This document shows positions 1 to 64,000 of a DNA stretch of 64,000 nt, in pieces. The position numbers and the translations under genes were made by a program. The notes under the pieces are model-generated. The model saw only the letters and a list, made by a program, of their open reading frames with translations, ran no database searches and was not told where the DNA came from. The stretch is from a bacterium. GTDB lineage: Bacteria > Elusimicrobiota > Elusimicrobia > UBA1565 > UBA9628. The stretch is taken from positions 29,804-93,803 of the forward strand of contig JAJZAK010000005.1 of the NCBI GenBank assembly GCA_021799485.1, given 5' to 3'. Numbering within the stretch: the stretch's first letter is position 1; every line of letters begins with the position of its first letter.

Positions 1-796
1 CTTCGATGACGCCCTGGCCCATGATGCGGGAATTGATGACCGGAGCCGAGTAAACGACGCCGTCGAGGACGATCGCGAGGTTTTTGCCGATGTTGGCGCC
101 CGTCAAGGCGGCGAAGGCCGCGGCCGCGTCGGGCTTGAATTTAAAGGCGACGTCGGGCTCGCCATAGCGGCCCATCTCGACGTGGGCGTCGTCGAGGTTC
201 GCGCCGGTCAGCGGCGATTTCGCGCCGACGAGATAGAGGCTTCCGCCGCGGCCCTTCAAAAGCATGTCTCCCGCCGGGACGAGCTTGGCCGCCTTGGCCG
301 TGAGCTGGCTGGTCTTGCCGACGAAAGGGTCCCCCAACTCGCCGATTTTGCCGAGGGCCTTCTGGGCCGCGTCCGAGGAGTCGACCATCTTGAACTCGAG
401 GAGCGCGGTCTTGCCGACGATGTCCTTGGCCTCCTGGGTGTTGGTGACGCCCGGAAGCTCGACGACGATCCACCGATCGCCCTGCCGGGCGATGAGAGGC
501 TCGGAGACGCCGAACTGGTCCACGCGGTTCCGGATGATCTCGATGGCCCTGCCGATGGCGTCCGAGACGTCCGCGTTCAAGGGGAGCTTCGTGATGTCGA
601 GCTCCATGAGGAGATAGGTTCCGCCCTTGAGGTCGAGGCCCAGGTTGAGGAGATGGCGTGGACGCAGGCGGTAAGCCTCGAGCTTGGCGCGCTCGTCAGG
701 GCTCTTGGAATACCACTCGACGCTGGGATAGAGGAAATAGACGGAGAGCGCCGCCGCGGCGCCGATCAGCGCCCACTTGAGCTTGATGTTCCTCAT
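1..796 (-). CDS. secD: Protein translocase subunit SecD (partial, C-terminus cut by window edge)
   Basis: SecD and SecF form the membrane complex that uses the proton-motive force to pull secreted proteins through SecYEG. The visible 265 residues show an N-terminal membrane helix (about residues 7-24), the SecD signature GLDLKGG (53-59) and the RNRVDQFGV motif near residue 90. A periplasmic P1 domain follows and runs to the window edge. The ATG at 796-794 lies one base after the yajC stop, which is the usual yajC-secD order. The remaining membrane domain and secF should lie just outside the window. Family assignment is firm; the gene is incomplete only because the window ends. Confidence 0.93.
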   Translation of the reverse strand, partial: MRNIKLKWALIGAAAALSVYFLYPSVEWYSKSPDERAKLEAYRLRPRHLLNLGLDLKGGTYLLMELDITKLPLNADVSDAIGRAIEIIRNRVDQFGVSEPLIARQGDRWIVVELPGVTNTQEAKDIVGKTALLEFKMVDSSDAAQKALGKIGELGDPFVGKTSQLTAKAAKLVPAGDMLLKGRGGSLYLVGAKSPLTGANLDDAHVEMGRYGEPDVAFKFKPDAAAAFAALTGANIGKNLAIVLDGVVYSAPVINSRIMGQGVIE

Positions 797-797
797 C

Positions 798-1160
798 TCA
801 CGAGGAGGGGGCGGCGTCTTTGCCGGCGCCTTCGGATGGCCCGGAGACGGCCGGAGGCAGCGCCGCGGAGACGGCGCTGCGCGCCAAGGTCAGCTTCACG
901 TTCTCCGCGAAGCGGACCTCCAGGTCGTTGCCCTTCATGCCGGTGATCGTCCCATAGAGCCCGCCCGACGTCAGGATGCGGTCTCCCTTCTTGAGGCCCG
1001 CCAGCATCTTCTCCCGCTCCTTGGCTTGCTTTTGCTGCGGCCGAAAGAGCAGCCAATAGAAAATCACGAGAACCGCGAAGAAGGGGAACAGGCCGGCCAA
1101 CGGGCTCGCCTGGGGGCGGGCCGTCTTGGCTGGAGTCGGCGCCTGCGCGGCTCCGTTCAT
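798..1160 (-). CDS. yajC: Preprotein translocase subunit YajC
   Basis: YajC is a small single-span accessory subunit of the SecDF-YajC complex. The 120-residue product has one membrane helix (about 22-40) ending in the typical FRPQQKQ junction. A cytoplasmic domain follows with the family motif KKGDRILTSGGLYG, then an Ala/Pro-rich tail. Its ATG overlaps the hppA stop codon by four bases (ATGA), and secD begins one base after its own stop. The three genes are therefore very probably co-transcribed. Confidence 0.95.
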   Translation of the reverse strand: MNGAAQAPTPAKTARPQASPLAGLFPFFAVLVIFYWLLFRPQQKQAKEREKMLAGLKKGDRILTSGGLYGTITGMKGNDLEVRFAENVKLTLARSAVSAALPPAVSGPSEGAGKDAAPSS

Positions 1161-3304
1161 AGGAAGAGGGGCGCCAACACGAGGGTGATCGTGGACAGAA
1201 GCTTGATCAGAACGTGGAGGGAGGGGCCGACCGTGTCCTTGAAGGGGTCTCCCACCGTGTCGCCGACGACCGCGGCCTTATGGGCCTCGGAGCCTTTGCC
1301 GCCGTGGGCTCCGGTCTCGATGTACTTCTTCGCATTGTCCCAGGCGCCGCCCGTGTTGTTGAGGACGAGGGCGAGCAGGATGCCGGCGATGGTGCCCACC
1401 ATGAGCATGCCCGCGACCGACTCCGCGGCGAGAGTCGGATCCTGGGGCTTGATGAAAACGCGGAAAAGAAGGCCGAGCAGCACGGGGCCGGCCACGGCGA
1501 CCAGTCCCGGCGCGACCATGGCCTTGAGAGCTCCCAGCGTGACGATGTCGACGCATTGCCCGTAGTCGGGGGTCTCCGTGCCCTTCATGATGCCGGGTTT
1601 TTCCCGGAATTGCCGGCGAACCTCGCTGATGACGGCCTGAGCCGCGCGGCCGACGGCGCGCATCGCGAGCGCCGAGAAAAGAAAGACGATCATCGCGCCC
1701 AGGATCGCGCCGATGAAGACCTCGGGTTTGGCGAGGTTGACGCCCATGATTTTCCCCGAGGTGCGGGCGACTTCGTCGAGATAGGCCGAAAACAAGAGAA
1801 AGGCCGCGAGGGCCGCGGAGCCGATCGCGTAGCCCTTCGTGAGCGCTTTCGTCGAGTTGCCGGCGGAGTCGAGACGGTCGGTCTTGCGGCGGATGGAGGG
1901 GTCCTGCTTGGACATCTCCACGATGCCGCCCGCGTTGTCGGTGATGGGGCCGAACGTGTCCATCGCAAGGATGTAGGGCGCGGTTCCCAGCATGCCCATG
2001 GTCGCGACCGCGATGCCGAAGAGGCCGCTGACGGGCTCTCCGTGGAGGGCGGCGCTGCCCAGGTGATAAGCGGCGTAAATCGCGGCCGAGATGACGAGGA
2101 CGGGGAGCGCGGTGCATTCAAGCCCCACCGACATGCCGGTGATGATGTCGGTGGCGGCGCCCGTTTCGCAGGACTCGGCAATCGAGAGGACGGGGCGATA
2201 GGCGTAGGCGGTGTAATACTGGGTGATGTAGACGAAGGCCTCGGCCGTGAGGAGGCCGATGAGGCCGCAGAAGGCGAAATAAATCCAGGCGCCGGAAACA
2301 AGCTTGGAGTCGAGGAGCCACCAGGAGGAAAGGAGGAAGCCGCCGGCCGATAGAATCGTCGCCGCGTGGTAGCCGCGGTTCAAGGCCTTGAGGGGGTCGC
2401 CCTCTTCTTCGGCCTTGACGACGAAGAGGCCCAGAATGGAGCTAACGAGGCCGAAGGCGCCGTTGACGAGGGGGAAAATCATGCCTTTCCAGCCGAAATG
2501 AGGCATCAGCGAGACCCCGAGGATCATGGCGCCGATGTTCTCGGCGGAGGTGGACTCGAAGATGTCGGCGCCGCGGCCGGCGCAGTCCCCGACGTTGTCG
2601 CCGACCAGGTCCGCGATGACGGCGGGGTTGCGAGGATCATCCTCGGGAATGCCCGCCTCGACTTTTCCCACGAGGTCCGCGCCGACATCCGCGGCCTTGG
2701 TGTAGATGCCGCCTCCCAGCTGGGCGAAGAGGGCGACGAAGGAGGCCCCGAAGCCGAAGCCGACGATGATGAACGGGATGCGGCTGAAGTCGTAGCCCGT
2801 CTTCAGGAGGACGGCCACGAGGCCCCCGATCCCCAGGATGGAGAGCGCGGAGACGAAGATTCCCGTGACGGCCCCGCCCCGCAGGGCGACTTGAACGGCT
2901 TTGTCGATCGACGAGCGGACGGCGCTGGCGGTCCGGATGTTGGAATGGATCGAGGTCAGCATCCCGATATAGCCCGCGGCGACGGAGCAGGCCGCGCCGA
3001 GGATGAAGGAAAGAGTGGTCCAGGCCGCGGATACGGTCGAGGAATGGTCGCCCGCGTTCTTTCCGGCGAACACGTACAGGAGGGCGAAGATGAGGAGCGC
3101 CGAGAGGGAGGCCAGGGCGACGATGGTCCTGTATTGCCGCCGCATGAAGGCCTCCGCCCCGTTTTTGATGGCGTCCGAGATGCGGCGCATTTCGGGCGTG
3201 CCGGTGTCGCACGACAGCACCCATCGCCGCATGGCTTCGCCGACGCCGAGGGCTAGGAGATCGATCGCGAGAACGACGAGAAGCGCCGGGATGAGCCCTG
3301 TCAT
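1157..3304 (-). CDS. hppA: Membrane-bound proton-translocating pyrophosphatase, K+-independent type
   Basis: This enzyme hydrolyses pyrophosphate in the cytoplasm and couples it to ion pumping, normally of protons, across the inner membrane. The 715-residue length and many hydrophobic spans fit the 16-helix family. The substrate/Mg site motif DVGADLVGKVE lies at 206-216, the acidic motif DDPRNPAVIADLVGDNVGD at 222-240, and the second acidic motif DTVGDPFKDTVG near the C-terminus. Lys486 in GNSTKALTKG is the diagnostic lysine that replaces bound K+ in K+-independent enzymes. I chose the ATG at 3304 because an extension to 3421 adds 39 polar residues and runs through a promoter-like sequence. 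It leads the yajC-secD operon, divergent from the purS-like gene. Confidence 0.95.
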   Translation of the reverse strand: MTGLIPALLVVLAIDLLALGVGEAMRRWVLSCDTGTPEMRRISDAIKNGAEAFMRRQYRTIVALASLSALLIFALLYVFAGKNAGDHSSTVSAAWTTLSFILGAACSVAAGYIGMLTSIHSNIRTASAVRSSIDKAVQVALRGGAVTGIFVSALSILGIGGLVAVLLKTGYDFSRIPFIIVGFGFGASFVALFAQLGGGIYTKAADVGADLVGKVEAGIPEDDPRNPAVIADLVGDNVGDCAGRGADIFESTSAENIGAMILGVSLMPHFGWKGMIFPLVNGAFGLVSSILGLFVVKAEEEGDPLKALNRGYHAATILSAGGFLLSSWWLLDSKLVSGAWIYFAFCGLIGLLTAEAFVYITQYYTAYAYRPVLSIAESCETGAATDIITGMSVGLECTALPVLVISAAIYAAYHLGSAALHGEPVSGLFGIAVATMGMLGTAPYILAMDTFGPITDNAGGIVEMSKQDPSIRRKTDRLDSAGNSTKALTKGYAIGSAALAAFLLFSAYLDEVARTSGKIMGVNLAKPEVFIGAILGAMIVFLFSALAMRAVGRAAQAVISEVRRQFREKPGIMKGTETPDYGQCVDIVTLGALKAMVAPGLVAVAGPVLLGLLFRVFIKPQDPTLAAESVAGMLMVGTIAGILLALVLNNTGGAWDNAKKYIETGAHGGKGSEAHKAAVVGDTVGDPFKDTVGPSLHVLIKLLSTITLVLAPLFL

Positions 3305-3326
3305 TGCCGATTGTTGAAGGCTGGAT

Positions 3327-3355
3327 ATTAAGCCAACTTTTGATATTAACGTCAA
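3327..3355 (-). promoter_or_regulatory. Candidate sigma-70 promoter for hppA-yajC-secD
   Basis: On the minus strand TTGACG (3355-3350) is separated by 17 bases from CTTAAT (3332-3327). A TAATAT overlaps the same place with a longer spacer. The spot lies 23 bases before the chosen hppA ATG. The -35 match is good and the -10 match moderate, so this is a prediction only. Confidence 0.4.
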
Positions 3356-3450
3356 GCTGATCGAAGAGCGACTCGGTAGGAGACGAGCGGAATTTTGTAC
3401 AATATCCTGATGTTTTTCCACTCGCGTCCCGTGCCATCCCCGGCCGCCTG

Positions 3451-3954
3451 ATGGAAATAAAGAAAACGACGTTCCTCGTCGAAACCTATTATAAAGCCGA
3501 GCTTCACGACCCGAAAGGCGCCGAGATCCTCGCGCGTCTGAAATCGTTCGGCGCCCTGAGCGCCAAGGAAGTGCGTTCCGGCTCCCTCTACGAAATCGAA
3601 GGCGGCTTGGCCTCCGAGCAGATAGGGCGGATCGCCTCCGAATTCTTGGCGGACCCGGTCAGCCAGGGCTGGCGCCTGATCCCGGAGCACCCGGCGGGAC
3701 AAGACGGGCTTCGGGACAATTGGCGCGTTGAGGTGTGGCCCAAGGACGGCTTTCGTGAGCGCGCCGGGGCCATCCTGACCGCGGCGCTGCGCCAGGCGGG
3801 ACATCGGACGATCCTGGGCGTGCGGGTCGGGGATGTCTATCGAGTCGCCGCCAATTACCACAAAACTCAAGTTGAAAACGCCTTTCTTCGCGTCCTCGTC
3901 GCTCCACGGACGCATTCCCTCAAGGTGGTGGCCGAAGCGCCATGGCGTCTTTGA
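3451..3954 (+). CDS. purS: Tandem PurS-like protein (FGAM synthase small subunit, duplicated domain)
   Basis: PurS normally is an ~80-residue dimeric subunit that bridges PurL and PurQ in the formylglycinamidine ribonucleotide (FGAM) synthase complex. This 167-residue protein looks like two PurS units in a row. The first begins VETYYKAELHDPKGAEILAR and the second NWRVEVWPKDGFRERAGAIL; each starts with a strand, an alpha helix and a conserved-looking G.VYR or GSLYEIEG strand. Some deltaproteobacterial PurL proteins carry such a tandem at their N-terminus, and here it is a separate gene. It overlaps the PurL-like gene by 13 bases. No Shine-Dalgarno sequence is obvious. The fold call is by pattern and context, without alignment. 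Confidence 0.72.
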   Translation: MEIKKTTFLVETYYKAELHDPKGAEILARLKSFGALSAKEVRSGSLYEIEGGLASEQIGRIASEFLADPVSQGWRLIPEHPAGQDGLRDNWRVEVWPKDGFRERAGAILTAALRQAGHRTILGVRVGDVYRVAANYHKTQVENAFLRVLVAPRTHSLKVVAEAPWRL

Positions 3955-6191
3955 CTCGGCCGCGGGGCCTCGCCGTTCCCCGGGAAGCGCCCCGAAGCAC
4001 GGCGGCGGCGCCGCCCTCCGAGGCGGACCGGGCTCAGTCGAGAACGGAGTCCTTGGCCGCCGAATGGGGGCGTTCGAGCCTTTCTTTGCGCGTCCGGTAC
4101 CAGGAAGGCGGGCGTGTTCGCCAATTCAAGAATCTCTACGAGGAGACCGTCGGCCACGCCTCAAAGCGTCTGAAAGGGGCGTGTATCTGGCCCGCGAACG
4201 GCATCGGCGCTTCCTATCTCGTTTTAGGAAGAGGCGATTGGGCCCTGGGCTCCGGATGCGGCATCGCCGGCGGAGCCTGGGATCTTGAAATGCTTGCCGA
4301 GGCGCAGCGGCGCCTGGCTTTCTCCTTGGGACAGGCGCTCTGTCTCAACCCCTCGGCGGCTCCGATCTTGACCGCCTCGTTTTTTTCGCTGCCCTCGCCC
4401 CAAGGAACCGCGGACTCCGCCGCCAAGATCTTGCATCCCAAATGCCTGGCTCCCCTATTCCTTAGGGAATTCGCCGAGTTTTCGAATCGTTTCGGAGTCC
4501 CGGCGCCCTCCGGGGGCGTTTGCTTCGACGGTTCCGCCGCTCCTGGCGGCGCGGCCGTCATCGTGGAAAGCCTCGCGATGATGCCCGCGAAAGCCGCCAA
4601 GCAGCGCGCGCGGGCCGGGGACGCCGTGGTCCTGATTTCCTCGCGCGGCGGGCCTGGCGGCGCGGCGTTCGACGAGGTGCAGCAGGCCATGGCGCAGGCT
4701 TTCCGCCGAGAGTTTTTCTATCGCGCCGTCGCGCTGGGGGCCGGAGGGTTGGCGGAGGCGGTCTTGGGATTGTCCGCGGGCCGGGGCGTCTCGATCTCCC
4801 TCGAGAAAGCCGCGGCGCCGGACCAGGCGGCGTCGCCGGAGGAATTGTGGCTGTCCAAGCAGGACGGCCTGTTTCTTCTCGCGGCCTCCCGCGGCGCTTG
4901 CCGCGAAATCGAGGGGCTGTTTAAGGAAAGAGGACTCGACGCGCGCGAGATCGGAGCCTTCACGGACACGGGGCGCGTCGACGTTTCATGGAACGAGGTC
5001 GGCTTTGTCCGCCTCGATGAAAAGGAAGCCCTGGCGCCCCGCCGGGCCGATCCCGTGAAAGCCGTATGGATGGGGGCCAAGACGGCGAAACGCTCCCGTT
5101 CCGTCGGCGGGCTTTCGGCAAGCGCCCTCCTGCGCGCCCTCATCGCCGATCTCGGCGTCGCGAGCCGGGAGTGGCTCGTGCGCCAAATGGACGTGGAGTC
5201 TCAAGGCCACACCGTCATCAAGCCTCTGCAGGGACTTCGCCACGACGGCCCGGGAGATGCTTGCGTCTTGTGGCCTCACGGCCTGACCGGCGATTCCGCG
5301 GATCACAGGGCTTTCGCCTTCGGCTGCGGCCTCTCCCAACGCATGCTCGCGCTCGATCCCGCTCTCGCGGCGGCCTTCGCCTGCGACGAGGCGCTCAGAA
5401 ACGTCGTCTGCGTCGGAGGCGACGCGGCCAGGGCCGGCTTTTGGGCGCGCGCGGCATGGCCCGAATGGAGGGAGGGAGAAGAGCTGGGCGCGGTCGCGCG
5501 CTGGCTGCAGGGTCTCGGAACGGCGGTCGCGGGTTATGGAGTGCCCGTCGTGGCCCATCAAAGCCGGTTTGGAGGACGAGCCTCTTTTTTCACGGTCTCG
5601 GCGGCGGCGCCCTTGGCGGACATGCGCAAGGCCGTGACGCTCGACATCAAAGGACCGGGCAACCCGGTCTATCTCGTGGGATTGACGGGGGAGGAGCTCG
5701 CGGGCTCGCTCTATGCGGCGCTATGGGAACTGCCGGGAGACGGCTTCCCGAAGATCGCCCCGCGTCAGGCGATGGCGGCTTTCAAGGCCGTCGCGCGCGC
5801 CATCTCCTCGGGCCTCGTGCTGTCGGCGCACGATCTCGCGGACGGCGGGCTCGCGGTCGCCGCGGCGCAGATGGGATTTTCGGGGGAGTTCGGGCTGCAT
5901 CTCGACCTGGATCTCCTGCCGCGCCACTCGGGAGCCATCGACGACTTGAAGCTCCTCGTCGCCGAGACGCCGAGCCGGATCCTTCTCGAGGTGCGGCCCG
6001 AGAAGGAGAGGGACGTCGCCCGGATTCTGCGCGGGTTGCCGGCCCGCCGCATCGGGGAGACGATCGCCAATCCTATCCTGAAGATCAAGGGCTTGGACGG
6101 CTCGGTGCTTCTTGAGGAATCCCTTTCCCAGTTGAAGGCTCTCTGGCAGGCGGCCCTGCCGGAGGCTCTCGGCATTCCCGCAAGGTCATGA
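3942..6191 (+). CDS. purL: PurL-like FGAM synthase subunit with degenerate N-terminal catalytic half
   Basis: PurL converts FGAR to FGAM in purine synthesis using ATP and ammonia supplied by PurQ. The 749-residue length and order of blocks fit small PurL: FGVP.. (about 185), EELWLSKQDG, and a better kept second half with SAHDLADGGLAVA (about 628) and LLVAETPSRILLEV. The region that should hold the ATP/FGAR-binding SHNHP-type motif instead reads ALGSGCGIAGG (101-111). The usual WSEHC and QDMGAAGL blocks read EETVGHASK and VALGAGGL. The frame is open throughout and overlaps both neighbours, so it is not simple decay. It may be a very divergent enzyme or a repurposed pseudo-enzyme. Confidence 0.8.
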   Translation: MASLTRPRGLAVPREAPRSTAAAPPSEADRAQSRTESLAAEWGRSSLSLRVRYQEGGRVRQFKNLYEETVGHASKRLKGACIWPANGIGASYLVLGRGDWALGSGCGIAGGAWDLEMLAEAQRRLAFSLGQALCLNPSAAPILTASFFSLPSPQGTADSAAKILHPKCLAPLFLREFAEFSNRFGVPAPSGGVCFDGSAAPGGAAVIVESLAMMPAKAAKQRARAGDAVVLISSRGGPGGAAFDEVQQAMAQAFRREFFYRAVALGAGGLAEAVLGLSAGRGVSISLEKAAAPDQAASPEELWLSKQDGLFLLAASRGACREIEGLFKERGLDAREIGAFTDTGRVDVSWNEVGFVRLDEKEALAPRRADPVKAVWMGAKTAKRSRSVGGLSASALLRALIADLGVASREWLVRQMDVESQGHTVIKPLQGLRHDGPGDACVLWPHGLTGDSADHRAFAFGCGLSQRMLALDPALAAAFACDEALRNVVCVGGDAARAGFWARAAWPEWREGEELGAVARWLQGLGTAVAGYGVPVVAHQSRFGGRASFFTVSAAAPLADMRKAVTLDIKGPGNPVYLVGLTGEELAGSLYAALWELPGDGFPKIAPRQAMAAFKAVARAISSGLVLSAHDLADGGLAVAAAQMGFSGEFGLHLDLDLLPRHSGAIDDLKLLVAETPSRILLEVRPEKERDVARILRGLPARRIGETIANPILKIKGLDGSVLLEESLSQLKALWQAALPEALGIPARS

Positions 6192-6967
6192 GAACCCCCA
6201 AGATCCTTCTCCTGACGGCGCCCGGGCTTTACGGCGCCCGGGACTACTGGCCGCTGCTGCGCCATTTGGGAGCTTCTCCCCAGTCCGTCGCGCTCGACGA
6301 TCTCCGCGCCGGCAAGGCGAAGCTGATGTCCTTCGCGGGGCTCGTGATCCCCGGGGGCTCGTCTTACGAGGACGTCGTGGGGGCGGGGCAGATTCTCGGG
6401 GGACTGATGCGCTTCTGGGTCGAGGAATTGCGCCGCTTCATCGCGTACGGACGCGCCGTGCTCGCCGTGGGAAACGGCTTCCAGGCCCTGGTCAAATGCG
6501 GAATCCTTCCGGCCTTTTCCTCCGCGGCGCCGACGGCCGGTTTCGCGCCGAACGATTCGGGGCGCTTCGAGGCGCGCTGGGTGCACGTTCGGCTTAATAC
6601 CCAGAGCCACAGCCCCTTCTTCGAGGGGCTCCCGGAGATGATGGAGCTCCCCGTCTTTCACCGCGAGGGAAAGATCATTTTGAAGTCTCCTAAGCACCTG
6701 GAAGAGATCAAGAAGAACAAATCCATCGCGATGCAGTACGTTTCCGACGACGGCAAGCTCGCGGGCTATCCCGCCAACCCGAACGGCTCCATCTTCAATC
6801 TTGCCGCGCTCTCCAATCCCCAGGGAAACTGCTTGGGCCTCATGCCCCATCCCGAGCGCTTCACGAGCGTGTACCACCATCCGAATTGGACCAGGCAGAC
6901 TTTCCGCAAGCCCAACGTCGGCCTGGAGCTCGTTCGCAAAGTCGTCGAATACGCCGCAAGGGCGTAA
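6188..6967 (+). CDS. purQ: PurQ-like glutamine amidotransferase lacking the nucleophile cysteine
   Basis: PurQ is the class I glutaminase that feeds ammonia to PurL. This 259-residue protein has the family framework: PGGSSYEDV (55-63), a nucleophile-elbow region VLAVGNGFQ (91-99), YPANPNGSI (194-202) and GLMPHPERF (218-225). In active PurQ the elbow reads CNGFQ; here residue 95 is Gly, encoded GGA at 6470-6472. His221 and Glu223 of the triad are present. The N-terminal strand that usually reads GxNCxxE is also changed. The start codon overlaps the PurL-like stop by four bases. It probably cannot hydrolyse glutamine by the standard mechanism, which is an inference from the missing residue. Confidence 0.82.
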   Translation: MRTPKILLLTAPGLYGARDYWPLLRHLGASPQSVALDDLRAGKAKLMSFAGLVIPGGSSYEDVVGAGQILGGLMRFWVEELRRFIAYGRAVLAVGNGFQALVKCGILPAFSSAAPTAGFAPNDSGRFEARWVHVRLNTQSHSPFFEGLPEMMELPVFHREGKIILKSPKHLEEIKKNKSIAMQYVSDDGKLAGYPANPNGSIFNLAALSNPQGNCLGLMPHPERFTSVYHHPNWTRQTFRKPNVGLELVRKVVEYAARA

Positions 6968-6971
6968 TACT

Positions 6972-8522
6972 TCAGGGGGCCGGCGGCGCCGGCGCGGCGT
7001 AGAGAGGAAGGATGACGGAGAACTTCGTGCCCCGTCCAGGTTCGCTTTCGACCAGGAGTTCTCCTCCGTGAGCCATCACGATGTTGCGCGAGATCGGCAG
7101 GCCCAGCCCCGTCCCCGTTGTCTTGGTGGTGAAGAAAGGCGTGAAAATCTTTTCGCGGATATCCGCCGGGATGCCCGGGCCGGAGTCGATGACGTGGATC
7201 GCGGCCTCGCCATGCCGCGCCTCCGTGCGGATTTTAAGCGTCCCGGCTCCCTGGAGGGCCTGAAAGGCGTTTGAGACCAAGTTCCAGAGAACCTGGCGCA
7301 TGAGGTCCTGGTCGAATGGAATAAGGGGGAGATCCGCGGCCAAGTCTTCCTCGATAAGAGTTCGCCCCGCGAGGCCGACGTCCGCCTTCGCCGCCGCGAG
7401 CACGTCGCGCGCGACCGCGTTGAGGTCGCCCGCCTGCATCCGAGGCTCCCGCGGGCGACCCAGCTGAAGAAAGTCGGACAAGGTTCGGTTGAGCCGCTCG
7501 CTTTCGTTGAGCAGGATGGAGGAGACCTGGGCGCGGTCGGAGGCGGGGAGATCCTCCCTCGCGATGGCCCTCGCGGCCATGAGGATGGCGTTGAGGGGAT
7601 TTCTGATTTCGTGCGCGACCACGGTGACCATCTCTCCGATCGCGGAAAGAACACGGCTGTCCGCGAGCCTTTTTTGCATGGCGCGCCTTTCGGTGACGTC
7701 CTGGACCACGCCCAGCATCCGCACGACTTTGTCGCGGTGGTCGCGGATGATCTCCGCCGTATAGCGGACGTAGCGCAGCGCTCCGTCGGCCCGTCGCAAG
7801 CGGAATTCGAGGTCGAAGGGGAGGCCGTCGCGGTAGGTTTGGTCCGACACGGCATTGAAAAGATCGCGGTCTTCCGGCACGATGAAGCGCTCGACGAATT
7901 CCTTCTGGGACGGAGGGGGCGAGCCCGGCTCGACCCCCGCGATGCGGCGCATCTCGTCGGACCATCGGTCCCTGGCGGGATCGAGGAAATCTCGAACGAT
8001 GGCGCCCAGGCGCGCGAGTTCCTGGGCGCGCCGCAGCGTCACCTCGCTGTCTCTCAAGGCCTCCTCCACCGACTTTCTGGCGGAGATGTCGATCACCGAA
8101 GCGATCACGAAGAGGCCGTCCCGAGTGCGAACCGGGTTGAGGCCGACTTCGACCGGGAATTCGCTTCCGTTTTTGCGCAGGCCGAAGAGATCCCGGCCGC
8201 TCCCCGTGGCCCGCGCCGTCGGAGCCCTCATATAGTCGTCGCGCATGCCCGCGTGGCCTCGGCGGTAGCGCTTGGGGATGAGGCTTTCGATCTTTCGGCC
8301 GCGCATCTCGCGCTTTGAATAGCCGAAAAGATTTTCGGCCAGCGCGTTCGCAAGGACGATGCGTCCGTCCGAGTCCGTCATGATGACGCCGGTGGGCGCC
8401 GAGTCGACGCAAATTCGGGTCAGATCGGCTTTCGTGCGCAGCGACGGGGATAGGCGAAGAGGCCTTTTTCTCGAGGGGCGGGGCTTCTTGCGGAGGGGTT
8501 GGGCGGAGAGACGGGACGGCAT
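6972..8522 (-). CDS. Soluble PAS-domain sensor histidine kinase
   Basis: A 516-residue histidine kinase without any membrane helix, so probably cytoplasmic. After a basic N-terminus come two PAS domains (about 35-150 and 160-282), the second ending in the PAC-like DVTERR segment. The HisKA box [11 protein letters not shown] follows with the phospho-acceptor His304. The ATPase domain shows an N box near 405, DSGPGIP near 433 and GTGLGLPI near 458. The layout resembles NtrB-like kinases. No response regulator lies beside it; the nearest, at 22825, is far away. It converges with purQ, four bases apart. The ligand sensed by the PAS domains cannot be read from the sequence. Confidence 0.92.
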
Positions 8523-8575
8523 GAGGATTTATTGTATCACGGGCCGGATTGGCGGGTCCTTTAGATAGAAGTCGT

Positions 8576-9247
8576 TCAGAAGTAGTTTAAGTACCGGCCT
8601 TCGTATTCGTCGAAAAGCCCGTATTCCCGCAGCTTCTCTCCCAAGCGCTTGAGAACGCCGCGGTCGGCCTCCGCGTCGGCGAAGAGCGCCTCGATCTCGC
8701 GTCGGCGTCGGTCCTCGGCGTGCCGGGCTGGATCGAACAGCCCGCGGCGCCCCAGGTCCCGCATGTGGGTGGGAAACGAGCGAGCCGCCTCGTCGATCGT
8801 CAGCTTCATGAGAGCCAGCGTCCACGCGCCGTCCGGGCAAAGAACCAGGGCCTTCTTTTCGTTGCCTTCGCCCTCCCATGATTTGGCGAGACGGCTCGCG
8901 AGAGCCTCCGAGTTTTCCGAGAGAACGTTCGATCGCATGTCCTGGTTTTTGAAGACGTACTGCAAGGCCCTGAGGGCGTCTCCATAGTTCGATCTCAGGA
9001 AATCAAGGAACGGCGCCGCCTCCGGCCCGAAGCCCTGGAAGCGCTCTTTTAAGGCGTCGGCCGTCAGGATTTTGGGGCGTTCCGAGAGGACCTTGCCCGA
9101 GCGAAGCCTCGTCTTGTCCGCGAGTTGGTCGACGGGAGAAAGAAGATGGTATTCGATCTCGGTCGAGCCGAAGGTCGCGAGGATATGCTTGGGCTGCCTC
9201 AGCACCGAGGTCTTGGCCAATAAAGATTGAATGGTCTTGGGGTCCAT
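8576..9247 (-). CDS. Conserved-looking hypothetical protein, 223 aa
   Basis: I do not recognise this protein. It has no signal peptide or membrane helix and is rich in charged residues. An N-terminal stretch contains FGSTEIEYHLLSPVDQL and a basic RLRSGKVLSERPKIL segment that looks like a conserved core. The C-terminal half is helical and charged, ending in a Tyr-rich GLFDEYEGRYLNYF. A purine-rich sequence precedes the ATG. It lies downstream of ahcY on the same strand with a 59-base gap containing a small dyad (CAATC/GATTG). Base composition matches the neighbours, so it is probably a real chromosomal gene. Confidence 0.7.
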   Translation of the reverse strand: MDPKTIQSLLAKTSVLRQPKHILATFGSTEIEYHLLSPVDQLADKTRLRSGKVLSERPKILTADALKERFQGFGPEAAPFLDFLRSNYGDALRALQYVFKNQDMRSNVLSENSEALASRLAKSWEGEGNEKKALVLCPDGAWTLALMKLTIDEAARSFPTHMRDLGRRGLFDPARHAEDRRRREIEALFADAEADRGVLKRLGEKLREYGLFDEYEGRYLNYF

Positions 9248-9306
9248 GGGAGGGCCTCTAAACTAGGCAATCCATAGATTGGTTAGTCTTCCGGATCTTT
9301 CGCGGC

Positions 9307-10644
9307 TCAGTACCGGTAATAATCCGGCTTGTAAGGCCCTTCCTGGGGAATGCCCAGGTATTCGGCCTGCTTGGATGTGAGCTTGGTCAAGTTCGCCCCG
9401 AGCCGGCCCAAATGCAGGCGAGCCACTTTCTCGTCGAGGGCCTTGGGGAGCATATAGACGTCCTTCTTGTATTTCCCGCCGCCCTTATTCTTCCACAGTT
9501 CGATCTGGGCTAGGACCTGATTCGTGAAGGAGGCGCTCATGACGAAGCTCGGATGCCCTTGTCCGCAGCCCAAGTTGACGAGACGGCCCTCCGCCAGCAC
9601 GATCAGCACTTTGCCGTCGGGCCAAATGTAATGGTCCACCTGCGGCTTGATCGTCTCGCGCGTCAGCTTCTTGTCGCTATTAAGGGAGGCGATATCGATT
9701 TCGATGTCGAAGTGCCCGATATTGCAGACGACGGCATGGCTCTTCATGCGGTCCATGTGGGACTTCGTGATCACGTCGCGGCAGCCGGTGGCCGTGACGA
9801 AAAGGTCGCCGACGGGAGCCGCCTGGTCCATCGTCACGACTTGGAAGCCCTCCATCGCGGCCTGGAGCGCGGTGATGGGGTCGATCTCCGTGATGAGGAC
9901 GCGCGCGCCGAGTCCCTTGAAGGCCTGGGCGCAGCCCTTGCCCACGTCGCCGTAGCCGCAGACGACGGCGGTCTTGCCCGCGATCATGATGTCGGTCGCG
10001 CGCTTGATCCCGTCCACGAGGGATTCGCGGCAGCCGTAGAGGTTGTCGAATTTGGATTTCGTGCAGGAGTCGTTCACGTTGATCGCGGGCGCGCCCAGCG
10101 TGCGCTGCTGCGCGCGCCGAGCCAGGCGGTGAACGCCGGTCGTCGTCTCCTCCGTGATCCCGCCCAGGCCGTCGAGGTATTCCGGGTATTTTTCATGAAC
10201 CATCTCGGTGAGGTCTCCGCCGTCGTCGAGGATCATGTTGAGGGGCTTGCCGTCGGGCCAGCGGAGCGTCTGCTCGATCGCCCAATCGAATTCCTGGGTG
10301 CTCATGCCTTTCCAGGCGAAGACCGGGATGCCCCGCGCCGCGACGGCGGCGGCGGCGTGGTCCTGCGTCGAGAAGATGTTGCAGGAGCTCCATCGCACCG
10401 TCGCGCCCAGCTCGGTCAGGGTCTCAATGAGGACGGCCGTCTCGATCGTCATGTGGAGGCAGCCCGCGATCCGGGCGCCGTCCAAGGGGCGCTTGCCGCG
10501 GAATTCCTCCCGAAGAGCCATGAGCCCCGGCATCTCGGACTCGGCCACCTCGATTTCCTTGCGGCCCCAGTCGGCGAGGCTCAAATCCTTGACTTTGAAA
10601 TCACGCGCGGGGCCGGCCTTCGTCTTCGCGGCGGCTGTGGTCAT
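9307..10644 (-). CDS. ahcY: Adenosylhomocysteinase
   Basis: The enzyme reversibly splits S-adenosylhomocysteine into adenosine and homocysteine, clearing the product inhibitor of methyltransferases. The 445-residue protein shows the substrate/NAD region [19 protein letters not shown], the Rossmann motif [11 protein letters not shown], and the typical C-terminal KPDYYRY whose Lys-Tyr pair closes the NAD site of the partner subunit. All hallmark segments are intact and the length is normal for the bacterial family without the plant/mycobacterial insert. A strong AAGGAGGA ribosome site and a TATAAT box precede it. Confidence 0.97.
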
Positions 10645-10647
10645 GAA

Positions 10648-10691
10648 TCCTCCTTTAAATAAAATTGAGCGGCGGAAAGCGTAGTATTATA
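10648..10691 (-). promoter_or_regulatory. ahcY promoter -10 box and strong ribosome binding site
   Basis: On the minus strand a perfect TATAAT (10691-10686) lies about 40 bases before the ahcY ATG, and AAGGAGGA (10655-10648) is four bases before it. No good -35 element is visible at the expected distance. I saw no SAH or SAM riboswitch fold in the short leader. Confidence 0.5.
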
Positions 10692-10751
10692 CTTTTTGCG
10701 GCGCGAGATTCTTTCGCCGCGCGGCCGCCGGGGCCGGCGATGGGTGGCGAC

Positions 10752-11774
10752 TTAATCGGCGGGACTTGCGACGGGACTTGATGGCTGCGGCTCCGGCGCG
10801 GGTTTTGCCTTTTTTACCAGCGCGCAAAGAGCGGGATTGCGGCTTGACATGCATGCTTGATACATCAGGAGATATTGACGTTTGGTCAGCGGAAGTCCGG
10901 GGGCCGCGGCTTGCGGCGGGGGTGTTTCCAGGGTCGCGGCGGCCTGCCACTCGGCGATTTTATCCTTGAGTTTTCGGGCGTTAGGATCGTCGGGGCGGAG
11001 CGCCAGGTATCGCTGCATGTATTTTCCCGCGGCGGGATAGTTCTTTAATTTCCCCAAGACCAAGGAGAGATCGTAGTAAGGCTCCGACCACCAGGGCGCG
11101 GCCTCGATCGCCTTTTCAAAATAGGCCGCCGCGCGGTTGAAATGCTCGTGCTCGATCATGTAGCGGGCCTGGACCGAGGCCGTATGGGCGTTCTCCGGGA
11201 TGTCCTTGGGCGCGCGCCCGGAGCGGACCATTCCGACGATTTCTTGGAAGCGCTCCGCGGCTTTTTTCTCTTGTTCCTTTAGCTCCTTTCGCGAGCGAGC
11301 CCGCTTCTCCGCCAGCCATCCCAGGACCTCGTTTCGGGCGGCGGCGTTATAAACTATGCCGTATGGATTGGCGCCGTGCTCAAGCAAAATCCTCGCGATG
11401 GCCGCGTCATGGCTGCATGCCAGAGGGGTGAGCTTGGAAAGGAGGGGATCGTTGTTTATGGTGCCCAGCATAATGGGGCACATGAAGATGCCGATTCCGG
11501 GCAATCCAAGAACTGGGAACAGAGGCGAGCAGATAGGCATTTCACAGGCATTAACCCTGAAAAAAGACATGGCGGCTGGTCCGGACTGGTTGGGATCGGC
11601 CCCCGCGGCCAGGAGAGACTGGACCTCCCGGACGTTTCCCTCGGCGGACGCCCGGATGAGAGGGGTGCTGCATCCCGAGAACGCGGCGAGGGGGATCGTC
11701 CATGCCAGAATAAGCCGTTTCACCGCGGAGGTCTCCGCGCTTTGGGTTTTTGAATCCATGAGAATTTCTTTCAT
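10752..11774 (-). CDS. Ankyrin/TPR lipoprotein
   Basis: A 340-residue exported protein. The N-terminus has a basic stretch, a hydrophobic segment and a lipobox-like AAFSGC, suggesting a lipid-anchored periplasmic protein. Two ankyrin-like units follow: TPLIRASAEGNVREVQSLLA, and LTPLACSHDAAIARILLEHG after an irregular hydrophobic insert. A charged coiled-coil-like region comes next, then a TPR-like pair around AAAYFEKAIEAAPWWSEPYYDLS (about 220-280). The C-terminus is Pro/Ala-rich. Its ATG directly follows the stop of a 44-codon ORF, and the ankyrin-caspase gene lies just upstream, so the three form an operon. The role is unknown; protein-protein binding is the family expectation. Confidence 0.75.
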   Translation of the reverse strand: MKEILMDSKTQSAETSAVKRLILAWTIPLAAFSGCSTPLIRASAEGNVREVQSLLAAGADPNQSGPAAMSFFRVNACEMPICSPLFPVLGLPGIGIFMCPIMLGTINNDPLLSKLTPLACSHDAAIARILLEHGANPYGIVYNAAARNEVLGWLAEKRARSRKELKEQEKKAAERFQEIVGMVRSGRAPKDIPENAHTASVQARYMIEHEHFNRAAAYFEKAIEAAPWWSEPYYDLSLVLGKLKNYPAAGKYMQRYLALRPDDPNARKLKDKIAEWQAAATLETPPPQAAAPGLPLTKRQYLLMYQACMSSRNPALCALVKKAKPAPEPQPSSPVASPAD

Positions 11775-11909
11775 TTAATCGCCGCCTCTTTGAAGGGAGT
11801 CCTCGGCCTCCCAGCCGACGTCCGCGCGGCCGCCCTCCACGGCGTCCATCAGGGCCGTCGCCGCCGGCCTCGCGATTTTCCAGGGGTTCTTGCCATCGGG
11901 CATGATCAT
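11775..11909 (-). CDS. Small ORF (44 aa), possible ankyrin remnant
   Basis: This short frame begins at ATG 11909 behind AAAAGGAGA and ends in TAA immediately before the ATG of the ankyrin/TPR lipoprotein. Its middle, TALMDAVEGGRADV, looks like the first helix of an ankyrin repeat. It may be the leftover start of an ankyrin gene, or a small translated coupler in the operon. There is no membrane segment. Reality as a protein is uncertain; the good ribosome site and exact stop-start junction are the main support. Confidence 0.4.
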   Translation of the reverse strand: MIMPDGKNPWKIARPAATALMDAVEGGRADVGWEAEDSLQRGGD

Positions 11910-11934
11910 GCTCTCCTTTTTATAAATCGATCAA

Positions 11935-14424
11935 TCAGCGCAGGCCGATGTCGGCGCCCTCGAGGACGGGGTCCTGGATGTCGTTCTGCCTGCGCGCGGC
12001 CTTCTCCACTCGCGGCTTGATGAAATCGTAGAGATTCCGGACGCGGCGCGGCTTTAAATTCAGGCCCTTCAGAAAATAGTAGGTCAACAGGCCGTGCCCG
12101 TGGACTTTTGAAACGGCGGCGATCTCCGTCCCCTTGGCCGCGGCCAACGCGGCCATGCGCGGCCCCAAGGGGACGCCCCCGATCCTCGTGACGACGAGGG
12201 GGCGAACTCCCTTGGCCATGACCGAGCGGGCTCCGGCGCCCGAAAAGCAGGCGTCCATGACGACGAGCGTGCGTTCGGCATGAAGGCGGGCCAGATCCGC
12301 GTAGAGCCTGTCGACGGGAAAGCCCTGGTCGCGGATGAACTCGGGAACGGCGTCCCACGGCACGAGATAGGCCGAGCGGGAGCGCGGGTCGGGCGCGCCG
12401 TGGCCCGAAAAGTAGAAATAGACGCGGGACTTCGATCCGACGTTCTTAGGCAGATAGTCCTCGAGGTAGCTGCTCAAGCCGCTGAGCGTAGCGGCCGAAT
12501 CCAAGAGGGAAATGATGTTGCCGCCGGGGACCCCGAGGGCGGCGAAATATCTCCCGGCGGCCTCGGCGTCCCTTTTGGCGAAATCGGCCCGGGGCAGGCT
12601 TCGGTAGGATTCGATCCCGACCACGAGGGCCCAGTCGTTAGGACGGCGAGGGTATCTGAAGGCAGGGCTGTCCATGTCCGAGATCGGAAGGCTTGGAGGC
12701 GGGGCCTCGGCCTTGGCGGTTTCCGAGCTTTCGAGGATTCCGACGATCTCGGGGCGCGACGGTGTTTCACGGGCGAGGTCCAAAGCCGTGAGTCCGTCAT
12801 CGTCCCTAAGGCTCTCGTCGGCCCCGGCCGCAAGCAGGAGCCTCGCCAATTGGGCCGAGCCGGCCATGATCGCGTAGTCGAGGGCCGTCATGCCGACCTG
12901 ATCTTGGATATTGACGCCGGCGCCGAGGGCCAGAAGCCGCCGTGCCGCTCCGGTCCGCCGGCCCGCGGCCGCGTACATGAGCGGCGTGCGCCCCTTGTGG
13001 TCGGTCAAGTCGACTCGAGCGCCCGCGGCCACGAGGGCCGAGGCGGCGGCCGGCTGGTTCGCGTAAGCCGCCGCCATGAGCGGCGTGACCCCTCCGGCGC
13101 CGGCTTGATTGGGGTCTTGCCCCTGGCGGAGGAGCTCCGCGATTTGGGCCGCGCTGCCGCTCCGCGCGGCCTGATAGATCGGGCCGCGCGGGAGGATAAA
13201 CTTGAGCGCGCGGCGGCCCGGATGTCCCCGGACGGAAGGCGCGGCCGCCGGCTGGGGAGTCGGACGAGAGACCGCCGAGTCGGGGGAGGCGGTCGTCTGC
13301 CAACTGAAGGCCGGGGAATCCTCGGCACCCGAGCCGGAAGGCGCCGCGCTTGGGGCGTCGCCGACCTCCGGGCCGCCCATCTCGGCCAGGAGTTCGTCGG
13401 AGGCCTTCTTTTTCCGGCGGCGCTCCCTCGATGCGGCGGCCTTGGCCTCGTCGTTTTGAATCTCCGCCAGATCGCCTCGGCAGTCCGCGAGAGAGCGCTG
13501 CGCCTCTTGGATTTGCCGCGCCAGGTCTCCGCCGGGAACGGAGGGACCCTTCGCGGCCAGCGCGCTCAGGCGCTGGTCCAAGAGGGAGCGCGCCGAGGAC
13601 CCGCTCTTCGCGCGATGGCAGGGCAAGGGCCGGCAGGCCCACCCGCCGGAGAGGGCCTGGGCGGGCCGGCCGTAGAGGCCGCAAAATGGCTTTTGGTCGG
13701 CGCCTTCGATATCGAGCGCAAGCCGGCTCCAGTCGCTCGCGGTATAAAGGCAGGCGGTCCGGCCGCCGCGGAGCCGGACCCGGACGGTGTTCGATTCGCA
13801 GAGGCAGGCGCGCCCCTTGGGGCAAATCAAGGCTTCCGGAGCCGCCGAACCCGGGCAGGATCGACCGTTGGAGTCGACATAGCCGCCGGAGAGATCGGGC
13901 CTATCCGATCTGCCGGGTTTCTTGCCGAGTTCCGCCAGAAGATCGTCTCGAATCGAGGCTTTCCGCCGCGCCCGCTCCTCGTCCGCTTTCTCCGCGGCGT
14001 TCATGGCGCGGATCCGATCGCGGCAAGCGGCGTCCATGGTCTGGAATTTTTGGAGGGCCTGACGCATCTGCTCAAGGGCTTTTTGCCGCGCCGCTTCGGC
14101 GGCTTCCTGGCTTTGGCTCCGGCCCCCGCCGAAAAGAAGCTCGCCGATGTCCTGGCCGAGTTGGTAGCCTAACTGCGAAGCCCCTTGCATAAGGAGGCCT
14201 TGCATGGCATTGCGGGGATTGTAGGCTCCGCCGAATGACGAGCCGCCCCCCGCCGACCCGTAGCCGCAATGGCTCGCGCAGTCGGTTCCCGGAGGCTGGT
14301 TAACGCCGCCGGGATCGCAGGCGCAGTGGACTGAGACCAAGCTCTGGGCTTGGGACGGCGAAGCGCGAAAAACCAAGCATGCGCCCGCCGCTAGTAGGGA
14401 AACCGTTCGGAGATCCCGCCCCAT
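11935..14424 (-). CDS. Secreted ankyrin-repeat caspase-family (C14) protease
   Basis: An 829-residue protein with a probable signal peptide (LLAAGACLVFRASPSQAQ, cleaved near 27). A Cys-rich, Glu/Ala-rich helical region covers roughly 30-330 and a Pro-rich linker follows. Four ankyrin repeats lie at about 415-560, with cores TPLMAAAYAN, TPLMYAAAG and TALDYAIMAG. The C-terminal caspase fold (595-829) starts WALVVGIESY and carries both catalytic residues: His675 in YFSGHG and Cys726 in DACFSG. Caspase-like proteases of this type cleave proteins, often after activation by partners. Periplasmic or surface location is inferred from the signal peptide. An ankyrin lipoprotein lies downstream and could be a partner or regulator. 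Confidence 0.85.
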   Translation of the reverse strand: MGRDLRTVSLLAAGACLVFRASPSQAQSLVSVHCACDPGGVNQPPGTDCASHCGYGSAGGGSSFGGAYNPRNAMQGLLMQGASQLGYQLGQDIGELLFGGGRSQSQEAAEAARQKALEQMRQALQKFQTMDAACRDRIRAMNAAEKADEERARRKASIRDDLLAELGKKPGRSDRPDLSGGYVDSNGRSCPGSAAPEALICPKGRACLCESNTVRVRLRGGRTACLYTASDWSRLALDIEGADQKPFCGLYGRPAQALSGGWACRPLPCHRAKSGSSARSLLDQRLSALAAKGPSVPGGDLARQIQEAQRSLADCRGDLAEIQNDEAKAAASRERRRKKKASDELLAEMGGPEVGDAPSAAPSGSGAEDSPAFSWQTTASPDSAVSRPTPQPAAAPSVRGHPGRRALKFILPRGPIYQAARSGSAAQIAELLRQGQDPNQAGAGGVTPLMAAAYANQPAAASALVAAGARVDLTDHKGRTPLMYAAAGRRTGAARRLLALGAGVNIQDQVGMTALDYAIMAGSAQLARLLLAAGADESLRDDDGLTALDLARETPSRPEIVGILESSETAKAEAPPPSLPISDMDSPAFRYPRRPNDWALVVGIESYRSLPRADFAKRDAEAAGRYFAALGVPGGNIISLLDSAATLSGLSSYLEDYLPKNVGSKSRVYFYFSGHGAPDPRSRSAYLVPWDAVPEFIRDQGFPVDRLYADLARLHAERTLVVMDACFSGAGARSVMAKGVRPLVVTRIGGVPLGPRMAALAAAKGTEIAAVSKVHGHGLLTYYFLKGLNLKPRRVRNLYDFIKPRVEKAARRQNDIQDPVLEGADIGLR

Positions 14425-14497
14425 AACATGGTCGCGCGATTATACTTTTTTACTATACTTTCCCGCCGAAATCAGGACCTCATAATAAGGAGAAGAG
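14425..14497. promoter_or_regulatory. Divergent promoter region between ankyrin-caspase gene and doxX
   Basis: On the plus strand TATACT boxes stand at 14441-14446 and 14454-14459. On the minus strand a TATAAT reads 14444-14439, 15 bases before the caspase ATG. The AT-rich block is unusual for this GC-rich region. No convincing -35 boxes are seen. An AAGGAGA ribosome site for doxX lies at about 14486-14492. Confidence 0.45.
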
Positions 14498-14881
14498 ATG
14501 ATGAAATACTTCGCGCTTTTGGGCAGGATCTGTTACGCGGCGATTTTCCTCATGGCGGGACCGAACCATTTCAGGGCCTCGACGATTGCCTACGCGGCGT
14601 CCCAAGGGGTGCCCTTGGCGCCGTTCGCCGTTCCCGTGTCGGGAGCCTTGGCGATCCTTGGCGGCTTGAGCATCGCGCTGGGGTTCAAGGCCCGGTGGGG
14701 CGCCTGGCTGATCGCGCTGTTTCTTATCCCCGTCACTCTCACCATGCACCGCTTTTGGGGCCTCGCCGACCCCCAGGCGGCGATGGTGCAGCAGATCATG
14801 TTCATGAAAAATCTCTCGATGTTGGGGGCGGCGCTGCTCATGACCCAGGTCGGGTCGGGGCCGTTGAGCGTCAGGGACTGA
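14498..14881 (+). CDS. DoxX-family small membrane protein
   Basis: A 127-residue inner-membrane protein with four predicted helices. Family-typical features include the start FALLGRICYAAIFLMAGPNHF and a middle GGLSIALGFKARWGAWLIA segment. DoxX-like proteins have been linked to quinone or redox-stress functions, but the exact reaction is generally not settled. Two ATG codons in a row (14498 and 14501) follow AAGGAGA. It stands alone on the plus strand, divergent from the caspase gene, with no obvious functional partner. Confidence 0.85.
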   Translation: MMKYFALLGRICYAAIFLMAGPNHFRASTIAYAASQGVPLAPFAVPVSGALAILGGLSIALGFKARWGAWLIALFLIPVTLTMHRFWGLADPQAAMVQQIMFMKNLSMLGAALLMTQVGSGPLSVRD

Positions 14882-15028
14882 GAGCGGGGCTGTCAAGAGC
14901 CGGACGTCGGACTCTTGGTCCGGGCGCTTGAATCCGAAGTCGCCTGGTAGTATGATGAAAAAGTAGCGCAACCGCGCGCAGCGGCGATGGCGAGGCGGAA
15001 AATCCGGTAAAAAAGGCGGATATCGAAA

Positions 15029-15547
15029 ATGGCAAACAAGAAAATTTCTTCTTCAAGCGCAAAGTCCCGCGGGGGGAAGTCCTCATCGACGGCGCAAAAG
15101 CCCCTCTCTCGCGGGAAGGAAAAGGTCAAGGCCCCGCGCCTGCCGGTGGCCGCCTATAAAAAACAGCTTCTTGAAATGCAGGAAAGCCTTGGCCGCACGG
15201 TGATGGCGAGACCCATGCGGGAGACGGGGCGGGAGGAGCCCGGCGACGAGGCCGATCAGGCGAGCCAGTCGTTGGAGAAGGAGATCCTCTTCGAGCTCTC
15301 GGGAAACGAACGCTTGATGCTCGATCAAATCGAGGCCGCCCTCAAGCGGATCAAGCAGGGGACTTACGGGATTTGCGAGCGCTGCCATAGGCCCATCCCC
15401 AAGGCCCGCTTGGACGCCATTCCTTACACGCGCTACTGCCTCGTCTGCCAGAGCTCCTCGGAGCGCGTCGTGGAGTCTTCCGCGGAGGCCGCGGAGTCGA
15501 CGCCGGGGCTGGAAGAGACGGCCGCCGCCGTCGAAGGGGAGCCTTAA
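15029..15547 (+). CDS. DksA/TraR-type C4 zinc-finger protein
   Basis: DksA-family proteins bind in the secondary channel of RNA polymerase and alter promoter response, often with ppGpp. The 172-residue product has a Lys/Ser-rich N-terminus (1-40), a helical coiled-coil-like middle, and the four-cysteine finger YGICERCHRPIPKARL ... YCLVCQ near residues 112-136. The acidic Glu/Ala tail after it is not part of the canonical domain. The basic N-terminal extension is also longer than in classic DksA, so it may be a distinct subfamily. No clear operon partner is adjacent. Confidence 0.85.
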   Translation: MANKKISSSSAKSRGGKSSSTAQKPLSRGKEKVKAPRLPVAAYKKQLLEMQESLGRTVMARPMRETGREEPGDEADQASQSLEKEILFELSGNERLMLDQIEAALKRIKQGTYGICERCHRPIPKARLDAIPYTRYCLVCQSSSERVVESSAEAAESTPGLEETAAAVEGEP

Positions 15548-15634
15548 ACCGCCGGAGCCTTTAAAGCCAGCCGGGAGCCGGCTCGCCGGCGACTTGAAAA
15601 TTTAATAAGAAGCGGCCACCCTTCAGGGAGCGCT

Positions 15635-17536
15635 ATGCGCTACTGGATATTCCAAGGCGCCGACATCAAGGGGCCCTTCAGCCCCGGCGAGATCGAGGCT
15701 TTCGGGGGGGTCGCTCCGGAATCCCTCGTCTGCGAGGAGACGCTGTCGGGAGCCAGCGAGTTGGATTGGAAGCCGGCGGCTGAAATTGGTGAGCTCGGCT
15801 CGGCGCTTTCGCCCGCTGCGGCGCCCGAGCCGATCTTGGCGTCCTCTCGATGGGAGGCTCCGGCGTCCCAAGGCGCGGAGCTCCGGCCGGATGCGGAAAC
15901 CACCGCGATCTCGGGGGCATGGCCCGAGGGCGGCATCGGCTGGTCCGAGGGAGCCGCCGAATCGGCCGAATCGATGGAGAGCCTCGTTTTCCTGGAATTT
16001 GGCTCCGAGGAGCTCCTCTTCGGCGGCTCCGGCTTTGGATTTTTTTCATGGGCCGATCTTCCGTCAGCCGCTCCTCCCGCCGCCGCGCCTCCCCAGCCAT
16101 CTCCGGCCGCCGTGGCGCCGCCTCCGCCGCCGGCGCCCTCGGAGCCTCCCGCGCCGCTTCCTTCGCATGCGGCCGACGACGAACCAGCCGCCCCGCCGCT
16201 TCATCTGGGCCCCGCGAGAACCTTTAAGCTTTTGGAGGAGCCGGAGCCTGCTCCCCAGCCACCCGGCGACGCCTCACCGCCTCCGACGGCCGCTGAGACG
16301 AGCCCGATGCCGGAGCCTCGCCTTGACGAGGAGGCCGTGGCGATGGAGCCCGTGCCATCTCCCGCTCCCGCCGCGCCGGAAGCGGCTCCGCTGCCGCCTC
16401 CCGCTCCCGACCTTGTTTCCATGCCTTCGGGGGAAGCCGCCGCGCCAACCGCCGGCCTCGAAGCTCCCGTCTCCGCCGCCGCGCTTGAAGGACCGGCCGT
16501 GGAGGCGGCTGAACCCGCCGCGGGCGCGACGGGGTTGGCCGCGAGCCTCGAACCCGCGTTTTTTTCCGCGCAGCAAGAGGCCCCGCTGCCTGCCGGCGAG
16601 ATCGGAGGGGGGGCCGAGCTCAAACCCCTTGGGACGCCCGCTCCCGAGACCGCCGCCGCGCCCGCCCTTCCTCAAGCGGATGCCCTCGCGAGCTCTCCTG
16701 CCGCGGCTTCCGCCGCATCGGATTCGCCGCCGTCCCTGAGCGTGGGCCCCAGCACGCAGGAAGTGATCGCGAGGCTCGCCAAGCCTCAGACCGCGACCAC
16801 CAAGGCCAAGACCCCGGCGCCCCGAAAAAAGACGAATCAACGGCTCCTTTTCGGCGTCCTCGCGACGCTTGTCGTTCTCGCGGCTTCTTGGTACCTTTTT
16901 TGGCAGAGCGGCGGGCCGAAAGAAGAGGGGGCTTCCGCCTCGGAGGCCTCCCGCCGCGCTCCCGCGGCGCCCATGCCCGCTCCCATCGCGCGGGCGCCGC
17001 AAGGGGGCATCACACCCCAGGCTGCCCAGGGCGGCCCCGCCTCGCCGTTGCCGGTTTCCCCCTATCCCGCGGCCCAGGCCGCGGCGCCGGTTTCGCCCGC
17101 ACCCGTTCCCTCGGAGCCGCCGGCGCCGGCCGCTCCCGACAGCGGAGCCCAGGCGATCGACCTGACCAAGAGCTATCCTCTCAACGGAAGACGCCGGAGC
17201 GTGGGGGAGTGGCTTTCGGCTTCCTTCGCGGGCAAGCGCGGCTACAAGGAAGAATGGAGCGCGAGCCCCGTCGGCGCGGACGGAGTGGAAAGCCCGTTCA
17301 ATTTCCTCGTGCAGTACCGCGTCGTCTCCGCCTCGGACCGCGTGGAGCCTCGGCTCTACCTCTTTGAGGTCGATTTGAGCCGCCGCACGGTCAAGGGCGA
17401 AAACAGGCTCGCCCGCAGGCTGTGGGCGCCGCGGACAAAGGACGCGCCGGTCCGGCGCGCGCGCGAAGCCTCCGCCGGCGGACGCCGCCATGTCCGGATC
17501 GAGCGCGAGATCGTGATCCGGCCTAAGGCCGCCTGA
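15635..17536 (+). CDS. GYF-domain single-pass membrane protein with long Pro/Ala linker
   Basis: A 633-residue protein. Residues 1-55 form a GYF_2/DUF4339-like domain (MRYWIFQGADIKGPFS start with the typical Gly-Pro-Phe turn), thought to bind proline-rich peptides. An unusually long Pro/Ala/Glu linker runs to about 400, then one membrane helix (about 404-424) and a second Pro/Ala-rich linker. The C-terminal region from about 505 (DLTKSYPLNGRRRSVGEWL) looks folded and pilus- or lipoprotein-like, but I do not recognise it. The topology places the GYF domain in the cytoplasm and the C-terminal domain outside. The next gene has a similar anchored architecture. Function unknown. Confidence 0.75.
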   Translation: MRYWIFQGADIKGPFSPGEIEAFGGVAPESLVCEETLSGASELDWKPAAEIGELGSALSPAAAPEPILASSRWEAPASQGAELRPDAETTAISGAWPEGGIGWSEGAAESAESMESLVFLEFGSEELLFGGSGFGFFSWADLPSAAPPAAAPPQPSPAAVAPPPPPAPSEPPAPLPSHAADDEPAAPPLHLGPARTFKLLEEPEPAPQPPGDASPPPTAAETSPMPEPRLDEEAVAMEPVPSPAPAAPEAAPLPPPAPDLVSMPSGEAAAPTAGLEAPVSAAALEGPAVEAAEPAAGATGLAASLEPAFFSAQQEAPLPAGEIGGGAELKPLGTPAPETAAAPALPQADALASSPAAASAASDSPPSLSVGPSTQEVIARLAKPQTATTKAKTPAPRKKTNQRLLFGVLATLVVLAASWYLFWQSGGPKEEGASASEASRRAPAAPMPAPIARAPQGGITPQAAQGGPASPLPVSPYPAAQAAAPVSPAPVPSEPPAPAAPDSGAQAIDLTKSYPLNGRRRSVGEWLSASFAGKRGYKEEWSASPVGADGVESPFNFLVQYRVVSASDRVEPRLYLFEVDLSRRTVKGENRLARRLWAPRTKDAPVRRAREASAGGRRHVRIEREIVIRPKAA

Positions 17537-17600
17537 GGACGGCGGACGCGCGCGAGCGTCGCAATTGCTTCCGAAGCTCCCGGTGTATTAGAATCCCAGG

Positions 17601-18197
17601 ATGGCGGCCGTGGAAATATCGCCGGTGAAGCCCTCCGAAGGACAGCGCCTGGGCGATCCGCGCTTCTGGAGCTTGATGCTCCTTTTGGACATGATTTTTA
17701 TCATGATCTTTGGGGCCGTCCTCGCGGGGAAGATTCATCAATATTGGGGGGCAAGCCCCGCCGCCTCCTATCCCGTGCCCGTCAAACGCCTCTATGCGCC
17801 GGCGGCCGCGGCGAAAAGCGTCCCGGCGAAGACTCCGACCGTTCCGGCCGCGGCGCCCAGGACGGCCGCTCCTGCGGCGGCGGCGGCCGCGAAAGCCCCC
17901 CTGAAGCCTTCCCTGAGCGCCTCTTCCCCGTCCGCTCCCGCGAAGGCGGTTCCGGTCGCGTTCAAGATCCGGGCGCCCCGGGCGAGGTCCGTCTTTCTTG
18001 TCGGCGCGTTCTTGAAGCGCGGGAGGTTGAAGCTTCGCCGGGCGGCGCATGGGACTTGGGTTGCCACGGTCTATCTCACCCCCAACGCATACCGCTATTT
18101 CTTCCAGGTCGACAAGAAGGAAATCGCCGACCCCGTCAACAAACGGACCGACGACCGCGGCTATTCGGTGCTGGTGGTCCCTCCCGTGGGCCGTTAG
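17601..18197 (+). CDS. Membrane-anchored protein with CBM48/AMPK-type glycogen-binding-like domain
   Basis: A 198-residue protein with one N-terminal membrane helix (about 23-44), an Ala/Pro-rich linker, and a C-terminal E-set domain from about residue 115. That domain follows the CBM48 pattern: VFLVGAFLKRG, then GTWVATVYL, then YRYFFQVDKKEIADP. Such domains bind alpha-glucans or act as adaptors in glycogen-related enzymes, but no catalytic domain is attached here. The anchor suggests a periplasmic or cell-surface adaptor. It follows the GYF-domain gene with a 64-base gap. Carbohydrate binding is an inference from the fold pattern. Confidence 0.72.
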   Translation: MAAVEISPVKPSEGQRLGDPRFWSLMLLLDMIFIMIFGAVLAGKIHQYWGASPAASYPVPVKRLYAPAAAAKSVPAKTPTVPAAAPRTAAPAAAAAAKAPLKPSLSASSPSAPAKAVPVAFKIRAPRARSVFLVGAFLKRGRLKLRRAAHGTWVATVYLTPNAYRYFFQVDKKEIADPVNKRTDDRGYSVLVVPPVGR

Positions 18198-18303
18198 CGG
18201 CCTGCCCGGACGAGAAGCGGCCGGTTGCCGCCGCGGCTGAACATCAGCGGTAGAACACGGCAAAAGATGACACTAGAAAATATGTTAAAATCAGGCGGAT
18301 TCC

Positions 18304-18582
18304 ATGATGAAAAAACGGAAACTCCCGCGCGGCCAGACTCCGCGGCGTCCGGGCGGGGATGCGGCCGCCGACGGAACGCCGGAGGTGATGGACATCCGGA
18401 GACTGGCGCGCTATTTGGGCATCGGGCGCTCCAAGATATACGGCCTCATCCGCCAGAAGAAGATTCCCGCCTCGCGCATCGGCCGGCAGTACCGGTTTTC
18501 CAAATCCATCGTCGACGCGTGGCTGCGCGAAAACCTCATCATCGCCCCTGAGAACCAGATAGGGCTCTTCTCGAAGCCTTAG
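18304..18582 (+). CDS. Excisionase/MerR-type helix-turn-helix DNA-binding protein
   Basis: A 92-residue protein with an HTH_17-like domain at about 28-80: MDIRRLARYLGIGRSKIYGL, then RQKKIPASRIGRQYRFSK, a winged-helix wing, and VDAWLREN. The short Arg/Pro-rich N-terminus is probably disordered. Such single-domain proteins act as excisionases in phage and also as small chromosomal regulators. No integrase or mobile element is near, so a regulatory role is more likely. Two ATG codons are adjacent (18304 and 18307). Its target is unknown. Confidence 0.82.
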   Translation: MMKKRKLPRGQTPRRPGGDAAADGTPEVMDIRRLARYLGIGRSKIYGLIRQKKIPASRIGRQYRFSKSIVDAWLRENLIIAPENQIGLFSKP

Positions 18583-18689
18583 GAAGCCTTAGGCTGCGGG
18601 CTGAGCGGTTGCTTCGGCGGGGGATATCTTGTAAATTTTCTCGAAGGGAAGATCGCTTCCCGAGAGTCACGGCGGAGGTCACGACGACC

Positions 18690-18911
18690 ATGGCGGAAAA
18701 AGTTCGCGAGATCGGCGTCAAGCGCGACGCGGGCTATCTTTATTACATCGACAAGCAGGGCGACATCGCGCGCGCCAAGATGGCCCGCGGCGGCCGTTCC
18801 GGCGGGCGGCCTGAAAAGGTGGCGAAGCTGGGTTTGCGCAAGGAGCTGGGTTTTCTTTACTATGTCGACAAGAAGGGCGATGTTTCCCGCACCCGCATGG
18901 CCGGCGCGTAG
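18690..18911 (+). CDS. Small basic protein with duplicated G-x-LYY-x-DK-x-GD motif
   Basis: A 73-residue protein built from two copies of a ~32-residue unit: VREIGVKRDAGYLYYIDKQG with DIARAKM, and VAKLGLRKELGFLYYVDKKG with DVSRTRM. The ATG at 18690 is preferred because the upstream in-frame extension to 18609 has no repeat character. No membrane helix or known catalytic motif is present. The repeat looks like a beta-hairpin unit and the basic charge could suit nucleic-acid binding, but this is only a guess. I do not recognise a characterised family. Confidence 0.65.
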   Translation: MAEKVREIGVKRDAGYLYYIDKQGDIARAKMARGGRSGGRPEKVAKLGLRKELGFLYYVDKKGDVSRTRMAGA

Positions 18912-19350
18912 CCCCCGTTCCATTCCAGCGGCAAAGAAAACGTCGAAAGCTTCTTCGATCAAGCCGGGGGGCTTTTATCGTGGAAGGATCCCGCTCGCTT
19001 TGTTCGCGCGGCGGGCGGCGGTCGCCGCCCTTGCTTATTTGGCCGGAGTCCGGTCGGAGGATCCGGAAAACGATCCGGCGCTCCGGGAATTGACGCGCGC
19101 GCTCTACGGGGAGATACTCCCGGCCCTGGAACGCTACGGCAGATCGCGGGTGTTCCTTGCCGGCGAGGAGAGGCTTTTCCGCAAGCCGCTGGGCGCCGCC
19201 GCCGGAAGGGAGCGCTCGGCGGCGAGCCTCGCCTCCGCCCGTTTCGCCGCGAGAGCGTCCCGTCTTTGCGGAGCAAGAACGCCCCTCCTCGATCGCATGC
19301 TGCGTCTCTGCCGGAAATGGGAGGCCGCACGGAGAAGGCGCCGTGGTTGA
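18862..19350 (+). CDS. Hypothetical Arg/Ala-rich protein upstream of folD
   Basis: An open frame of up to 162 codons that ends eight bases into folD. The two ATG codons available (18862 and 18880) lie inside the preceding gene, and the likely folded part begins near PLALFARRAAVAALAYLAG. A later TTG (about 19001) could be the true start. The product would be helical, very rich in Arg and Ala, with no motif I know. Overlap with folD and matching composition argue for a real gene, but a chance open frame in GC-rich DNA cannot be excluded. Confidence 0.4.
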   Translation: MSTRRAMFPAPAWPARSPRSIPAAKKTSKASSIKPGGFYRGRIPLALFARRAAVAALAYLAGVRSEDPENDPALRELTRALYGEILPALERYGRSRVFLAGEERLFRKPLGAAAGRERSAASLASARFAARASRLCGARTPLLDRMLRLCRKWEAARRRRRG

Positions 19351-20221
19351 TAAAATCGAGGTCGCCCGCGCGCTTTCGCGCGCCTTGGCCGTCGATCTTT
19401 TGACGCGAATCCGAAAGGGGGCGGAACATTTGAAGGAGCCGCCCGTGCTGGCGGTCGTCCGGAGTTCGGGAGACGCCGCGGCCTCCTACGCGGCGAGCCG
19501 CGAAAAGTCGGCCCGCGAGGCCGGGATCCGCGTCGTGTCCCGCGAGTTCCCCGAGGGCGGCGGCGCCGACGCGGCCGGGCGTTTTCTCCGGGAGCTGTCG
19601 GCGGATCCCGGGATCGACGCCGTTCTTGTCGAGACTCCCCTGGCCGCCGGGATCGACGAGTCAAAATTGCGATCGGCGCTCGATCCCGCCAAGGACGCGG
19701 AGGGACTTTCTCCCGCCAATTACGGCCGCCTTTTCTCGGCCCGGAGCTGGGCCGAGGTCGAGGAAGGCGCCTTCCCCGCGCCGCCCACGGCGCTTTCCAT
19801 CGCGGCCCTGGCGCGCGCCTGCGGCGTCGGGATCAAGGGGCTCTCGGCCCTGGTCGTCGGGCGATCGAACTCCGTGGGCAAGCCCGCCGCGCGGCTTTTA
19901 AGCCTGCTGGACGCGACGGTGACCTTGGCGCACTCCAAGACGCGCGATCTGCCTCTTCTGTGCTCGAGAGCCGAACTCCTGGTCGCCTGCGTCGGCAGGC
20001 CCGAATGCATCGAGGCCGCCTGGGTGAAAAAAGGAGCCGTCGTCATCGACGCCGGAGTCCACGCCGCGGGAGCGAGGCTCGTGGGCGATGTCCAGGCCTC
20101 GGCCGCGGACAGGGCGGCCTTCATGACTCCCGTTCCCGGGGGCGTCGGCCCGCTCACGACGGCCTATCTTCTCAACAATGTCCTGAGGCTGGCGAGGGGA
20201 AGGGACCGGTCCGCCGCGTAA
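19343..20221 (+). CDS. folD: Bifunctional methylenetetrahydrofolate dehydrogenase/cyclohydrolase FolD
   Basis: FolD interconverts 5,10-methylene-, methenyl- and 10-formyl-tetrahydrofolate, supplying formyl groups to purine synthesis and one-carbon metabolism. I chose GTG 19343 because it gives 292 residues, the usual length; the open frame extends further up but lacks homology-like sequence. The NADP-binding part shows LVVGRSNSVGKPAARLL, and the C-terminus has the signature TPVPGGVGPLTTAYLL. The YAASREKSAREAG block keeps the Tyr and Lys positions used in catalysis (YxxxK). It is followed by its own gap and the htpX promoter. Confidence 0.93.
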   Translation: MVDKIEVARALSRALAVDLLTRIRKGAEHLKEPPVLAVVRSSGDAAASYAASREKSAREAGIRVVSREFPEGGGADAAGRFLRELSADPGIDAVLVETPLAAGIDESKLRSALDPAKDAEGLSPANYGRLFSARSWAEVEEGAFPAPPTALSIAALARACGVGIKGLSALVVGRSNSVGKPAARLLSLLDATVTLAHSKTRDLPLLCSRAELLVACVGRPECIEAAWVKKGAVVIDAGVHAAGARLVGDVQASAADRAAFMTPVPGGVGPLTTAYLLNNVLRLARGRDRSAA

Positions 20222-20228
20222 ATTTGAA

Positions 20229-20254
20229 TGGTATAATAGGAACAAATAAGGAGG
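20229..20254 (+). promoter_or_regulatory. Extended -10 promoter and ribosome site for htpX
   Basis: TGGTATAAT (20229-20237) is a TGn-extended, perfect -10 box just after the folD stop. AAGGAGG (20248-20254) lies ten bases before the htpX ATG at 20265. No -35 match is needed for extended -10 promoters and none is visible. Confidence 0.55.
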
Positions 20255-20264
20255 AAAACTTTAC

Positions 20265-21173
20265 ATGAAACGGATCATCCTGTTCGTCGCGGTCAACCTG
20301 CTCGTCATCCTTGTCGTTTCGCTTCTCGTCAATCTCCTGGGAATACGGCCGTATCTCAACGCCCGGGGCGTCGACTACGTGGCGCTTCTCGAGTTCTGCG
20401 CCCTCTTCGGTTTCGCCGGATCGCTGATCTCGCTGTCGATGTCCCGCTGGACGGCCAAGATGATGATGCGGGTGGAGCTCATCAACCCCGATCATCCCCA
20501 AGGCGCGGCGGAATCGCGCATCGTGGAGATGGTGCGCAACCTCGTCCGGAAAGCGGAGCTCCCGGCCCTGCCGGAAATCGGCGTCTACGAGAGTCCGGAG
20601 ATCAACGCCTTCGCCACGGGACCGTCGAAGAGGCGCGCGCTGCTCGCGATCTCCTCGGGACTCCTCAACGCGATGGACGACGACGCCGTGGAGGGCGTGA
20701 TCGGACACGAGCTTTCCCACGTCGCCAACGGCGACATGGTCACGATGACGTTGCTGCAGGGCGTCGTCAATACGTTCGTCATGTTTCTCTCGTACGTGAT
20801 CGCCTTCGCGATCGATAACGCCATGAGAAGCCGCGACAGCGAGGAGCGCGGCGGGGGGCTCGGCTATTTTTCGCAGATGATCCTCATTTGGGTTTTGGAG
20901 TCGGCGCTTATGTTTCTCGCATCGCCGATCATCTACGCCTATTCGCGCTGGAGGGAGTACCGCGCGGACGCGGGCTCGGCGCGCCTGACCGCGCGGGAGA
21001 CGATGATTCATGCCCTTGAGTCCCTGAAACGGGCGACTCAGGTCGAGGACAATCGTGCTCCAGCGCTCTCCTCTTTCAAGATCAACGGCCGCGGCCACGG
21101 GTTGATGGCCCTCCTTTTCTCGACCCATCCTCCGATCGACGCCCGCATCGAGGCGTTGAGGAATCTCCATTAA
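20265..21173 (+). CDS. htpX: Protease HtpX homologue (M48 zinc metalloprotease)
   Basis: HtpX is an inner-membrane zinc protease that degrades damaged membrane proteins. The 302-residue protein has two N-terminal helices (about 4-25 and 38-58), the zinc motif HELSH with ligands His148 and His152 and catalytic Glu149, two further helices, and a downstream Glu ligand in the REYRADAGSAR segment. The C-terminal FSTHPPIDARIEAL is typical. It has its own promoter-like sequence and strong ribosome site. Co-occurrence with clpB a few genes on suggests a protein-quality-control area, though not one operon. Confidence 0.94.
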   Translation: MKRIILFVAVNLLVILVVSLLVNLLGIRPYLNARGVDYVALLEFCALFGFAGSLISLSMSRWTAKMMMRVELINPDHPQGAAESRIVEMVRNLVRKAELPALPEIGVYESPEINAFATGPSKRRALLAISSGLLNAMDDDAVEGVIGHELSHVANGDMVTMTLLQGVVNTFVMFLSYVIAFAIDNAMRSRDSEERGGGLGYFSQMILIWVLESALMFLASPIIYAYSRWREYRADAGSARLTARETMIHALESLKRATQVEDNRAPALSSFKINGRGHGLMALLFSTHPPIDARIEALRNLH

Positions 21174-21207
21174 AAAGACCGCAAGGACCGCGCCGAGCGC
21201 CCAGGCG

Positions 21208-22809
21208 ATGCCTCCGATCCCAGCCGCTCAACCGCCGGCGTCTCCGGGGCCGGAGCTCAAGCCCTCCCACGCCCGCTTGCGCGAGCTGACATCGAAGGCG
21301 CTGGATGGAGGAGGGCCCGACAAGGTCAAGGCTCAAAAGGCCAAGGGCAAGCTTACCGCCCGGGAGAGGATCGCCTACCTCCTCGACGAGGGGACGTTTC
21401 AGGAGCTTGACCTGCTGGTCACGAGCCGCGCCACGGCCTTCGGCATGCGCGACAAGCGCGCCCTGGGCGACGGCGTGATCGCGGGCTTCGGCCAGATCAA
21501 CGGACGCGAGATCGGCGTCTATTCCCAGGATTTCACGGTGCTGGGCGGCTCCCTCGGCCTCGCTCATGCCAAGAAGATCGCGAAGATCATGGATTTGGCC
21601 TACGAGGCCCGCGTCCCGGTCATCGGCCTCCTCGATTCCGGAGGCGCGCGCATCCAGGAGGGCGTGGATTCCCTGGACGGCTACGCGGAGATTTTCGCCC
21701 GCAACGTCAAGAGCTCGGGCGTCATCCCCCAGATTTCCGTCATCCTGGGGCCCTGCGCCGGCGGGGCCGTCTATTCGCCGGCGCTGACGGACTTCATCTT
21801 CATGGTCGAGGGGACGAGCCATATGTTCGTGACCGGCCCCGACGTCGTCAAGGCGGCGACGGGGGAGGAGGTTTCCTTCGAGGATCTCGGGGGCTCCGGC
21901 TCCCACGCCGCGACCTCCGGCGTCTGCCACTTCGTCGCGAAGTCCGAGCCGGACTGCTTCCGCCAGGTTCGCGAGCTTCTCAGCTACATTCCGCAGAACC
22001 GTTGGGAGCGCCCCGTGCGCATCGCCAACCCCGACCCGATCCGGAGGGGGACCGCGCGCCTCGAGATGCTCTGCGAGCTCGATCCCCGCCGGCCCTACCG
22101 CATCCAGCACGTCATCTGGCAGTTGGCCGACGAGCACAAGTTCTTCGAGGTTCAAAACGGCTTCGCCAAGAACGTCGTCATCGGCTTCGTGCGCCTGGGA
22201 GGGGAGGTCGCGGGCGTCATCGCCAACAACCCCGCGCACTTGGCGGGGGCCCTGGATATCGACGCCGCGGACAAGGCCGCGCGCTTCATCCGCTTCTTGA
22301 ACGCTTTTAACATTCCGATCGTGACCTTGGTCGACGTTCCGGGCTATCTGCCGGGAGTCGAGCAGGAGCACGGGGGGATCATCCGCCACGGCGCCAAGCT
22401 CCTTCACGCCTACGCGGAGGCGACCGTCCCCAAGATCGCGGTCGTGCTCCGGAAGGCCTACGGCGGCGCCTACATCGCCATGAGCTCCAAGCGCCTAGGC
22501 TCCGACTTCAATTTCGCGCTTCCCTCGGCCGAGATCGCGGTGATGGGCCCCAAGGGCGCGATCGAAATCCTTTATTCGCGCGAACTGGAGAAGGCCCCCG
22601 GCGACGAGGAGCGCGCCAAGCTGCGCGAGCGCCTCGCCGCCGAATATGCCGCGACCTTCGCGTCCCCGTACCAGACGGCCTCGACGGGGTCCTTGGACGA
22701 GGTCGTCGAGCCCTCCGAACTGCGCTTCAAGATCATTCGAGCGCTGCGCTTTCTGCGGGACAAGCGCGTTCCGGGACGGCACGAAAACCGAGGCAACATC
22801 CCCCTGTGA
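21208..22809 (+). CDS. Acyl-CoA carboxylase/decarboxylase carboxyltransferase subunit (PccB/MmdA family)
   Basis: This biotin-dependent carboxyltransferase moves CO2 between carboxybiotin and an acyl-CoA. The 533-residue protein has both crotonase-like halves: the N-terminal half with GLLDSGGARIQEGV and GPCAGGAVYSPALTD, and the C-terminal half with VDVPGYLPGVEQEHGG and KAYGGAYIAM. In propionyl- and acetyl-CoA carboxylases the residue after GGAY is usually Asp, a known specificity position; here it is Ile, as in methylmalonyl-CoA decarboxylase-type subunits. No biotin carboxylase, biotin carrier or membrane decarboxylase subunit is adjacent, so the substrate stays open. The Pro-rich N-terminus before residue 20 may not be translated as drawn. 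Confidence 0.9.
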   Translation: MPPIPAAQPPASPGPELKPSHARLRELTSKALDGGGPDKVKAQKAKGKLTARERIAYLLDEGTFQELDLLVTSRATAFGMRDKRALGDGVIAGFGQINGREIGVYSQDFTVLGGSLGLAHAKKIAKIMDLAYEARVPVIGLLDSGGARIQEGVDSLDGYAEIFARNVKSSGVIPQISVILGPCAGGAVYSPALTDFIFMVEGTSHMFVTGPDVVKAATGEEVSFEDLGGSGSHAATSGVCHFVAKSEPDCFRQVRELLSYIPQNRWERPVRIANPDPIRRGTARLEMLCELDPRRPYRIQHVIWQLADEHKFFEVQNGFAKNVVIGFVRLGGEVAGVIANNPAHLAGALDIDAADKAARFIRFLNAFNIPIVTLVDVPGYLPGVEQEHGGIIRHGAKLLHAYAEATVPKIAVVLRKAYGGAYIAMSSKRLGSDFNFALPSAEIAVMGPKGAIEILYSRELEKAPGDEERAKLRERLAAEYAATFASPYQTASTGSLDEVVEPSELRFKIIRALRFLRDKRVPGRHENRGNIPL

Positions 22810-22824
22810 GGCTTGCGCGATAGC

Positions 22825-23511
22825 ATGAAGGCCCAAGTCCTCGTCGTCGAAGATCAGGAGCCCACGGCCGAGCTCATCAAGGGGGTGCTCGTCGAGGAAG
22901 GCTGCGAGGTCCAGACGGCCGACACCCTTGAGAAGGCGCGCGAAAAACTGCGCCGGACGCCGCCCGAGATCGTGATCCTGGACAGAAAGCTTCCGGACGG
23001 CGACGGGGTCGAGCTCTGCGCGGAGCTGCGCCGCGACTCCAAGCTTGCCGCCTTGCCCATCCTGATGCTCACGGCCAAGAAGGCCGTCGAGGAGAGAGTG
23101 GCGGGTCTGCGCGGCGGCGCGGACGACTACCTCGCCAAGCCCTTCAACCCGGAGGAGCTCGTGGCGCGCCTGGAGGCTCTTCTTCGCCGGGCGGGGAAGC
23201 GGGAGGCTCCGAAGGCGATCACGGCGGGGGATTTGAAGCTCGACGGGGAGTCCCGCCGGGCCTACGTCAAGTCGAAGGAGGTCCCGCTCTCCGGCAAGGA
23301 GTTCGACCTCCTGTGGTACCTTGCCTACCGCAAGGGCAAGGTTTTGACCCGGGATTTCCTCCTCCAGCACGTCTGGGGATATGAAGAAGGGCTGGACCTC
23401 TCGACGAAGGTCGTGGACGTCACGGTCAGCCATTTGCGCGACAAGCTGGGCGCCTTCGCCGACAACGTCGTCGCCGTCCGCGGCTTCGGCTACCGCCTCG
23501 ACTCCCGATAG
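22825..23511 (+). CDS. OmpR/PhoB-type DNA-binding response regulator
   Basis: A 228-residue two-domain regulator. The receiver domain (1-118) has the acidic pair in VVEDQE, phospho-acceptor Asp53 in [11 protein letters not shown], Thr83 and Lys85 in LTAKKA. The winged-helix effector (about 130-228) shows [20 protein letters not shown] and VSHLRDKLG with the final RGFGYRL. ATG 22825 is preferred to an upstream TTG. No histidine kinase is adjacent, so the cognate sensor is unknown. It sits 16 bases before clpB and 15 bases after the carboxyltransferase gene, so all three may share a transcript. Confidence 0.93.
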
Positions 23512-23527
23512 CGAGCGATACCATCCT

Positions 23528-26167
23528 ATGAACGCAGATAAATTTACTCTCAAAGCCCAGGAGGCGATCGCCTCCTCCGAAAAGGCCGCCAGGGGGTTCG
23601 GCCATCAACAGCTCGAGCCCCTGCATCTTCTCGCGGCGCTGGCCTCCCAGGAAGGAGGCGTGGCGCCGGCTCTCCTTGAGAGGCTGGGGACGCCCGCGGG
23701 AGAGATCCTCATGGATGTGGATCGAGCCCTGCGCGCCTTGCCGAAGGTCGATGGCTCGCCCGATGTCTATCCCTCCAACGCTTTTAAGCACGCCGTCAAC
23801 GAGGCGTCGCGCGAGGCCGCCCTTTTTAAGGATGAGTTCATTTCGACCGAGCACCTGCTGCTCTCGATTCTGCGCTTGAAAAATGACCCGGCCCATGCCC
23901 TTCTTGAAAAACGCGGCGTGACCCACGAGGCGGTTCTGGACGCCTTGAAAACCGTGCGCGGCTCCCAGCGGGTGACCGACGCTGAGCCCGAGGGAAAGTA
24001 TCAGGCCCTCGAGAAATACGCGAGGGATCTGACCGGCCTCGCCCGTCGCGGGAAGGTGGACCCCGTGATCGGCCGTGACGCCGAGATGCGCCGCGTGATC
24101 CAGGTGCTCTCGCGCCGCACGAAGAATAATCCCGTCCTCATCGGCGAGCCGGGCGTCGGCAAGACCGCGATCGTCGAGGGCATCGCCCAGAGAATCGTCT
24201 CCGGGGATGTCCCCGAGGGTTTGAAGTCCAAGCGCATCCTGGCCCTTGACCTGGGCGCCATGGTGGCGGGGGCTAAATACCGCGGCGAGTTCGAGGACCG
24301 TCTGAAAGCCCTGCTAAAGGAGGTCGCCGCGTCGAACGGGGGGATCATTCTCTTTATCGACGAGCTCCACACGCTCGTGGGGGCGGGCGCGGCGGAAGGC
24401 GCCATGGACGCCTCCAACATGCTCAAACCCGCTCTTGCGCGCGGGGAGCTGCGAGCGATCGGCGCGACGACGCTCGACGAGTACCGCAAGCACATCGAGA
24501 AGGACGCGGCGCTGGAGCGCCGCTTCCAGCCCGTTTTCACCGGGGAGCCGTCCGTTGAGGACACGATCGCGATCCTGCGGGGCTTGAAAGAGCGCTACGA
24601 GGTGCATCATGGGGTGCGCATCAAGGACGGGGCGATCGTCGCCGCCGCGACCCTTTCCCACCGCTACATCACGGACCGCTTCCTTCCGGACAAGGCGATC
24701 GACCTCATCGATGAGGCGGCCTCGGGGCTTCGCATGGAGATCGACTCGATGCCATCCCCGATCGAGCAGTTGGAGCGCCGCATCACCCAGCTCCAGATCG
24801 AGAAGCAGGCGCTCCTCAAGGAGGAGGACGCCGCATCGAAGGCCCGGCTTCAAGAGCTGGAAGGGACGCTCTCGGGACTGCGCGAGGAGTCGAACCGGCT
24901 GAAGCTGCGTTGGAAAGCGGAGAAGGACGCCATCATGAGGGTGCGCGATTTGAAGGCCCGCATCGACGAGCTCAGGACCGAGGAGGCCCAGGCCGAGCGG
25001 AGGGGGGATCTGGCCCGGGCGGCGGAGCTGCGCTACGGAGAAAGGCTCAATCTCGACAAGCAGCTTGAGAAGGCGAACAAGGAGTTGGACAAGAGCCAGG
25101 ACCAGGGGCGCATGCTCAAGGAAGAGGTGGATGACGAGGACGTGGCGCGCATCGTCTCCAAATGGACCGGCATTCCCGTCTCCAAGATGCTCGCGAGCGA
25201 GTCCCAGAAGCTCGTGCGCATGGAGGATAATCTCCGCCGCCGGGTCGTGGGGCAGGAAGAAGCCTTGAAGCGCGTCTCCGACTGCATCCGAAGGAGCCGC
25301 GCGGGCATTTCGGATCCCAGGAGGCCCGTCGGAAGCTTTCTTTTTCTGGGGCCCACCGGGGTGGGGAAGACCGAGCTCGCGCGGGCGCTGGCGGAATTTC
25401 TTTTCGACGACGAGCGGGCGATGGTGCGGCTCGACATGTCGGAATACATGGAGAAGCATTCCGTCGCGCGCTTGATCGGAGCTCCTCCGGGTTACGTGGG
25501 TTACGAGGAAGGAGGGCAACTCACGGAAGCCGTCCGCCGCAGGCCGTACGCGGTCGTTCTCTTCGACGAGATCGAGAAGGCCCATCCGGACGTCTTCAAC
25601 GTCCTCCTGCAGATTTTGGACGACGGCCGGCTGACCGACGGGCAGGGGCGCGTCGTCGATTTTAAAAACGCCGTCCTCATCATGACCTCCAATATCGGCT
25701 CCTCCCTGATTCAGGAGCGCGCGGGAAAGGGGGATTTCGAGGAAGTCCGGTCCCAAGTGCGGCGCCTTCTCTCGGAGCATTTCCGCCCCGAGTTCTTAAA
25801 TCGCGTCGACGAGATCGTGGTCTTCAATCCCCTGGACAAGGCCGAGATGGAGCGCATCCTCGACATCCAGGTCAATCGTCTCCAGGGAGTGCTCGCGGGC
25901 CGCGCCCTGACCCTCGCCCTGACTGAGAAGGCGAAAGCGAGGCTGCTCGAGGCGGGCTACGATCCCCAGTTCGGGGCGAGGCCTTTGAAGAGGGCGATCC
26001 AGCAGATGATCCAGGATCCTCTGGCGCTCGCTCTTCTGGATGGTTCGATACCGGAAGGCGCCGTCGTCGAAGCCGACGTGGACAAAAAGACCGGCGGCAT
26101 GGTCCTGCGTCCGGCGGCGCCGAACGCCGACGGCGCCCGCGGCCGCGCCAAGACGGCCAGGGCCTAG
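23528..26167 (+). CDS. clpB: ATP-dependent disaggregase ClpB
   Basis: ClpB is a hexameric AAA+ machine that, with DnaK, rescues aggregated proteins. The 879-residue product starts at ATG 23528 ([13 protein letters not shown]). It has the Clp N-terminal repeats (1-145), first AAA+ module with GEPGVGKT (about 206-213), the coiled-coil middle domain (about 408-530) that distinguishes ClpB from ClpA, and second module with GPTGVGKTE (about 608). The GYVGYEEGG pore loop is present. The C-terminus is intact with a short basic tail. It ends just before a long inverted repeat that could terminate transcription. Confidence 0.96.
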
Positions 26168-26169
26168 CG

Positions 26170-26239
26170 ACGGTGTCAGACTTTGACTTTTTGAGTTATT
26201 CCCCGGCCTAAAAGTTAAAAAGCCAAAGTCTGACACCGT
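26170..26239. repeat. REP-like inverted repeat between convergent clpB and DUF192 genes
   Basis: Two perfect 16-base arms (26170-26185 ACGGTGTCAGACTTTG and its complement at 26224-26239) enclose a 38-base loop with extra T-run/A-run pairing. It begins three bases after the clpB stop and ends 11 bases before the stop of the opposite gene. It could be a bidirectional terminator. Its GGTGTCAGACTTTG arm also looks like the palindromic elements mobilised by REP-associated (Y1-type) transposases, but no such transposase is in the window. Confidence 0.75.
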
Positions 26240-26249
26240 TCCCGTTCCT

Positions 26250-26741
26250 TTAAGTCCGCGGGATTGCGACCTTGAACTGAAGCCGCGAGCCCACGCCCAG
26301 GCCGTCGGCCGCCGCCTCCCCGGCCGGGATCTCGAGCACATACTGCCCGTAGCCGGAGGCGCGGGGGATGGCCCAGTCGGGGACGTCGGGACCCGGCGGC
26401 TCAAGCCCCGCCGCGATATGCGTCACCGCGCCCTTCGCGTCCAGAAAGACGATGTCGAGAGGCACGAGGGTGTTTTTCATCCAAAAGTCGAGCGTCGTTT
26501 CGCCGGGGAAGACAAACAGCATCCCGCGGCCGCGCGGCAGGGATTTCCGGAACATCAGCCCCTTCTCCCGCGAGGCCGGGTCGTCCGCGATCTCGGCCCG
26601 GATGATGCGGCCGGACGGCAAGGCGATGGCCGCTCCGGCATCGGCGGCCTGCTGAAACTGAGGGGAGGAGGGGGCGCCGCAGGCGGCGACGATGGCGACG
26701 GAAAGCAAGGAAAGGCAATGGAAGGCCAAGGAAGGCTTCAT
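26250..26741 (-). CDS. DUF192 (COG1430) lipoprotein
   Basis: A 163-residue exported protein. The ATG at 26741 overlaps the stop of the upstream gene (ATGA) and begins a lipoprotein signal, MKPSLAFHCLSLLSVAIVAA with lipid Cys21. The mature part is a DUF192 domain: EIADDPASREKGLMFRKSLP, GMLFVFPGE, FWMKNTLVPLDIVFLD. The family is widespread but has no established biochemical role. The signal peptide is encoded by a short 10-base DNA repeat (26697-26736). It is coupled to the predicted hydrolase gene upstream. Confidence 0.9.
   Translation of the reverse strand: MKPSLAFHCLSLLSVAIVAACGAPSSPQFQQAADAGAAIALPSGRIIRAEIADDPASREKGLMFRKSLPRGRGMLFVFPGETTLDFWMKNTLVPLDIVFLDAKGAVTHIAAGLEPPGPDVPDWAIPRASGYGQYVLEIPAGEAAADGLGVGSRLQFKVAIPRT
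26697..26736 (-). repeat. Four-unit 10-bp direct repeat (GCCTTC-type) encoding a signal peptide
   Basis: Reading the minus strand, decamers GCCTTCCTTG, GCCTTCCATT, GCCTTTCCTT and GCTTTCCGTC follow one another without gaps. They encode the hydrophobic start of the DUF192 lipoprotein. A similar decamer array lies in the signal region of the SpoIID-like gene at 53811-53870. Confidence 0.7.
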
Positions 26742-28357
26742 CGCTTCCCGCCGCCTTTCCTCAGATATTCCGTCACTCTCCTCGCCGCGTTCATCCAATC
26801 TTTCGTGGTCCAGGGCCCGAGATTCCCGTGCAGGGCCCGGGCGATGTCATGGTAGAAGACGGCTCTGGCGCGCCCGTCCGCGTAGATCGTGTCGATCGCG
26901 AGCTTGAGCCTCCGGTAGAATTCCTCGGGGCCGTCGGGAGCATGCTGGTGGAGCCACCAATCGACGATGTCGCCCGGAGCCAGCTGAACGTCTTGGCGGC
27001 GAACGTAGGAGCGCCAATCCTTCATGATCTGGGCGTACTGAGCGTCGTTAGCCTCGTAGAGCATCACGGCGTCGATGTCCGCGCCGGCGTCGTTCATCAT
27101 GACGGGGTCCTGCCCGTGATGCCAGCCCTTATCCCATGAGAGGGTGAACGTCCAGAGGGGCTTGCGGGGCCCGACGGCCTTCTTGATGCGCCGGACAATG
27201 CCCGCGACCTTGTGGGCCCGCCACCACTGCCAGGCGTCGATGAAGGCGGCGTCCCGGCGGGCGATCTTCTTGCGCGCGAACGCGAGGATCTTCTCGGAGC
27301 GCGTCATATGGGACCAGCCGGGCGGGGGTTTGAGGAAGGGCATGTCCCGATAGAATGCATCGGCCAGTTCGTAGCCTCCCAAGGCATTGCGGATATAGTC
27401 CAAGCCCAGGAAATCGACCTCGGGAAGCCCTCCGAAATCCTTGAGCCGCTTGATAAGATCCTCGACGCGATGGGGGTCGTCAAGCGAGATCGCCCGGGTG
27501 AGCGCCGGGTGTCCGCTGGAGACGTCGAGGGCGTATTCATAGCGGCGCAAGGCGCCCGGCCGTCCCATCGTGAGGTAGCATTGAACATAGATTCCAAATT
27601 GCATGCCTCGGCGGTGGCACTCGCGCCCGACCGCCGGAAACAGGGAAACGTTGTCGTCGTTCCAAATTTCGCCTTTCTTTAATCCCGGGCTCTGGCCTCC
27701 CAGCACCCAAAACGCGTCGGCGCCGACGTATTGAGCCCAGTCGAGAAGGCCCGTCCAATTCTTGAAAGTCCCGTCCGGGGCGCGCACGCGCATATCCTTG
27801 AGGGGCTGGACGGACTCGAGCGTCAGGGCGACGAAGCCGGGCTTGAGCGGCTCGGGGCGGCGTCGCTGGATGCGGAAAGACCCGGCGCGCAGATCGGGCG
27901 CGAGATCGGGGCGTTTCTCGATGGCGAGGGTGTAGACGCCCTGGGGGGCGTTCCACGGGCAAGGCCAGGCGCCCGCCCAGCGTCCCGTCGACGCATCGTA
28001 GGAGAGCGGAAAGAGGCTCGTCTTGCCGATCGTGGCGACAACCCGCCCGTCCTTGAGGACGGAGAAGCTTGGGGGACGGCGGCGCAGGCTCGCGGCGGTC
28101 CCCGGAGAGCGCGTCGCGAGCGTCACGCGGACGAGGCCGTCGTGGCCGTAGAGAGAAGCGCCGGGTTCAAGGCGGATCCCGTATTCCCAGGCTCTCCAGA
28201 GCTTGGAAGCTCCCCACTGCGCCGCGTAGAGGGCGGCGGCCGCGAGCATCAGCCTTGAGAGAAGCTGGCGATCAAGCGATCGAGCGGCCAACGGCGCCTT
28301 CCTGGGGCGCCGGCGTGTGGGCATGAAGGGGGCCATCATATCAAATCGGCCGATCAT
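26738..28357 (-). CDS. Membrane-anchored predicted TIM-barrel glycoside-hydrolase-like protein
   Basis: A protein of about 539 residues. I chose ATG 28357 because it follows GGGGAG; ATG codons at 28339 and 28336 are alternatives. After a basic N-terminus there is one hydrophobic helix (LMLAAAALYAAQWGAS). A beta-sandwich-like region comes next, followed by a barrel-like domain with strand-end motifs GADAFWVLGG, MQFGIYVQCYL, VDFLGLDYIRN, PLWTFTLSWDKGW and IDAVMLYEAND. The pattern resembles family-10-like or GHL-type hydrolases with acidic residues at strand ends, but I cannot name the family or substrate. It overlaps the DUF192 gene by four bases. Confidence 0.7.
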   Translation of the reverse strand: MIGRFDMMAPFMPTRRRPRKAPLAARSLDRQLLSRLMLAAAALYAAQWGASKLWRAWEYGIRLEPGASLYGHDGLVRVTLATRSPGTAASLRRRPPSFSVLKDGRVVATIGKTSLFPLSYDASTGRWAGAWPCPWNAPQGVYTLAIEKRPDLAPDLRAGSFRIQRRRPEPLKPGFVALTLESVQPLKDMRVRAPDGTFKNWTGLLDWAQYVGADAFWVLGGQSPGLKKGEIWNDDNVSLFPAVGRECHRRGMQFGIYVQCYLTMGRPGALRRYEYALDVSSGHPALTRAISLDDPHRVEDLIKRLKDFGGLPEVDFLGLDYIRNALGGYELADAFYRDMPFLKPPPGWSHMTRSEKILAFARKKIARRDAAFIDAWQWWRAHKVAGIVRRIKKAVGPRKPLWTFTLSWDKGWHHGQDPVMMNDAGADIDAVMLYEANDAQYAQIMKDWRSYVRRQDVQLAPGDIVDWWLHQHAPDGPEEFYRRLKLAIDTIYADGRARAVFYHDIARALHGNLGPWTTKDWMNAARRVTEYLRKGGGKR

Positions 28358-28360
28358 TTT

Positions 28361-28369
28361 TGTTATACT
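28361..28369 (+). promoter_or_regulatory. Extended -10 promoter for the Lrp/AsnC-like gene
   Basis: TGTTATACT is a TGn-extended -10 box about 43 bases before the ATG at 28412. It overlaps the 5' end region of the divergent hydrolase gene, whose chosen start is at 28357. No -35 match is seen. Confidence 0.5.
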
Positions 28370-28411
28370 CCCCAGGGCGTCTCGCGAAACCAAACAAGGA
28401 GCCAAGATCCC

Positions 28412-28645
28412 ATGGTAACGGCGATCGTGCTGGTAAGGCTTGCGGCCGGGAAGGAAAAGATGACCCTCGCCAAGATTCGCGAGATCAAGGGCGTCTCTCA
28501 TATGACGGCGGTTTTCGGGCGGTGGGACTTGGTCCTCGACGTCGAGACGACCGACGTCTCGACCCTTTCCAACGTCGTGGTGCGGGACATCCGGTCCACC
28601 CCCGGAGTCCTTTCGACCGAGAGCTTGGTCACGACGGCCATCTAA
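28412..28645 (+). CDS. Stand-alone Lrp/AsnC ligand-binding (RAM) domain protein
   Basis: A 77-residue protein consisting only of the alpha/beta ligand-binding domain of Lrp/AsnC regulators: TAIVLVRLAAGKE, REIKGVSHMTAVFGRWDLVL, TLSNVVVRDIRSTPGVLSTE. It has no HTH, so it cannot bind DNA by itself. Such proteins form ring-like oligomers, bind amino acids and may modulate full-length Lrp proteins or act alone. It precedes the oligopeptide transport genes, which would suit an amino-acid sensing role; this is an inference. A gap of 55 bases separates it from oppD. Confidence 0.9.
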   Translation: MVTAIVLVRLAAGKEKMTLAKIREIKGVSHMTAVFGRWDLVLDVETTDVSTLSNVVVRDIRSTPGVLSTESLVTTAI

Positions 28646-28700
28646 ACGGAAGGCGACGCGCAGCCACAGAGGGTCGAAGAAGCCGCTGGCTTAAAACGCC

Positions 28701-29699
28701 ATGGAGTCCCTTCTTTCCGTCCGGGGCCTGAGGACGAGCTTTATCCTGGGGGGCCGGCAGCTCCGGGCGGTCGACGGGCTGAGCTACGAACTTCGCCGCG
28801 GCGCGACCACGGCGATCGTCGGCGAGTCCGGCTCGGGAAAATCCGTCCTGGCGCTTTCCATCCTGGGCCTCCTGCCGAAGCCGCAGGCCCGCGTCGTGGG
28901 GGGAGACATCCTTTTCCAAGGCCGAAGCCTCCTCGGTTTGGCGGCAAGCGAGCTCCGCGCCCTGCGGGGCAACCGCATCGCCATGATTTTTCAAGAGCCC
29001 ATGACCTCGCTCAATCCGGTGATGACGGTGGGCGATCAGATCGCGGAGGGGGCCGTCGTGCATCAGGGATATTCGAGGGGAAAGGCCATGGCCCGGGCGC
29101 TGCGCCTCCTCGAGCTCGTGGGCATTCCGGACCCCCGGCGACGGCTCAAGGCCTATCCCCACGAGTTCTCGGGCGGCATGCGTCAGCGCGTCATGATCGC
29201 GATCGCGCTTGCCTGCGACCCGGATCTTCTGATCGCCGACGAGCCGACGACCGCGCTCGACGTCACGATCCAGGCCCAAATCCTGGATCTGCTCCGGGCA
29301 GTCCAGAAGAGATTCCAGATGGGCCTTCTCCTCATCACCCACAACTGGGCCGTTGTCGCGGAGATGGCCGAGGAGGTGGTCGTCATGTACGCCGGGCGGC
29401 AAATGGAGGGAGGAAAACGCTCCGAGATCATCCGGGCGCCCCGGCATCAGTACACGCGGGCGCTCCTGGCCGCTCTCCCGACGCTGACCTCGCGCCGGGA
29501 GCGGCTCGCGGCGATTCCCGGCCTGCCCCCGGACCTGCGCGAGCCTATCGACGGATGCCCCTTCGCCGGGCGCTGCGCCGAGGCTTTCGACCGCTGCCGG
29601 CGGGAGGACCCGCCGCTTTTTCATCTTCCCGGCGGCCGGGTCTCGGCCTGCTGGAAATCGGAGCCCGAGGCGGAATCGTTCAGCCATCGCTATGCCTGA
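28701..29699 (+). CDS. oppD: Oligopeptide ABC transporter ATP-binding protein OppD
   Basis: One of two ATPases that power oligopeptide uptake. The 332-residue protein shows Walker A GESGSGKS, the Q-loop FQEPMTSLNP, signature FSGGMRQR, Walker B LLIADEPTTALD and the C-terminal peptide-transporter extension with FAGRCAEAFDRC, whose cysteines are typical of the OppD/DppD Fe-S-like motif. The start at ATG 28701 follows no strong ribosome site. It overlaps oppF by eight bases. The permeases oppB and oppC lie about 7 kb downstream, after an interposed symporter, a binding protein and a regulatory cassette. Confidence 0.95.
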   Translation: MESLLSVRGLRTSFILGGRQLRAVDGLSYELRRGATTAIVGESGSGKSVLALSILGLLPKPQARVVGGDILFQGRSLLGLAASELRALRGNRIAMIFQEPMTSLNPVMTVGDQIAEGAVVHQGYSRGKAMARALRLLELVGIPDPRRRLKAYPHEFSGGMRQRVMIAIALACDPDLLIADEPTTALDVTIQAQILDLLRAVQKRFQMGLLLITHNWAVVAEMAEEVVVMYAGRQMEGGKRSEIIRAPRHQYTRALLAALPTLTSRRERLAAIPGLPPDLREPIDGCPFAGRCAEAFDRCRREDPPLFHLPGGRVSACWKSEPEAESFSHRYA

Positions 29700-30717
29700 G
29701 ATAGACTCCGCGCCCCTGCTCGAAGTCCGGGACGTCTCGAAATATTTCACGGTCTCGCGCGGAGGCTTCGGCCCCCGCGCGACGCTCAAGGCCGTCGACG
29801 GCGCGAGCTTCGCGGTCGGCGCCCAGGAGACCTTCGCCGTCGTCGGGGAGTCGGGCTCGGGAAAGTCCACGCTCGGCCGCCTGATCGCGGCGCTTGAGCG
29901 GCCCACGGGAGGGGATGTTTTATTCGAAGGACGAAGCCTTTGGCGGTTGGGGCGGGGGGAGCTCCGGATGCTGCGCCGTCATATTCAATCGATTTTCCAG
30001 GATCCCTACTCGAGCCTTAATCCCCGCTTCACGGTCCGGGAGATCCTCTCCGAGCCATGGGACATCCACGGCCTCCACCGCGGCCAGGGCGAGCGCCAAC
30101 GGGAACTCCGCGCGCTCTGCGACCTCTGCGGGATCGCCCTAAGCGCGCTTGAGCGCTACCCGCACGAGTTCTCGGGCGGGCAAAGGCAGCGCGTCGGGAT
30201 CGCGAGGGCGCTCGCCCTCAAGCCGCGCCTGCTCGTGGCGGATGAGCCCGTGAGTTCCTTGGACGTCTCGATCCAGGCGCAGATCGTCAACCTGTTGAAG
30301 GACCTCCAGAGCGAATTCCATCTGGCGATCGTTTTTATCTCCCATGATCTTTCGGTCGTGCGCCAGCTCGCCGACCGGGTGGCGGTGATGTATCTGGGAA
30401 AGATCGTCGAGCTGGCGGGAACGGAGGAGCTCCTGGCCGATCCCCAGCACCCCTATACGGAGGCGCTGCTCTCCGCCATCCCGCTTCCGGACCCGGAGCC
30501 GTCGAGGAGACGGGAGCGCCTGATACTCCCCGGAGATTTGCCGAGCCCCTACGACCCTCCTCCGGGCTGCGGCTTTCATCCCCGCTGCCGCTACGCGCAG
30601 ACCTCCTGCCGGACCCAGGTTCCGGAGCTCTCCTTGATCGTCGGCGGGCGCCGAGCCGCCTGTCCCGTGCGGCCGTTCCTCGCCCGATCAAGCCGAGCCG
30701 CCATCGCCGCGCCATGA
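29692..30717 (+). CDS. oppF: Oligopeptide ABC transporter ATP-binding protein OppF
   Basis: The partner ATPase of OppD. The 341-residue protein shows Walker A GESGSGKSTLGR, Q-loop FQDPYSSLNPR, signature FSGGQRQRVGIARAL, Walker B LLVADEPVSSLD and the C-terminal GCGFHPRCRYAQTSC oligopeptide-transporter extension. It overlaps oppD by eight bases and the POT symporter gene by four bases (ATGA). All nucleotide-binding motifs are intact, so a functional OppDF heterodimer is expected. Confidence 0.95.
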   Translation: MPEIDSAPLLEVRDVSKYFTVSRGGFGPRATLKAVDGASFAVGAQETFAVVGESGSGKSTLGRLIAALERPTGGDVLFEGRSLWRLGRGELRMLRRHIQSIFQDPYSSLNPRFTVREILSEPWDIHGLHRGQGERQRELRALCDLCGIALSALERYPHEFSGGQRQRVGIARALALKPRLLVADEPVSSLDVSIQAQIVNLLKDLQSEFHLAIVFISHDLSVVRQLADRVAVMYLGKIVELAGTEELLADPQHPYTEALLSAIPLPDPEPSRRRERLILPGDLPSPYDPPPGCGFHPRCRYAQTSCRTQVPELSLIVGGRRAACPVRPFLARSSRAAIAAP

Positions 30718-32042
30718 ACGACGTCGAGAGGGCCCCGGCGGATCTCGTTCCCGCGGATCAGCATCCCGCGGGGCTCTATGTCCTGTTTTTCACCGAAATG
30801 TGGGAGCGCTTCTCGTATTACGGCATGCGCGCCATCCTGGTCTACTACATGATGCGCCAGCTTCTTTTCGCCCAGGCCAAAGCCTCTCAAATCTACGGCC
30901 TCTACACGGGCCTGGTCTATTTCACACCGCTTTTCGGCGGCATCGCGGCTGACCGCTGGCTCGGCCAAAGACGCTCCGTCATCGTTGGCGGCGTGCTCAT
31001 GGCCATCGGGGAATTCACCCTCATGTCCCAGCCGATGTTCTACCTCGGGCTGTCGATCCTCATCATCGGGAACGGATTTTTCAAGCCGAACATCTCCACG
31101 CAGGTGGGAAACCTCTATGCCGCCGGAGACCACCGCCGTGACCGGGCCTTCAGCATCTTTTACGTGGGCATCAACGTGGGCGCCTTGTTGTCGCCGTTTA
31201 TTTGCGGGACGCTCGGCGAGAGATACGGCTATCAATGGGGCTTTTTCGCGGCGGGCATCGGCATGATCGCCGGGCTCATTCTTTATCTATGGGGCCAAAA
31301 GCACTTGGCCCCCGATCATCTCATGAAAAGCTCTCGCGCGGCCGAGGCGGCCCCGGAGCCCCTCAGCGCGGAGGATTGGAAGAAGATCGGCGCCCTGGTG
31401 GTGCTTTGCATCCTCAACATCGTTTTTTGGGCCACCTACGAGCAGCAGGGGAACACCCTCGCCTTGTGGGTGCAGGACAACACCGACCGGACCTTTCACT
31501 TTTTTTCGCGCGCTTGGCGGATGCCGGCCTCATGGTTTCAATCCTTCAACCCAGCCTTCATTTTTCTTTTCACGCCGGCCATCACCTCCTTCTGGGCCTG
31601 GCAGCAAAGCCGCGGCAAAGAGCCCTCCAGCGTCGCCAAGATGGCCGTCGGCTGCATTCTTCTGGGCCTGTCGTTTCTCATCCTTATCCCGTCGGCGCGC
31701 GCGGTCGCCTCGGGCCGCCAGGCGGGCCTCACGCCGCTTGTCTTGTGCTCGGTCGTCATCACGGTCGGCGAGCTCTATCTGTCCCCCGTCGGCCTGTCCC
31801 TGGTCACCAAACTGGCGCCTCCGCGCATGGTCTCCATGCTCATGGGCATGTGGTTCTTGTCGAGCGCTTTCGGCGATTACCTCTGCGGCTACATCGGCGC
31901 CTTCTGGACTCGAATGCCGCATGAGAGCTTCTTTCTGCTGCTCTCGGCCTTGGCGTGCGGAACCGGGCTCGGCATGTTCGCGCTTCTAAAACCCTTGAAG
32001 CGCGCCATCGCCCACGGCCGCGAAGAGCCCGTGGACGTCTGA
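30714..32042 (+). CDS. POT-family proton-coupled peptide symporter
   Basis: POT (PTR2) proteins import di- and tripeptides with protons. The 442-residue protein has about 12 membrane helices and the family motif EMWERFSYYGMRA near residue 28 (ExxERFxYY), with GGIAADRWLGQRR after helix 2 and GINVGALLSPFICG typical of helix 5. Its start overlaps the oppF stop by four bases and oppA1 begins one base after its own stop. Finding a POT symporter inside an opp operon is unusual: it pairs a di/tripeptide carrier with an ABC importer in one transcript. Confidence 0.92.
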   Translation: MNDVERAPADLVPADQHPAGLYVLFFTEMWERFSYYGMRAILVYYMMRQLLFAQAKASQIYGLYTGLVYFTPLFGGIAADRWLGQRRSVIVGGVLMAIGEFTLMSQPMFYLGLSILIIGNGFFKPNISTQVGNLYAAGDHRRDRAFSIFYVGINVGALLSPFICGTLGERYGYQWGFFAAGIGMIAGLILYLWGQKHLAPDHLMKSSRAAEAAPEPLSAEDWKKIGALVVLCILNIVFWATYEQQGNTLALWVQDNTDRTFHFFSRAWRMPASWFQSFNPAFIFLFTPAITSFWAWQQSRGKEPSSVAKMAVGCILLGLSFLILIPSARAVASGRQAGLTPLVLCSVVITVGELYLSPVGLSLVTKLAPPRMVSMLMGMWFLSSAFGDYLCGYIGAFWTRMPHESFFLLLSALACGTGLGMFALLKPLKRAIAHGREEPVDV

Positions 32043-32043
32043 A

Positions 32044-33855
32044 ATGAAACGGCTCCTCCGGGCGAAGCTCATGATGCGACGAATCCTCGCCGCCGCGCCG
32101 GCCGCGGCCGTCCTCGCCGCCGTCGCCGTCCGTTGCCTCGGGGCCCAGCCTCAGCCCCAGGCTCCGGTCCAGGACCGGGACCCCGCGACGTTCTATTACG
32201 CGGTCTCCGGGCAGGTCGACACCCTCGATCCCGCGTGGGAGTTCGACGGCCTCTCCAACGAGGTCATTTTTCAGATTTATGAGAATCTCATTTCCTACGA
32301 CGGCGAATCCACGGACAAATTCACGCCGTTGTTGAGCTATGCGGTCCCCTCGCAGGCCAATGGCTTCCTTTCTCCCGACGGCCTCCGCTACACCTTCCCG
32401 ATCCAAAAAGGCGTGACTTTCCACGACGGATCGCCGTTGACGCCGGAGGACGTGCGCTACTCCTTCCTGCGATTCCTCCTCATGGACCGGTTGAACGGCC
32501 CCTCTTTTCTGCTGCTCAACCCCATCCTAGGCGTCGATTCGACGCTGGGGGCGGACGGGAAGCCCGATCCCTCGCTTTTCGCGAAGGCTCAAAACGCGAT
32601 CCAGATCCAGGGAGACTCCGTTGTCTTCACGCTGCCCAAGCCCGTCCCCTACTTTCTCTCCTTGATCGCGAGCGTCTGCCCGGTCGTCTCGAAGCAGTGG
32701 ACGATCGCCCATGGCGGCTGGGACGGGCAGGAGAGCACATGGATTCGCTACCGCAATCCCGTCAAGGAATACAGCGCCCTCTACGACAAGCCGAACGGCA
32801 CGGGACCTTTCAGGCTCGAGTCTTGGGATAAGGACGCCAACGAGATCGTCATCGCGCGCCATGACAATTATTGGAGGCGGCGCGCGAGACTCTCCCGCGT
32901 CGTCTATCGGACCGTCAACGACGTGTCGCGGCGCCTGAGCCTCCTTCAATCCGGCGACGCCGACGCGATCGTTCTGGAGCGGCAGAACCTCGGCAAGGCC
33001 GCCGCGATCCCCGGGGTCGAGGTGCGCGACGATGAGCCTCTTCTGGAGGTTCACGACGTCTTCATTCCCACCTTCCACGTGGATCCCGTGGCCAACCACT
33101 ACATCGGATCAGGCATCCTGGACGGCCGCGGCATACCGCCCGATTTTTTCGCCGACATCAATGTGCGCAAGGGGTTCGCCCAAGCGTTCGATTATGACGC
33201 CTATATCGCGAAGGGCTATGGCGGGAAGGCGGAGCGCGCGCGAGGCCCCATCCCCAAGGGCCTTTTCGGCTACAACCCGCTTCAGGGGGTCATCTCCTAC
33301 AGCCCGGAGGAGGCGGCGAAGTCCTTCCAGAAGGCTTTGGAGGGGGAGGTCTGGCGTCAGGGCTTTACGGTCACGATCGGCTATGCCCGGGGGTATCAGG
33401 ACCGACAGCTCGCGTGCGAGCTGATGAAGCGGGGCGTCGAGGCCCTCAATCCCAAGTTTCACGTCGACGTCGTCGCCATGGCGCCGGACGCTCTCTTCGA
33501 GGCCTTCGTGAGCCGGCGCATGCCGATGATGATTGACCGTTGGGTCATGGATTATCCCGACCCCGCCGACTCGGTGTACCCTTTCCTCGACAGCCAGGGT
33601 TATTACGCCAAGGTGCAGGGCTATTCGAACCCGACGGCGGACCAGTACATCGAGCAGGCCCGCCACGAAGTCCAGATCAGGGATCGAAAGTGGGATTATT
33701 GGGAAATCCAGGCGATCGCGTGGGAGGACGTCCCCCAGATTTACACCGTTGACAGCTACCACGCCGAGGTCACCCGCTCCTGGGTCAGGGACTGGAATTA
33801 CAACCCCATCATCTTCTACGGCTATCTATATCGGGTCTATAAAGAGGCGCAATGA
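32044..33855 (+). CDS. Oligopeptide ABC transporter substrate-binding protein (copy 1)
   Basis: A 603-residue SBP_bac_5 (OppA/DppA-type) periplasmic binding protein. It has a signal peptide (MKRLLRAKLMMRRI basic start, hydrophobic core to about 35, LGAQ cleavage). Family motifs include TLDPAWEFDGLSNEVIFQIY, VTFHDGSPLTPEDVRYSF, NGTGPFRLE and DYPDPADSVYPF near the C-terminus. It lacks a lipobox Cys, so it is probably soluble in the periplasm. It is clearly paralogous to the second binding protein at 35331. An inverted repeat follows its stop codon. Confidence 0.94.
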   Translation: MKRLLRAKLMMRRILAAAPAAAVLAAVAVRCLGAQPQPQAPVQDRDPATFYYAVSGQVDTLDPAWEFDGLSNEVIFQIYENLISYDGESTDKFTPLLSYAVPSQANGFLSPDGLRYTFPIQKGVTFHDGSPLTPEDVRYSFLRFLLMDRLNGPSFLLLNPILGVDSTLGADGKPDPSLFAKAQNAIQIQGDSVVFTLPKPVPYFLSLIASVCPVVSKQWTIAHGGWDGQESTWIRYRNPVKEYSALYDKPNGTGPFRLESWDKDANEIVIARHDNYWRRRARLSRVVYRTVNDVSRRLSLLQSGDADAIVLERQNLGKAAAIPGVEVRDDEPLLEVHDVFIPTFHVDPVANHYIGSGILDGRGIPPDFFADINVRKGFAQAFDYDAYIAKGYGGKAERARGPIPKGLFGYNPLQGVISYSPEEAAKSFQKALEGEVWRQGFTVTIGYARGYQDRQLACELMKRGVEALNPKFHVDVVAMAPDALFEAFVSRRMPMMIDRWVMDYPDPADSVYPFLDSQGYYAKVQGYSNPTADQYIEQARHEVQIRDRKWDYWEIQAIAWEDVPQIYTVDSYHAEVTRSWVRDWNYNPIIFYGYLYRVYKEAQ

Positions 33856-33861
33856 ATTTTT

Positions 33862-33913
33862 GGTGACATACCGATTTCTCCACATGGGAGCTGGAAATAG
33901 GTATGGTGTCACC
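33862..33913. repeat. Imperfect REP-like inverted repeat after oppA1
   Basis: GGTGACATACC (33862-33872) pairs with GGTATGGTGTCACC (33900-33913) allowing a three-base bulge, and ATTTC (33874-33878) pairs with GAAAT (33894-33898) inside it. The stem lies seven bases after the oppA1 stop. It shares the GGTGNCA-type outer arm with the repeat after clpB. It may act as a terminator or mRNA 3'-end stabiliser. Confidence 0.65.
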
Positions 33914-33942
33914 GGTTTCGCCGTTGGCCGTTGAGTCCCGTA

Positions 33943-34019
33943 GGGGCTCTCCCCGGGAACAAAATGGGCCCTTGAACCGTTATAAAAGGAGAAGCCCCCC
34001 TCGTGGCGCCCTCGGGGGC
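33943..34019 (+). other. Candidate structured RNA with two competing hairpins
   Basis: GGGGCTCTCC (33943-33952) can pair with GGAGAAGCCCC (33988-33998). The 3' strand of that stem, GCCCCC (33994-33999), can instead pair with GGGGGC (34014-34019). The two stems exclude each other, the layout of an attenuator or riboswitch-like element. No T-run follows the second stem. I do not recognise a known riboswitch class. Confidence 0.35.
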
Positions 34020-34047
34020 CGACTGCTAGAATCAAGGAGACGGAGAG

Positions 34048-34172
34048 ATGCTCGAGAAAGACGCCATGCAAATTCTGTGGAGGGTCGATTCGAGCGCCTG
34101 GAGCGCCATCTGTTCGAGGGTTTCGCCTTCCTGGCGGCCCTGATCGCGATTTTCCGCTTCGTTCGTTTTTAA
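34048..34172 (+). pseudogene. Small ORF, possibly a frameshifted membrane peptide
   Basis: ATG 34048 follows AAGGAGACGGAGAG and reads MLEKDAMQILWR before running to a stop at 34143. In the neighbouring frame, from about 34077, the sequence reads VEGRFERLERHLFEGFAFLA and continues with a hydrophobic LIAIFRFVRF to a stop at 34172. That second reading looks like an amphipathic helix plus membrane helix. A -1 shift near 34076 would join them. It may be a decayed small membrane protein, a sequencing indel, or chance. Confidence 0.3.
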
Positions 34173-34250
34173 TGCGCAATCCGGGAAAGCCCTTCGAGCA
34201 TTCCATCGAACAGGCTCGCCGCGCTTCCTTGCTTTCAGCCGCTCGCGCGA

Positions 34251-34293
34251 TTGAATAGATATAGTTTATTGTTTATACTAAACTATAAACTAT
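34251..34293 (+). promoter_or_regulatory. Promoter with overlapping palindromic operator for the HTH-ATPase cassette
   Basis: TTGAAT (34251-34256), a 17-base spacer and TATACT (34274-34279) make a good sigma-70 promoter. ATAGTTTA (34261-34268) and its complement TAAACTAT (34279-34286) flank the -10 box, and a second TAAACTAT (34286-34293) runs into the start codon at 34292. Transcription should start about six bases before the ATG, giving an almost leaderless message. The encoded protein has an HTH domain, so autoregulation is a natural inference. Confidence 0.65.
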
Positions 34294-35071
34294 GAAGACC
34301 AATACGCGCTCCGAAATCGTCGCATTCGTCAGGAGCGCGGGCGGCTTGCGGCCGATCGAGTTGGCCGGGAAATTGGGGATCACGCCCCAGGCCCTTCATC
34401 GGCATTTAAAGGCGCTTGTGGCCTCGGGGGACTTGGAGGCTTGCGGGCGCGGCCCCAAGACCCGGTATGTCATCGCGGGGGAACCCGCGCTTGAGGCGCC
34501 GCGGCGCTGGCACGCGGCGCGCGGCGCGCCCGCGGAAAGCCCGGCGTCCTTCGTTTGCGAAACGCGGGACGTTTTCTCGGCTCGTCTGGGGCGCCTTGCG
34601 TCCCTATCGAAGGAAGGCCTTGGGGGCGCGGAGCTTTCTCTTTTAATCTCGGCCGTCGGAGAAATCGGGAACAACTGCTTCGACCACAATCTCGGACATT
34701 GGCGGAATATCCCGGGGTGCTGGTTCGAGGCCCAGTCCACGGGCAAGCGCTTGTGGGTTTTGGTCGCGGACCGGGGGCAAGGCGTGTTTCAGTCGCTTAG
34801 CCGGGCTCTGCCGGAGATCCCCGACGAACGGGCCGCTCTTTTAACAGCTTTTGAAAAGAGGGTTTCCGGGCGCGCTCCGGAAAACCGTGGAAATGGGCTC
34901 AAATTCGTCAGGAAGATCGTCGAGGGAAGTCCGGCGCGGGGGCTCGCCTGCCGCTCGGGCGCGGGACTCGTCGACTACGGGGCCTTGGGCCCCGATTGCC
35001 GCGGGCATTTGACGGATTTTTCCTCGAAAGCGAGCGGAACAGTCACCCTTTTGGCCTGGAGGCTCTCATGA
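34292..35071 (+). CDS. HTH-domain histidine-kinase-like ATPase (regulatory)
   Basis: A 259-residue cytoplasmic protein. Residues 1-65 form a winged helix-turn-helix (LRPIELAGKLGITPQALHRH, then a wing). The rest resembles a GHKL/HATPase_c domain: GEIGNNCFDHNLGHW is an N-box-like segment, VADRGQGV matches the DxGxG box and NRGNGLKFVRKIV matches the glycine-rich lid. There is no phospho-accepting His domain. It pairs with the next gene, a DUF4325 STAS-like protein, by an ATGA overlap. ATPase/STAS-like pairs recall anti-sigma/anti-anti-sigma switches. Both are placed between oppA1 and oppA2, suggesting control of peptide uptake (inference). Confidence 0.85.
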   Translation: MKTNTRSEIVAFVRSAGGLRPIELAGKLGITPQALHRHLKALVASGDLEACGRGPKTRYVIAGEPALEAPRRWHAARGAPAESPASFVCETRDVFSARLGRLASLSKEGLGGAELSLLISAVGEIGNNCFDHNLGHWRNIPGCWFEAQSTGKRLWVLVADRGQGVFQSLSRALPEIPDERAALLTAFEKRVSGRAPENRGNGLKFVRKIVEGSPARGLACRSGAGLVDYGALGPDCRGHLTDFSSKASGTVTLLAWRLS

Positions 35072-35331
35072 GAATTGAAATCAAGCGGTATGGAAACGTT
35101 TTAAGTTCGCGGCCCGCCGGGCGGGAGGCGGCCTTGGCGATGAAGGCCTATCAAAGGCCGAAGCCGGGCGAGAAAATAGAGCTTGATTTTTCGGGCGTCC
35201 TTTCGGTCGGTCCCTCCTGGCTCGACGAGGTTTTAAGCGCCCTGCGCGCGGAGTATGGGACAAAGCGCGTCGTGTGCCTGCCGACCAGAAATCCTTCCGT
35301 CATCGAGTCTCTCAAGGCGATCGACTCCTGA
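35068..35331 (+). CDS. STAS-like DUF4325 protein
   Basis: An 87-residue protein matching the STAS-like DUF4325 pattern: RPAGREAAL, then a strand-rich EKIELDFSGVLSVGPSWLDEV, and a C-terminal PSVIESLKAI helix. In related contexts it is found beside an HATPase protein, as here. It has no Ser/Thr at an obviously conserved phosphorylation site, but the SVGPSWLDE loop is where STAS anti-anti-sigma factors are phosphorylated. It starts inside the stop of the ATPase gene and its own stop overlaps the oppA2 start (TGATG), so translation of the three is coupled. Confidence 0.82.
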   Translation: MRIEIKRYGNVLSSRPAGREAALAMKAYQRPKPGEKIELDFSGVLSVGPSWLDEVLSALRAEYGTKRVVCLPTRNPSVIESLKAIDS

Positions 35332-37169
35332 TGCATCTGGAAAAAATGGGCCGCCTATCCTCCGAAACCGAGGCCGAGGAGGCGTCTTCCAGCCGGTTGA
35401 AGGTCCTGGGCCGTGCCGTCGCCTCGGGCCTGTTGTCGGCCGCGTTTTGCTGGCCGCGCGCCGCGCAAGCCTTGCCCGCCGACACGGGCACTTTCACGGA
35501 GCTTTCAATTTCCGGGATCGACTCCCTCGACCCGGCCTGGGCCTACGACGGGGCGTCGGAGGAGATCATTCTCAACATCTACGAGACGCTTTTCGCCTTC
35601 GACAAGAGCTCGACCGTGACGCTGTCGCCGCGTTTGGCGGCGCGAGTGCCTTCCCGCCGAAACGGGCTCATCTCCAAGGACGGCCGAACCTATGTGATCC
35701 CGCTGCGCCGCGGCGTGACGTTCCAGGACGGCTCCCCGATGACGCCCGAGGACGTCCGCTACTCCCTCATGCGCTTCATGCTGATCGACCGCGCGGGAGG
35801 GGCCTCCGGCATCCTCCTGCGGCCTCTGGTGGGCTACGACTCGACGCGGGACAAGGACGGAAAGCTGAAACCCTCCGCATGGAGGGACGCCTCCCGGGCG
35901 GTCGAGGCGGGCCGTGATAGAATCATCCTTCATCTCCCCAAGCCTTTCGCCCCGCTTCCGTCGATTCTGGCTTCCTGGGCTCCGGTGGCATCCCGCCGCT
36001 GGGCGGCCGCGCACGGCGACTGGGACGGCTCCGAGAAGACGCTCGCGAAATTCAACAACGTCGAGAAGAGGGGGACGTGGTTCTTCGACCACGCCAACGG
36101 CACGGGGCCGTTTCGCCTGGAGCGCTGGGACCGGCAGGCGATGGAAGTCGTTCTGAGGCGTCACGATCGCTATTGGCGCAAGGCGGCGAGGCTTTCGCGC
36201 GTCATCGTGCGCGGCGTCAACGAGTTCGAGACGCGCAAGCTCATGCTCGAGGCGGGAGACGCCGATTCGATCTACGCCGCGTGGCAGGTATACGAGCAGG
36301 TCAAGGCCCTCCCGGGCGTGCGCGTCGTCGAGAACGTCCCCATGATCGAGGTCAATCCGATGGTGCTGTTTACCTACCACGTTCGCGCGCCGGGCAACCC
36401 CTTCATCGGCTCGGGGCGCCTGGACGGGGACGGCGTCCCTCCCGATCTCTTCGCCGACACCGACGTGCGCAAGGGCTTCGCCTACGCCTTCGACTACGCG
36501 GGATTCATCCGGGACGTGAGCCGGGGGCGCGGGACGCCCGCCAACGGGTGCATCCCCAAGGGGCTGTTGGGGTACGACCCCAAGGCTCCGTTGTTCCATT
36601 TTGATCTCGCGAAGGCCCGAGAGCATCTGCGGCGGGCCCTGAAGGGCGCTTTATGGACGCGGGGCTTCCGGTTCACCATGCTGTATTTGGCCGGCAACGA
36701 CGAGCGGGGAATCATCTGCCGGATGCTCGCGAGAAACCTCGCGTCCCTCAACCCGCGCTTCCGCATCGACGTGCGTCCGTCCGAGTGGCCGGCCTTCCTC
36801 GACGCCTCCCTCTCGGGCCGGCTTCCCGCCTATCCGGACGCCTGGCAAGCGGACTATCCCGATCCGCACAACTTCGCCTATCCGCTCATGCATTCCCATG
36901 GCTACTACCCGAAGGCCCAGGGCTACCGCGACGCCGAGGCGGACAAGATCATCGAGCGGGCGATGTCCGAGACCGAGCCGTCGCGGCGCCGGAAGCTTTA
37001 TGCCCGGCTCATCGCGATCGAACATGCGGATGTGCCGCATCTCCTGATCGAGTATCCTTCCAACTACCGCACGCAGCGGACATGGGTCCGCGGCTGGGTT
37101 CCCAACCCCGTCTTCCCGGAATCCCCCTACGGCGCTTACTATTATCCCATGTGGAAGACCTCCTCCTGA
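35331..37169 (+). CDS. Oligopeptide ABC transporter substrate-binding protein (copy 2)
   Basis: A 612-residue SBP_bac_5 protein, paralogous to the one at 32044. ATG 35331 overlaps the preceding stop by one base. The signal peptide is unusual: about 27 charged residues precede the hydrophobic core AVASGLLSAAFCW and the cleavage region RAAQA. Motifs include SLDPAWAYDGASEEIILNIY, VTFQDGSPMTPEDVRYSL, NGTGPFRLE and DYPDPHNFAYPL. Two SBPs in one locus probably widen the peptide range. The gene overlaps oppB by one base (TGATG). Confidence 0.94.
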   Translation: MHLEKMGRLSSETEAEEASSSRLKVLGRAVASGLLSAAFCWPRAAQALPADTGTFTELSISGIDSLDPAWAYDGASEEIILNIYETLFAFDKSSTVTLSPRLAARVPSRRNGLISKDGRTYVIPLRRGVTFQDGSPMTPEDVRYSLMRFMLIDRAGGASGILLRPLVGYDSTRDKDGKLKPSAWRDASRAVEAGRDRIILHLPKPFAPLPSILASWAPVASRRWAAAHGDWDGSEKTLAKFNNVEKRGTWFFDHANGTGPFRLERWDRQAMEVVLRRHDRYWRKAARLSRVIVRGVNEFETRKLMLEAGDADSIYAAWQVYEQVKALPGVRVVENVPMIEVNPMVLFTYHVRAPGNPFIGSGRLDGDGVPPDLFADTDVRKGFAYAFDYAGFIRDVSRGRGTPANGCIPKGLLGYDPKAPLFHFDLAKAREHLRRALKGALWTRGFRFTMLYLAGNDERGIICRMLARNLASLNPRFRIDVRPSEWPAFLDASLSGRLPAYPDAWQADYPDPHNFAYPLMHSHGYYPKAQGYRDAEADKIIERAMSETEPSRRRKLYARLIAIEHADVPHLLIEYPSNYRTQRTWVRGWVPNPVFPESPYGAYYYPMWKTSS

Positions 37170-38191
37170 TGCTCCGATTCATCGGGCGCCGCCTTTTATT
37201 TTTGCCGCTGGTGCTTTTCGGGGTGACGGCGCTGTTATTCTTCGCTGTCGATTTTCTTTCGCCGGAAATGCGGGCGGCCCTGTACGTGAGGAGCCCGCGC
37301 CAGACGGCTTCGGTCGAGGCGGTCATCGAGAAATACGGCTTGCGAAAGCCGCTCCCGGTCCAATACGGCGTCTGGCTGCGGGAGGCTCTGCGCGGCAACC
37401 TCGGCTACAGCGAAACGGCGCGCATGCCGGTCGCGGACGCGATCCGGGAGTTTTTCCCGGCGACTCTGGAGCTGGCGATCGCGGCCTTCGTCCCCACCGT
37501 CGTCCTCGGCGTCTTCCTCGGCGTGCTTTCGGCCGTGTTCAAGGACCGGTGGCTCGACCAGGCGACGCGCTTCGTCGCGATCACGGGCTACTCGCTTCCG
37601 AGCTTCGTTTTGGGCCTGGTCCTTCTGATGCTCTTTTACGGAAAATGGCATCTCTTCCCGCCGGGACGCTGCTCCCTCGCGGTCGACTTGGCGATCCATG
37701 CCGCCGACTTTAAGCATCCGACGGGGCTCCTCGCCCTGGATGCCATTCTCGACGGCCGCTGGGACGTGTTCATGGATGTCGCGCGCCACCTGGTCTTGCC
37801 GGCGGCGACGCTGACCTACATCAACCTCGCGCTGCTGCTGCGCGTGACGAGATCCTCCATGCTTGAGGAGCTCGGCAAGGACTACGTGCGTACCGCGCGC
37901 GCCAAAGGGCTTCCGGAGAGCCTCGTCGTGGGGAGGCACGCGCTTCGCAACGCTCTCATGCCGGTCATCACGCTATCGAGCCTCCTCTTCGTGAGCCTTT
38001 TGGGGGGGGTCGTCATCACGGAAACGATCTTCGACTACCCCGGCATCGGCCGCTGGACCGTGATGGCGGCCCAGGAGCTCGACATTCCAGGCGTTGTTGG
38101 AACGACGCTTTTGGCCTCGATTCTTTTTGTCATCGCGAATTTATGCGCCGACCTCCTCTATGCCGTCGTCGATCCGAGGCTGCGGACATGA
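37169..38191 (+). CDS. oppB: Oligopeptide ABC transporter permease OppB
   Basis: A 340-residue inner-membrane permease with about six helices. The N-terminal MLRFIGRRLLFLPLVLFGVT is the OppB-type first helix, followed by a periplasmic loop. The coupling (EAA) region reads DYVRTARAKGLPESLVVGRH, and ETIFDYPGIGRW is typical of the last part. ATG 37169 overlaps the oppA2 stop; an in-frame extension further upstream lies inside oppA2 and is not credible. Forms a heterodimer with OppC. Confidence 0.95.
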   Translation: MLRFIGRRLLFLPLVLFGVTALLFFAVDFLSPEMRAALYVRSPRQTASVEAVIEKYGLRKPLPVQYGVWLREALRGNLGYSETARMPVADAIREFFPATLELAIAAFVPTVVLGVFLGVLSAVFKDRWLDQATRFVAITGYSLPSFVLGLVLLMLFYGKWHLFPPGRCSLAVDLAIHAADFKHPTGLLALDAILDGRWDVFMDVARHLVLPAATLTYINLALLLRVTRSSMLEELGKDYVRTARAKGLPESLVVGRHALRNALMPVITLSSLLFVSLLGGVVITETIFDYPGIGRWTVMAAQELDIPGVVGTTLLASILFVIANLCADLLYAVVDPRLRT

Positions 38192-39078
38192 CGGCGCGGA
38201 TGGAGTTTTGGACTTCGACTTTCAGGGAGAAGCCTCTCTCGGCTTTTGGCCTCGTCTTGATCGTCTTTTTCATCCTGGTGGCCGGCCTGGCGCCGGTCCT
38301 TGCTCCAGCCGACCGGCGGGCCTACGATCCCTATCTCATCCCGGAATTCGGCTACAGCCCCGATCCCCTCCCGCCCAGCCGGGAGCACCCCTTCGGAACG
38401 ACGCAGGAGCAGTTCGACCTCTATTACGGCATGGTCTGGGGGACCCGCACCGCCTTCCGCGTGGCGTTGAGCGTCGTCGCGGTCGCCCTCGCCGCGGGCC
38501 TCCTGGTTGGGGGCGTCTCCGGATTTTACGGGGGATGGCTCGACGACCTTTTGATGCGCCTGACGGACGTCGTCCTCGCCTTCCCCGCGCTCCTTCTGGC
38601 GGTGGTGATCGTCGCCGTGCTGGGCCCGAGTTTGGAGCACGTGATGCTCTCGGTGGCGGCGGTCTCTTGGCCCTCCTACGCGAGACTCCTGCGGGGGGAG
38701 GTTCTGGCGCTCAAGGGCCGGGAGTTCGTGCTGGCCGCCCGGGGCCTGGGCGCTTCCGATGCGCGCATCCTCTTCAAGCACATTCTGCCGAACGCGGTGT
38801 ACCCCCTGCTCGTGTATGCTTCCCTCGACGTCGGCAACATCGTCATCACCGCCGCGGCCCTGAGCTTCCTGGGGCTTGGCGCTCCGATCGGGTACGCCGA
38901 CTGGGGCCAGCTCGTGTCGCTTTCGCGCAATTGGATTTTGGGAGCGCCGGGCCGCCCTTTCGCCTATTGGTACACTATCCTGATTCCCGGAGGGGCGATC
39001 TTCCTTTTCGTCCTCGGGTGGAACCTTGTCGGCGATGCCGTGAGGGATATTTTGGACCCCAGGAGTGTGTCGCGATGA
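38188..39078 (+). CDS. oppC: Oligopeptide ABC transporter permease OppC
   Basis: A 296-residue permease with the OppC N-terminal segment (FREKPLSAFGLVLIVFFILV) and a periplasmic stretch containing EHPFGTTQEQFD, the usual HPLGTD-like element. The EAA loop reads EFVLAARGLGASDARIL, and SFLGLGAPIGYADWGQL follows. ATG 38188 overlaps the oppB stop (ATGA). It completes the importer with OppB, OppD and OppF, and is itself coupled to the acyl-CoA ligase gene. Confidence 0.95.
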   Translation: MTARMEFWTSTFREKPLSAFGLVLIVFFILVAGLAPVLAPADRRAYDPYLIPEFGYSPDPLPPSREHPFGTTQEQFDLYYGMVWGTRTAFRVALSVVAVALAAGLLVGGVSGFYGGWLDDLLMRLTDVVLAFPALLLAVVIVAVLGPSLEHVMLSVAAVSWPSYARLLRGEVLALKGREFVLAARGLGASDARILFKHILPNAVYPLLVYASLDVGNIVITAAALSFLGLGAPIGYADWGQLVSLSRNWILGAPGRPFAYWYTILIPGGAIFLFVLGWNLVGDAVRDILDPRSVSR

Positions 39079-40673
39079 ACGCTAGCGGCTTTGGGACGTA
39101 CAACCTTAATGAAATTCTCGACCATGCGTCCCTGACGCATCCGATCCAGGATGCCCTGGTGATGGGCGACCGACGCATGAGCTACGATGAACTGCGCCGG
39201 GAGGTTCTGGCGGCGGCCGCGGGCTTTGATCGGCGCGGCGTCGCGCGCGGCGACCGCGTCGCCATCGTCCTGCGCAACGGTTTTGAGTTCGTCGTCTCCT
39301 ATTTCGCCCTGTCTCGCTTGGGAGCCGTCGCGGTGCCCGTCAACTTCATGATTCAAAAGGAGGAGGAGCTGGCGTATCTCCTATCGGATTCGCGGGCGAA
39401 GGGAATCGTCGCGCACGCGGACTTCCTGCCGGGAGTCCGCAAGGCCGCCGCGAGGGCCTCGATCGAGAAGCTGTGGGTTGTCGGCCTTGAGTCGCGGGAG
39501 CTGCGAGCCGGGGAAGAGGAGTGGGAAGCCCTCAAGGAGCGGGGTTTCCCGATCGAATTCCCGGCCGTGGGCGAGAAAGACCCCGCGGCCATTCTTTATA
39601 CTTCCGGCACGACCGGACACCCCAAGGGCGCCGTTTTAAGCCATAGAAACATCGCGTCGAACGCCTTGTCCGGACATCAAGCCCTGGGGCTTTCCTCGTC
39701 GGATGTCTTCTTGGTGCTCCTGCCGATGTTTCATTCCTTCTCGTGGACGGCCAATGTCGTGACGGGGCTGGCCTTGGGCGCCAAGCTCGTCGTCTGCGAG
39801 TCCGTCACGCCGGCCAAGCCCTGGCTCGCGGCGATGTCCCGGGAGGGCGTCACGCTGTTTAGCGCCATCCCGCCCGTCTACGCGCTCTTGAGCCGCGAAG
39901 CGCGAGGGGTGAAGGGTTTCTTTCTGCGGCATTGGTTTTTTCGCAAGGTCCGCATGGCGATCTCGGGAGCCGCGCCCTTGGGGCTCTCCATCCTCGCCGA
40001 TTTCGAGCGGGCGCTGGGGGTGCCGCTTCTCGAGGGCTACGGGCTCACGGAAACGAGCCCCGTCGTCTCGGTCAATACGCCGAAGGCCCGCAAGCCCGGC
40101 AGCGTGGGGCCCGTTTTTCCCGGAGTGGAGGTCGAGATTCGGGGCGAGTCTGGAGAGCACTTGCCGCCCGAGGCCGAGGGGGAGGTCGTCGTCCGGGGAG
40201 ACAACGTCATGCTGGGATACTTCGGCAACCCGCGGGCGACGGCCGAGGCGATCACTCCCGAGGGATGGTTTCGGACGGGGGACATCGGCGTCTTGGACTC
40301 GCAAGGTTTTCTTTTCATCCGCGACCGCATGAAGGACATGATCATCGTCAAGGGGCTCAAAGTCTTCCCGGCGCAGGTCGAGGCGGTGTTGCAGACGCAC
40401 CCCGCCGTCGAGGAGGCCGCCGTCGTCGGGCTTCCCGGCGGGCAGGGCAACGAGATTATCCAGGCTTTCGTGGTGTTGAAGCGCGGGGCGCGGGCGGACA
40501 AGGCGAGCCTCCTGGCCTTCTGCCGCGAGAAGCTTGATCCTTACAAGAGGCCGCGGGACGTCGAGATCGTCGCCTCCTTGCCGAAGAACTCGATCCAGAA
40601 AGTCCTCAAGCGCGAACTGCGGGCCCGCTACTTAGAGGGCGCCGCCCGCTCCATGGAGGGCGCCGGACCTTGA
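39075..40673 (+). CDS. Long-chain acyl-CoA synthetase (AMP-binding family)
   Basis: A 532-residue ATP-dependent ligase that activates a carboxylic acid to its CoA thioester through an acyl-adenylate. The P-loop YTSGTTGHPKG is near 176, the GYGLTETSP motif near 321, the WFRTGDIG hinge region near 395 and the catalytic C-terminal lysine region NSIQKVLKREL near 510. FadD-like length without membrane helices. The start overlaps the oppC stop (ATGA). Fatty-acid activation is the best guess; the chain length cannot be read. Placement behind opp suggests co-regulation with nutrient uptake. Confidence 0.9.
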   Translation: MNASGFGTYNLNEILDHASLTHPIQDALVMGDRRMSYDELRREVLAAAAGFDRRGVARGDRVAIVLRNGFEFVVSYFALSRLGAVAVPVNFMIQKEEELAYLLSDSRAKGIVAHADFLPGVRKAAARASIEKLWVVGLESRELRAGEEEWEALKERGFPIEFPAVGEKDPAAILYTSGTTGHPKGAVLSHRNIASNALSGHQALGLSSSDVFLVLLPMFHSFSWTANVVTGLALGAKLVVCESVTPAKPWLAAMSREGVTLFSAIPPVYALLSREARGVKGFFLRHWFFRKVRMAISGAAPLGLSILADFERALGVPLLEGYGLTETSPVVSVNTPKARKPGSVGPVFPGVEVEIRGESGEHLPPEAEGEVVVRGDNVMLGYFGNPRATAEAITPEGWFRTGDIGVLDSQGFLFIRDRMKDMIIVKGLKVFPAQVEAVLQTHPAVEEAAVVGLPGGQGNEIIQAFVVLKRGARADKASLLAFCREKLDPYKRPRDVEIVASLPKNSIQKVLKRELRARYLEGAARSMEGAGP

Positions 40674-42226
40674 GCGTTTCCTTGCGGCGGATTCCCATTT
40701 CCGACGAGGCTGTTCGCGCCCTGCGAACCGTCCGTAGGCTGGCCGAGGGGCCGATTTATCTCGTCGGAGGGGCTCTCCGGGACGCATGCCTCGGGAGGCC
40801 GTTTTTCGACATGGATTTAGCGGCCGAAAAACCTTTGATTCTCGCCCGGAGGCTTGCCCGCGCGATCGGAAGGAGGCTCGTGGTCCTCGACGAGAACGAA
40901 CGGGTCTACCGAATTATCCTGAGGGAGGGCGGAACCCTCAAGCAGATCGATGTCGCGGGTTTCAAGGGCTCCACGATCGGCGAGGATCTGAGGCGGCGCG
41001 ATTTTACGGTCAATGCCCTCGCCTGGCCGGTCCCTCGTTCTCCTGGCCGTACGATCCCGAAGGATGAAGTCTTGGATCCTAGGGGGGGATTCCGGGACTT
41101 GAAGGCTCGCCGGCTTTGCTGCGAGTCCGCGGCTCTTTTTAAGGAAGACCCTCTGAGGATCCTTCGGGCCTTCAGGCTTGCGGCGGAGCTTGATTTCAAG
41201 GTTGATCCCGGGACGATATCCCGCATCCGCGCGTCTTCCCGGCTTGCGGCCGCGCCCGCCGGGGAAAGAATCCGCTCCGAACTCATCGCCCTTCTGGCCT
41301 GTCAAGGGTCTTCCTGGCTATTGCGTCTGATGGACGAGACGCGCGTCCTCACGTCGATTTTTAAGGAGCTCGCGCCCCAACGGCGCTGCGCTCAAGCTTA
41401 TTACGGCCGGGGCGGGGTGCTGAAGCATTCCCTCGACGTCGTCTCGAGGCTTGAATTCCTCCTCGATCATCTGGAGCGGGCCTTCCCAGGGCAGGCGAAG
41501 GCCCTGCAAGAGCGCGTCTCCGGGCGCGAGGGCGAGCCGTCGCCCGGCAGAGCTCTTTTGATGCTCGCGGCGCTCCTTCACGACGTCGCGAAGCCTCGTA
41601 CGGCGAGGAAGATCGAGGGGCGGCTGCGCTTTTTCGGCCATGACACGCTCGGCGCGAAGATGGCCATGGCGATCATGAAGCGGCTGAGGTTCTCCCGTGA
41701 CGAGTCAAGGCTGGTCGCCGCCATCGTCGAGCATCATCTGCGGCCGGGAAACCTTGCGGCCTCGGGAAAGGTGACGGACCGTGCCGCCTACCGGTTTTTC
41801 AGGGATATCGGAGAGCCGGCCCGCGATCTTCTTTTTGTCTGCTGGGCGGACCATGCGAGCTATCTCCCCGAGTCCGTCGTCGCCCGGGCCTTAAAAAGAG
41901 GGGGATTCCGGAGGTATTTAAAAGAATCCGGGAGCGCCGCCCGGCGGGATGTCTCCAAAAATCCTGGGGAGCCGTCCGGCGAGCGCAAGACTTTCTGGCA
42001 CTTGGCCGTCGTGTCGGAGTTGATGGAACGCAGCGCCAAGCCCGAGCGGATCCGGCCCGCGAGGCTTTTGGACGGCCATGATGTGATGAAAATTTTGGGG
42101 CTCACGCCCGGTCCCGAGGTGGGACGCTGGATCGAGGCCTTAACGGAAGCGCGGGCCCTGAATCGGATCAGGACCCGCGCCGAGGCCGTCGCCTTCCTTA
42201 GGAAACAGCGCCTTACTGGCTTTTAA
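40670..42226 (+). CDS. CCA-adding / poly(A) polymerase-type nucleotidyltransferase with HD domain
   Basis: A 518-residue class II nucleotidyltransferase. The head shows LVGGALRDA (31-39), catalytic Asp47 and Asp49 in FFDMDLA, and RRRDFTVNALAW. The neck has DPRGGFRDLKARRLC and EDPLRILRAFRLAAEL. A C-terminal HD phosphohydrolase domain carries LLHDVAKP (about 302-309). HD-containing relatives add CCA to tRNA and repair it. The only tRNA here lacks an encoded CCA, consistent with need for this enzyme. The start is TTG at 40670, overlapping the previous stop; the 3' end overlaps a convergent gene by 14 bases. Confidence 0.88.
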   Translation: MSVSLRRIPISDEAVRALRTVRRLAEGPIYLVGGALRDACLGRPFFDMDLAAEKPLILARRLARAIGRRLVVLDENERVYRIILREGGTLKQIDVAGFKGSTIGEDLRRRDFTVNALAWPVPRSPGRTIPKDEVLDPRGGFRDLKARRLCCESAALFKEDPLRILRAFRLAAELDFKVDPGTISRIRASSRLAAAPAGERIRSELIALLACQGSSWLLRLMDETRVLTSIFKELAPQRRCAQAYYGRGGVLKHSLDVVSRLEFLLDHLERAFPGQAKALQERVSGREGEPSPGRALLMLAALLHDVAKPRTARKIEGRLRFFGHDTLGAKMAMAIMKRLRFSRDESRLVAAIVEHHLRPGNLAASGKVTDRAAYRFFRDIGEPARDLLFVCWADHASYLPESVVARALKRGGFRRYLKESGSAARRDVSKNPGEPSGERKTFWHLAVVSELMERSAKPERIRPARLLDGHDVMKILGLTPGPEVGRWIEALTEARALNRIRTRAEAVAFLRKQRLTGF

Positions 42227-43598
42227 GCTGGAAAGTCCACGTGCCGTAGGTGCATTGAGAGCCCATCCAGCCATTGTGGACGACATAGACCCCGGGAAAT
42301 TCCTTGGGAGCCGTCCAGTAGTTAATGGATTCCCCATTGAGGCAGTCTTTCTGGGGGTTGCAGGTCTCAAATTGCTGGACTTGCCCGACCAAGGTCGCAT
42401 CGGGCAATCCTTCGATCGTCACGTTGGTGACGAGTTGAAGCGATAGCTTTCGCCCGTTGAGCACGGCCGACGCGCTGTTGGGGGATTGGCACGCTCCGCC
42501 GGTCTGGCTTTTTTGGGGAAAGGTCCACGTGCCGTAGCTGCATTGCGGACCCATCCAGCCATTGTGAACGACGTAAACGCCCGGGAATTCCTTGGGGGCC
42601 GTCCAATAATTAATGGACTCGCCATCCAGACAGTCTTTTTGGGGGTCGCTGGTTTCAAAGTGCTGGACTTGGCCGATCAAGGTCGCGTCCGCGAGGCCTT
42701 CGATCGTAACGTTGCAGACCCCGTTCAACGCGATGTCTTTGCCATTGTAATAGGCTTTTGCGTTTTGGGAAGGATCGCTGCAGGTCACTTCGTTGCAGAG
42801 GTCGATGTCCCTCTTATCGCCTTGGATCGTGGCAAGCGGCAGGCAGACCTGCCGGGCCGTCTGCCAAGCATTATACTGGACCTGGCAATTCCCCGAGCCT
42901 GATGCTTGGCAGCTGTTATAGTAATTGTGACGAACGGCGACCTCATGTTCTAGGGGAGCCAGGGACTGGGAACAGAGAGCTGATTGCGGACTGCTTTGAC
43001 GGCTTGAGGAGGCGCCTTGGTTGTTGGCAAGGCAGCCTAGGTAAAGATAAGCATCCTGCTCGACTTGGACGAGATTTTGGCCGACTTGGCCATTGCTGAT
43101 TGAGGCGATAGGAGTGCAAGCTTTCTCGGCCAGCTCGCCGGCAAGGCCATTTCTCGGAGCCGTCTTAAGGTTGCTAAGTTGGTGGGCGCAGGTCCCGGGC
43201 ATCGGCCAATGGCTTTTGCAGTCCATGAACCATTCGGCCGCTTGCACGGCGTCCTCGCGGTTGTTTTGGTTCTTTCCTCTTTGATTTTGAAAGTCGCCGG
43301 AGTTTAGATTGGCATTATACGTGCCAAGATTCATCGTGCCGTCTTGGTTTGCTGCTTTGGGGGCGACGGAACCGGAGTTGGAACCGGGGCTGTTGTATTC
43401 AATGTCAGAGCCGCCTCCTGAAGATGATGCCGAGCCGGACGTTGATCCAGAGCCCGTCGAGGGGAGGGGATGGTAGACCGGCGCCGTGCAATCCACGCCT
43501 TCGGGGCATGCTATCATGGCGAGAGAACTCCGCGAGGAGAGGGCCATGGCGAAAGCCGCGACAAAGGCCGACCAGGAGAACTTATTCATGGGGATCAC
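42213..43598 (-). CDS. Secreted Cys/Ser/Asn-rich protein with tandem ~96-residue C-terminal repeats
   Basis: A 461-residue exported protein with a signal peptide ending near ALSSRSSLA. The start is GTG 43598 or ATG 43589; AGGAGG lies three bases before the GTG. A Ser/Gly-rich linker (about 45-90) is followed by a Cys-containing helical region (about 115-270). Two nearly identical units end the protein, each with NVTIEGL, DATLxGQVQ, GESINYWTAPKEFPGVYVVH and NGWMG.QC.YGTWTF. They look like small disulfide-containing beta domains. Amino-acid use (Asn, Gln, Ser) differs from the neighbours. I recognise no family; surface adhesion or binding is a guess. Confidence 0.75.
   Translation of the reverse strand: MIPMNKFSWSAFVAAFAMALSSRSSLAMIACPEGVDCTAPVYHPLPSTGSGSTSGSASSSGGGSDIEYNSPGSNSGSVAPKAANQDGTMNLGTYNANLNSGDFQNQRGKNQNNREDAVQAAEWFMDCKSHWPMPGTCAHQLSNLKTAPRNGLAGELAEKACTPIASISNGQVGQNLVQVEQDAYLYLGCLANNQGASSSRQSSPQSALCSQSLAPLEHEVAVRHNYYNSCQASGSGNCQVQYNAWQTARQVCLPLATIQGDKRDIDLCNEVTCSDPSQNAKAYYNGKDIALNGVCNVTIEGLADATLIGQVQHFETSDPQKDCLDGESINYWTAPKEFPGVYVVHNGWMGPQCSYGTWTFPQKSQTGGACQSPNSASAVLNGRKLSLQLVTNVTIEGLPDATLVGQVQQFETCNPQKDCLNGESINYWTAPKEFPGVYVVHNGWMGSQCTYGTWTFQLKSQ
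42232..42713 (-). repeat. Two-copy DNA repeat, period 288 bp, inside the secreted-protein gene
   Basis: Segments 42232-42425 and 42521-42713 are closely similar base by base, by eye above 80 percent, and offset by 288 bases. This gives the two C-terminal protein units. Most differences are at third codon positions, so the duplication is fairly recent but under protein-level selection. Confidence 0.8.
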
Positions 43599-43758
43599 GT
43601 TCCTCCTTTTCCTGCTTGCAACCGCTCATGAGCGGGGTTGTAGCTCATCAGAACGGTACTTTACAAGAAAATGTCGTTAAAAATTCGGTAACGGGCCATG
43701 CGGCGACAAAAAAAGAGTGGATCAAGGCGGGCCTAGCAAGGCATAATACATCGTTGCC

Positions 43759-44532
43759 ATGATCATGCGCCGTGGCGGGAGGCTTCCGCGATTCTTTTCC
43801 TTGGCCGCCGTCTTCATCCTGGAGGCGGGATGCATCGCCCCTTACAAGCCGCGGGCCACGTATCTTTTGCCGCCTGAAGACATGGACGCTTTCGGTCCCA
43901 TCCCCGGCGCCAAGGTGGTTCTCGGCGTCACTTTCTGCGGCAGCTCGGACAAGGTCGACCACTTCTTCCCGAGCCGCAACGGCCTGCTCGAGGAAGGCAT
44001 CCTTCCCGCTTTTGTAACCCTGCGGTCTTCCGACACGGCGGCATACAAAGTGTCCTACGATTCCTTTCGCATGGCGGTCGGCCGGCGAAACTACGTTCCG
44101 GTTTCTCCGAAGGACGCTTTCGACGTCGCCTGGCAGGCCAAGGAACCCTTCATCGAGACCAAGAAAATCCTCTACTACTCGGCCCTGACGATCTTCACCA
44201 TCGTTACGGCGGGATTGGGATCGGTGATTTGGGTGTTGCCGTCGCCGTTCCAGCAGCCCAATTCCAACTCTGATCCTTTCGGGCGGGATCTGGCGTATAA
44301 GGCTTTTCCAAGCAAGGCGATTCTCCGGCCGGGGCAATCTCTCGGCGGCATGCTCTATTTCCATATTCTCCAGAAGCCGGAAAAGATCCATGGCCAGTCA
44401 TCCCTGACGGCGACTCTGGCCAAGGAGAACCCCCCGTCCCAGAGTATCTCGGGGACGCTTGATTTCGAGTTCTCCGCGACGGTCCAAAAGGAGCGGGCCA
44501 TGGAGTGGATCAACGGTCTGCTCACTCCCTGA
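43759..44532 (+). CDS. Hypothetical lipoprotein with C-terminal membrane-associated region
   Basis: A 257-residue protein. The N-terminus is basic then hydrophobic, ending in ILEAGC with candidate lipid Cys25. The mature part begins IAPYKPRATYLLPPEDMDAF. One hydrophobic stretch in the middle (LTIFTIVTAGLGSVIWVLP, about 140-160) could re-enter the membrane. The C-terminal part is beta-like. No known domain is recognised. It is convergent with the ABC exporter operon, four bases apart, and divergent from the secreted repeat protein. Confidence 0.7.
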   Translation: MIMRRGGRLPRFFSLAAVFILEAGCIAPYKPRATYLLPPEDMDAFGPIPGAKVVLGVTFCGSSDKVDHFFPSRNGLLEEGILPAFVTLRSSDTAAYKVSYDSFRMAVGRRNYVPVSPKDAFDVAWQAKEPFIETKKILYYSALTIFTIVTAGLGSVIWVLPSPFQQPNSNSDPFGRDLAYKAFPSKAILRPGQSLGGMLYFHILQKPEKIHGQSSLTATLAKENPPSQSISGTLDFEFSATVQKERAMEWINGLLTP

Positions 44533-44536
44533 AGGG

Positions 44537-45652
44537 CTAACGCAGCGTCGTGCGAAAACGCGCGAAGCTCGCGGTGATGCTGAACGCCGCGATCCCCACG
44601 AGAGCGAGGACATGGCGATCGAGGAGGCCGATGGTCGATCCCTTGAGCATGATGTCTCGCAGGAGAATGAGGTAGTGCGAGAGGGGGTCGATCGCGGCGA
44701 AGACCTGGACGGAGGGTGGCATGTTTTCGATCGGGAAAATAATCCCCGCGAACATGATGGCCGGGAACATGAAGAGAAAGCTTCCCATGCTCGCCTGCTG
44801 CTGGTTGGCGCAGAAGGTGGAGGTCAGCAGGCCCGCGGCGACAATCGTCGAGACGAAGACGAGCGTCGCGAAAAAAAGATAGAGGAAGGAGCCGCGCAGA
44901 GGCACATGAAAGGCAAGCACGGAGACCGGAAGCATAAGCGGGAGGTCGGCCATGCCGATGACGACATAGGGGAGGGTCTTTCCAAAAATGAGTTCTGTTC
45001 TTGAAACAGGCGCCGCGATAAGCATCTCAAAAGTCCCCTGTTCTTTCTCGCGAACAACCCCCATCACGACCAGAAGGAAGGTGGTGATGACCATGATCAT
45101 GACCATGACGCCGGGCACCATGAAAGTCGCGGTGTCGAGCGAGGGGTTGAACAGAACGCGGACGTCGAATCGGATGGGCGGAGGGGGGGAAGCGGCGACC
45201 TTGAGGTCGCTGGCGACGGTGTCGGCCAGAATGGCCTTGAGATAGGCCTCGACCGACTCGGCCTGGACGACATTGGTCGCGTCGATAAGAAGCTGCAGCG
45301 GAGCGGTCTTGCGGCCCAACTCGTGGGTGAAGCCTTTGGGAGGGGCTACCAGCACCGCATCCGCCTTGTTCGCCCGTATCAGTTCGAAGGGGTGTTGGGC
45401 GATTCGGCCCGCTGCCTTGGCGGGAATGAACCAGCCGCCCATGATGGCCCGCTCGTAAACATCCCTTAAGACGTTGTCTTTCGCGTTGAAAAACGCCGCG
45501 AGCCGGATATTTTTAACCTCGGTCGAGATCGCGACGCCGAAGATCGTCATTTGGACGAGAGGCATCATGAGAAGGATGAAGCGCATGCGGCGATCCCGCA
45601 GGGCTTGGATGAATTCCTTTTTGATGAACCCTCGGAGAGTCGGATCGATCAT
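44537..45652 (-). CDS. ABC-2 type exporter permease (second of two)
   Basis: A 371-residue ABC2_membrane_3-type permease: one N-terminal helix (FILLMMPLVQMTIFGVAI), a large periplasmic domain, then five C-terminal helices with VREKEQGTFEMLIAAPV, the conserved cytoplasmic motif of YhhJ/YbhR-type permeases. It is the last gene of the tolC-hlyD-ATPase-ATPase-permease-permease operon and overlaps the other permease by four bases. Together they would export a drug or other small hydrophobic compound; the substrate is unknown. Confidence 0.92.
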   Translation of the reverse strand: MIDPTLRGFIKKEFIQALRDRRMRFILLMMPLVQMTIFGVAISTEVKNIRLAAFFNAKDNVLRDVYERAIMGGWFIPAKAAGRIAQHPFELIRANKADAVLVAPPKGFTHELGRKTAPLQLLIDATNVVQAESVEAYLKAILADTVASDLKVAASPPPPIRFDVRVLFNPSLDTATFMVPGVMVMIMVITTFLLVVMGVVREKEQGTFEMLIAAPVSRTELIFGKTLPYVVIGMADLPLMLPVSVLAFHVPLRGSFLYLFFATLVFVSTIVAAGLLTSTFCANQQQASMGSFLFMFPAIMFAGIIFPIENMPPSVQVFAAIDPLSHYLILLRDIMLKGSTIGLLDRHVLALVGIAAFSITASFARFRTTLR

Positions 45653-46761
45653 TCAAGCGTTCTTTTAAAGGCGCGGACCGCTAACGCCGTCATCACGGCG
45701 CAGGAGAGCCCCAAAGCGAGAAACGAGACGCCGAGCTGCGAGAAGTTGGAGCCCTCGAGAAAGGAAAACCGCGCGATCGTCATGAACCACCTCGCCGGAA
45801 GCAGCATCGTGAAATACCAGAAGAAGCGCGGCATGCTGGCGATCGGGAACACAAAGCCGGAAAGCAAGTTCGAGGGGACCATGCCTGAGATCATGGCGAC
45901 TTGCATCGCGACCGCTTGATTGCGCGTCGCGATGGAAATCAGCAGACCCTGGGCTTGGTAAGTCACCAGAAAAAGCGCGCATCCAAGCGCGAACACCCAC
46001 AAGTGCCCCGCAAAGGGGACGCCGAAGGCGAAGCGGGCTACGATATACACGAAGGCGATGGCGATGGCCCCCATGCCCGCGTAGGGGACGGCTTTCCCAA
46101 TGATAATCTCAATCGGATGTACCGGGGTCGAAAGGAGGAGTTCCATGGAGCCGTTTTCCCATTCGCGCGCCACCGTGAGCGCCGTCAAGAAGACCGCCAG
46201 GATGGCCATGATGACGACGATGAGGCCCGGGATTGTGAACCAGCGGCTGTTGAGCTCCGGATTAAAGAGGTAGCGCACCCTCAAATCATAGGGGAGATCG
46301 TTCGTCGCGCCGGCGAGCTTGCTGGAGGCTATGGCCTCGATCGTGTCGAGATACGATAGGACGGGCGTCACGGTCGAGTTATCGCATCCATCAAGGAGGA
46401 TTTGCGCTTGTCCCGATCTGCCGGCCAGAAGGTCTCGTTCGAAGGTCGGCGGGATGATGAGGGCCGCCTTGGCGTCTCCGCTTACGACGGCCGTCATGGC
46501 GGACGCCGGATTCGGCACGGAGCGGCCGCGGAAATAATTGGAGCTGACGAAGGTGTCGATGAGCCGGCGGGAGGCTTGGCTATGATCCGAGTCGCTGACG
46601 GCAAGAGAGACATCCTTGATGATGAAGTCGATCGCGACGCCGTAGATCACGACCATGATCAGCGGCAGGGCGAGCCCGACGGCCATGGTGAAGGGGTCCC
46701 TTCTGACGTGATACCATTCTTTGCGGGCGACGGCGCCGACGCGGATCCAGGAAAAGCTCAT
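45649..46761 (-). CDS. ABC-2 type exporter permease (first of two)
   Basis: A 370-residue permease paralogous to the next one. It has an N-terminal helix (MAVGLALPLIMVVIYGVAI), a periplasmic domain with the DGCDNSTVTPVLSYL segment, and the cytoplasmic VAREWENGSMELLLSTPV motif before helix 3. It overlaps the upstream ATPase and downstream permease genes by four bases each. The pair matches the YbhS/YbhR arrangement. Confidence 0.92.
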   Translation of the reverse strand: MSFSWIRVGAVARKEWYHVRRDPFTMAVGLALPLIMVVIYGVAIDFIIKDVSLAVSDSDHSQASRRLIDTFVSSNYFRGRSVPNPASAMTAVVSGDAKAALIIPPTFERDLLAGRSGQAQILLDGCDNSTVTPVLSYLDTIEAIASSKLAGATNDLPYDLRVRYLFNPELNSRWFTIPGLIVVIMAILAVFLTALTVAREWENGSMELLLSTPVHPIEIIIGKAVPYAGMGAIAIAFVYIVARFAFGVPFAGHLWVFALGCALFLVTYQAQGLLISIATRNQAVAMQVAMISGMVPSNLLSGFVFPIASMPRFFWYFTMLLPARWFMTIARFSFLEGSNFSQLGVSFLALGLSCAVMTALAVRAFKRTLE

Positions 46762-47756
46762 CGCCGGCCCTCGATCGCGCGGATGAAGACGTCCTCGAGA
46801 GATGGGGCGATGGGGCGGATGCTAAAAATCGTCCGGAGATCGGGGGCGCGTCGCGCCCAGACCTCGGCATTGGCCGCCGCCGCGTGAAATCGGTGGCCGT
46901 AGGGCTGGAAAAATGAAAAAGCCTCGTGCGTCTCGAAACTCTTGAGTTCCGAGAAAGAGAGCGGCTTAATCGGATCGAATTCAAAGACGGGCTCGGGAAA
47001 GATCAACTTCTTGAGGCCGGCGGGGCTGTCCTCGGCGATGAGACGTCCGTCCCGCATGAGGGCGATGCGGCCGCATTGCTCGGCCTCATCCATGTAATGC
47101 GTGGTGACAAAGACGGTCTTGCCGTTTTCGGCAAGCCGCCGGATCAGTTTCCAGAAGCGCAGGCGCCCCGCCGGAGTCACCCCGGCGGTCGGCTCATCCA
47201 AGAAAACGATCTCCGGGTCATGCAGCATGGCCGCCGCGAGCGAGACCTGCTGCTTGATTCCTCCGGAGAGTTCGCCCACCATATCGCCCAGGTTTTTTTT
47301 AAAGGAGATGAATTCAAGAAGCTCTTGGCGGCGGCGCCGGTAGACCGCGGGAGCCATCTTGTGGAGACTCGCGATAAAATCGAGATTTTCGCCGACGGTA
47401 AGGTCGTTGTACAGGGTGAATTTTTGCGACATGTAGCCGACCTTCGTTTTGATCGTCCGCTCCACCCGCTCATAGCCGCCGGCGGATATCCGCATTCCCC
47501 ACGGCGGGCGAGCGACGGCCTTCAACGGCGCCTCATCCTGCCTATAGCCGATCCCCGCCACGCGCACGTCGCCCGAGGTGGGGGGAAGCAATCCGCAGAG
47601 GACGCGAATGGTCGTGGTCTTCCCGGCGCCGTTGGCGCCCAGGAAGCCGTAGATTTCCCCGCGCCTCACGGCAAATGAAATATGGTCGACCGCGGTGAAG
47701 TCGCCGTAGCGGACGAGCAACTGCTTTGCCTCGACGACGACCTCGTCTTCCATCAC
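46758..47756 (-). CDS. ABC exporter ATPase (second of two)
   Basis: A 332-residue ATPase with Walker A GANGAGKTT, signature LSGGIKQQ, Walker B IVFLDEPTAG and the H-loop TTHYMDEAEQ. Two oddities stand out. About 25 extra residues (APLKAVARPPWGMRISAGGY and on) lie between Walker A and the Q-loop MSQ. The D-loop reads GVTPAGR where GVDP is usual. In YbhF-type exporters both ATPase domains are one polypeptide; here they are separate genes that overlap by four bases. The C-terminal 90 residues are the usual extension for ABC-2 drug exporters. Confidence 0.92.
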   Translation of the reverse strand: MMEDEVVVEAKQLLVRYGDFTAVDHISFAVRRGEIYGFLGANGAGKTTTIRVLCGLLPPTSGDVRVAGIGYRQDEAPLKAVARPPWGMRISAGGYERVERTIKTKVGYMSQKFTLYNDLTVGENLDFIASLHKMAPAVYRRRRQELLEFISFKKNLGDMVGELSGGIKQQVSLAAAMLHDPEIVFLDEPTAGVTPAGRLRFWKLIRRLAENGKTVFVTTHYMDEAEQCGRIALMRDGRLIAEDSPAGLKKLIFPEPVFEFDPIKPLSFSELKSFETHEAFSFFQPYGHRFHAAAANAEVWARRAPDLRTIFSIRPIAPSLEDVFIRAIEGRR

Positions 47757-48499
47757 TCTGACGCGCTTCCGGCGGCCCTTCGAAGGAAAAGCTCGTCGAA
47801 GCTCCGGGCTTTTTGGTCGTCAAGCAGCGCTCGCGGCTCGCCCGAGGCAATCACGGAGCCGGATTCGATCAGATGGACCTTGGAGCAGCGTTCGGCTTCG
47901 TCGAGATAGGCGGTCGTGACGAGGACAAGAATCCCTTGGTCGAGCAGGCGATAGAGGAGTTCCCAGAGCTCCCGCCGGCTTATGGGATCGACGCCGGTTG
48001 TCGGCTCGTCGAGGACGATAACCCTCGGGGATCGCAGAAGCGCGCACATGAGGCCAAGCTTCTTGTACATGCCGCCGGAAAGCTGCCCGGCGGGCCTGTC
48101 CACAAAGGGGGCGAGCCTGCTCACCGAGAGCAGCTCCGCGCGCTTTTCGGCGTAGGCCCGCGGCTGAATGCCGTAAAGATCGCGGAAGAAAGCCAGATGT
48201 TCCTCGATCGAAAGATCCGGATAGAGGCTTTGCGCCTGCGGCATATAAGCAATGTGCGGCCGCAGGACATCGAAGGAGGCGGGCCGGCCTCCTTCGAAAT
48301 ACAGGATGCGGCCCTGAGCCGGGCGCATGAGGCCCAATAGAATCCTTAAAAGCGTCGTTTTGCCTGAGCCCTCCGGACCGATGATGCCGTGCATGAGCCC
48401 GGGGTCGAAATCAAGGGTAATCCCATGGAGCGCCTCGAATCGACGGAATTCCTTGTGGACGTCGCGGACTTGGATGGAGATGGGTTCGCCTGCAGCCAT
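47753..48499 (-). CDS. ABC exporter ATPase (first of two)
   Basis: A 248-residue ATPase with Walker A GPEGSGKTT, Q-loop YMPQ, signature LSGGMYKK, Walker B VIVLDEPTTGVDP and the H-loop TTAYLDEAER, where the H position is Ala-Tyr rather than His. The Walker A Pro-Glu-Gly variant and missing H-loop His suggest a weaker or asymmetric site, with the partner ATPase carrying the normal His. It overlaps the second ATPase gene by four bases and follows the membrane-fusion protein by nine bases. Confidence 0.92.
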   Translation of the reverse strand: MAAGEPISIQVRDVHKEFRRFEALHGITLDFDPGLMHGIIGPEGSGKTTLLRILLGLMRPAQGRILYFEGGRPASFDVLRPHIAYMPQAQSLYPDLSIEEHLAFFRDLYGIQPRAYAEKRAELLSVSRLAPFVDRPAGQLSGGMYKKLGLMCALLRSPRVIVLDEPTTGVDPISRRELWELLYRLLDQGILVLVTTAYLDEAERCSKVHLIESGSVIASGEPRALLDDQKARSFDELFLRRAAGSASE

Positions 48500-48508
48500 G
48501 GGTCGGTC

Positions 48509-49243
48509 TCAACGCGGCAGGGCGACCTCGATGGTCATGCCGGGTTTGAGGATCTCCTGCTCATTGGAGCCGAGAAAACTCACTTTGACGCCGAAAATGA
48601 GGCGCTGGCGCTCCTCCCGGGTCTGAACATTCTTGGGCGTAAACTCCGCCTCGTCATTGATCTTCCAGATATGGCCAACGAACGGCTTCATCCCCAGCTC
48701 GGGGAGATAGCCGATGAGTTTTTCTCCTGGATAAAGCTTCGCCACAAGGGGCATGGGAACGTATATATAGGCCCAAATGTCCTTGATATTGGCGATGGTC
48801 AGGATTTTCGTCCCGATGTTGACCATTTCGCCCGGCTCGTGATACCGGTTGAGGGTCATGGCGTCGAGGGGGGCCCGGATCTCGCACCAACTGAGACGCA
48901 CGTCCGCGTCCTGCTTGCGGTTCGTCAACTGGTCCATCGTGTCGGGAGAGATGGTCCCGGCATTGAATAGCTTGAGGCCGCGCCGGTAGTTGATGGTCGC
49001 GAGGTCGTCCTCGACCTTGACGTCGTCGCAAACCAGGCGAATGACCACTTCGCCCCTTGTCACCCGGTCTCCTTCCTGGGGGACGACTTCCGCGATCGTC
49101 TCGGCGAGACGCGACGAAAGATCGATGTCGGTCGCATCCAGCGTGCCGGCATAAAGGAAGGGTCGGCGGAAGAAAGCCAGCTTGACGGCGAAACCGATCG
49201 CGGCGAGAGCCGCGAAGGCGACGGCAAGTTTTTTTTTGTTCAT
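48509..49243 (-). CDS. HlyD-family membrane-fusion protein of the ABC exporter
   Basis: A 244-residue periplasmic adaptor with an N-terminal membrane anchor (LAVAFAALAAIGFAVKLAF). The lipoyl-like half reads EGDRVTRGEVVIRL. The hairpin is very short (NYRRGLKLFNAGTISPDTMD) compared with drug-efflux adaptors. The second lipoyl half reads EIRAPLDAMTLNRYHEPGE, followed by a beta-barrel domain. It bridges the inner-membrane permeases and the TolC-type protein. Its start overlaps the tolC-like stop by four bases. The stunted hairpin may mean a different TolC contact. Confidence 0.88.
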   Translation of the reverse strand: MNKKKLAVAFAALAAIGFAVKLAFFRRPFLYAGTLDATDIDLSSRLAETIAEVVPQEGDRVTRGEVVIRLVCDDVKVEDDLATINYRRGLKLFNAGTISPDTMDQLTNRKQDADVRLSWCEIRAPLDAMTLNRYHEPGEMVNIGTKILTIANIKDIWAYIYVPMPLVAKLYPGEKLIGYLPELGMKPFVGHIWKINDEAEFTPKNVQTREERQRLIFGVKVSFLGSNEQEILKPGMTIEVALPR

Positions 49244-50604
49244 GGAGTATCCTTCGAGGCAGTCGGGACGGAGAGGCTGTCGAGCGTCGCGAGTTGGATG
49301 AGAATTTGAGTCTTGCGGCGGGCGGCGGTGACTTTCGATTCAACGGCGCTGAGGTTGGCGGTCTCGACGTCGAGGATCGTGGAACCCCCGCTTCGATAAG
49401 ACGAATAGCGCAGCTTGGCGATCTCGGCGGTTTCCTCCACCGACTGGAGGTCGACCGCCTCTTGATCGACCAGGGCGGCGTACTGATCGCGCGCCTTATG
49501 CCAGTCGCGAAGCAGTTCGTCGTAGGCTTCATCGCGTTGGCGCTCGGCCGCTTTCGCGAGCTCGCGCTGGACTTGGGCTAGCTTTTGGATGCGCCCGCCG
49601 TCGAACAGGGGGACGCTCGCGGAAAAAGCGGGCATATTTTGGTAGTACCATTGCACGAAGGGCACGAAGGGATAGGCGTAAGTCGAGTTGAAGCTGAAAT
49701 CGAGCCTGGGGTAAAGCCCGGCGATGAGGCTTTTGGCCTGGAGCCTCTGGGCGTCAGCCTGCTTCTGGTAGACGAGAAGCTGGGGATAGGAGTTGTCGAC
49801 GGCCGCCGTCGAGGCCGCCCGGAGGCTTGAGACGAGATCGTCGATCTCGTCCAAGGCCACGATGACGGAAGGAGTTCGGAGCCCCTGCGGCAAGGGCGAA
49901 CCGATGCGATCGTCGACGGGAGCCGAGACGTTGAGCGCTTGGTCCTGCCCTGTCTGCGCGAAGAGCGTCCTGAGGGCGGCCGCGACGTCCGCTTGGGCGC
50001 CCCGGAGATCGCGGTTTCGGTCGAGGACCTGCTCGCGCGCCGAGAGCCAGTCGATGCGGCTTGCCGAGCCCGCTCGATAGCGGCTGTCGATATCGCGGAA
50101 CTGGGCGCTCACGAGGCGCATCGAGTCCGAGAGAGAGCGCTCCGACTCGAGCGCCAAACGCACTTGGAAGTAATCGAGGCGGGTCATGAGAAGGACCTGC
50201 CGGCGGATGAGATTGACCTGCTCGTCCTGGGAATTAGCGAGGTCTCTTTGGCTTTTCCAGGCGTTTCGCAGCGCCCCGGCGTCGAAGAAATTGTAGGAGA
50301 GCGTGCCCCCGGCGGAGTATGTATCGTGCGAGCCGAACTGAAAGGTGGGCGCCGTCGGCAGAATGTGGAGCATGGGCACCTCGGTCTGATAGGCGTAATT
50401 TCCCTGGGCCGTCAATTTAGGCAGAAGCAGCGCGAACTGGGCGTCGACCTGCGCCTGGGCAGCGGCAAGATTGCTCTTCGCGGCCTTTAAAATCGGAGAA
50501 TGACCGAGGGATTCCGATTCGGCCTGCGCCAAGCTGATGGCGAGTTTTGGCGGCTGAGCAAGGGCGGGCGCGGACGCTAAAAGAAACGGGAAAAGAAACC
50601 TCAT
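49240..50604 (-). CDS. TolC-family outer-membrane efflux protein
   Basis: A 454-residue OMF protein with signal peptide MRFLFPFLLASAPALAQ and two OEP-type repeats of helices and strands. Examples are the SESLGHSPILKAAKSNLAAA start and the SASVPLFDGGRIQKLAQ segment typical of the second repeat. It forms the outer-membrane exit duct of the exporter encoded downstream. First gene of the operon; a TATAAT box lies about 125 bases upstream. Confidence 0.93.
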   Translation of the reverse strand: MRFLFPFLLASAPALAQPPKLAISLAQAESESLGHSPILKAAKSNLAAAQAQVDAQFALLLPKLTAQGNYAYQTEVPMLHILPTAPTFQFGSHDTYSAGGTLSYNFFDAGALRNAWKSQRDLANSQDEQVNLIRRQVLLMTRLDYFQVRLALESERSLSDSMRLVSAQFRDIDSRYRAGSASRIDWLSAREQVLDRNRDLRGAQADVAAALRTLFAQTGQDQALNVSAPVDDRIGSPLPQGLRTPSVIVALDEIDDLVSSLRAASTAAVDNSYPQLLVYQKQADAQRLQAKSLIAGLYPRLDFSFNSTYAYPFVPFVQWYYQNMPAFSASVPLFDGGRIQKLAQVQRELAKAAERQRDEAYDELLRDWHKARDQYAALVDQEAVDLQSVEETAEIAKLRYSSYRSGGSTILDVETANLSAVESKVTAARRKTQILIQLATLDSLSVPTASKDTP

Positions 50605-50727
50605 GCCGCCTTCCCGGGCGGGCGGGCGAGCCCCGCCATGGGCATGTCGGCCCGAGTCTCGATCATCGCGTTCGAAACCGAGGCAACGGGTGGCTCGGCA
50701 TAACCAGATGCCAATATAATCGCAACA

Positions 50728-50733
50728 TTATAG
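50728..50733 (-). promoter_or_regulatory. Candidate -10 box for the exporter operon
   Basis: A perfect TATAAT on the minus strand in the AT-rich gap between tgt and the tolC-like gene, preceded by GGC. A second TATAAT reads on the plus strand at 50715-50720 but has no gene to serve. No clear -35 box. Confidence 0.4.
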
Positions 50734-50781
50734 CCAAAACATGACGGCCAATTTCCGCGGTTGTCCCGGAGACGCAAGCCC

Positions 50782-51903
50782 TTAAGTCGAGCCCGGCCGG
50801 GAGAGGAACTCTCGGCGGGCCGCCTCGAATCGTCCCTCGCGGATCGCCGACTTGATGCGCTCCACCATCCGCTTCATGACGTGGAGGTTGTGCCAGGTAA
50901 GGAATCGGTAGGCGGAGAGCTCCTTGGCGCGAAACAGGTGGGAGAGGTAGGCGCGACTGTAGCGTCGGCAGACGAAGCAGGAGCACTCGGGATCGAGCGG
51001 ACCCGTGTCGCTCTTGTAGGCGCTGTTTTCGATCGAGAGGCGGCCGAGGCTCGTCGCGGCGAGTCCATTGCGGGCGACACGTGTGGGCCAGACGCAGTCC
51101 ATGAGATCGACGCCCAAGCGCACGGCTTCCCAAAGGTCCTCGGGCGTGCCAACGCCCATCAGGTATCGGGGTTTCGAATCGGGGAGGGCCTTCGCCGTCT
51201 CTCCCAAAATCTCCCAGGTGAGTTCCTTGGGCTCGCCGACGGAGAAGCCGCCGAGGGCCAAACCATCCGGGGAGAGCTCAAGAAGCCGCTCGGCCGCTTG
51301 GGCGCGTCGCTTGGGGTCGAAGCCGCCTTGAACGATGGGGAAAAAGAGGGCCTCCGCGCCCTCCTCTATTTTCCGGCGAAACGCCTGCGAGGCCCGCTCG
51401 GCCCATCGAAGGGTCAAATCGAAGGCCTGCTCGGCCTCCTGAGGCGGGCACGGGTAAGGAGGACAGACGTCAAGAGCCGTCCAGCAGTCGGATCCTATGG
51501 CGGCCTGAATATCGATGACGCTCTCCGGCGTGAAGAGATGACGGCTTCCATCCAAGTGCGATCGAAAGGCGATCCCTGAATCCTCGATCGTGCGCAAATG
51601 GGAAAGGCTCATCGCTTGGAAGCCGCCTGAGTCGGTGAGGATCGAGCCCGAATAGGCCATGAAACGGCGAAGCCCGCCCGCTTTTCGCAGAATATCGAGA
51701 CCTGGGCGCAGATAGAGGTGATAACTGTTGGAAAGAATCATGTTGAAGCCCAGGGACTCCAAGTCCTCTTGGGAGAGAGTCTTGACCGCGCCCTGGGTGG
51801 CGACGGGCATGAAGGCGGGGGTCTCGACCGTGCCGTGGGAAGTCGCCAAGAGGCCAAGCCGAGCCGCGCTCGTGGGATCCTTCGACAGAACCTCAAAGAT
51901 CAT
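50782..51903 (-). CDS. tgt: tRNA-guanine transglycosylase
   Basis: Tgt exchanges guanine 34 of Asp, Asn, His and Tyr tRNAs for the queuosine precursor preQ1. The 373-residue protein has the substrate-site motif LTDSGGFQAMSL near 92, the second active-site block DCVWPTRVARNG near 268 and the zinc ligands in CSCFVCRRYSRAYLSHLF with a downstream His. It is the last gene of the yebC-to-tgt block and overlaps queA by four bases, the usual queuosine pairing. Confidence 0.96.
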   Translation of the reverse strand: MIFEVLSKDPTSAARLGLLATSHGTVETPAFMPVATQGAVKTLSQEDLESLGFNMILSNSYHLYLRPGLDILRKAGGLRRFMAYSGSILTDSGGFQAMSLSHLRTIEDSGIAFRSHLDGSRHLFTPESVIDIQAAIGSDCWTALDVCPPYPCPPQEAEQAFDLTLRWAERASQAFRRKIEEGAEALFFPIVQGGFDPKRRAQAAERLLELSPDGLALGGFSVGEPKELTWEILGETAKALPDSKPRYLMGVGTPEDLWEAVRLGVDLMDCVWPTRVARNGLAATSLGRLSIENSAYKSDTGPLDPECSCFVCRRYSRAYLSHLFRAKELSAYRFLTWHNLHVMKRMVERIKSAIREGRFEAARREFLSRPGST

Positions 51904-52958
51904 AGGATCAGCATCGCGTCGCCGTAGGAAAAGAGCCGGTAGCGCTCTTTGAAAGCCTCGCGGTAGCTGGCCAGGAGACGCTCGCGCCCGAGGAAGGCGG
52001 CGGCCAGGAGAAGAGGCGTGGAGCGGGGAAGGTGGAAGTTCGTGATCAGGCCCGACACGGCCTTGAAATCCACGCCGGGGTGGATATAAAGAGCGGATTC
52101 GCCTTCCCCAGGTGAGAGGCCTTCGGGCCTCCTGGCGAGGGTTTCAAGGGTCCTGACGACGCTCGTTCCCACCGCGACCACCCGCCCGCCGGCTTGAATC
52201 GTCTTCTGAATGGCGTCCGCGGCCGCCGCGCCGACGCGATAGGGCTCCGGAAGCATCTGGTGGAGCGCCGCATCCCCGGCGGTGACCGGCTTGAAAGTCC
52301 CCAAGCCCACATGAAGCACGATCTCCGCGATATGCACGCCGGAGCCTCTGATCTCGTCGATCAAGCGCCTCGTGAAGTGGAGACCCGCGGTAGGCGCCGC
52401 GACGGCGCCCGGCTCCTCGGCATAGACCGTCTGATAGCGTGCCTTATCGGCATGATCGGAATCAGGACGCGGGCTTGCGTTTCCCATCCGCCGGGCCTTG
52501 ATGATGTAGGGCGGAAGCGGCGGCAGGCCGATTTCCTCAAGATACGTGTCCGGATCGGATGCCGAGAGCTTCACGAGCAGTTCGCCGTCTTTCGCCGAAC
52601 CGACGATTTTCGCGTTCTCGCCCCGAGGCAACTCTACGATGGCGCCGTCTTTGAGCTTCTGTCCCAGGGCGCGAAAGCAAGGACCGCTTCTCCCTAAGAT
52701 CAGGAGTTCCGCGCGTCCTCCGGTGGATTTGCGCCCTACCAGGCGGCAGGAGAGAACCTTCGTTTTATTGAGGACGAGGCAGTCGCCGGGTCGTAAATAA
52801 CGGCCGATCTCAAAGAAGCGGCGGTGTTCGATGGCTCCGGTGCGCCGGTCGACGACCAGAAGCCGCGAGTGATCCCGAGGTTCCGCGGGGGCGGCGGCCA
52901 GGAGATCCTCCGGATAAAAAAAGTCGAAGTCAGAAAGAGGAAGGGGGGCCTTATTCAT
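51900..52958 (-). CDS. queA: S-adenosylmethionine:tRNA ribosyltransferase-isomerase
   Basis: QueA transfers the ribosyl part of SAM to preQ1-tRNA, the next step after Tgt. The 352-residue protein shows typical blocks: an N-terminal DFDFFYPEDLLAAAPAEPRD, VLNKTKVLSCRL, EEPGAVAAPTAGLHFT in the middle, and ITNFHLPRSTPLLLAAAFLG toward the C-terminus. All hallmark segments look intact. ATG 52958 lies four bases after the SpoIID-like stop; the 3' end overlaps tgt. Confidence 0.96.
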   Translation of the reverse strand: MNKAPLPLSDFDFFYPEDLLAAAPAEPRDHSRLLVVDRRTGAIEHRRFFEIGRYLRPGDCLVLNKTKVLSCRLVGRKSTGGRAELLILGRSGPCFRALGQKLKDGAIVELPRGENAKIVGSAKDGELLVKLSASDPDTYLEEIGLPPLPPYIIKARRMGNASPRPDSDHADKARYQTVYAEEPGAVAAPTAGLHFTRRLIDEIRGSGVHIAEIVLHVGLGTFKPVTAGDAALHQMLPEPYRVGAAAADAIQKTIQAGGRVVAVGTSVVRTLETLARRPEGLSPGEGESALYIHPGVDFKAVSGLITNFHLPRSTPLLLAAAFLGRERLLASYREAFKERYRLFSYGDAMLIL

Positions 52959-52962
52959 GACG

Positions 52963-53904
52963 CTAATTCACGACGACGGAAAGAACGGAGCCCGGAAAAT
53001 AATGTTTCAGAATGGCCTCGTAGCGATAACCGCGATCGGCCATTCCCCGGGCGCCCCATTGGCAAAGGCCGACGCCGTGCCCTAAGCCTTCTCCAAAGAA
53101 CTCGTAGCCTGCCTTTGATCGGCGAATTTTCATGATGCGCAGGCTTGGGAGGGCATTTCCAAGCGCTTGGCGGACGCGGTAGGCCGCGAAGCGCAGCGTG
53201 CGTCCTCCGATTCTGGCTTTAAACCAGAGAGCGTAGCCGGCCCTGTCCTTGGCGGCTATTGAAAAGGAGCGCAGCGTGGCCCCGAGAAGCCGCTTATGGC
53301 CGAGGGAAGCGAGGAGATCCTTCGCGGAGACATAGGACGACCAATGCGCGTAAGGGGAATGGCGGCAATAGCGGTCCGCCACTCCCCTTAGCGGGGGCGG
53401 CGCGGGCTTCGTGTATCCCCAAGCGGAATTGGGGCTTGTCGTGTGGCCGCCGCAGCAGGCATGGTAGTAGATGCCGAGAAGCTTTCCCCGCCAGCCCAAA
53501 ACTTCACCGGCGGTCTCTGTGACGGCCCGGCGGACAAGAGGCGCCGGAGCGGCTGGCTTCTTGTAGACTTGGGAGCGCGTGTCCGACGTGAGGTCGAAGC
53601 CCTGCCCTCCAAATCGGCCCAATTGGGAGTAGGCGTAGGTCCTCGCGACCACGGCCTGAGCCTTGAGGGCCTCGATCGGCCATTCGGGGGCCATTTCCTG
53701 GGGCAGGACCCCTAGGAGATATTTTTCAACGTCAAGGCGTTTAACCTTGGTGATGGCGCCGTTCGTGCCCGCGATTCCGATGCGGATCGTATGGTGGGGG
53801 GTGGGCCTGGCCGTTGAAGGCACCAGAAGGCACCAGAAGGCCACGAAAGGCGCCAGAAGGCGATGGAAGGCTTCCCGGGGCCTTCCGTTGACCTCCGTGG
53901 CCAT
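52963..53904 (-). CDS. SpoIID/LytB-domain exported protein
   Basis: A 313-residue exported protein with a hydrophobic N-terminal segment (RLLAPFVAFWCLLVPSTA). The SpoIID core carries the motifs EKYLLGVLPQEMAPEWPIEA, LKAQAVVARTYAY, YYHACCGGHT and LGHGVGLCQWGA. In sporulating bacteria SpoIID cleaves peptidoglycan glycan strands; in non-sporulating Gram-negatives this family is thought to remodel the cell wall. No sporulation gene is nearby. The signal region is encoded by a 10-base repeat. The ATG at 53904 lies five bases after the ruvB stop. Confidence 0.88.
   Translation of the reverse strand: MATEVNGRPREAFHRLLAPFVAFWCLLVPSTARPTPHHTIRIGIAGTNGAITKVKRLDVEKYLLGVLPQEMAPEWPIEALKAQAVVARTYAYSQLGRFGGQGFDLTSDTRSQVYKKPAAPAPLVRRAVTETAGEVLGWRGKLLGIYYHACCGGHTTSPNSAWGYTKPAPPPLRGVADRYCRHSPYAHWSSYVSAKDLLASLGHKRLLGATLRSFSIAAKDRAGYALWFKARIGGRTLRFAAYRVRQALGNALPSLRIMKIRRSKAGYEFFGEGLGHGVGLCQWGARGMADRGYRYEAILKHYFPGSVLSVVVN
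53811..53870 (-). repeat. Six-unit 10-bp direct repeat (GCCTTC-type) in the SpoIID-like signal region
   Basis: Six decamers lie end to end, each containing AGAAGG or a close variant on the plus strand (minus-strand units such as CCTTCTGGTG and CCTTCCATCG). Because ten is not a multiple of three, copies are read in rotating frames, yet all encode hydrophobic residues. The array resembles the one at 26697-26736. Confidence 0.75.
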
Positions 53905-53909
53905 CCGTG

Positions 53910-54950
53910 TTAGAGGAGTTCGGCCTGTTTGGGGTTTTTCGCCTTAAGGCCGAGGTGCTCGTAGGCTCGCGGCAGGGCCGATCGGCCGCGCGGGGTGCGG
54001 GCGAGGAAACCCGCCTGGATGAGGAAAGGTTCGACGACGTCGGTCAGCGTGTCGGTTTCCTCGTTGACGGCGATCGCGAGATTCTCGACGCCGACGGGGC
54101 CGCCTCCGAACTTCTCGATCAAAGCCGCCAGCAGTCTCCGGTCGAGGGCGTCCAAGCCTCGCGAGTCCACCTCGAGCTTCTGGAGGGCGTAGGAGGCGAC
54201 GTCATGCGTGATGCGGCCGTCGCCCTCAACCTGGGCGAAATCACGCACCCGGCGCAGAAGACGGTTGACGATCCGGGGCGTTCCGCGGGAGCGCCGAGCG
54301 ATTTCCGCGGCGCCCTCGGGATCCGCCGCGACGCCCAGGATTCCCGCCGAGCGCAGGACGATCTTTTCCAAGTCCTCCTGGCCGTAGAAGGAGAGCTGGC
54401 CGATGATCCCGAATCGGTCGCGCAAGGGGCCGGCCAGAAGCCCGGCTCGCGTCGTCGCGCCGATGAGGGTGAATCGTTCGATCGCGAGCTTGAGGGTCGA
54501 GGCCCCGGGTCCCTTGCCCGTCGAGACGAAGAAATTAAAATCCTCCATGACGGGATAGAGCGCTTCCTCGACCAGGGGATTGAGGCGGTGGATCTCGTCA
54601 ATGAAGAAAACGTCCCCTTCGGAAAGATCCGTCAGGGCGGCGGCGAGGTCGCCGGTGCGGTCGAGGGTCGGGCCGGAGACGGTCTTGAGGTTGACGCCCA
54701 ACTCCCGCGCGATGATCGCCGCCAAGGTCGTCTTTCCGAGTCCCGGAGGGGAGTAGAAGAGACAATGGTCCAGGGGCTCCCGACGCTTCTTGGCGGCCGC
54801 CAGGAAGACTCGGAGGTTCTCCTTGAGGCTCTCCTGGCCGATGAACTGATCGAGGTCCTTGGGCCGGAGGGCATGGTCGAAGCCATCCTCGCCGGGTCCC
54901 GCGGAGGGGTTTAGGACGGATTCGGAAGCGGTCGTCTTCGGCGGGGTCAT
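53910..54950 (-). CDS. ruvB: Holliday junction branch-migration ATPase RuvB
   Basis: RuvB hexamers drive branch migration of Holliday junctions on RuvA. The product is 346 residues from ATG 54950, which leaves 16 bases after ruvA; longer readings run into ruvA. It shows the N-terminal [12 protein letters not shown], Walker [11 protein letters not shown], Walker [10 protein letters not shown], sensor 1 IGATTRAG, arginine-finger region GPLRDRFG, and the C-terminal winged-helix TPRGR. The gene order ruvC-ruvA-ruvB is classic. Confidence 0.96.
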
Positions 54951-54966
54951 CGTCAAAGGATGCAAG

Positions 54967-55608
54967 TCACGGCTTGACTCCCTGCTTGATCCGCTTGAGG
55001 GCCTCGCGAACGAGTTCCTCGACGGTCCCGGATTTTCCCGGCGAACTTTCGATCGCGGCGTCGAGAGCGGCGCGGGCCTGCGTTGTTTTGTAGCCCAGGG
55101 ACTCGAGCGCCGATAGGGCCTCCACGACGCCTCCTCGGGATTTCCCGCCGCCGCGCGCGGCCCCGCCTTCGGGCTTATCGGAGGCCGGAAGGTCCTGCCA
55201 TTTGTCTTTGAGCGCGGCGATGAGTTTGTCGGCCGTTTTCCTTGTGAATCCGAAGGCGGCTTCAAGAAGTCGGCCGTCTTTTTCCAAGAGAGCGCGCCGG
55301 AATTCCGCCGGAGATTTCGAGGCCTTCTCCAAGTATTCCAGGGCTTTTTTTGCGCCCGCGTTCGGAACGGAATCCTTGAAGACGACGAACATCTCCTTCT
55401 CGGCCGACGTCAGGAATCCGTAGAGGGTGGTCCCCCCGCCGTAAAGGGCGTAGGATTCGGCGATCTGGAGGGCCGCCTCCGCTCCAGGATCCGGAAGCCG
55501 CTCGATGGTCGAGACCGTGACATGCACCTCGTAACCGACGCCTCCCGCCTCGACGACGACGCGGCCCGGCCCCTTCGATGAAAGAATCCCGCGAAGGCTC
55601 GCGATCAT
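54967..55608 (-). CDS. ruvA: Holliday junction DNA-binding protein RuvA
   Basis: RuvA tetramers bind the junction and load RuvB. The 213-residue protein begins [20 protein letters not shown] with the OB-fold, followed by the helix-hairpin-helix region near [17 protein letters not shown] and a C-terminal RuvB-binding three-helix domain (from about 160: [20 protein letters not shown]). A basic/Gly-rich linker joins them. Start overlaps the ruvC stop by four bases. Confidence 0.94.
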
Positions 55609-56150
55609 TGTTCGGGGGATTCCCCTGCTTCCCTCGTCTTGCGGCGGGAGAATCTGAGATGGCAGAGCGCGATCGCGATGGCGTCCGAGAGATCGTTTGG
55701 TTTCGGCGGCTTATCGAGGCGCAGCAGCCTCTCGACCATGCGCCGCACTTGGAGCTTCGCGGCGCCGCCAGAGCCAGTCAGGGCGAGCTTGACGGTGCGT
55801 GGATGGTACTCCGAGATGGGAAGGGCCGCGCTCGATGCGGCAAGCAGGATCACTCCTCTCGCCTCCAGGGTCCCTCGTATCGTCGCCGCCGCGCCTGTAA
55901 AAAACATGTCCTCGACGGCGACGGAGGCCGGTCGATGGGTTCCGATAAGGCCGGAGAGTTCCTCATGAATGGATCGGAGTCGTTCCGGGAGAGGGGTGCC
56001 TGCCGCCGTGCGAATGACTCCGGAGGCCAGCAGCTTCTCGGTCGGGCGCGATTCAACGACGGCCCAACCGGTTTCGCTTAAGCCTGGGTCGATCCCCATG
56101 ACCCTTCGCGCAGGAGCCGGCCCCTGATCCCCGATTCCTGGCCCCTGCAT
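55605..56150 (-). CDS. ruvC: Crossover junction endodeoxyribonuclease RuvC
   Basis: RuvC cleaves Holliday junctions symmetrically. The acidic catalytic residues are present: Asp in VMGIDPGLSETGW, Glu in VAVEDMFF, and Asp pair in KPNDLSDAIAIAL. ATG 56150 overlaps the yebC stop (TAATG) and gives 181 residues. An internal ATG at 56099, directly before GIDPG, fits the family N-terminus better and follows AAGG, so translation may start there. The extra 17 residues are Gly/Pro-rich. Confidence 0.93.
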   Translation of the reverse strand: MQGPGIGDQGPAPARRVMGIDPGLSETGWAVVESRPTEKLLASGVIRTAAGTPLPERLRSIHEELSGLIGTHRPASVAVEDMFFTGAAATIRGTLEARGVILLAASSAALPISEYHPRTVKLALTGSGGAAKLQVRRMVERLLRLDKPPKPNDLSDAIAIALCHLRFSRRKTREAGESPEQ

Positions 56151-56902
56151 TAGACCGCGAACTTGGTTAAGACTTCCTCGGGGATGTCGAAATTGGCGGA
56201 AACGGACTTGACGTCATCGAGCTCCTCAAGGGCCTCAATGAGCTTGAGGACATGGGAAGCCTGGTCGGGAGGCACTGGCACCTGGCTCTGGGGAACTCGG
56301 GACACATCGGCGGCGGCGACGGGGATCTTCAGGGCCTTCAGGCCCTCCGCGACCTTTTCCAAGTCCTCGGGCGCGGTCGTGACAAGATGCTCGTCGGACT
56401 CGGTATTCAAATCTTCGGCGCCGAGATCGAGAACATGGCCCAGAAGCGTGTCGGCGTCCGGGGAGCCCTGAACGGGCACGCGGATGAGGCCCTTGGTCTT
56501 GAACATCCAGGCGACGCAGCCTTCCGCGCCCAGGGAGCCGCCGTTCTTGGTGAAGACGGTTTTGATCTCGTTGAGGGTGCGGTTGCGGTTGTCCGTGGTG
56601 ACGTCGATCAAAAGCGCGACCCCGGCCGGCGCGTAGCCCTCGTAGGTCAGCTCCTCATAGGCGGCGCCTGGGATTTGGCCCGTGCCGCGCTGGATGGCTC
56701 GCTTGATGTTGTCCTGGGGCATGTTGGCGTTTCTGGCGTCGTCGACGGCCTTGCGAAGCCGAGGGTTGCCGGCAAGATCGCCTCCGCCCAACTTGGCCGC
56801 GATCGTGATCTCGCGGATGATTTTGGTCCAAGCCTTTCCCCGCTTGGCGTCGAGAAGCGCTTTCTTGTGCTTGATCCCCGCCCAATGTGAATGCCCGCCC
56901 AT
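56150..56902 (-). CDS. yebC: YebC/PmpR-family protein
   Basis: Members of this family act as transcriptional regulators or, as recently described for some, help ribosomes through proline-rich stretches. The 250-residue protein starts MGGHSHWAGIKHKKALLDAK, the signature N-terminus, and ATG 56902 is chosen for that reason. The three alpha/beta domains are complete, with NMPQDNIKRAIQRGTG and TDNRNRTLNEI typical. It leads the ruvCAB-spoIID-queA-tgt block; yebC upstream of ruvC is a common order. Confidence 0.96.
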   Translation of the reverse strand: MGGHSHWAGIKHKKALLDAKRGKAWTKIIREITIAAKLGGGDLAGNPRLRKAVDDARNANMPQDNIKRAIQRGTGQIPGAAYEELTYEGYAPAGVALLIDVTTDNRNRTLNEIKTVFTKNGGSLGAEGCVAWMFKTKGLIRVPVQGSPDADTLLGHVLDLGAEDLNTESDEHLVTTAPEDLEKVAEGLKALKIPVAAADVSRVPQSQVPVPPDQASHVLKLIEALEELDDVKSVSANFDIPEEVLTKFAV

Positions 56903-56910
56903 GGCACGAT

Positions 56911-56931
56911 ATTCTATCAAAAACATAGAAT
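56911..56931. promoter_or_regulatory. Symmetric divergent -10 boxes forming a 7-bp inverted repeat
   Basis: ATTCTAT (56911-56917) and ATAGAAT (56925-56931) are perfect complements around a seven-base A-rich spacer. Each arm contains TAGAAT in its own direction, so they may be the -10 boxes of yebC (minus) and the GT9 gene (plus), or an operator between them. The minus transcript would be nearly leaderless. Confidence 0.4.
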
Positions 56932-56950
56932 CGCCACAGCGCTCTCTCTC

Positions 56951-57973
56951 GTGAAGATCATCCTGAGCCGCACCGACCGGTTGGGGGACGTCGTCTTGAC
57001 GCTGCCCATGGCTAAAGCGCTCAAAGAGCGCCATCCCGGCTGCCGGATCGTATTCCTGGGCCGACGCTACACCAGGACGGTGATCGAGGCTTGCGAGTAT
57101 GTCGATGAGGCCGCGAACTTCGACGAAATGGAAAGCTTGTCCCATCGGGATCAAGCCGAGGCCCTCAGGGCCTTCGAGGCGGACGCGATCATTCATGTCT
57201 TTCCGAACCCCGCCGTCGCCGTGGCGGCAAGGGCCGCTGGTATTCCGTTGCGCGTCGGGAGTGGCCGCCGTCCCTCGCATTGGCTGACCTGCAACAGCCT
57301 CGCATGGTTTTCGAGAAGAAGATCTCCGCTTCACGAGGCCCAGCTCAATTTCAGGCTTCTTTCCGCGCTCGGAATCAAAAGGATCCCCTCATTGGACGAA
57401 CTGGCCCGGTCCTATGGCCTGACCAAATTGCCGCCGCTTCCGGAAAGGCTTAAAATTCTCCTGGCGCGCGATCGCTTCAATCTGATCCTGCATCCTGGGA
57501 GCGCGGGGAACGCCCCCGAGTGGCCTGAGAGCCGCTTCAAGGAACTTATCGGCATGCTGCCTGTCGCGCGCTACAACCTTATCTTGACCGGCGGGGAGTC
57601 CGAGGCCGCGCGATTGAAGAGCCTCTCGACCGAGTTTCCGGGAGTCGTGAATTTGATGGGAAAAACGACTCTTCCCGAGATCATCGCGCTTATCGGGGCG
57701 ACGCAAGGCTTCGTCTCGGCTTCGACGGGGCCGGCCCATATCGCCGCGGCTCTGGGGAAAAAAGTCGTGGCGCTTTTTTCGCCGCGCCCTCCTGTCCACC
57801 CTGGGCGTTGGGCGCCGCTTGGGCCGGGCGTCTCTGTTCTAACCGCCGAGCGGTCGTGTCCAGCATGCGCCGCGAAGGGGAGAGGGTGTTCCTGCATGGC
57901 GACCATTTCTCCGGCGAAAGTTCGCCAGGAAATAGAAGGGGCCGCCCCTCATCGAGGGACGGCCCCGGCATAA
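56951..57973 (+). CDS. Glycosyltransferase family 9 (ADP-heptose:LPS heptosyltransferase-like)
   Basis: A 340-residue GT9 enzyme, typically adding heptose to the lipopolysaccharide core on the inner face of the membrane. GTG 56951 is chosen because the family N-terminus KIILSRTDRLGDVVLTLPMA begins there. The nucleotide-sugar domain has LILHPGSAGNAPEWPESRFK and the donor-site STGPAHIAAALGKKVVALF. The PCPAC-like site reads CPACAAKGRGCSCM. It suggests an LPS-bearing outer membrane. No other LPS gene is adjacent. Confidence 0.9.
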   Translation: MKIILSRTDRLGDVVLTLPMAKALKERHPGCRIVFLGRRYTRTVIEACEYVDEAANFDEMESLSHRDQAEALRAFEADAIIHVFPNPAVAVAARAAGIPLRVGSGRRPSHWLTCNSLAWFSRRRSPLHEAQLNFRLLSALGIKRIPSLDELARSYGLTKLPPLPERLKILLARDRFNLILHPGSAGNAPEWPESRFKELIGMLPVARYNLILTGGESEAARLKSLSTEFPGVVNLMGKTTLPEIIALIGATQGFVSASTGPAHIAAALGKKVVALFSPRPPVHPGRWAPLGPGVSVLTAERSCPACAAKGRGCSCMATISPAKVRQEIEGAAPHRGTAPA

Positions 57974-57993
57974 AGCCCGATCGACCGGGCTTT
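57972..57993. terminator. Hairpin between convergent GT9 and small secreted protein genes
   Basis: AAAGCCCG (57972-57979) and CGGGCTTT (57986-57993) form an eight-base stem around a six-base loop, overlapping the GT9 stop codon and ending nine bases before the stop of the opposite gene. T-rich tails are short in both directions, so termination strength is uncertain. Confidence 0.55.
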
Positions 57994-58001
57994 AGCGAGA
58001 C

Positions 58002-58349
58002 TTACTGTCCGGCCGGCTTCGCGGGCGCGGCGGCGGGAGTCGCTTTCATCTTCTGAAGCTTCGACTCCATTCTCGCCGCTTTCTTGAGGTGCTTTTTCGC
58101 CTTGTCGCTATGGCGATCGGCCTTCATCCGATACTTGATGTCCTTGATCGGATGCATGATTCCGGCCTTCCGGGCTTTTCTCATGTCCTTCCGGGCCTTT
58201 TGCTGCTGGTTGACGGCCTTCTGCATCTGCTGGTTGACGGCCTGCTGGGTGGGCGCCGCGGCCTGCTGCTGGCCTTGGCTGGACGTGCCCTGGGCGAAGG
58301 CCGCGGAGCAAAGCCCCAAACCCAGCGTTGCAATCATAAGTCGAGACAT
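58002..58349 (-). CDS. Small secreted basic protein, paralogue A
   Basis: A 115-residue protein with a signal peptide (MSRLMIATLGLGLCSAAFAQ), a Gln/Ala-rich stretch, and a strongly basic C-terminal part containing GIMHPIKDIKYRMKADRHSD and KAKKHLKKAARMESK. The mature protein should be largely helical and periplasmic or surface-bound. It shares this layout and the IKDIxYRxKADRHSDKA core with the protein at 58514. I do not recognise a named family. A GAGGAGG ribosome site precedes ATG 58349. Confidence 0.75.
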   Translation of the reverse strand: MSRLMIATLGLGLCSAAFAQGTSSQGQQQAAAPTQQAVNQQMQKAVNQQQKARKDMRKARKAGIMHPIKDIKYRMKADRHSDKAKKHLKKAARMESKLQKMKATPAAAPAKPAGQ

Positions 58350-58384
58350 TTTGTTTGAACCCTCCTCTAGGATAATGGCTGCTT

Positions 58385-58401
58385 TTGTCCCGGCGGGACA
58401 A
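58385..58401. promoter_or_regulatory. 17-bp palindrome in the leader of paralogue A
   Basis: TTGTCCCGGCGGGACAA is a perfect palindrome apart from its central base. It lies 36 bases upstream of the ATG, next to a GATACT box (minus strand 58406-58401). It could be a repressor operator or an mRNA hairpin. The sister gene lacks it. Confidence 0.5.
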
Positions 58402-58455
58402 GTATCTTAAATATCATTTTTTGGCCCTGGTATTCACGTTATTAAAATAAAAAGA

Positions 58456-58495
58456 AAGGCCGCCTCTCTTTATCGACTTAGGGAGAGGCGGCCTT
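58456..58495 (-). terminator. Strong intrinsic terminator after paralogue B
   Basis: Two perfect 13-base arms (58456-58468 and 58483-58495) enclose a 14-base loop. On the minus strand the stem is followed by TTTCTTTTTATTTT, the classic U-rich tail. It lies 18 bases after the stop of the gene at 58514. Confidence 0.88.
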
Positions 58496-58513
58496 AAACG
58501 GCGTGTGGCGGGC

Positions 58514-58903
58514 TTAGTGGGTTCCGGTCGCGGACGGTTGCGCCTGAGCTGAAGACTTCAGTCTCGACGCCTTCTTGAGGTCCTTTTCGGCCTTGTCGGA
58601 GTGACGGTCGGCCTTCTCGCGATACCTGATGTCCTTGATCGGGTGCATGAGGCCGGCCTTATTGGCCTTCTTCATGTCCGCTTGAGCCTTCTCCTCCTGC
58701 TTGAGCGCCTTGCTCAAGTCCCGCTTGACGCCCTGCCGGGGCGCGGTGGGCGCCGCCGAAACTGCCGAAGGCGCCGTCGCGGCGGGCTGGGACGGCTGCC
58801 CTGCCTGCGGCTGGTTCTGCTGCCCGGGCATTCCCGGTGTTCCCTGAGCCAGAGCCGCCGAAGCGATCCCGAGCCCGAGCGCTGTGATCATGAGTCGTGA
58901 CAT
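58514..58903 (-). CDS. Small secreted basic protein, paralogue B
   Basis: A 129-residue protein from ATG 58903, chosen because the signal peptide MSRLMITALGLGIASAALAQ matches that of paralogue A; an ATG seven codons earlier adds only polar residues. A Gln/Pro-rich spacer precedes a basic helical core AGLMHPIKDIRYREKADRHS and KAEKDLKKASRLKSS. It ends at a strong terminator, so the two paralogues are separate transcripts. The conserved His/Asp/Lys-rich core could bind metal or nucleic acid, but nothing proves that. Confidence 0.75.
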   Translation of the reverse strand: MSRLMITALGLGIASAALAQGTPGMPGQQNQPQAGQPSQPAATAPSAVSAAPTAPRQGVKRDLSKALKQEEKAQADMKKANKAGLMHPIKDIRYREKADRHSDKAEKDLKKASRLKSSAQAQPSATGTH

Positions 58904-59051
58904 GGTGTTCTTGTCTACCTCCATTGGAGTTTATCCGGCTATGTGAAGGTATACGCCGAATGCGCGAAAAAGTTCGAGGCGTTTTCCGGTGCTTTTTAAA
59001 GAATGATAAAAAAGAGATGGCGGCCATTTCATCGAGGAAGTAAAATAAGCC

Positions 59052-61328
59052 ATGCGGTTGACGTTGCGGCTGGTGGCGGCTCTGGTCATTTCGACCACGG
59101 CCGTGACCCTTTTGTCCGCTTTCCTCCAGGAAAGGCAGGAGCGATCGAGGCTTATGGAGGATCTGGACCGGCGCGCGGCCATTGCCGGGGAGACCCTCGA
59201 GGAGCCTGTCGCCACCGCCGTCTACCACCAAGACGGACGCGAGGCGCTGCGAGTCGTCGGCAAATACAGCCGGCGCGCCCACCTCGTCGGCGTCGCCGTC
59301 TTCGCCGCCGACGGCAAGGAACTGGCGGAGAGCCCGGCGCTTTCCCGGGGCGACGCCGTCATCAAGGCCGCCGCCGCCCGCTCTCAGGCTCTCGAGGGGT
59401 CGGAATCGGCCGTCGCCGAGATCGAGGGGAAGCCGCGGCATCTCTACGCGATGCCTCTCAGGCGCGACGGCGATATCGTCGGGACCCTTGTTCTCGTCCA
59501 GGATGCTCAGATCGTCGAGTCGCGCATCGCGCTCATGTGGCGGCGCAATTTCATGCGTCTCCTCCTTCAGGCCTTCTTGATCATGCTGGTGAGCCTCTGG
59601 ATCGTGCGCTGGAACGTCGCCGCCCCCTTGGAGGGCTTGGCCGAGTGGATGAAGAGCCTGCGTTCGGGGGAGCCTTCGGAGATCCCCCGTGTGGCCCTGG
59701 ATATTTTGAAGCCTGTCGCCTCCGAAGCCGCGAGCCTCGCTCAGAGCCTTTCCGCCGCGAAGGCCGCGGCCGAGGAGGAGGCCAGGCTGCGCGAAAAAGC
59801 GGAAGCCGTCTGGACGCCGCAGAGGCTCAAGGAGCACGTCCGCAACAAGCTTGAAGGCCGGCCGCTATTCCTGGTGGCGAACCGCGAGCCCTACATGCAC
59901 GTCCTCAGGGGGCGGCGCGTCGAGGTGGTGACGCCTCCGAGCGGGCTCGTGACCGGGATCGAGCCCATCATGCTCGCCTGCGGGGGCACTTGGATCGCCC
60001 ATGGCTCCGGAGAGGCGGACCGCGAAAACTCGGACGCCCACGGCAAGCTCGGCGTCCCGCCGGACAATCCGCAATATACTCTCAAGCGAGTGTGGCTCAC
60101 CAAGGAGGAGGAAGAGGGCTACTATTACGGGTTCTCCAACGAGGGACTCTGGCCTCTCTGCCACATCGCGCACACGCGGCCCGTCTTCAACCCGGAAGAC
60201 TGGGCGCAGTACCAGGCGGTCAACCGCAAATTCGCAGACGCCCTCCTAGAGGAGATGAAGGACGTCTCCTCGCCTTGCGTCCTCATCCAGGACTACCATT
60301 TCGCGCTTTTGCCCACGCTCGTCCGGGAGGCTCGCCCCGACGCCCGCATCGCTCTTTTCTGGCATATCCCCTGGCCCAATCCGGAAGCCTTCGGCATCCT
60401 TCCGTGGCAGCGGCAAATCTTGACGGGGATGCTGGGGGCGGATCTCATCGGCTTTCACATTCAATTCCATTGCAACAATTTCCTTGAGACCGTTGATCGC
60501 TACCTCGAAAGCCGCATCGATTGGGAGCGCTTCGCCGTCGGACGCCGCGGCCACACGACCTTCGTCAAGCCCTACCCGATCAGCGTTGCCTACCCGCCGC
60601 AGCCCGCCGCGGCGAACGCCAAGACCGCTCCCGACAAGGAGGCCCTCTTTAAAGAGCTGGGGATCAAGGCACGATTCATGGGAGTCGGCGTCGACCGTCT
60701 CGACTACACGAAGGGCATTATGGAGCGTTTTCGCAGCCTCGAGCGGCTGCTCGAAAAATATCCCGAATATCAGGGCAATCTCGTCTTTGTCGAACTGGGA
60801 GCGCCCAGCCGCACGCATATCAAGCGCTACCACGACCTCCAAACCGAGATTGAAGCGGAGGCGGAAAGGATCAACTGGCGCTGGAAAGCCAAGGACTACA
60901 AGCCCATCGTCATCCTGGCTCGCCAGCACAGCCATGCCGAAATCGAGCCGTATTACAAGGCCGCCGACTTTTGCCTCGTGACGTCCCTCCACGACGGGAT
61001 GAACCTGGTCGCCAAGGAGTTCGTCGCCGCGCGGGAGGATGAGCGGGGGGTTCTGATCTTGAGCCGATTCACCGGCGCCGCGCGGGAACTCCGAGAGGCG
61101 CTGATCGTCAACCCTTATGATACGGAGCAGATGGCGGAGGCGATCCGTCTGGGAATCGAAATGGAGGAAGGAGAACAGATGCGCCGCATGCGTTCCCTCC
61201 AGAGAGTCCTTCGCGAGCAAAACATATACCGCTGGGGGGGCCGGCTCATCGAGGACCTGGCGCAGATTCCCTCCGCCGACCTGCCTGCCGGCAGTCAAGC
61301 GTCGCCGTCGGCATCTCCTAAGACGTGA
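59052..61328 (+). CDS. otsA: Membrane sensor/HAMP fused to GT20 trehalose-6-phosphate synthase
   Basis: GT20 enzymes join UDP-glucose and glucose-6-phosphate to trehalose-6-phosphate. The C-terminal part (about 271-740) has the GT20 blocks [31 protein letters not shown] and [14 protein letters not shown]. The N-terminus is built like a receptor: membrane helix 6-24, a periplasmic domain of about 140 residues, helix 168-187, a HAMP-like segment (188-240) and a coiled coil. The fusion suggests that an external signal controls disaccharide-phosphate synthesis. No trehalose-phosphate phosphatase gene is in the window. It is convergent with treT, five bases apart. Sugar specificity within GT20 is not certain. 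Confidence 0.88.
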
Positions 61329-61333
61329 GGCGA

Positions 61334-62560
61334 TTACAGTCGGACGAATTCTTCCCTGGCGCCGCGTAGGCAGAAGATGAAGGCGAGGAGGTATTCCTTG
61401 AGATGCCTGGTGAGGAGAAAGTTCTCCCGCACCCGCTCGCGGCCGTTCTCTCCGAGCTTGCGCGCATAGGCGGGGTTGTTGAGGAGCTGCTTGATCCAGT
61501 AGGCGGCGCCTTCGACCGAGTGGACCAGGATGCCGGAGTGCTGGTGGATGATCTGCTGGGGGATGCCGCCGACGGCCCCCGCGATGACCGGCTTTCCTTT
61601 CCAGAGGGCCTCCGCCACGGTGAGGCCGAAGCCCTCCCGCAGTGATTTCTGGAGGATGATCGTCGAGACGCGCTGAATGGCGTTGATATCGAGATGGCTT
61701 GTGGGGGGGAGAGCGCGGATGATGATGTCGGGATTGTTCCGCGCGCGGTCGAGGACTTCTTGGTAGACCTGGGCGCCTTCCGGGTCGTCGTCGGCGGGTC
61801 CCCCGACGAGCAAGAGCCGCGCGTCGGTCGCGCGGCGCGCCTGGGTAAAAGCCTCGATGACGCCCAGGGGGTCCTTGAGCCGGTCGAAGCGGGAAACCTG
61901 GGTGACGAGGGGCTTGTCGAGGGGGATGCCCAGCTTTTCAACGATACCGCGCGCCAGGGAGTGATCCAGTTCGCGGTTCTTGTCGCTTAAAGGGTCGATC
62001 GAGGGGGCGATCACCACCTGCGGTATGGCGAGCTTCTGGGCGAAAGCGGGGGAGGAGACGACGGCCGCGTCGTATTTCTCGACGTAGGGCTTGAGGAATT
62101 CCCAGGCCTCGGCCTGGGGCCGGGAAATGTCGATGTGGCATCTCCAGATCCAGCGGTTGGGCTGGGCCTGGCGCTTTTTGACGAGGGCCGCTGGCTGGGG
62201 GTCGTGGATGAAGACGACGTCGGAGTCGAGAGCCAGCTTCTCAAGGTTCGAGTCGTTGGTCTCTTCGTAAACGTGGTAGTCTTTGGGCGTGATGTCCTGC
62301 TTGGCGCCGTGCAGGGCGTTGTGGAATTTTTTAGTGACGGCATAAAAAGCCTCCCCGCCTTTGATGACATCCCAAGAGGCCTGGATGCCTAGTTCTTGAA
62401 GTAGCGGCACCATGCGGTTGAGGATCTCGGCGACCCCTCCTCCGACGGCGGTCGAATTGACGTTCAAGATGGTCTTGCCCGCGAGACATGTCGCCAGCGT
62501 TTCGATCTCTTCGATCGTTTGTTCGCCCACGATGCCGGCGTACTCGCGGAGTCTAGACAC
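61334..62560 (-). CDS. treT: Trehalose synthase TreT (GT4 glycosyltransferase)
   Basis: TreT makes trehalose in one step from a nucleotide-sugar and glucose, and can run backwards. From GTG 62560 the product is 408 residues, the typical length; the longer open frame upstream lies inside the DUF5752 gene. Motifs include LNVNSTAVGGGVAEIL, WRCHIDISRP, QVSRFDRLKDPLGVIEAF and the GT-B donor site KSLREGFGLTVAEALWKGKP. It overlaps the DUF5752 gene by eight bases, a pairing seen in other genomes. Confidence 0.9.
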   Translation of the reverse strand: MSRLREYAGIVGEQTIEEIETLATCLAGKTILNVNSTAVGGGVAEILNRMVPLLQELGIQASWDVIKGGEAFYAVTKKFHNALHGAKQDITPKDYHVYEETNDSNLEKLALDSDVVFIHDPQPAALVKKRQAQPNRWIWRCHIDISRPQAEAWEFLKPYVEKYDAAVVSSPAFAQKLAIPQVVIAPSIDPLSDKNRELDHSLARGIVEKLGIPLDKPLVTQVSRFDRLKDPLGVIEAFTQARRATDARLLLVGGPADDDPEGAQVYQEVLDRARNNPDIIIRALPPTSHLDINAIQRVSTIILQKSLREGFGLTVAEALWKGKPVIAGAVGGIPQQIIHQHSGILVHSVEGAAYWIKQLLNNPAYARKLGENGRERVRENFLLTRHLKEYLLAFIFCLRGAREEFVRL

Positions 62561-63248
62561 GGAGGATGTCCGCGATGCGTCGGTCAACTGTCCCGATGAG
62601 GCGGGCGCGAAGGAACTCCAGGGATTGGCCTGCCGGGTCCAGCGCCTCGATCGCCCGCGCAAGCGCTGATTCTCCCAACTCTTCCTCCGCCCACCACGAG
62701 AGATCGCTGCGCCCTTCCTGATGGCGCAGCATGGACTCAAAGACGTGAAGATAAAGGCTCGCGGCGCCGATCTTGCCCAAAGCCTTAGCCAGATCCGCCA
62801 AGTCCCAGGCCTCATAGGTGGTGGGAAGGGAATAACGGATGGCGCTCATGAAGTGGAATTCCTGTCCCTCGGGGGCCGTCCGATAAGGAGGGGCGGTTTC
62901 ATCGATGGCGCGCGAGAGAATCGCGACAAAAGATTCCCGGAGCTCCTGGATGCTTCGGTAGCGGGTCGCGTCGATGGCCGCGAGGCGCTCCCCGACCCGG
63001 TCTTCCCGCAGGACGGCTGCGACCCACCCCGCGAAATCGTTGGTCGTCTCGGGGGTCAGGAACCGGTGGCGCTGCAGGAAGCCGTAAGTATGCTCGTAGA
63101 TCACGGGCTCGGGAGCGGCGCGGATGCCTCCCAGCAGGCTCGGCAGGTCCCGAGCTTGAGTCCCGGTGGCGATGCTCAAAGCCATCCGGGAGAAGAATCG
63201 AAAGGGCTGTTTTGCCCTGGTCAGTTTGGAGGGGGTAACGGTTTTCAT
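62553..63248 (-). CDS. DUF5752 family protein (trehalose-locus partner)
   Basis: A 231-residue cytoplasmic protein. The N-terminus carries QPFRFFSRMALSIATGTQAR and then a helical domain including YEHTYGFLQRHRFLTPETTN and FHFMSAIRYSLPTTYEAWDL, features of DUF5752. The family has no known activity but often accompanies treT-type genes, so a helper or regulatory role in trehalose metabolism is likely. It is first in the two-gene operon with treT. A tRNA gene lies 29 bases upstream on the other strand. Confidence 0.8.
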   Translation of the reverse strand: MKTVTPSKLTRAKQPFRFFSRMALSIATGTQARDLPSLLGGIRAAPEPVIYEHTYGFLQRHRFLTPETTNDFAGWVAAVLREDRVGERLAAIDATRYRSIQELRESFVAILSRAIDETAPPYRTAPEGQEFHFMSAIRYSLPTTYEAWDLADLAKALGKIGAASLYLHVFESMLRHQEGRSDLSWWAEEELGESALARAIEALDPAGQSLEFLRARLIGTVDRRIADILRV

Positions 63249-63277
63249 GCGTAGTTATGTAGAATCAGCCCGTTCTA

Positions 63278-63349
63278 GGGCCTGTAGCTCAAAGGATAGA
63301 GTACGTGGCTTCGAACCACGTGATCCGGGTTCGATTCCTGGCGGGCCCA
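63278..63349 (+). tRNA. tRNA-Arg (anticodon UCG)
   Basis: The 72-base sequence folds as a standard cloverleaf. The acceptor stem is GGGCCTG with CGGGCCC, the D stem GCTC/GAGT, the anticodon stem CGTGG/CCACG with loop CTTCGAA giving anticodon TCG, and the T arm CCGGG TTCGATT CCTGG. The discriminator is A and no CCA is encoded. It reads CGA arginine codons. Confidence 0.93.
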
Positions 63350-63350
63350 T

Positions 63351-63650
63351 TTATTTACCCCGGAGCTTCTGGAGGGCGGCGCGCCTGAGGTGGTAGTAAT
63401 GCTTGTGAATGGCGGCGGTCTTCGCCAAGATCTGGGCCTTGGTGAGCGTCGGGTCCACCCGGACCGCGTGGATCTCGGAACTCTCCTGTTTAAAGAGCGG
63501 ATCGAGGACGGCATGCTCCGCGGGGGTCAACGGCGGTGCCTTCGCCTGCTGTCCGGTCGCAGGCGCGTTTTGTGACGAGGCGGCGGACTGGGCATGGAGC
63601 GGAATGGCCCACGCAAGAACCAAGGCCGCGAAGACGTAAGGATATTTCAT
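63351..63650 (-). CDS. Small secreted protein, 99 aa
   Basis: A 99-residue protein with signal peptide MKYPYVFAALVLAWAIPLHA and a helical mature part. The core PPLTPAEHAVLDPLFKQESS and a basic tail HKHYYHLRRAALQKLRGK suggest a small periplasmic helical-bundle protein; it recalls CpxP/Spy-like or zraP-like proteins only loosely. Its stop codon lies two bases after the tRNA. No family is recognised. Confidence 0.65.
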   Translation of the reverse strand: MKYPYVFAALVLAWAIPLHAQSAASSQNAPATGQQAKAPPLTPAEHAVLDPLFKQESSEIHAVRVDPTLTKAQILAKTAAIHKHYYHLRRAALQKLRGK

Positions 63651-64000
63651 GGGGGGAGTCCTCCTGTTTTTATTTTAGCACCTCATTTTTAGCTCACGAA
63701 CGCAAGTTTTTCAACCCTTGAGGAGTTCGAGAGGCCTCAATATTCAACGGGGGGCGCCAGGAGCGTCAAGCAGCGCTAAGATTGATTCCTCTTGGGGGGA
63801 GTGTTGAAAGAGCATTTTCTAATCCAGAAATGAGCCTGAAGTAAACGCAGGCCGTAGTCTTTCTTTTTGTCGACTTTTTCTTTCTGTTGACGGCTGTGGA
63901 GAAAGTGGGTGAGCGCGCGTGGAAGTTCTTGGTGGCAGGCCGACGGCTCGCAACAACTTGTCCTTGGCTTCCTGCATACGCCTGGCACACTCATTGTCGG
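63651..64000. other. Lower-GC terminal region without a credible gene
   Basis: The last 350 bases are clearly less GC-rich than the rest. Short minus-strand open frames reaching 63990 exist in all three frames, but none has a ribosome site or recognisable motif. The Lys-rich stretch near 63870 reads plausibly in two frames. This could be an old insertion or the decayed end of a gene beyond the window. I see no terminator, tRNA or repeat in it. Confidence 0.5.

Follow-up and report, generated by a model that had tools for sequence, protein, structure and literature searches.

The closest described system is the three-subunit FGAM synthase PurS2-PurL-PurQ of Bacillus subtilis and Thermotoga maritima (3d54). 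According to PMC3815217, the active site of PurL lies in domain 1, and domain 2 carries an ADP site with no known function. Herpesviruses already provide examples of pseudo-FGAM synthases: the gamma-herpesvirus vGAT (ORF75) proteins are FGAM-synthase homologues that lack the glutaminase triad and are put to other use (PMC6213852). A non-catalytic, organising role of PurL in a bacterial purine metabolon has been proposed from structures, and later E. coli interaction mapping, in the available part of the same source, offers no data for the PurL scaffold proposal (PMC10912719).

The purSLQ set described here lies in the window, by which we mean the whole 64,000-nucleotide stretch of DNA analysed. 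It has the same subunits, folds and auxiliary ADP-site residues as the three-subunit enzyme, but it lacks the PurQ nucleophile and the PurL motifs, scores below the NCBIfam cut-offs, and comes from a genome in which the pathway was not found. Like vGAT it is an FGAM-synthase homologue lacking the glutaminase nucleophile, and it is kept by selection; we do not claim membership of the viral family, and the tegument model TIGR01739 matches the window PurL with 67 bits against a cut-off of 716.1. vGAT is viral, acts by recruiting the host's enzyme and lacks the triad, whereas the window set consists of separate bacterial subunits with no other FGAM synthase found in the genome, and its PurQ has lost only the Cys, keeping the triad residues His221 and Glu223. 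The metabolon proposal likewise concerns an active PurL with its pathway partners, whereas PurF, PurD, PurM and PurC were not found in the window genome. A three-subunit bacterial pseudo-FGAM synthase kept without a detectable pathway is not described among the literature matches listed.

The set lies on a 93.8 kb contig of a 2.31 Mb Elusimicrobiota draft genome that is 90% complete. An earlier note on this DNA had claimed three intact, overlapping genes whose two catalytic partners both miss hallmark residues, and both observations are borne out: the overlaps are 13 bases (purS/purL) and 4 bases (purL/purQ), none of the three frames contains an internal stop, and the missing residues are the PurQ nucleophile and the PurL motifs. 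The features are as follows.

3451..3954, plus strand: PurS-like protein, 167 aa, a long form whose single chain holds two PurS-domain stretches
3942..6191, plus strand: PurL-like putative pseudo-FGAM synthetase, 749 aa, predicted model keeps the PurL fold
3942..5093, plus strand: PurL domain 1, residues 1-384, which in known PurL is the catalytic half
5094..6188, plus strand: PurL domain 2, residues 385-749, the auxiliary-ADP-site half in known PurL
5256..5258, plus strand: PurL Asp439, aligned to Salmonella PurL Asp679
5388..5402, plus strand: PurL Glu483 and Asn487 (DEALRN), at the alignment positions of auxiliary-site metal ligands
5829..5834, plus strand: PurL His630-Asp631 (HDxxDGG), the Asp aligned to an auxiliary-site Asp
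6188..6967, plus strand: PurQ-like putative pseudo-glutaminase, 259 aa
6470..6472, plus strand: codon of Gly95, which replaces the nucleophile Cys of PurQ in the alignment

PurS matches PF02700 (46.5 bits, in two stretches) and falls under both curated NCBIfam cut-offs (37.5 against 122 and 34.5 against 75); its residues ~6-165 can be aligned with relatives in the same order. No RNA element was found by an Rfam gathering search of window positions 1-12000 and no promoter by a scan of 3300-7100; the latter interval holds 11 terminator-like matches (4.2 expected), which lie inside genes and are not used as evidence.

At the nucleophile site the window PurQ reads VLAVGNGFQ where intact relatives read CNGFQ. 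Both genus relatives have the same Gly, at 98% (G041) and 89% PurQ identity, and chance or sequencing error is therefore an unlikely cause. A PurQ lacking the Cys occurs in 14 of 151 aligned rows, in which the replacement is always a small residue (seven Gly, five Ser and two Ala), and across these 14 sequences 65-74 of the 74 conserved columns of the C half are kept. A short PurQ pattern also matched a GGFS motif in several canonical loci, and the Cys of those loci was read from the alignment. The window PurQ matches PF13507 with 191.9 bits, is under the NCBIfam cut-offs (TIGR01737, 138 against 177.8; PRK01175, 181.5 against 298), and folds as PurQ in the predicted model (pLDDT 85.3). PurQ trees require five changes to account for the Cys loss with all columns included and eight with the catalytic columns dropped; both trees are quick ones with many weak forks, and in the second the well-supported branches force only two changes. 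We therefore claim two Cys-less lineages, and more origins are possible.

In the alignment, SEHC, ETHNHP, DCGAGG and SGKDS are missing from the PurLs of the window and of its close relatives G041 and G040; SEHC, ETHNHP and SGKDS are what we take to be catalytic motifs of PurL. The match to TIGR01736 reaches 174.6 bits, against a curated cut-off of 525.75, and its best stretch begins only at residue 261. The predicted model nevertheless folds as PurL (pLDDT 83.6; top PDB match 3viu, TM 0.75), so that by profiles and predicted models PurL and PurQ both retain the homology and fold of FGAM synthase.

The decay of PurL is uneven, catalytic domain 1 being eroded more than domain 2. Of the columns with a conservation of 95% or more across 42 presumed intact PurLs, domains 1 and 2 respectively keep 51/166 and 77/120 in the window, 52/166 and 76/120 in G041, 47/166 and 79/120 in G040, 134/166 and 115/120 in G055, 88/166 and 97/120 in G050, 134/166 and 114/120 in P0123, and 81/166 and 100/120 in P0124 (Fisher p 3.5e-4 to 1.4e-9 in the five of these seven PurLs tested). 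Four PurL rows labelled as controls belong to the 42 column-defining sequences and are not independent controls. The SEHC and ETHNHP losses fall in domain 1. We note that the domain split is not a clean one, as the SGKDS loss and that of the Asp of LDNFCW, which is missing in the Cys-less lineages, both fall in domain 2 by the boundary used, and even there the window retains no more than 77 of 120 columns.

Within domain 2 the acidic and amide residues of the auxiliary ADP site are retained, and binding of ADP is predicted from this. Glu483 and Asn487 presumably correspond to the auxiliary-site metal ligands Glu718 and Asn722 of Salmonella PurL, and Asp631 to its auxiliary-site Asp884, the numbering, the mapping offset and the roles all being assumed here. 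All 28 aligned PurLs share Asp439, Glu483, Asn487 and His630, and Asp631 is conserved in at least 90%. In Salmonella PurL, Asp679, to which Asp439 aligns, contacts an ADP phosphate, according to PMC3815217. These residues are equally conserved in presumably active PurLs, and their retention alone therefore shows no new role; domain 2 and the PurQ C half may have been kept simply for folding or for binding each other.

The remainder of the purine pathway is not apparent. No PurF, PurD, PurM or PurC, and no PurH above cut-off, was found in any of the five drafts that carry such a set (the window genome G000, its genus mates G041 and G040, and G050 and G055 of another genus). In these five, IMP dehydrogenase gives only weak matches and a full-length HPRT is present in four but was not found in G040 (62% complete). 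The window organism is thus likely to be a purine auxotroph. The completeness of the drafts is 62-93%, and we note that single pathway genes are missing in other good drafts too, such as G016, which is 92% complete and lacks PurD. The ATP/ADP translocase (PF03219) is uninformative as a marker of nucleotide import, its matches, in 32 of 56 genomes, being weak (19-58 bits). In the window genome there is one PurQ match and no second PurL; AIRS_C matches only the window PurL, in two stretches, and one other protein, rejected as a second PurL because it is ThiL-like (TIGR01379, 183.2 bits, cut-off 184.15). The earlier note had asked for such an inventory, expecting a second canonical purL/purQ under repurposing and none under an unusual enzyme. 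None is present, yet that outcome is no argument for an unusual enzyme when those producing and consuming its substrate are likewise undetected; the suggested role as a regulator of purine synthesis is also unlikely, since synthesis itself appears absent. A PurQ match is absent from 107 of 122 purF-less genomes of the phylum, and a retained role is therefore known only from this Elusimicrobiota family.

The same combination occurs in all five genomes: each PurQ has a residue other than Cys at the nucleophile, and each PurL lacks SEHC, ETHNHP and SGKDS but has DEALRN and HDxxxGG (the HD pattern used failed to match four canonical loci). Canonical copies in G054, G049, G033 and others resemble these sets in their S-L-Q order, a long PurS and 53-63% PurQ identity, but keep the Cys, SEHC, ETHNHP and SGKDS. 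The canonical set of G054 sits in a pur operon, in the order DUF362, IMPDH-like, guaA, purC, purS, purL, purQ, purF, purD, purE and, further on, a MoCo dehydrogenase; the order in G055 is DUF362, purS, purL, purQ, MoCo dehydrogenase, and relative to the G054 operon the genes flanking purSLQ on both sides have gone.

Comparison of the window with G041 and G040 respectively gives dN/dS values of 0.036 and 0.062 for PurQ (0.021 and 0.022 for its C half), 0.159 and 0.153 for PurL, and 0.206 and 0.100 for PurS; the neighbouring H+-PPase gives 0.117 and 0.109, and AhcY 0.110 (G041 only). Within this genus dS to G040 is ~1.0-1.6 with all frames open, and the low PurQ values therefore indicate that selection persists after the loss. 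In the second lineage the G055-G050 values are higher (PurQ 0.264, PurL 0.381, PurS 0.408) than those of a canonical pair of the same genus (0.101, 0.161 and 0.298), which fits relaxed constraint; several canonical PurS values were unusable, through wrong frame or saturation (identities 0.26-0.37) or, for one pair, too few codons. In a substitution-only neutral simulation at four distances (0.13 to 1.0), all 300 runs at each distance broke at least one of the three frames, and ~15 stops had arisen at a distance of 0.26. We thus see neither broken frames nor dN/dS near 1, the G055-G050 values being raised yet below 0.5.

The purSLQ genes encode an intact FGAM-synthase-like set that is under selection although its catalytic residues are gone, and we consider it on balance probable that this pseudo-FGAM synthase serves as a non-catalytic scaffold or sensor predicted to hold ADP or ATP. 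The headline of the earlier note, repurposing and not random decay, is supported by the undetected pathway, the purifying selection and the finding of the same combination in a second genus. PurS, PurL and PurQ would still assemble, the auxiliary nucleotide site in PurL domain 2 would hold ADP or ATP, and its occupancy would set the shape of the complex and hence contact with a partner. With Gly, Ser or Ala in place of the nucleophile, PurQ might also bind glutamine but leave it unhydrolysed, making glutamine a second possible input. Such a role may predate the loss of the pathway, and this would account for the survival of purSLQ alone while the genes on either side were lost. The job may thus be an older, second one that outlasted catalysis, or it may be new.

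The best-surviving alternative is that the complex has turned into an enzyme for a different substrate, with PurL domain 1 and PurQ remodelled for salvage or some other pathway. The fold is retained in the predicted models, and domain 1 in the window's genus is far from canonical yet constrained (within the genus, the N half of PurL has dN/dS values of 0.182 and 0.169). We nonetheless think it unlikely: the lost hallmarks are replaced differently in each lineage, visual inspection shows no common new motif, the glutaminase nucleophile has gone as well, and domain 1 is the less conserved half. Somewhat more doubtful still is slow decay, in which purSLQ lost its use together with the purine pathway and is intact only because the loss is recent. 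The several ways in which catalytic residues were lost, the raised G055-G050 values and the location at the site of the old operon would all agree with this, but in the window's genus the data already speak against it: frames are open at the dS to G040 given above with a PurQ dN/dS of 0.062, and simulated neutral sequences soon fill with stops; furthermore, the flanking pur genes have gone while purSLQ stays, and most purF-less genomes of the phylum have no PurQ match. A real but unusual FGAM synthase fed by free ammonia, the fallback of the earlier note, would be consistent with this being the only PurL/PurQ found in the genome, but is very improbable, because the PurL synthetase motifs are lost along with the glutaminase nucleophile, and with the pathway enzymes not found there is no visible route to or from its substrate. 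Equally improbable is an assembly artefact, with missing genes and odd residues stemming from incomplete or chimeric drafts: all five genomes are drafts, four of them MAGs, and purSLQ of the 62% complete G040 lies on a 5.5 kb contig, but separate drafts in two genera agree, the contigs of the window, G050 (142 kb) and G055 (73.9 kb) are long, and the 98% identical G041 PurQ has the same Gly.

Returning to the non-catalytic scaffold or sensor, we suggest more tentatively that a second, non-catalytic job of this family's FGAM synthase has outlived purine synthesis more than once, leaving purSLQ as a free-standing, nucleotide-reading hub with an auxiliary ADP site. If so, deletion of the pathway leaves purS-purL-purQ alone, with both active sites shed and the ADP site kept, and these organisms show in isolation what that site, long unexplained, is for. 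Sets that lack catalysis but have the auxiliary ADP site make both its purpose and the PurL scaffold role testable, and they warn that annotation of purL and purQ need not mean that purines are made. No gene that would name a partner was seen among the neighbours of purSLQ. These neighbours differ between the two genera, with the exception of ahcY, which lies some kilobases downstream in both.

The three genes form an intact, overlapping purS-purL-purQ set, as the earlier note had stated and as their coordinates and open frames in the window confirm:

3451-3954, forward strand: PurS, reading frame open
3942-6191, forward strand: PurL, reading frame open, overlapping PurS by 13 bases
6188-6967, forward strand: PurQ, reading frame open, overlapping PurL by 4 bases

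Profile searches match the products to the PurS, PurL and PurQ families; none of them reaches the curated NCBIfam cut-offs of the models matched, and the best stretches of the PurL-model matches begin only at residues 249 and 261 of PurL. The predicted model of PurQ (pLDDT 85.3) is nearest to structures of the glutaminase part of FGAM synthetase and that of PurL (pLDDT 83.6) to Thermus PurL (3viu; TM 0.75), the known fold being retained in both models. By alignment, PurS has a long form both here and in relatives in the order; the window's protein carries two PurS-domain stretches on a single polypeptide, resembling a fusion of the two subunits of an ordinary PurS dimer.

Both catalytic partners do lack hallmark residues, as had been noticed. 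Alignment places Gly95 of PurQ at the position of the nucleophile Cys in the CNGFQ motif (His221 and Glu223 are retained), and finds none of SEHC, ETHNHP and SGKDS in PurL. Among columns at least 95% conserved across 42 PurLs treated as intact, this PurL retains 51 of 166 in domain 1 (residues 1-384) as against 77 of 120 in domain 2 (residues 385-749; Fisher p = 2e-8), an imperfect split in that the lost SGKDS and the Asp of LDNFCW fall in domain 2 with the boundary as set here. In Salmonella PurL the active site lies in domain 1, and an ADP site of unexplained function lies in domain 2, with Asp679 near the ADP phosphate (PMC3815217). Asp439 of the window PurL is the aligned counterpart of Asp679. 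In 28 aligned PurLs, including the window's and four other motif-less ones, no substitution occurs at Asp439, Glu483, Asn487 or His630, and Asp631 is at least 90% conserved. Glu483, Asn487 and Asp631 align with what we take to be other ADP-site ligands. Judged from its sequence, the protein looks like a PurL with its catalytic half largely gone and its ADP site spared.

We have read the residue-95 column in 151 PurQ rows: the window, 47 loci from other genomes (L061-L107, 48-98% identity), and those proteins among P0002-P0116 that have at least 240 aa and are not identical to an earlier row. A Cys is present in 137 and absent from 14 (7 Gly, 5 Ser, 2 Ala). Five of the 48 genome rows are Cys-less: the window, its genus mates G041 (L061, PurQ 98% identical to the window's) and G040 (L062, 89%), and G055 (L069) and G050 (L070) from another genus of the same order. 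The PurLs of these four relatives have lost SEHC, ETHNHP and SGKDS and retain DEALRN and the HD motif, and neither PurF nor PurD was found in their flanks, the same combination as in the window; because the L062 locus stops 76 bases past purQ, it is the genome-wide searches that count for it. The other loci lacking a PurL motif (L063, L068, L072 and L090) are truncated by a contig end, and L078, L081, L084, L085 and L086 keep the Cys and have no PurF in the flank, PurF lying elsewhere in those genomes. Two metagenome PurLs, P0123 and P0124, also lack all three motifs, and P0124 and the Cys-less PurQ P0041 may be neighbours, their longest contigs sharing a length of 4294. On the PurQ tree 5 to 8 changes at residue 95 are required, of which well-supported branches force only 2, and we therefore confine our claim to two Cys-less lineages: the window genus, and the group of G050 and G055, in whose genus there are canonical members too.

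As the loss is common to the window genus, its members by parsimony diverged after it. The dN/dS values of the window genes against G041 and G040, respectively, are 0.036 and 0.062 for PurQ, 0.159 and 0.153 for PurL, and 0.206 and 0.100 for PurS; among the neighbours, the H+-pyrophosphatase gives 0.117 and 0.109 and AhcY 0.110 (G041 only), PurQ being lowest of eight genes compared with G041 and of four with G040. Its C half (0.021 and 0.022) is below its N half (0.064 and 0.135). Nine canonical pairs range from 0.008 to 0.107 for PurQ and from 0.046 to 0.240 for PurL, so for both proteins the window-genus values fall inside the span seen in enzymes that presumably work. Under a neutral, substitution-only simulation at distance 0.26, about 15 stops arose in the three genes and 0 of 300 sets stayed open. 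Slow decay is thus a poor account of the window genus, and a reasonable alternative for the G050/G055 lineage, in which constraint is weaker: the G055-G050 values are 0.264 (PurQ), 0.381 (PurL) and 0.408 (PurS), as against 0.101, 0.161 and 0.298 for a canonical pair of that genus. The frames there are open, 73-74 of 74 conserved columns are retained in the PurQ C half, and some of the divergence may be older than the loss. PurL domain 1 remains constrained within the window genus, as would be expected of a new enzyme, a reading that we consider less likely than a non-catalytic use.

The window genome (a draft of 61 contigs, 2.31 Mb, 90.1% complete) yielded no second canonical purL/purQ: AIRS_C was found only in this PurL and a ThiL-like protein, and PurQ gave one match. 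Searches of 56 genomes of the order for each enzyme family gave above-cut-off matches to PurF in 43, PurM in 45, PurD in 46, PurC in 44, PurH in 39 and IMP dehydrogenase (IMPDH) in 23, a shorter IMPDH form being widespread among the 56. In the window genome, G040, G041, G050 and G055, PurF had no match above cut-off (the best about 100 bits, over half of the model), PurM, PurD and PurC were not found by family searches, PurH was not found above cut-off, and IMPDH gave weak matches only. PurF is absent at E 1e-40 from these five and from G002, G020, G028 and G052 (9 of 56); the latter four are 70-79% complete, and in G028 part of a PurF lies at the end of a contig (L076). Dropout of a single gene also occurs in other good drafts, such as G016 (92% complete), which lacks PurD. 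The salvage enzyme HPRT is full-length in the window genome, G041, G050 and G055; the 62%-complete G040 gave no full-length match. With their completeness of 62-93% as a caveat, the five are likely purine auxotrophs with salvage. The earlier note had held that a sole FGAM synthase would be an unusual, ammonia-fed one; this is unlikely, because the enzymes making and using its substrate were not found in the 90.1%-complete draft and the PurL synthetase motifs are gone. A draft-genome artefact is also unlikely, since separate drafts agree.

The canonical operon of G054 runs DUF362, IMPDH-like, GMP synthase, purC, purS, purL, purQ, purF, purD, purE and, farther on, molybdopterin dehydrogenase. 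In G055, DUF362 is followed directly by purS, purL, purQ and then molybdopterin dehydrogenase, and in G050 one small gene separates the last two; the flanking genes have been lost on both sides and purSLQ retained. Elsewhere in the phylum purQ is usually lost together with purF. Across 340 genomes, PurQ was matched in 217 and PurF in 218 (E <= 1e-40), and 107 of the 122 purF-less genomes have no PurQ match, in a search that a large single-chain PurL or a distant PurQ could escape. The remaining 15, several of low completeness, are the five purine-less genomes, G028, G052, G137 (a very weak PurQ match), G187, G231, G248, G278, G286, G296 and G300. G187, G231, G300 and other such genomes outside the order may be further cases.

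Given the low dN/dS and a pathway that was not found, the simplest account is that PurS-PurL-PurQ would serve a use independent of catalysis, which favors the repurposing suggested earlier over random decay. The parts spared (the fold, the C half of PurQ, and much of domain 2 of PurL including the ADP-site residues) would be those for assembly around a bound nucleotide, and the parts lost (the nucleophile and the synthetase motifs) those that make FGAM. This leads us to propose that the complex is most likely an ADP- or ATP-liganded scaffold or sensor contacting a partner, where binding, assembly and partner are what we infer. All 14 nucleophile replacements are small, fitting a need for a shaped pocket, so putative glutamine binding by PurQ without hydrolysis is possible. 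A scaffold role of PurL has been proposed from active-enzyme structures, and later E. coli interaction mapping reportedly gave it no support (PMC10912719). The gamma-herpesvirus vGAT proteins are a precedent for FGAM-synthase pseudoenzymes with another use (PMC6213852). The present set would be a bacterial, three-subunit pseudoenzyme form of FGAM synthase in a genome where its pathway was not found, and a search of titles and abstract starts gave no published description of such a bacterial complex among the matches listed.

An H+-translocating pyrophosphatase gene (1157-3421) lies on the opposite strand, its start 29 bases away from purS, which makes a common control region for the two genes possible; a different gene adjoins purS in G050 and G055. 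By eye, the window also encodes an ankyrin-repeat-like protein with a caspase-like C-terminal part (11935-14424), and a Peptidase_C14 protein lies upstream of purS in G050 as well (L070:5749-7011).

Most genomes of the order have a second, lower-scoring PurH-like protein beside canonical PurH; the five purine-less genomes have only the lower-scoring protein, and G033 and G048 are among those with only the canonical copy. KHxNP, which we take to be the pattern of AICAR transformylase, was not found in the PurH-like proteins of the window genome (G000:C50:149326-150864, L143), G050 (L144) and G054 (L145), and the protein may be another pseudo-purine enzyme, or an enzyme linked to AICAR from histidine synthesis. 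The IMPDH-like gene of the canonical G054 operon (L066:3334-4497) is of a short divergent form; many genomes of the order have this form together with a full-scoring IMPDH at another locus.
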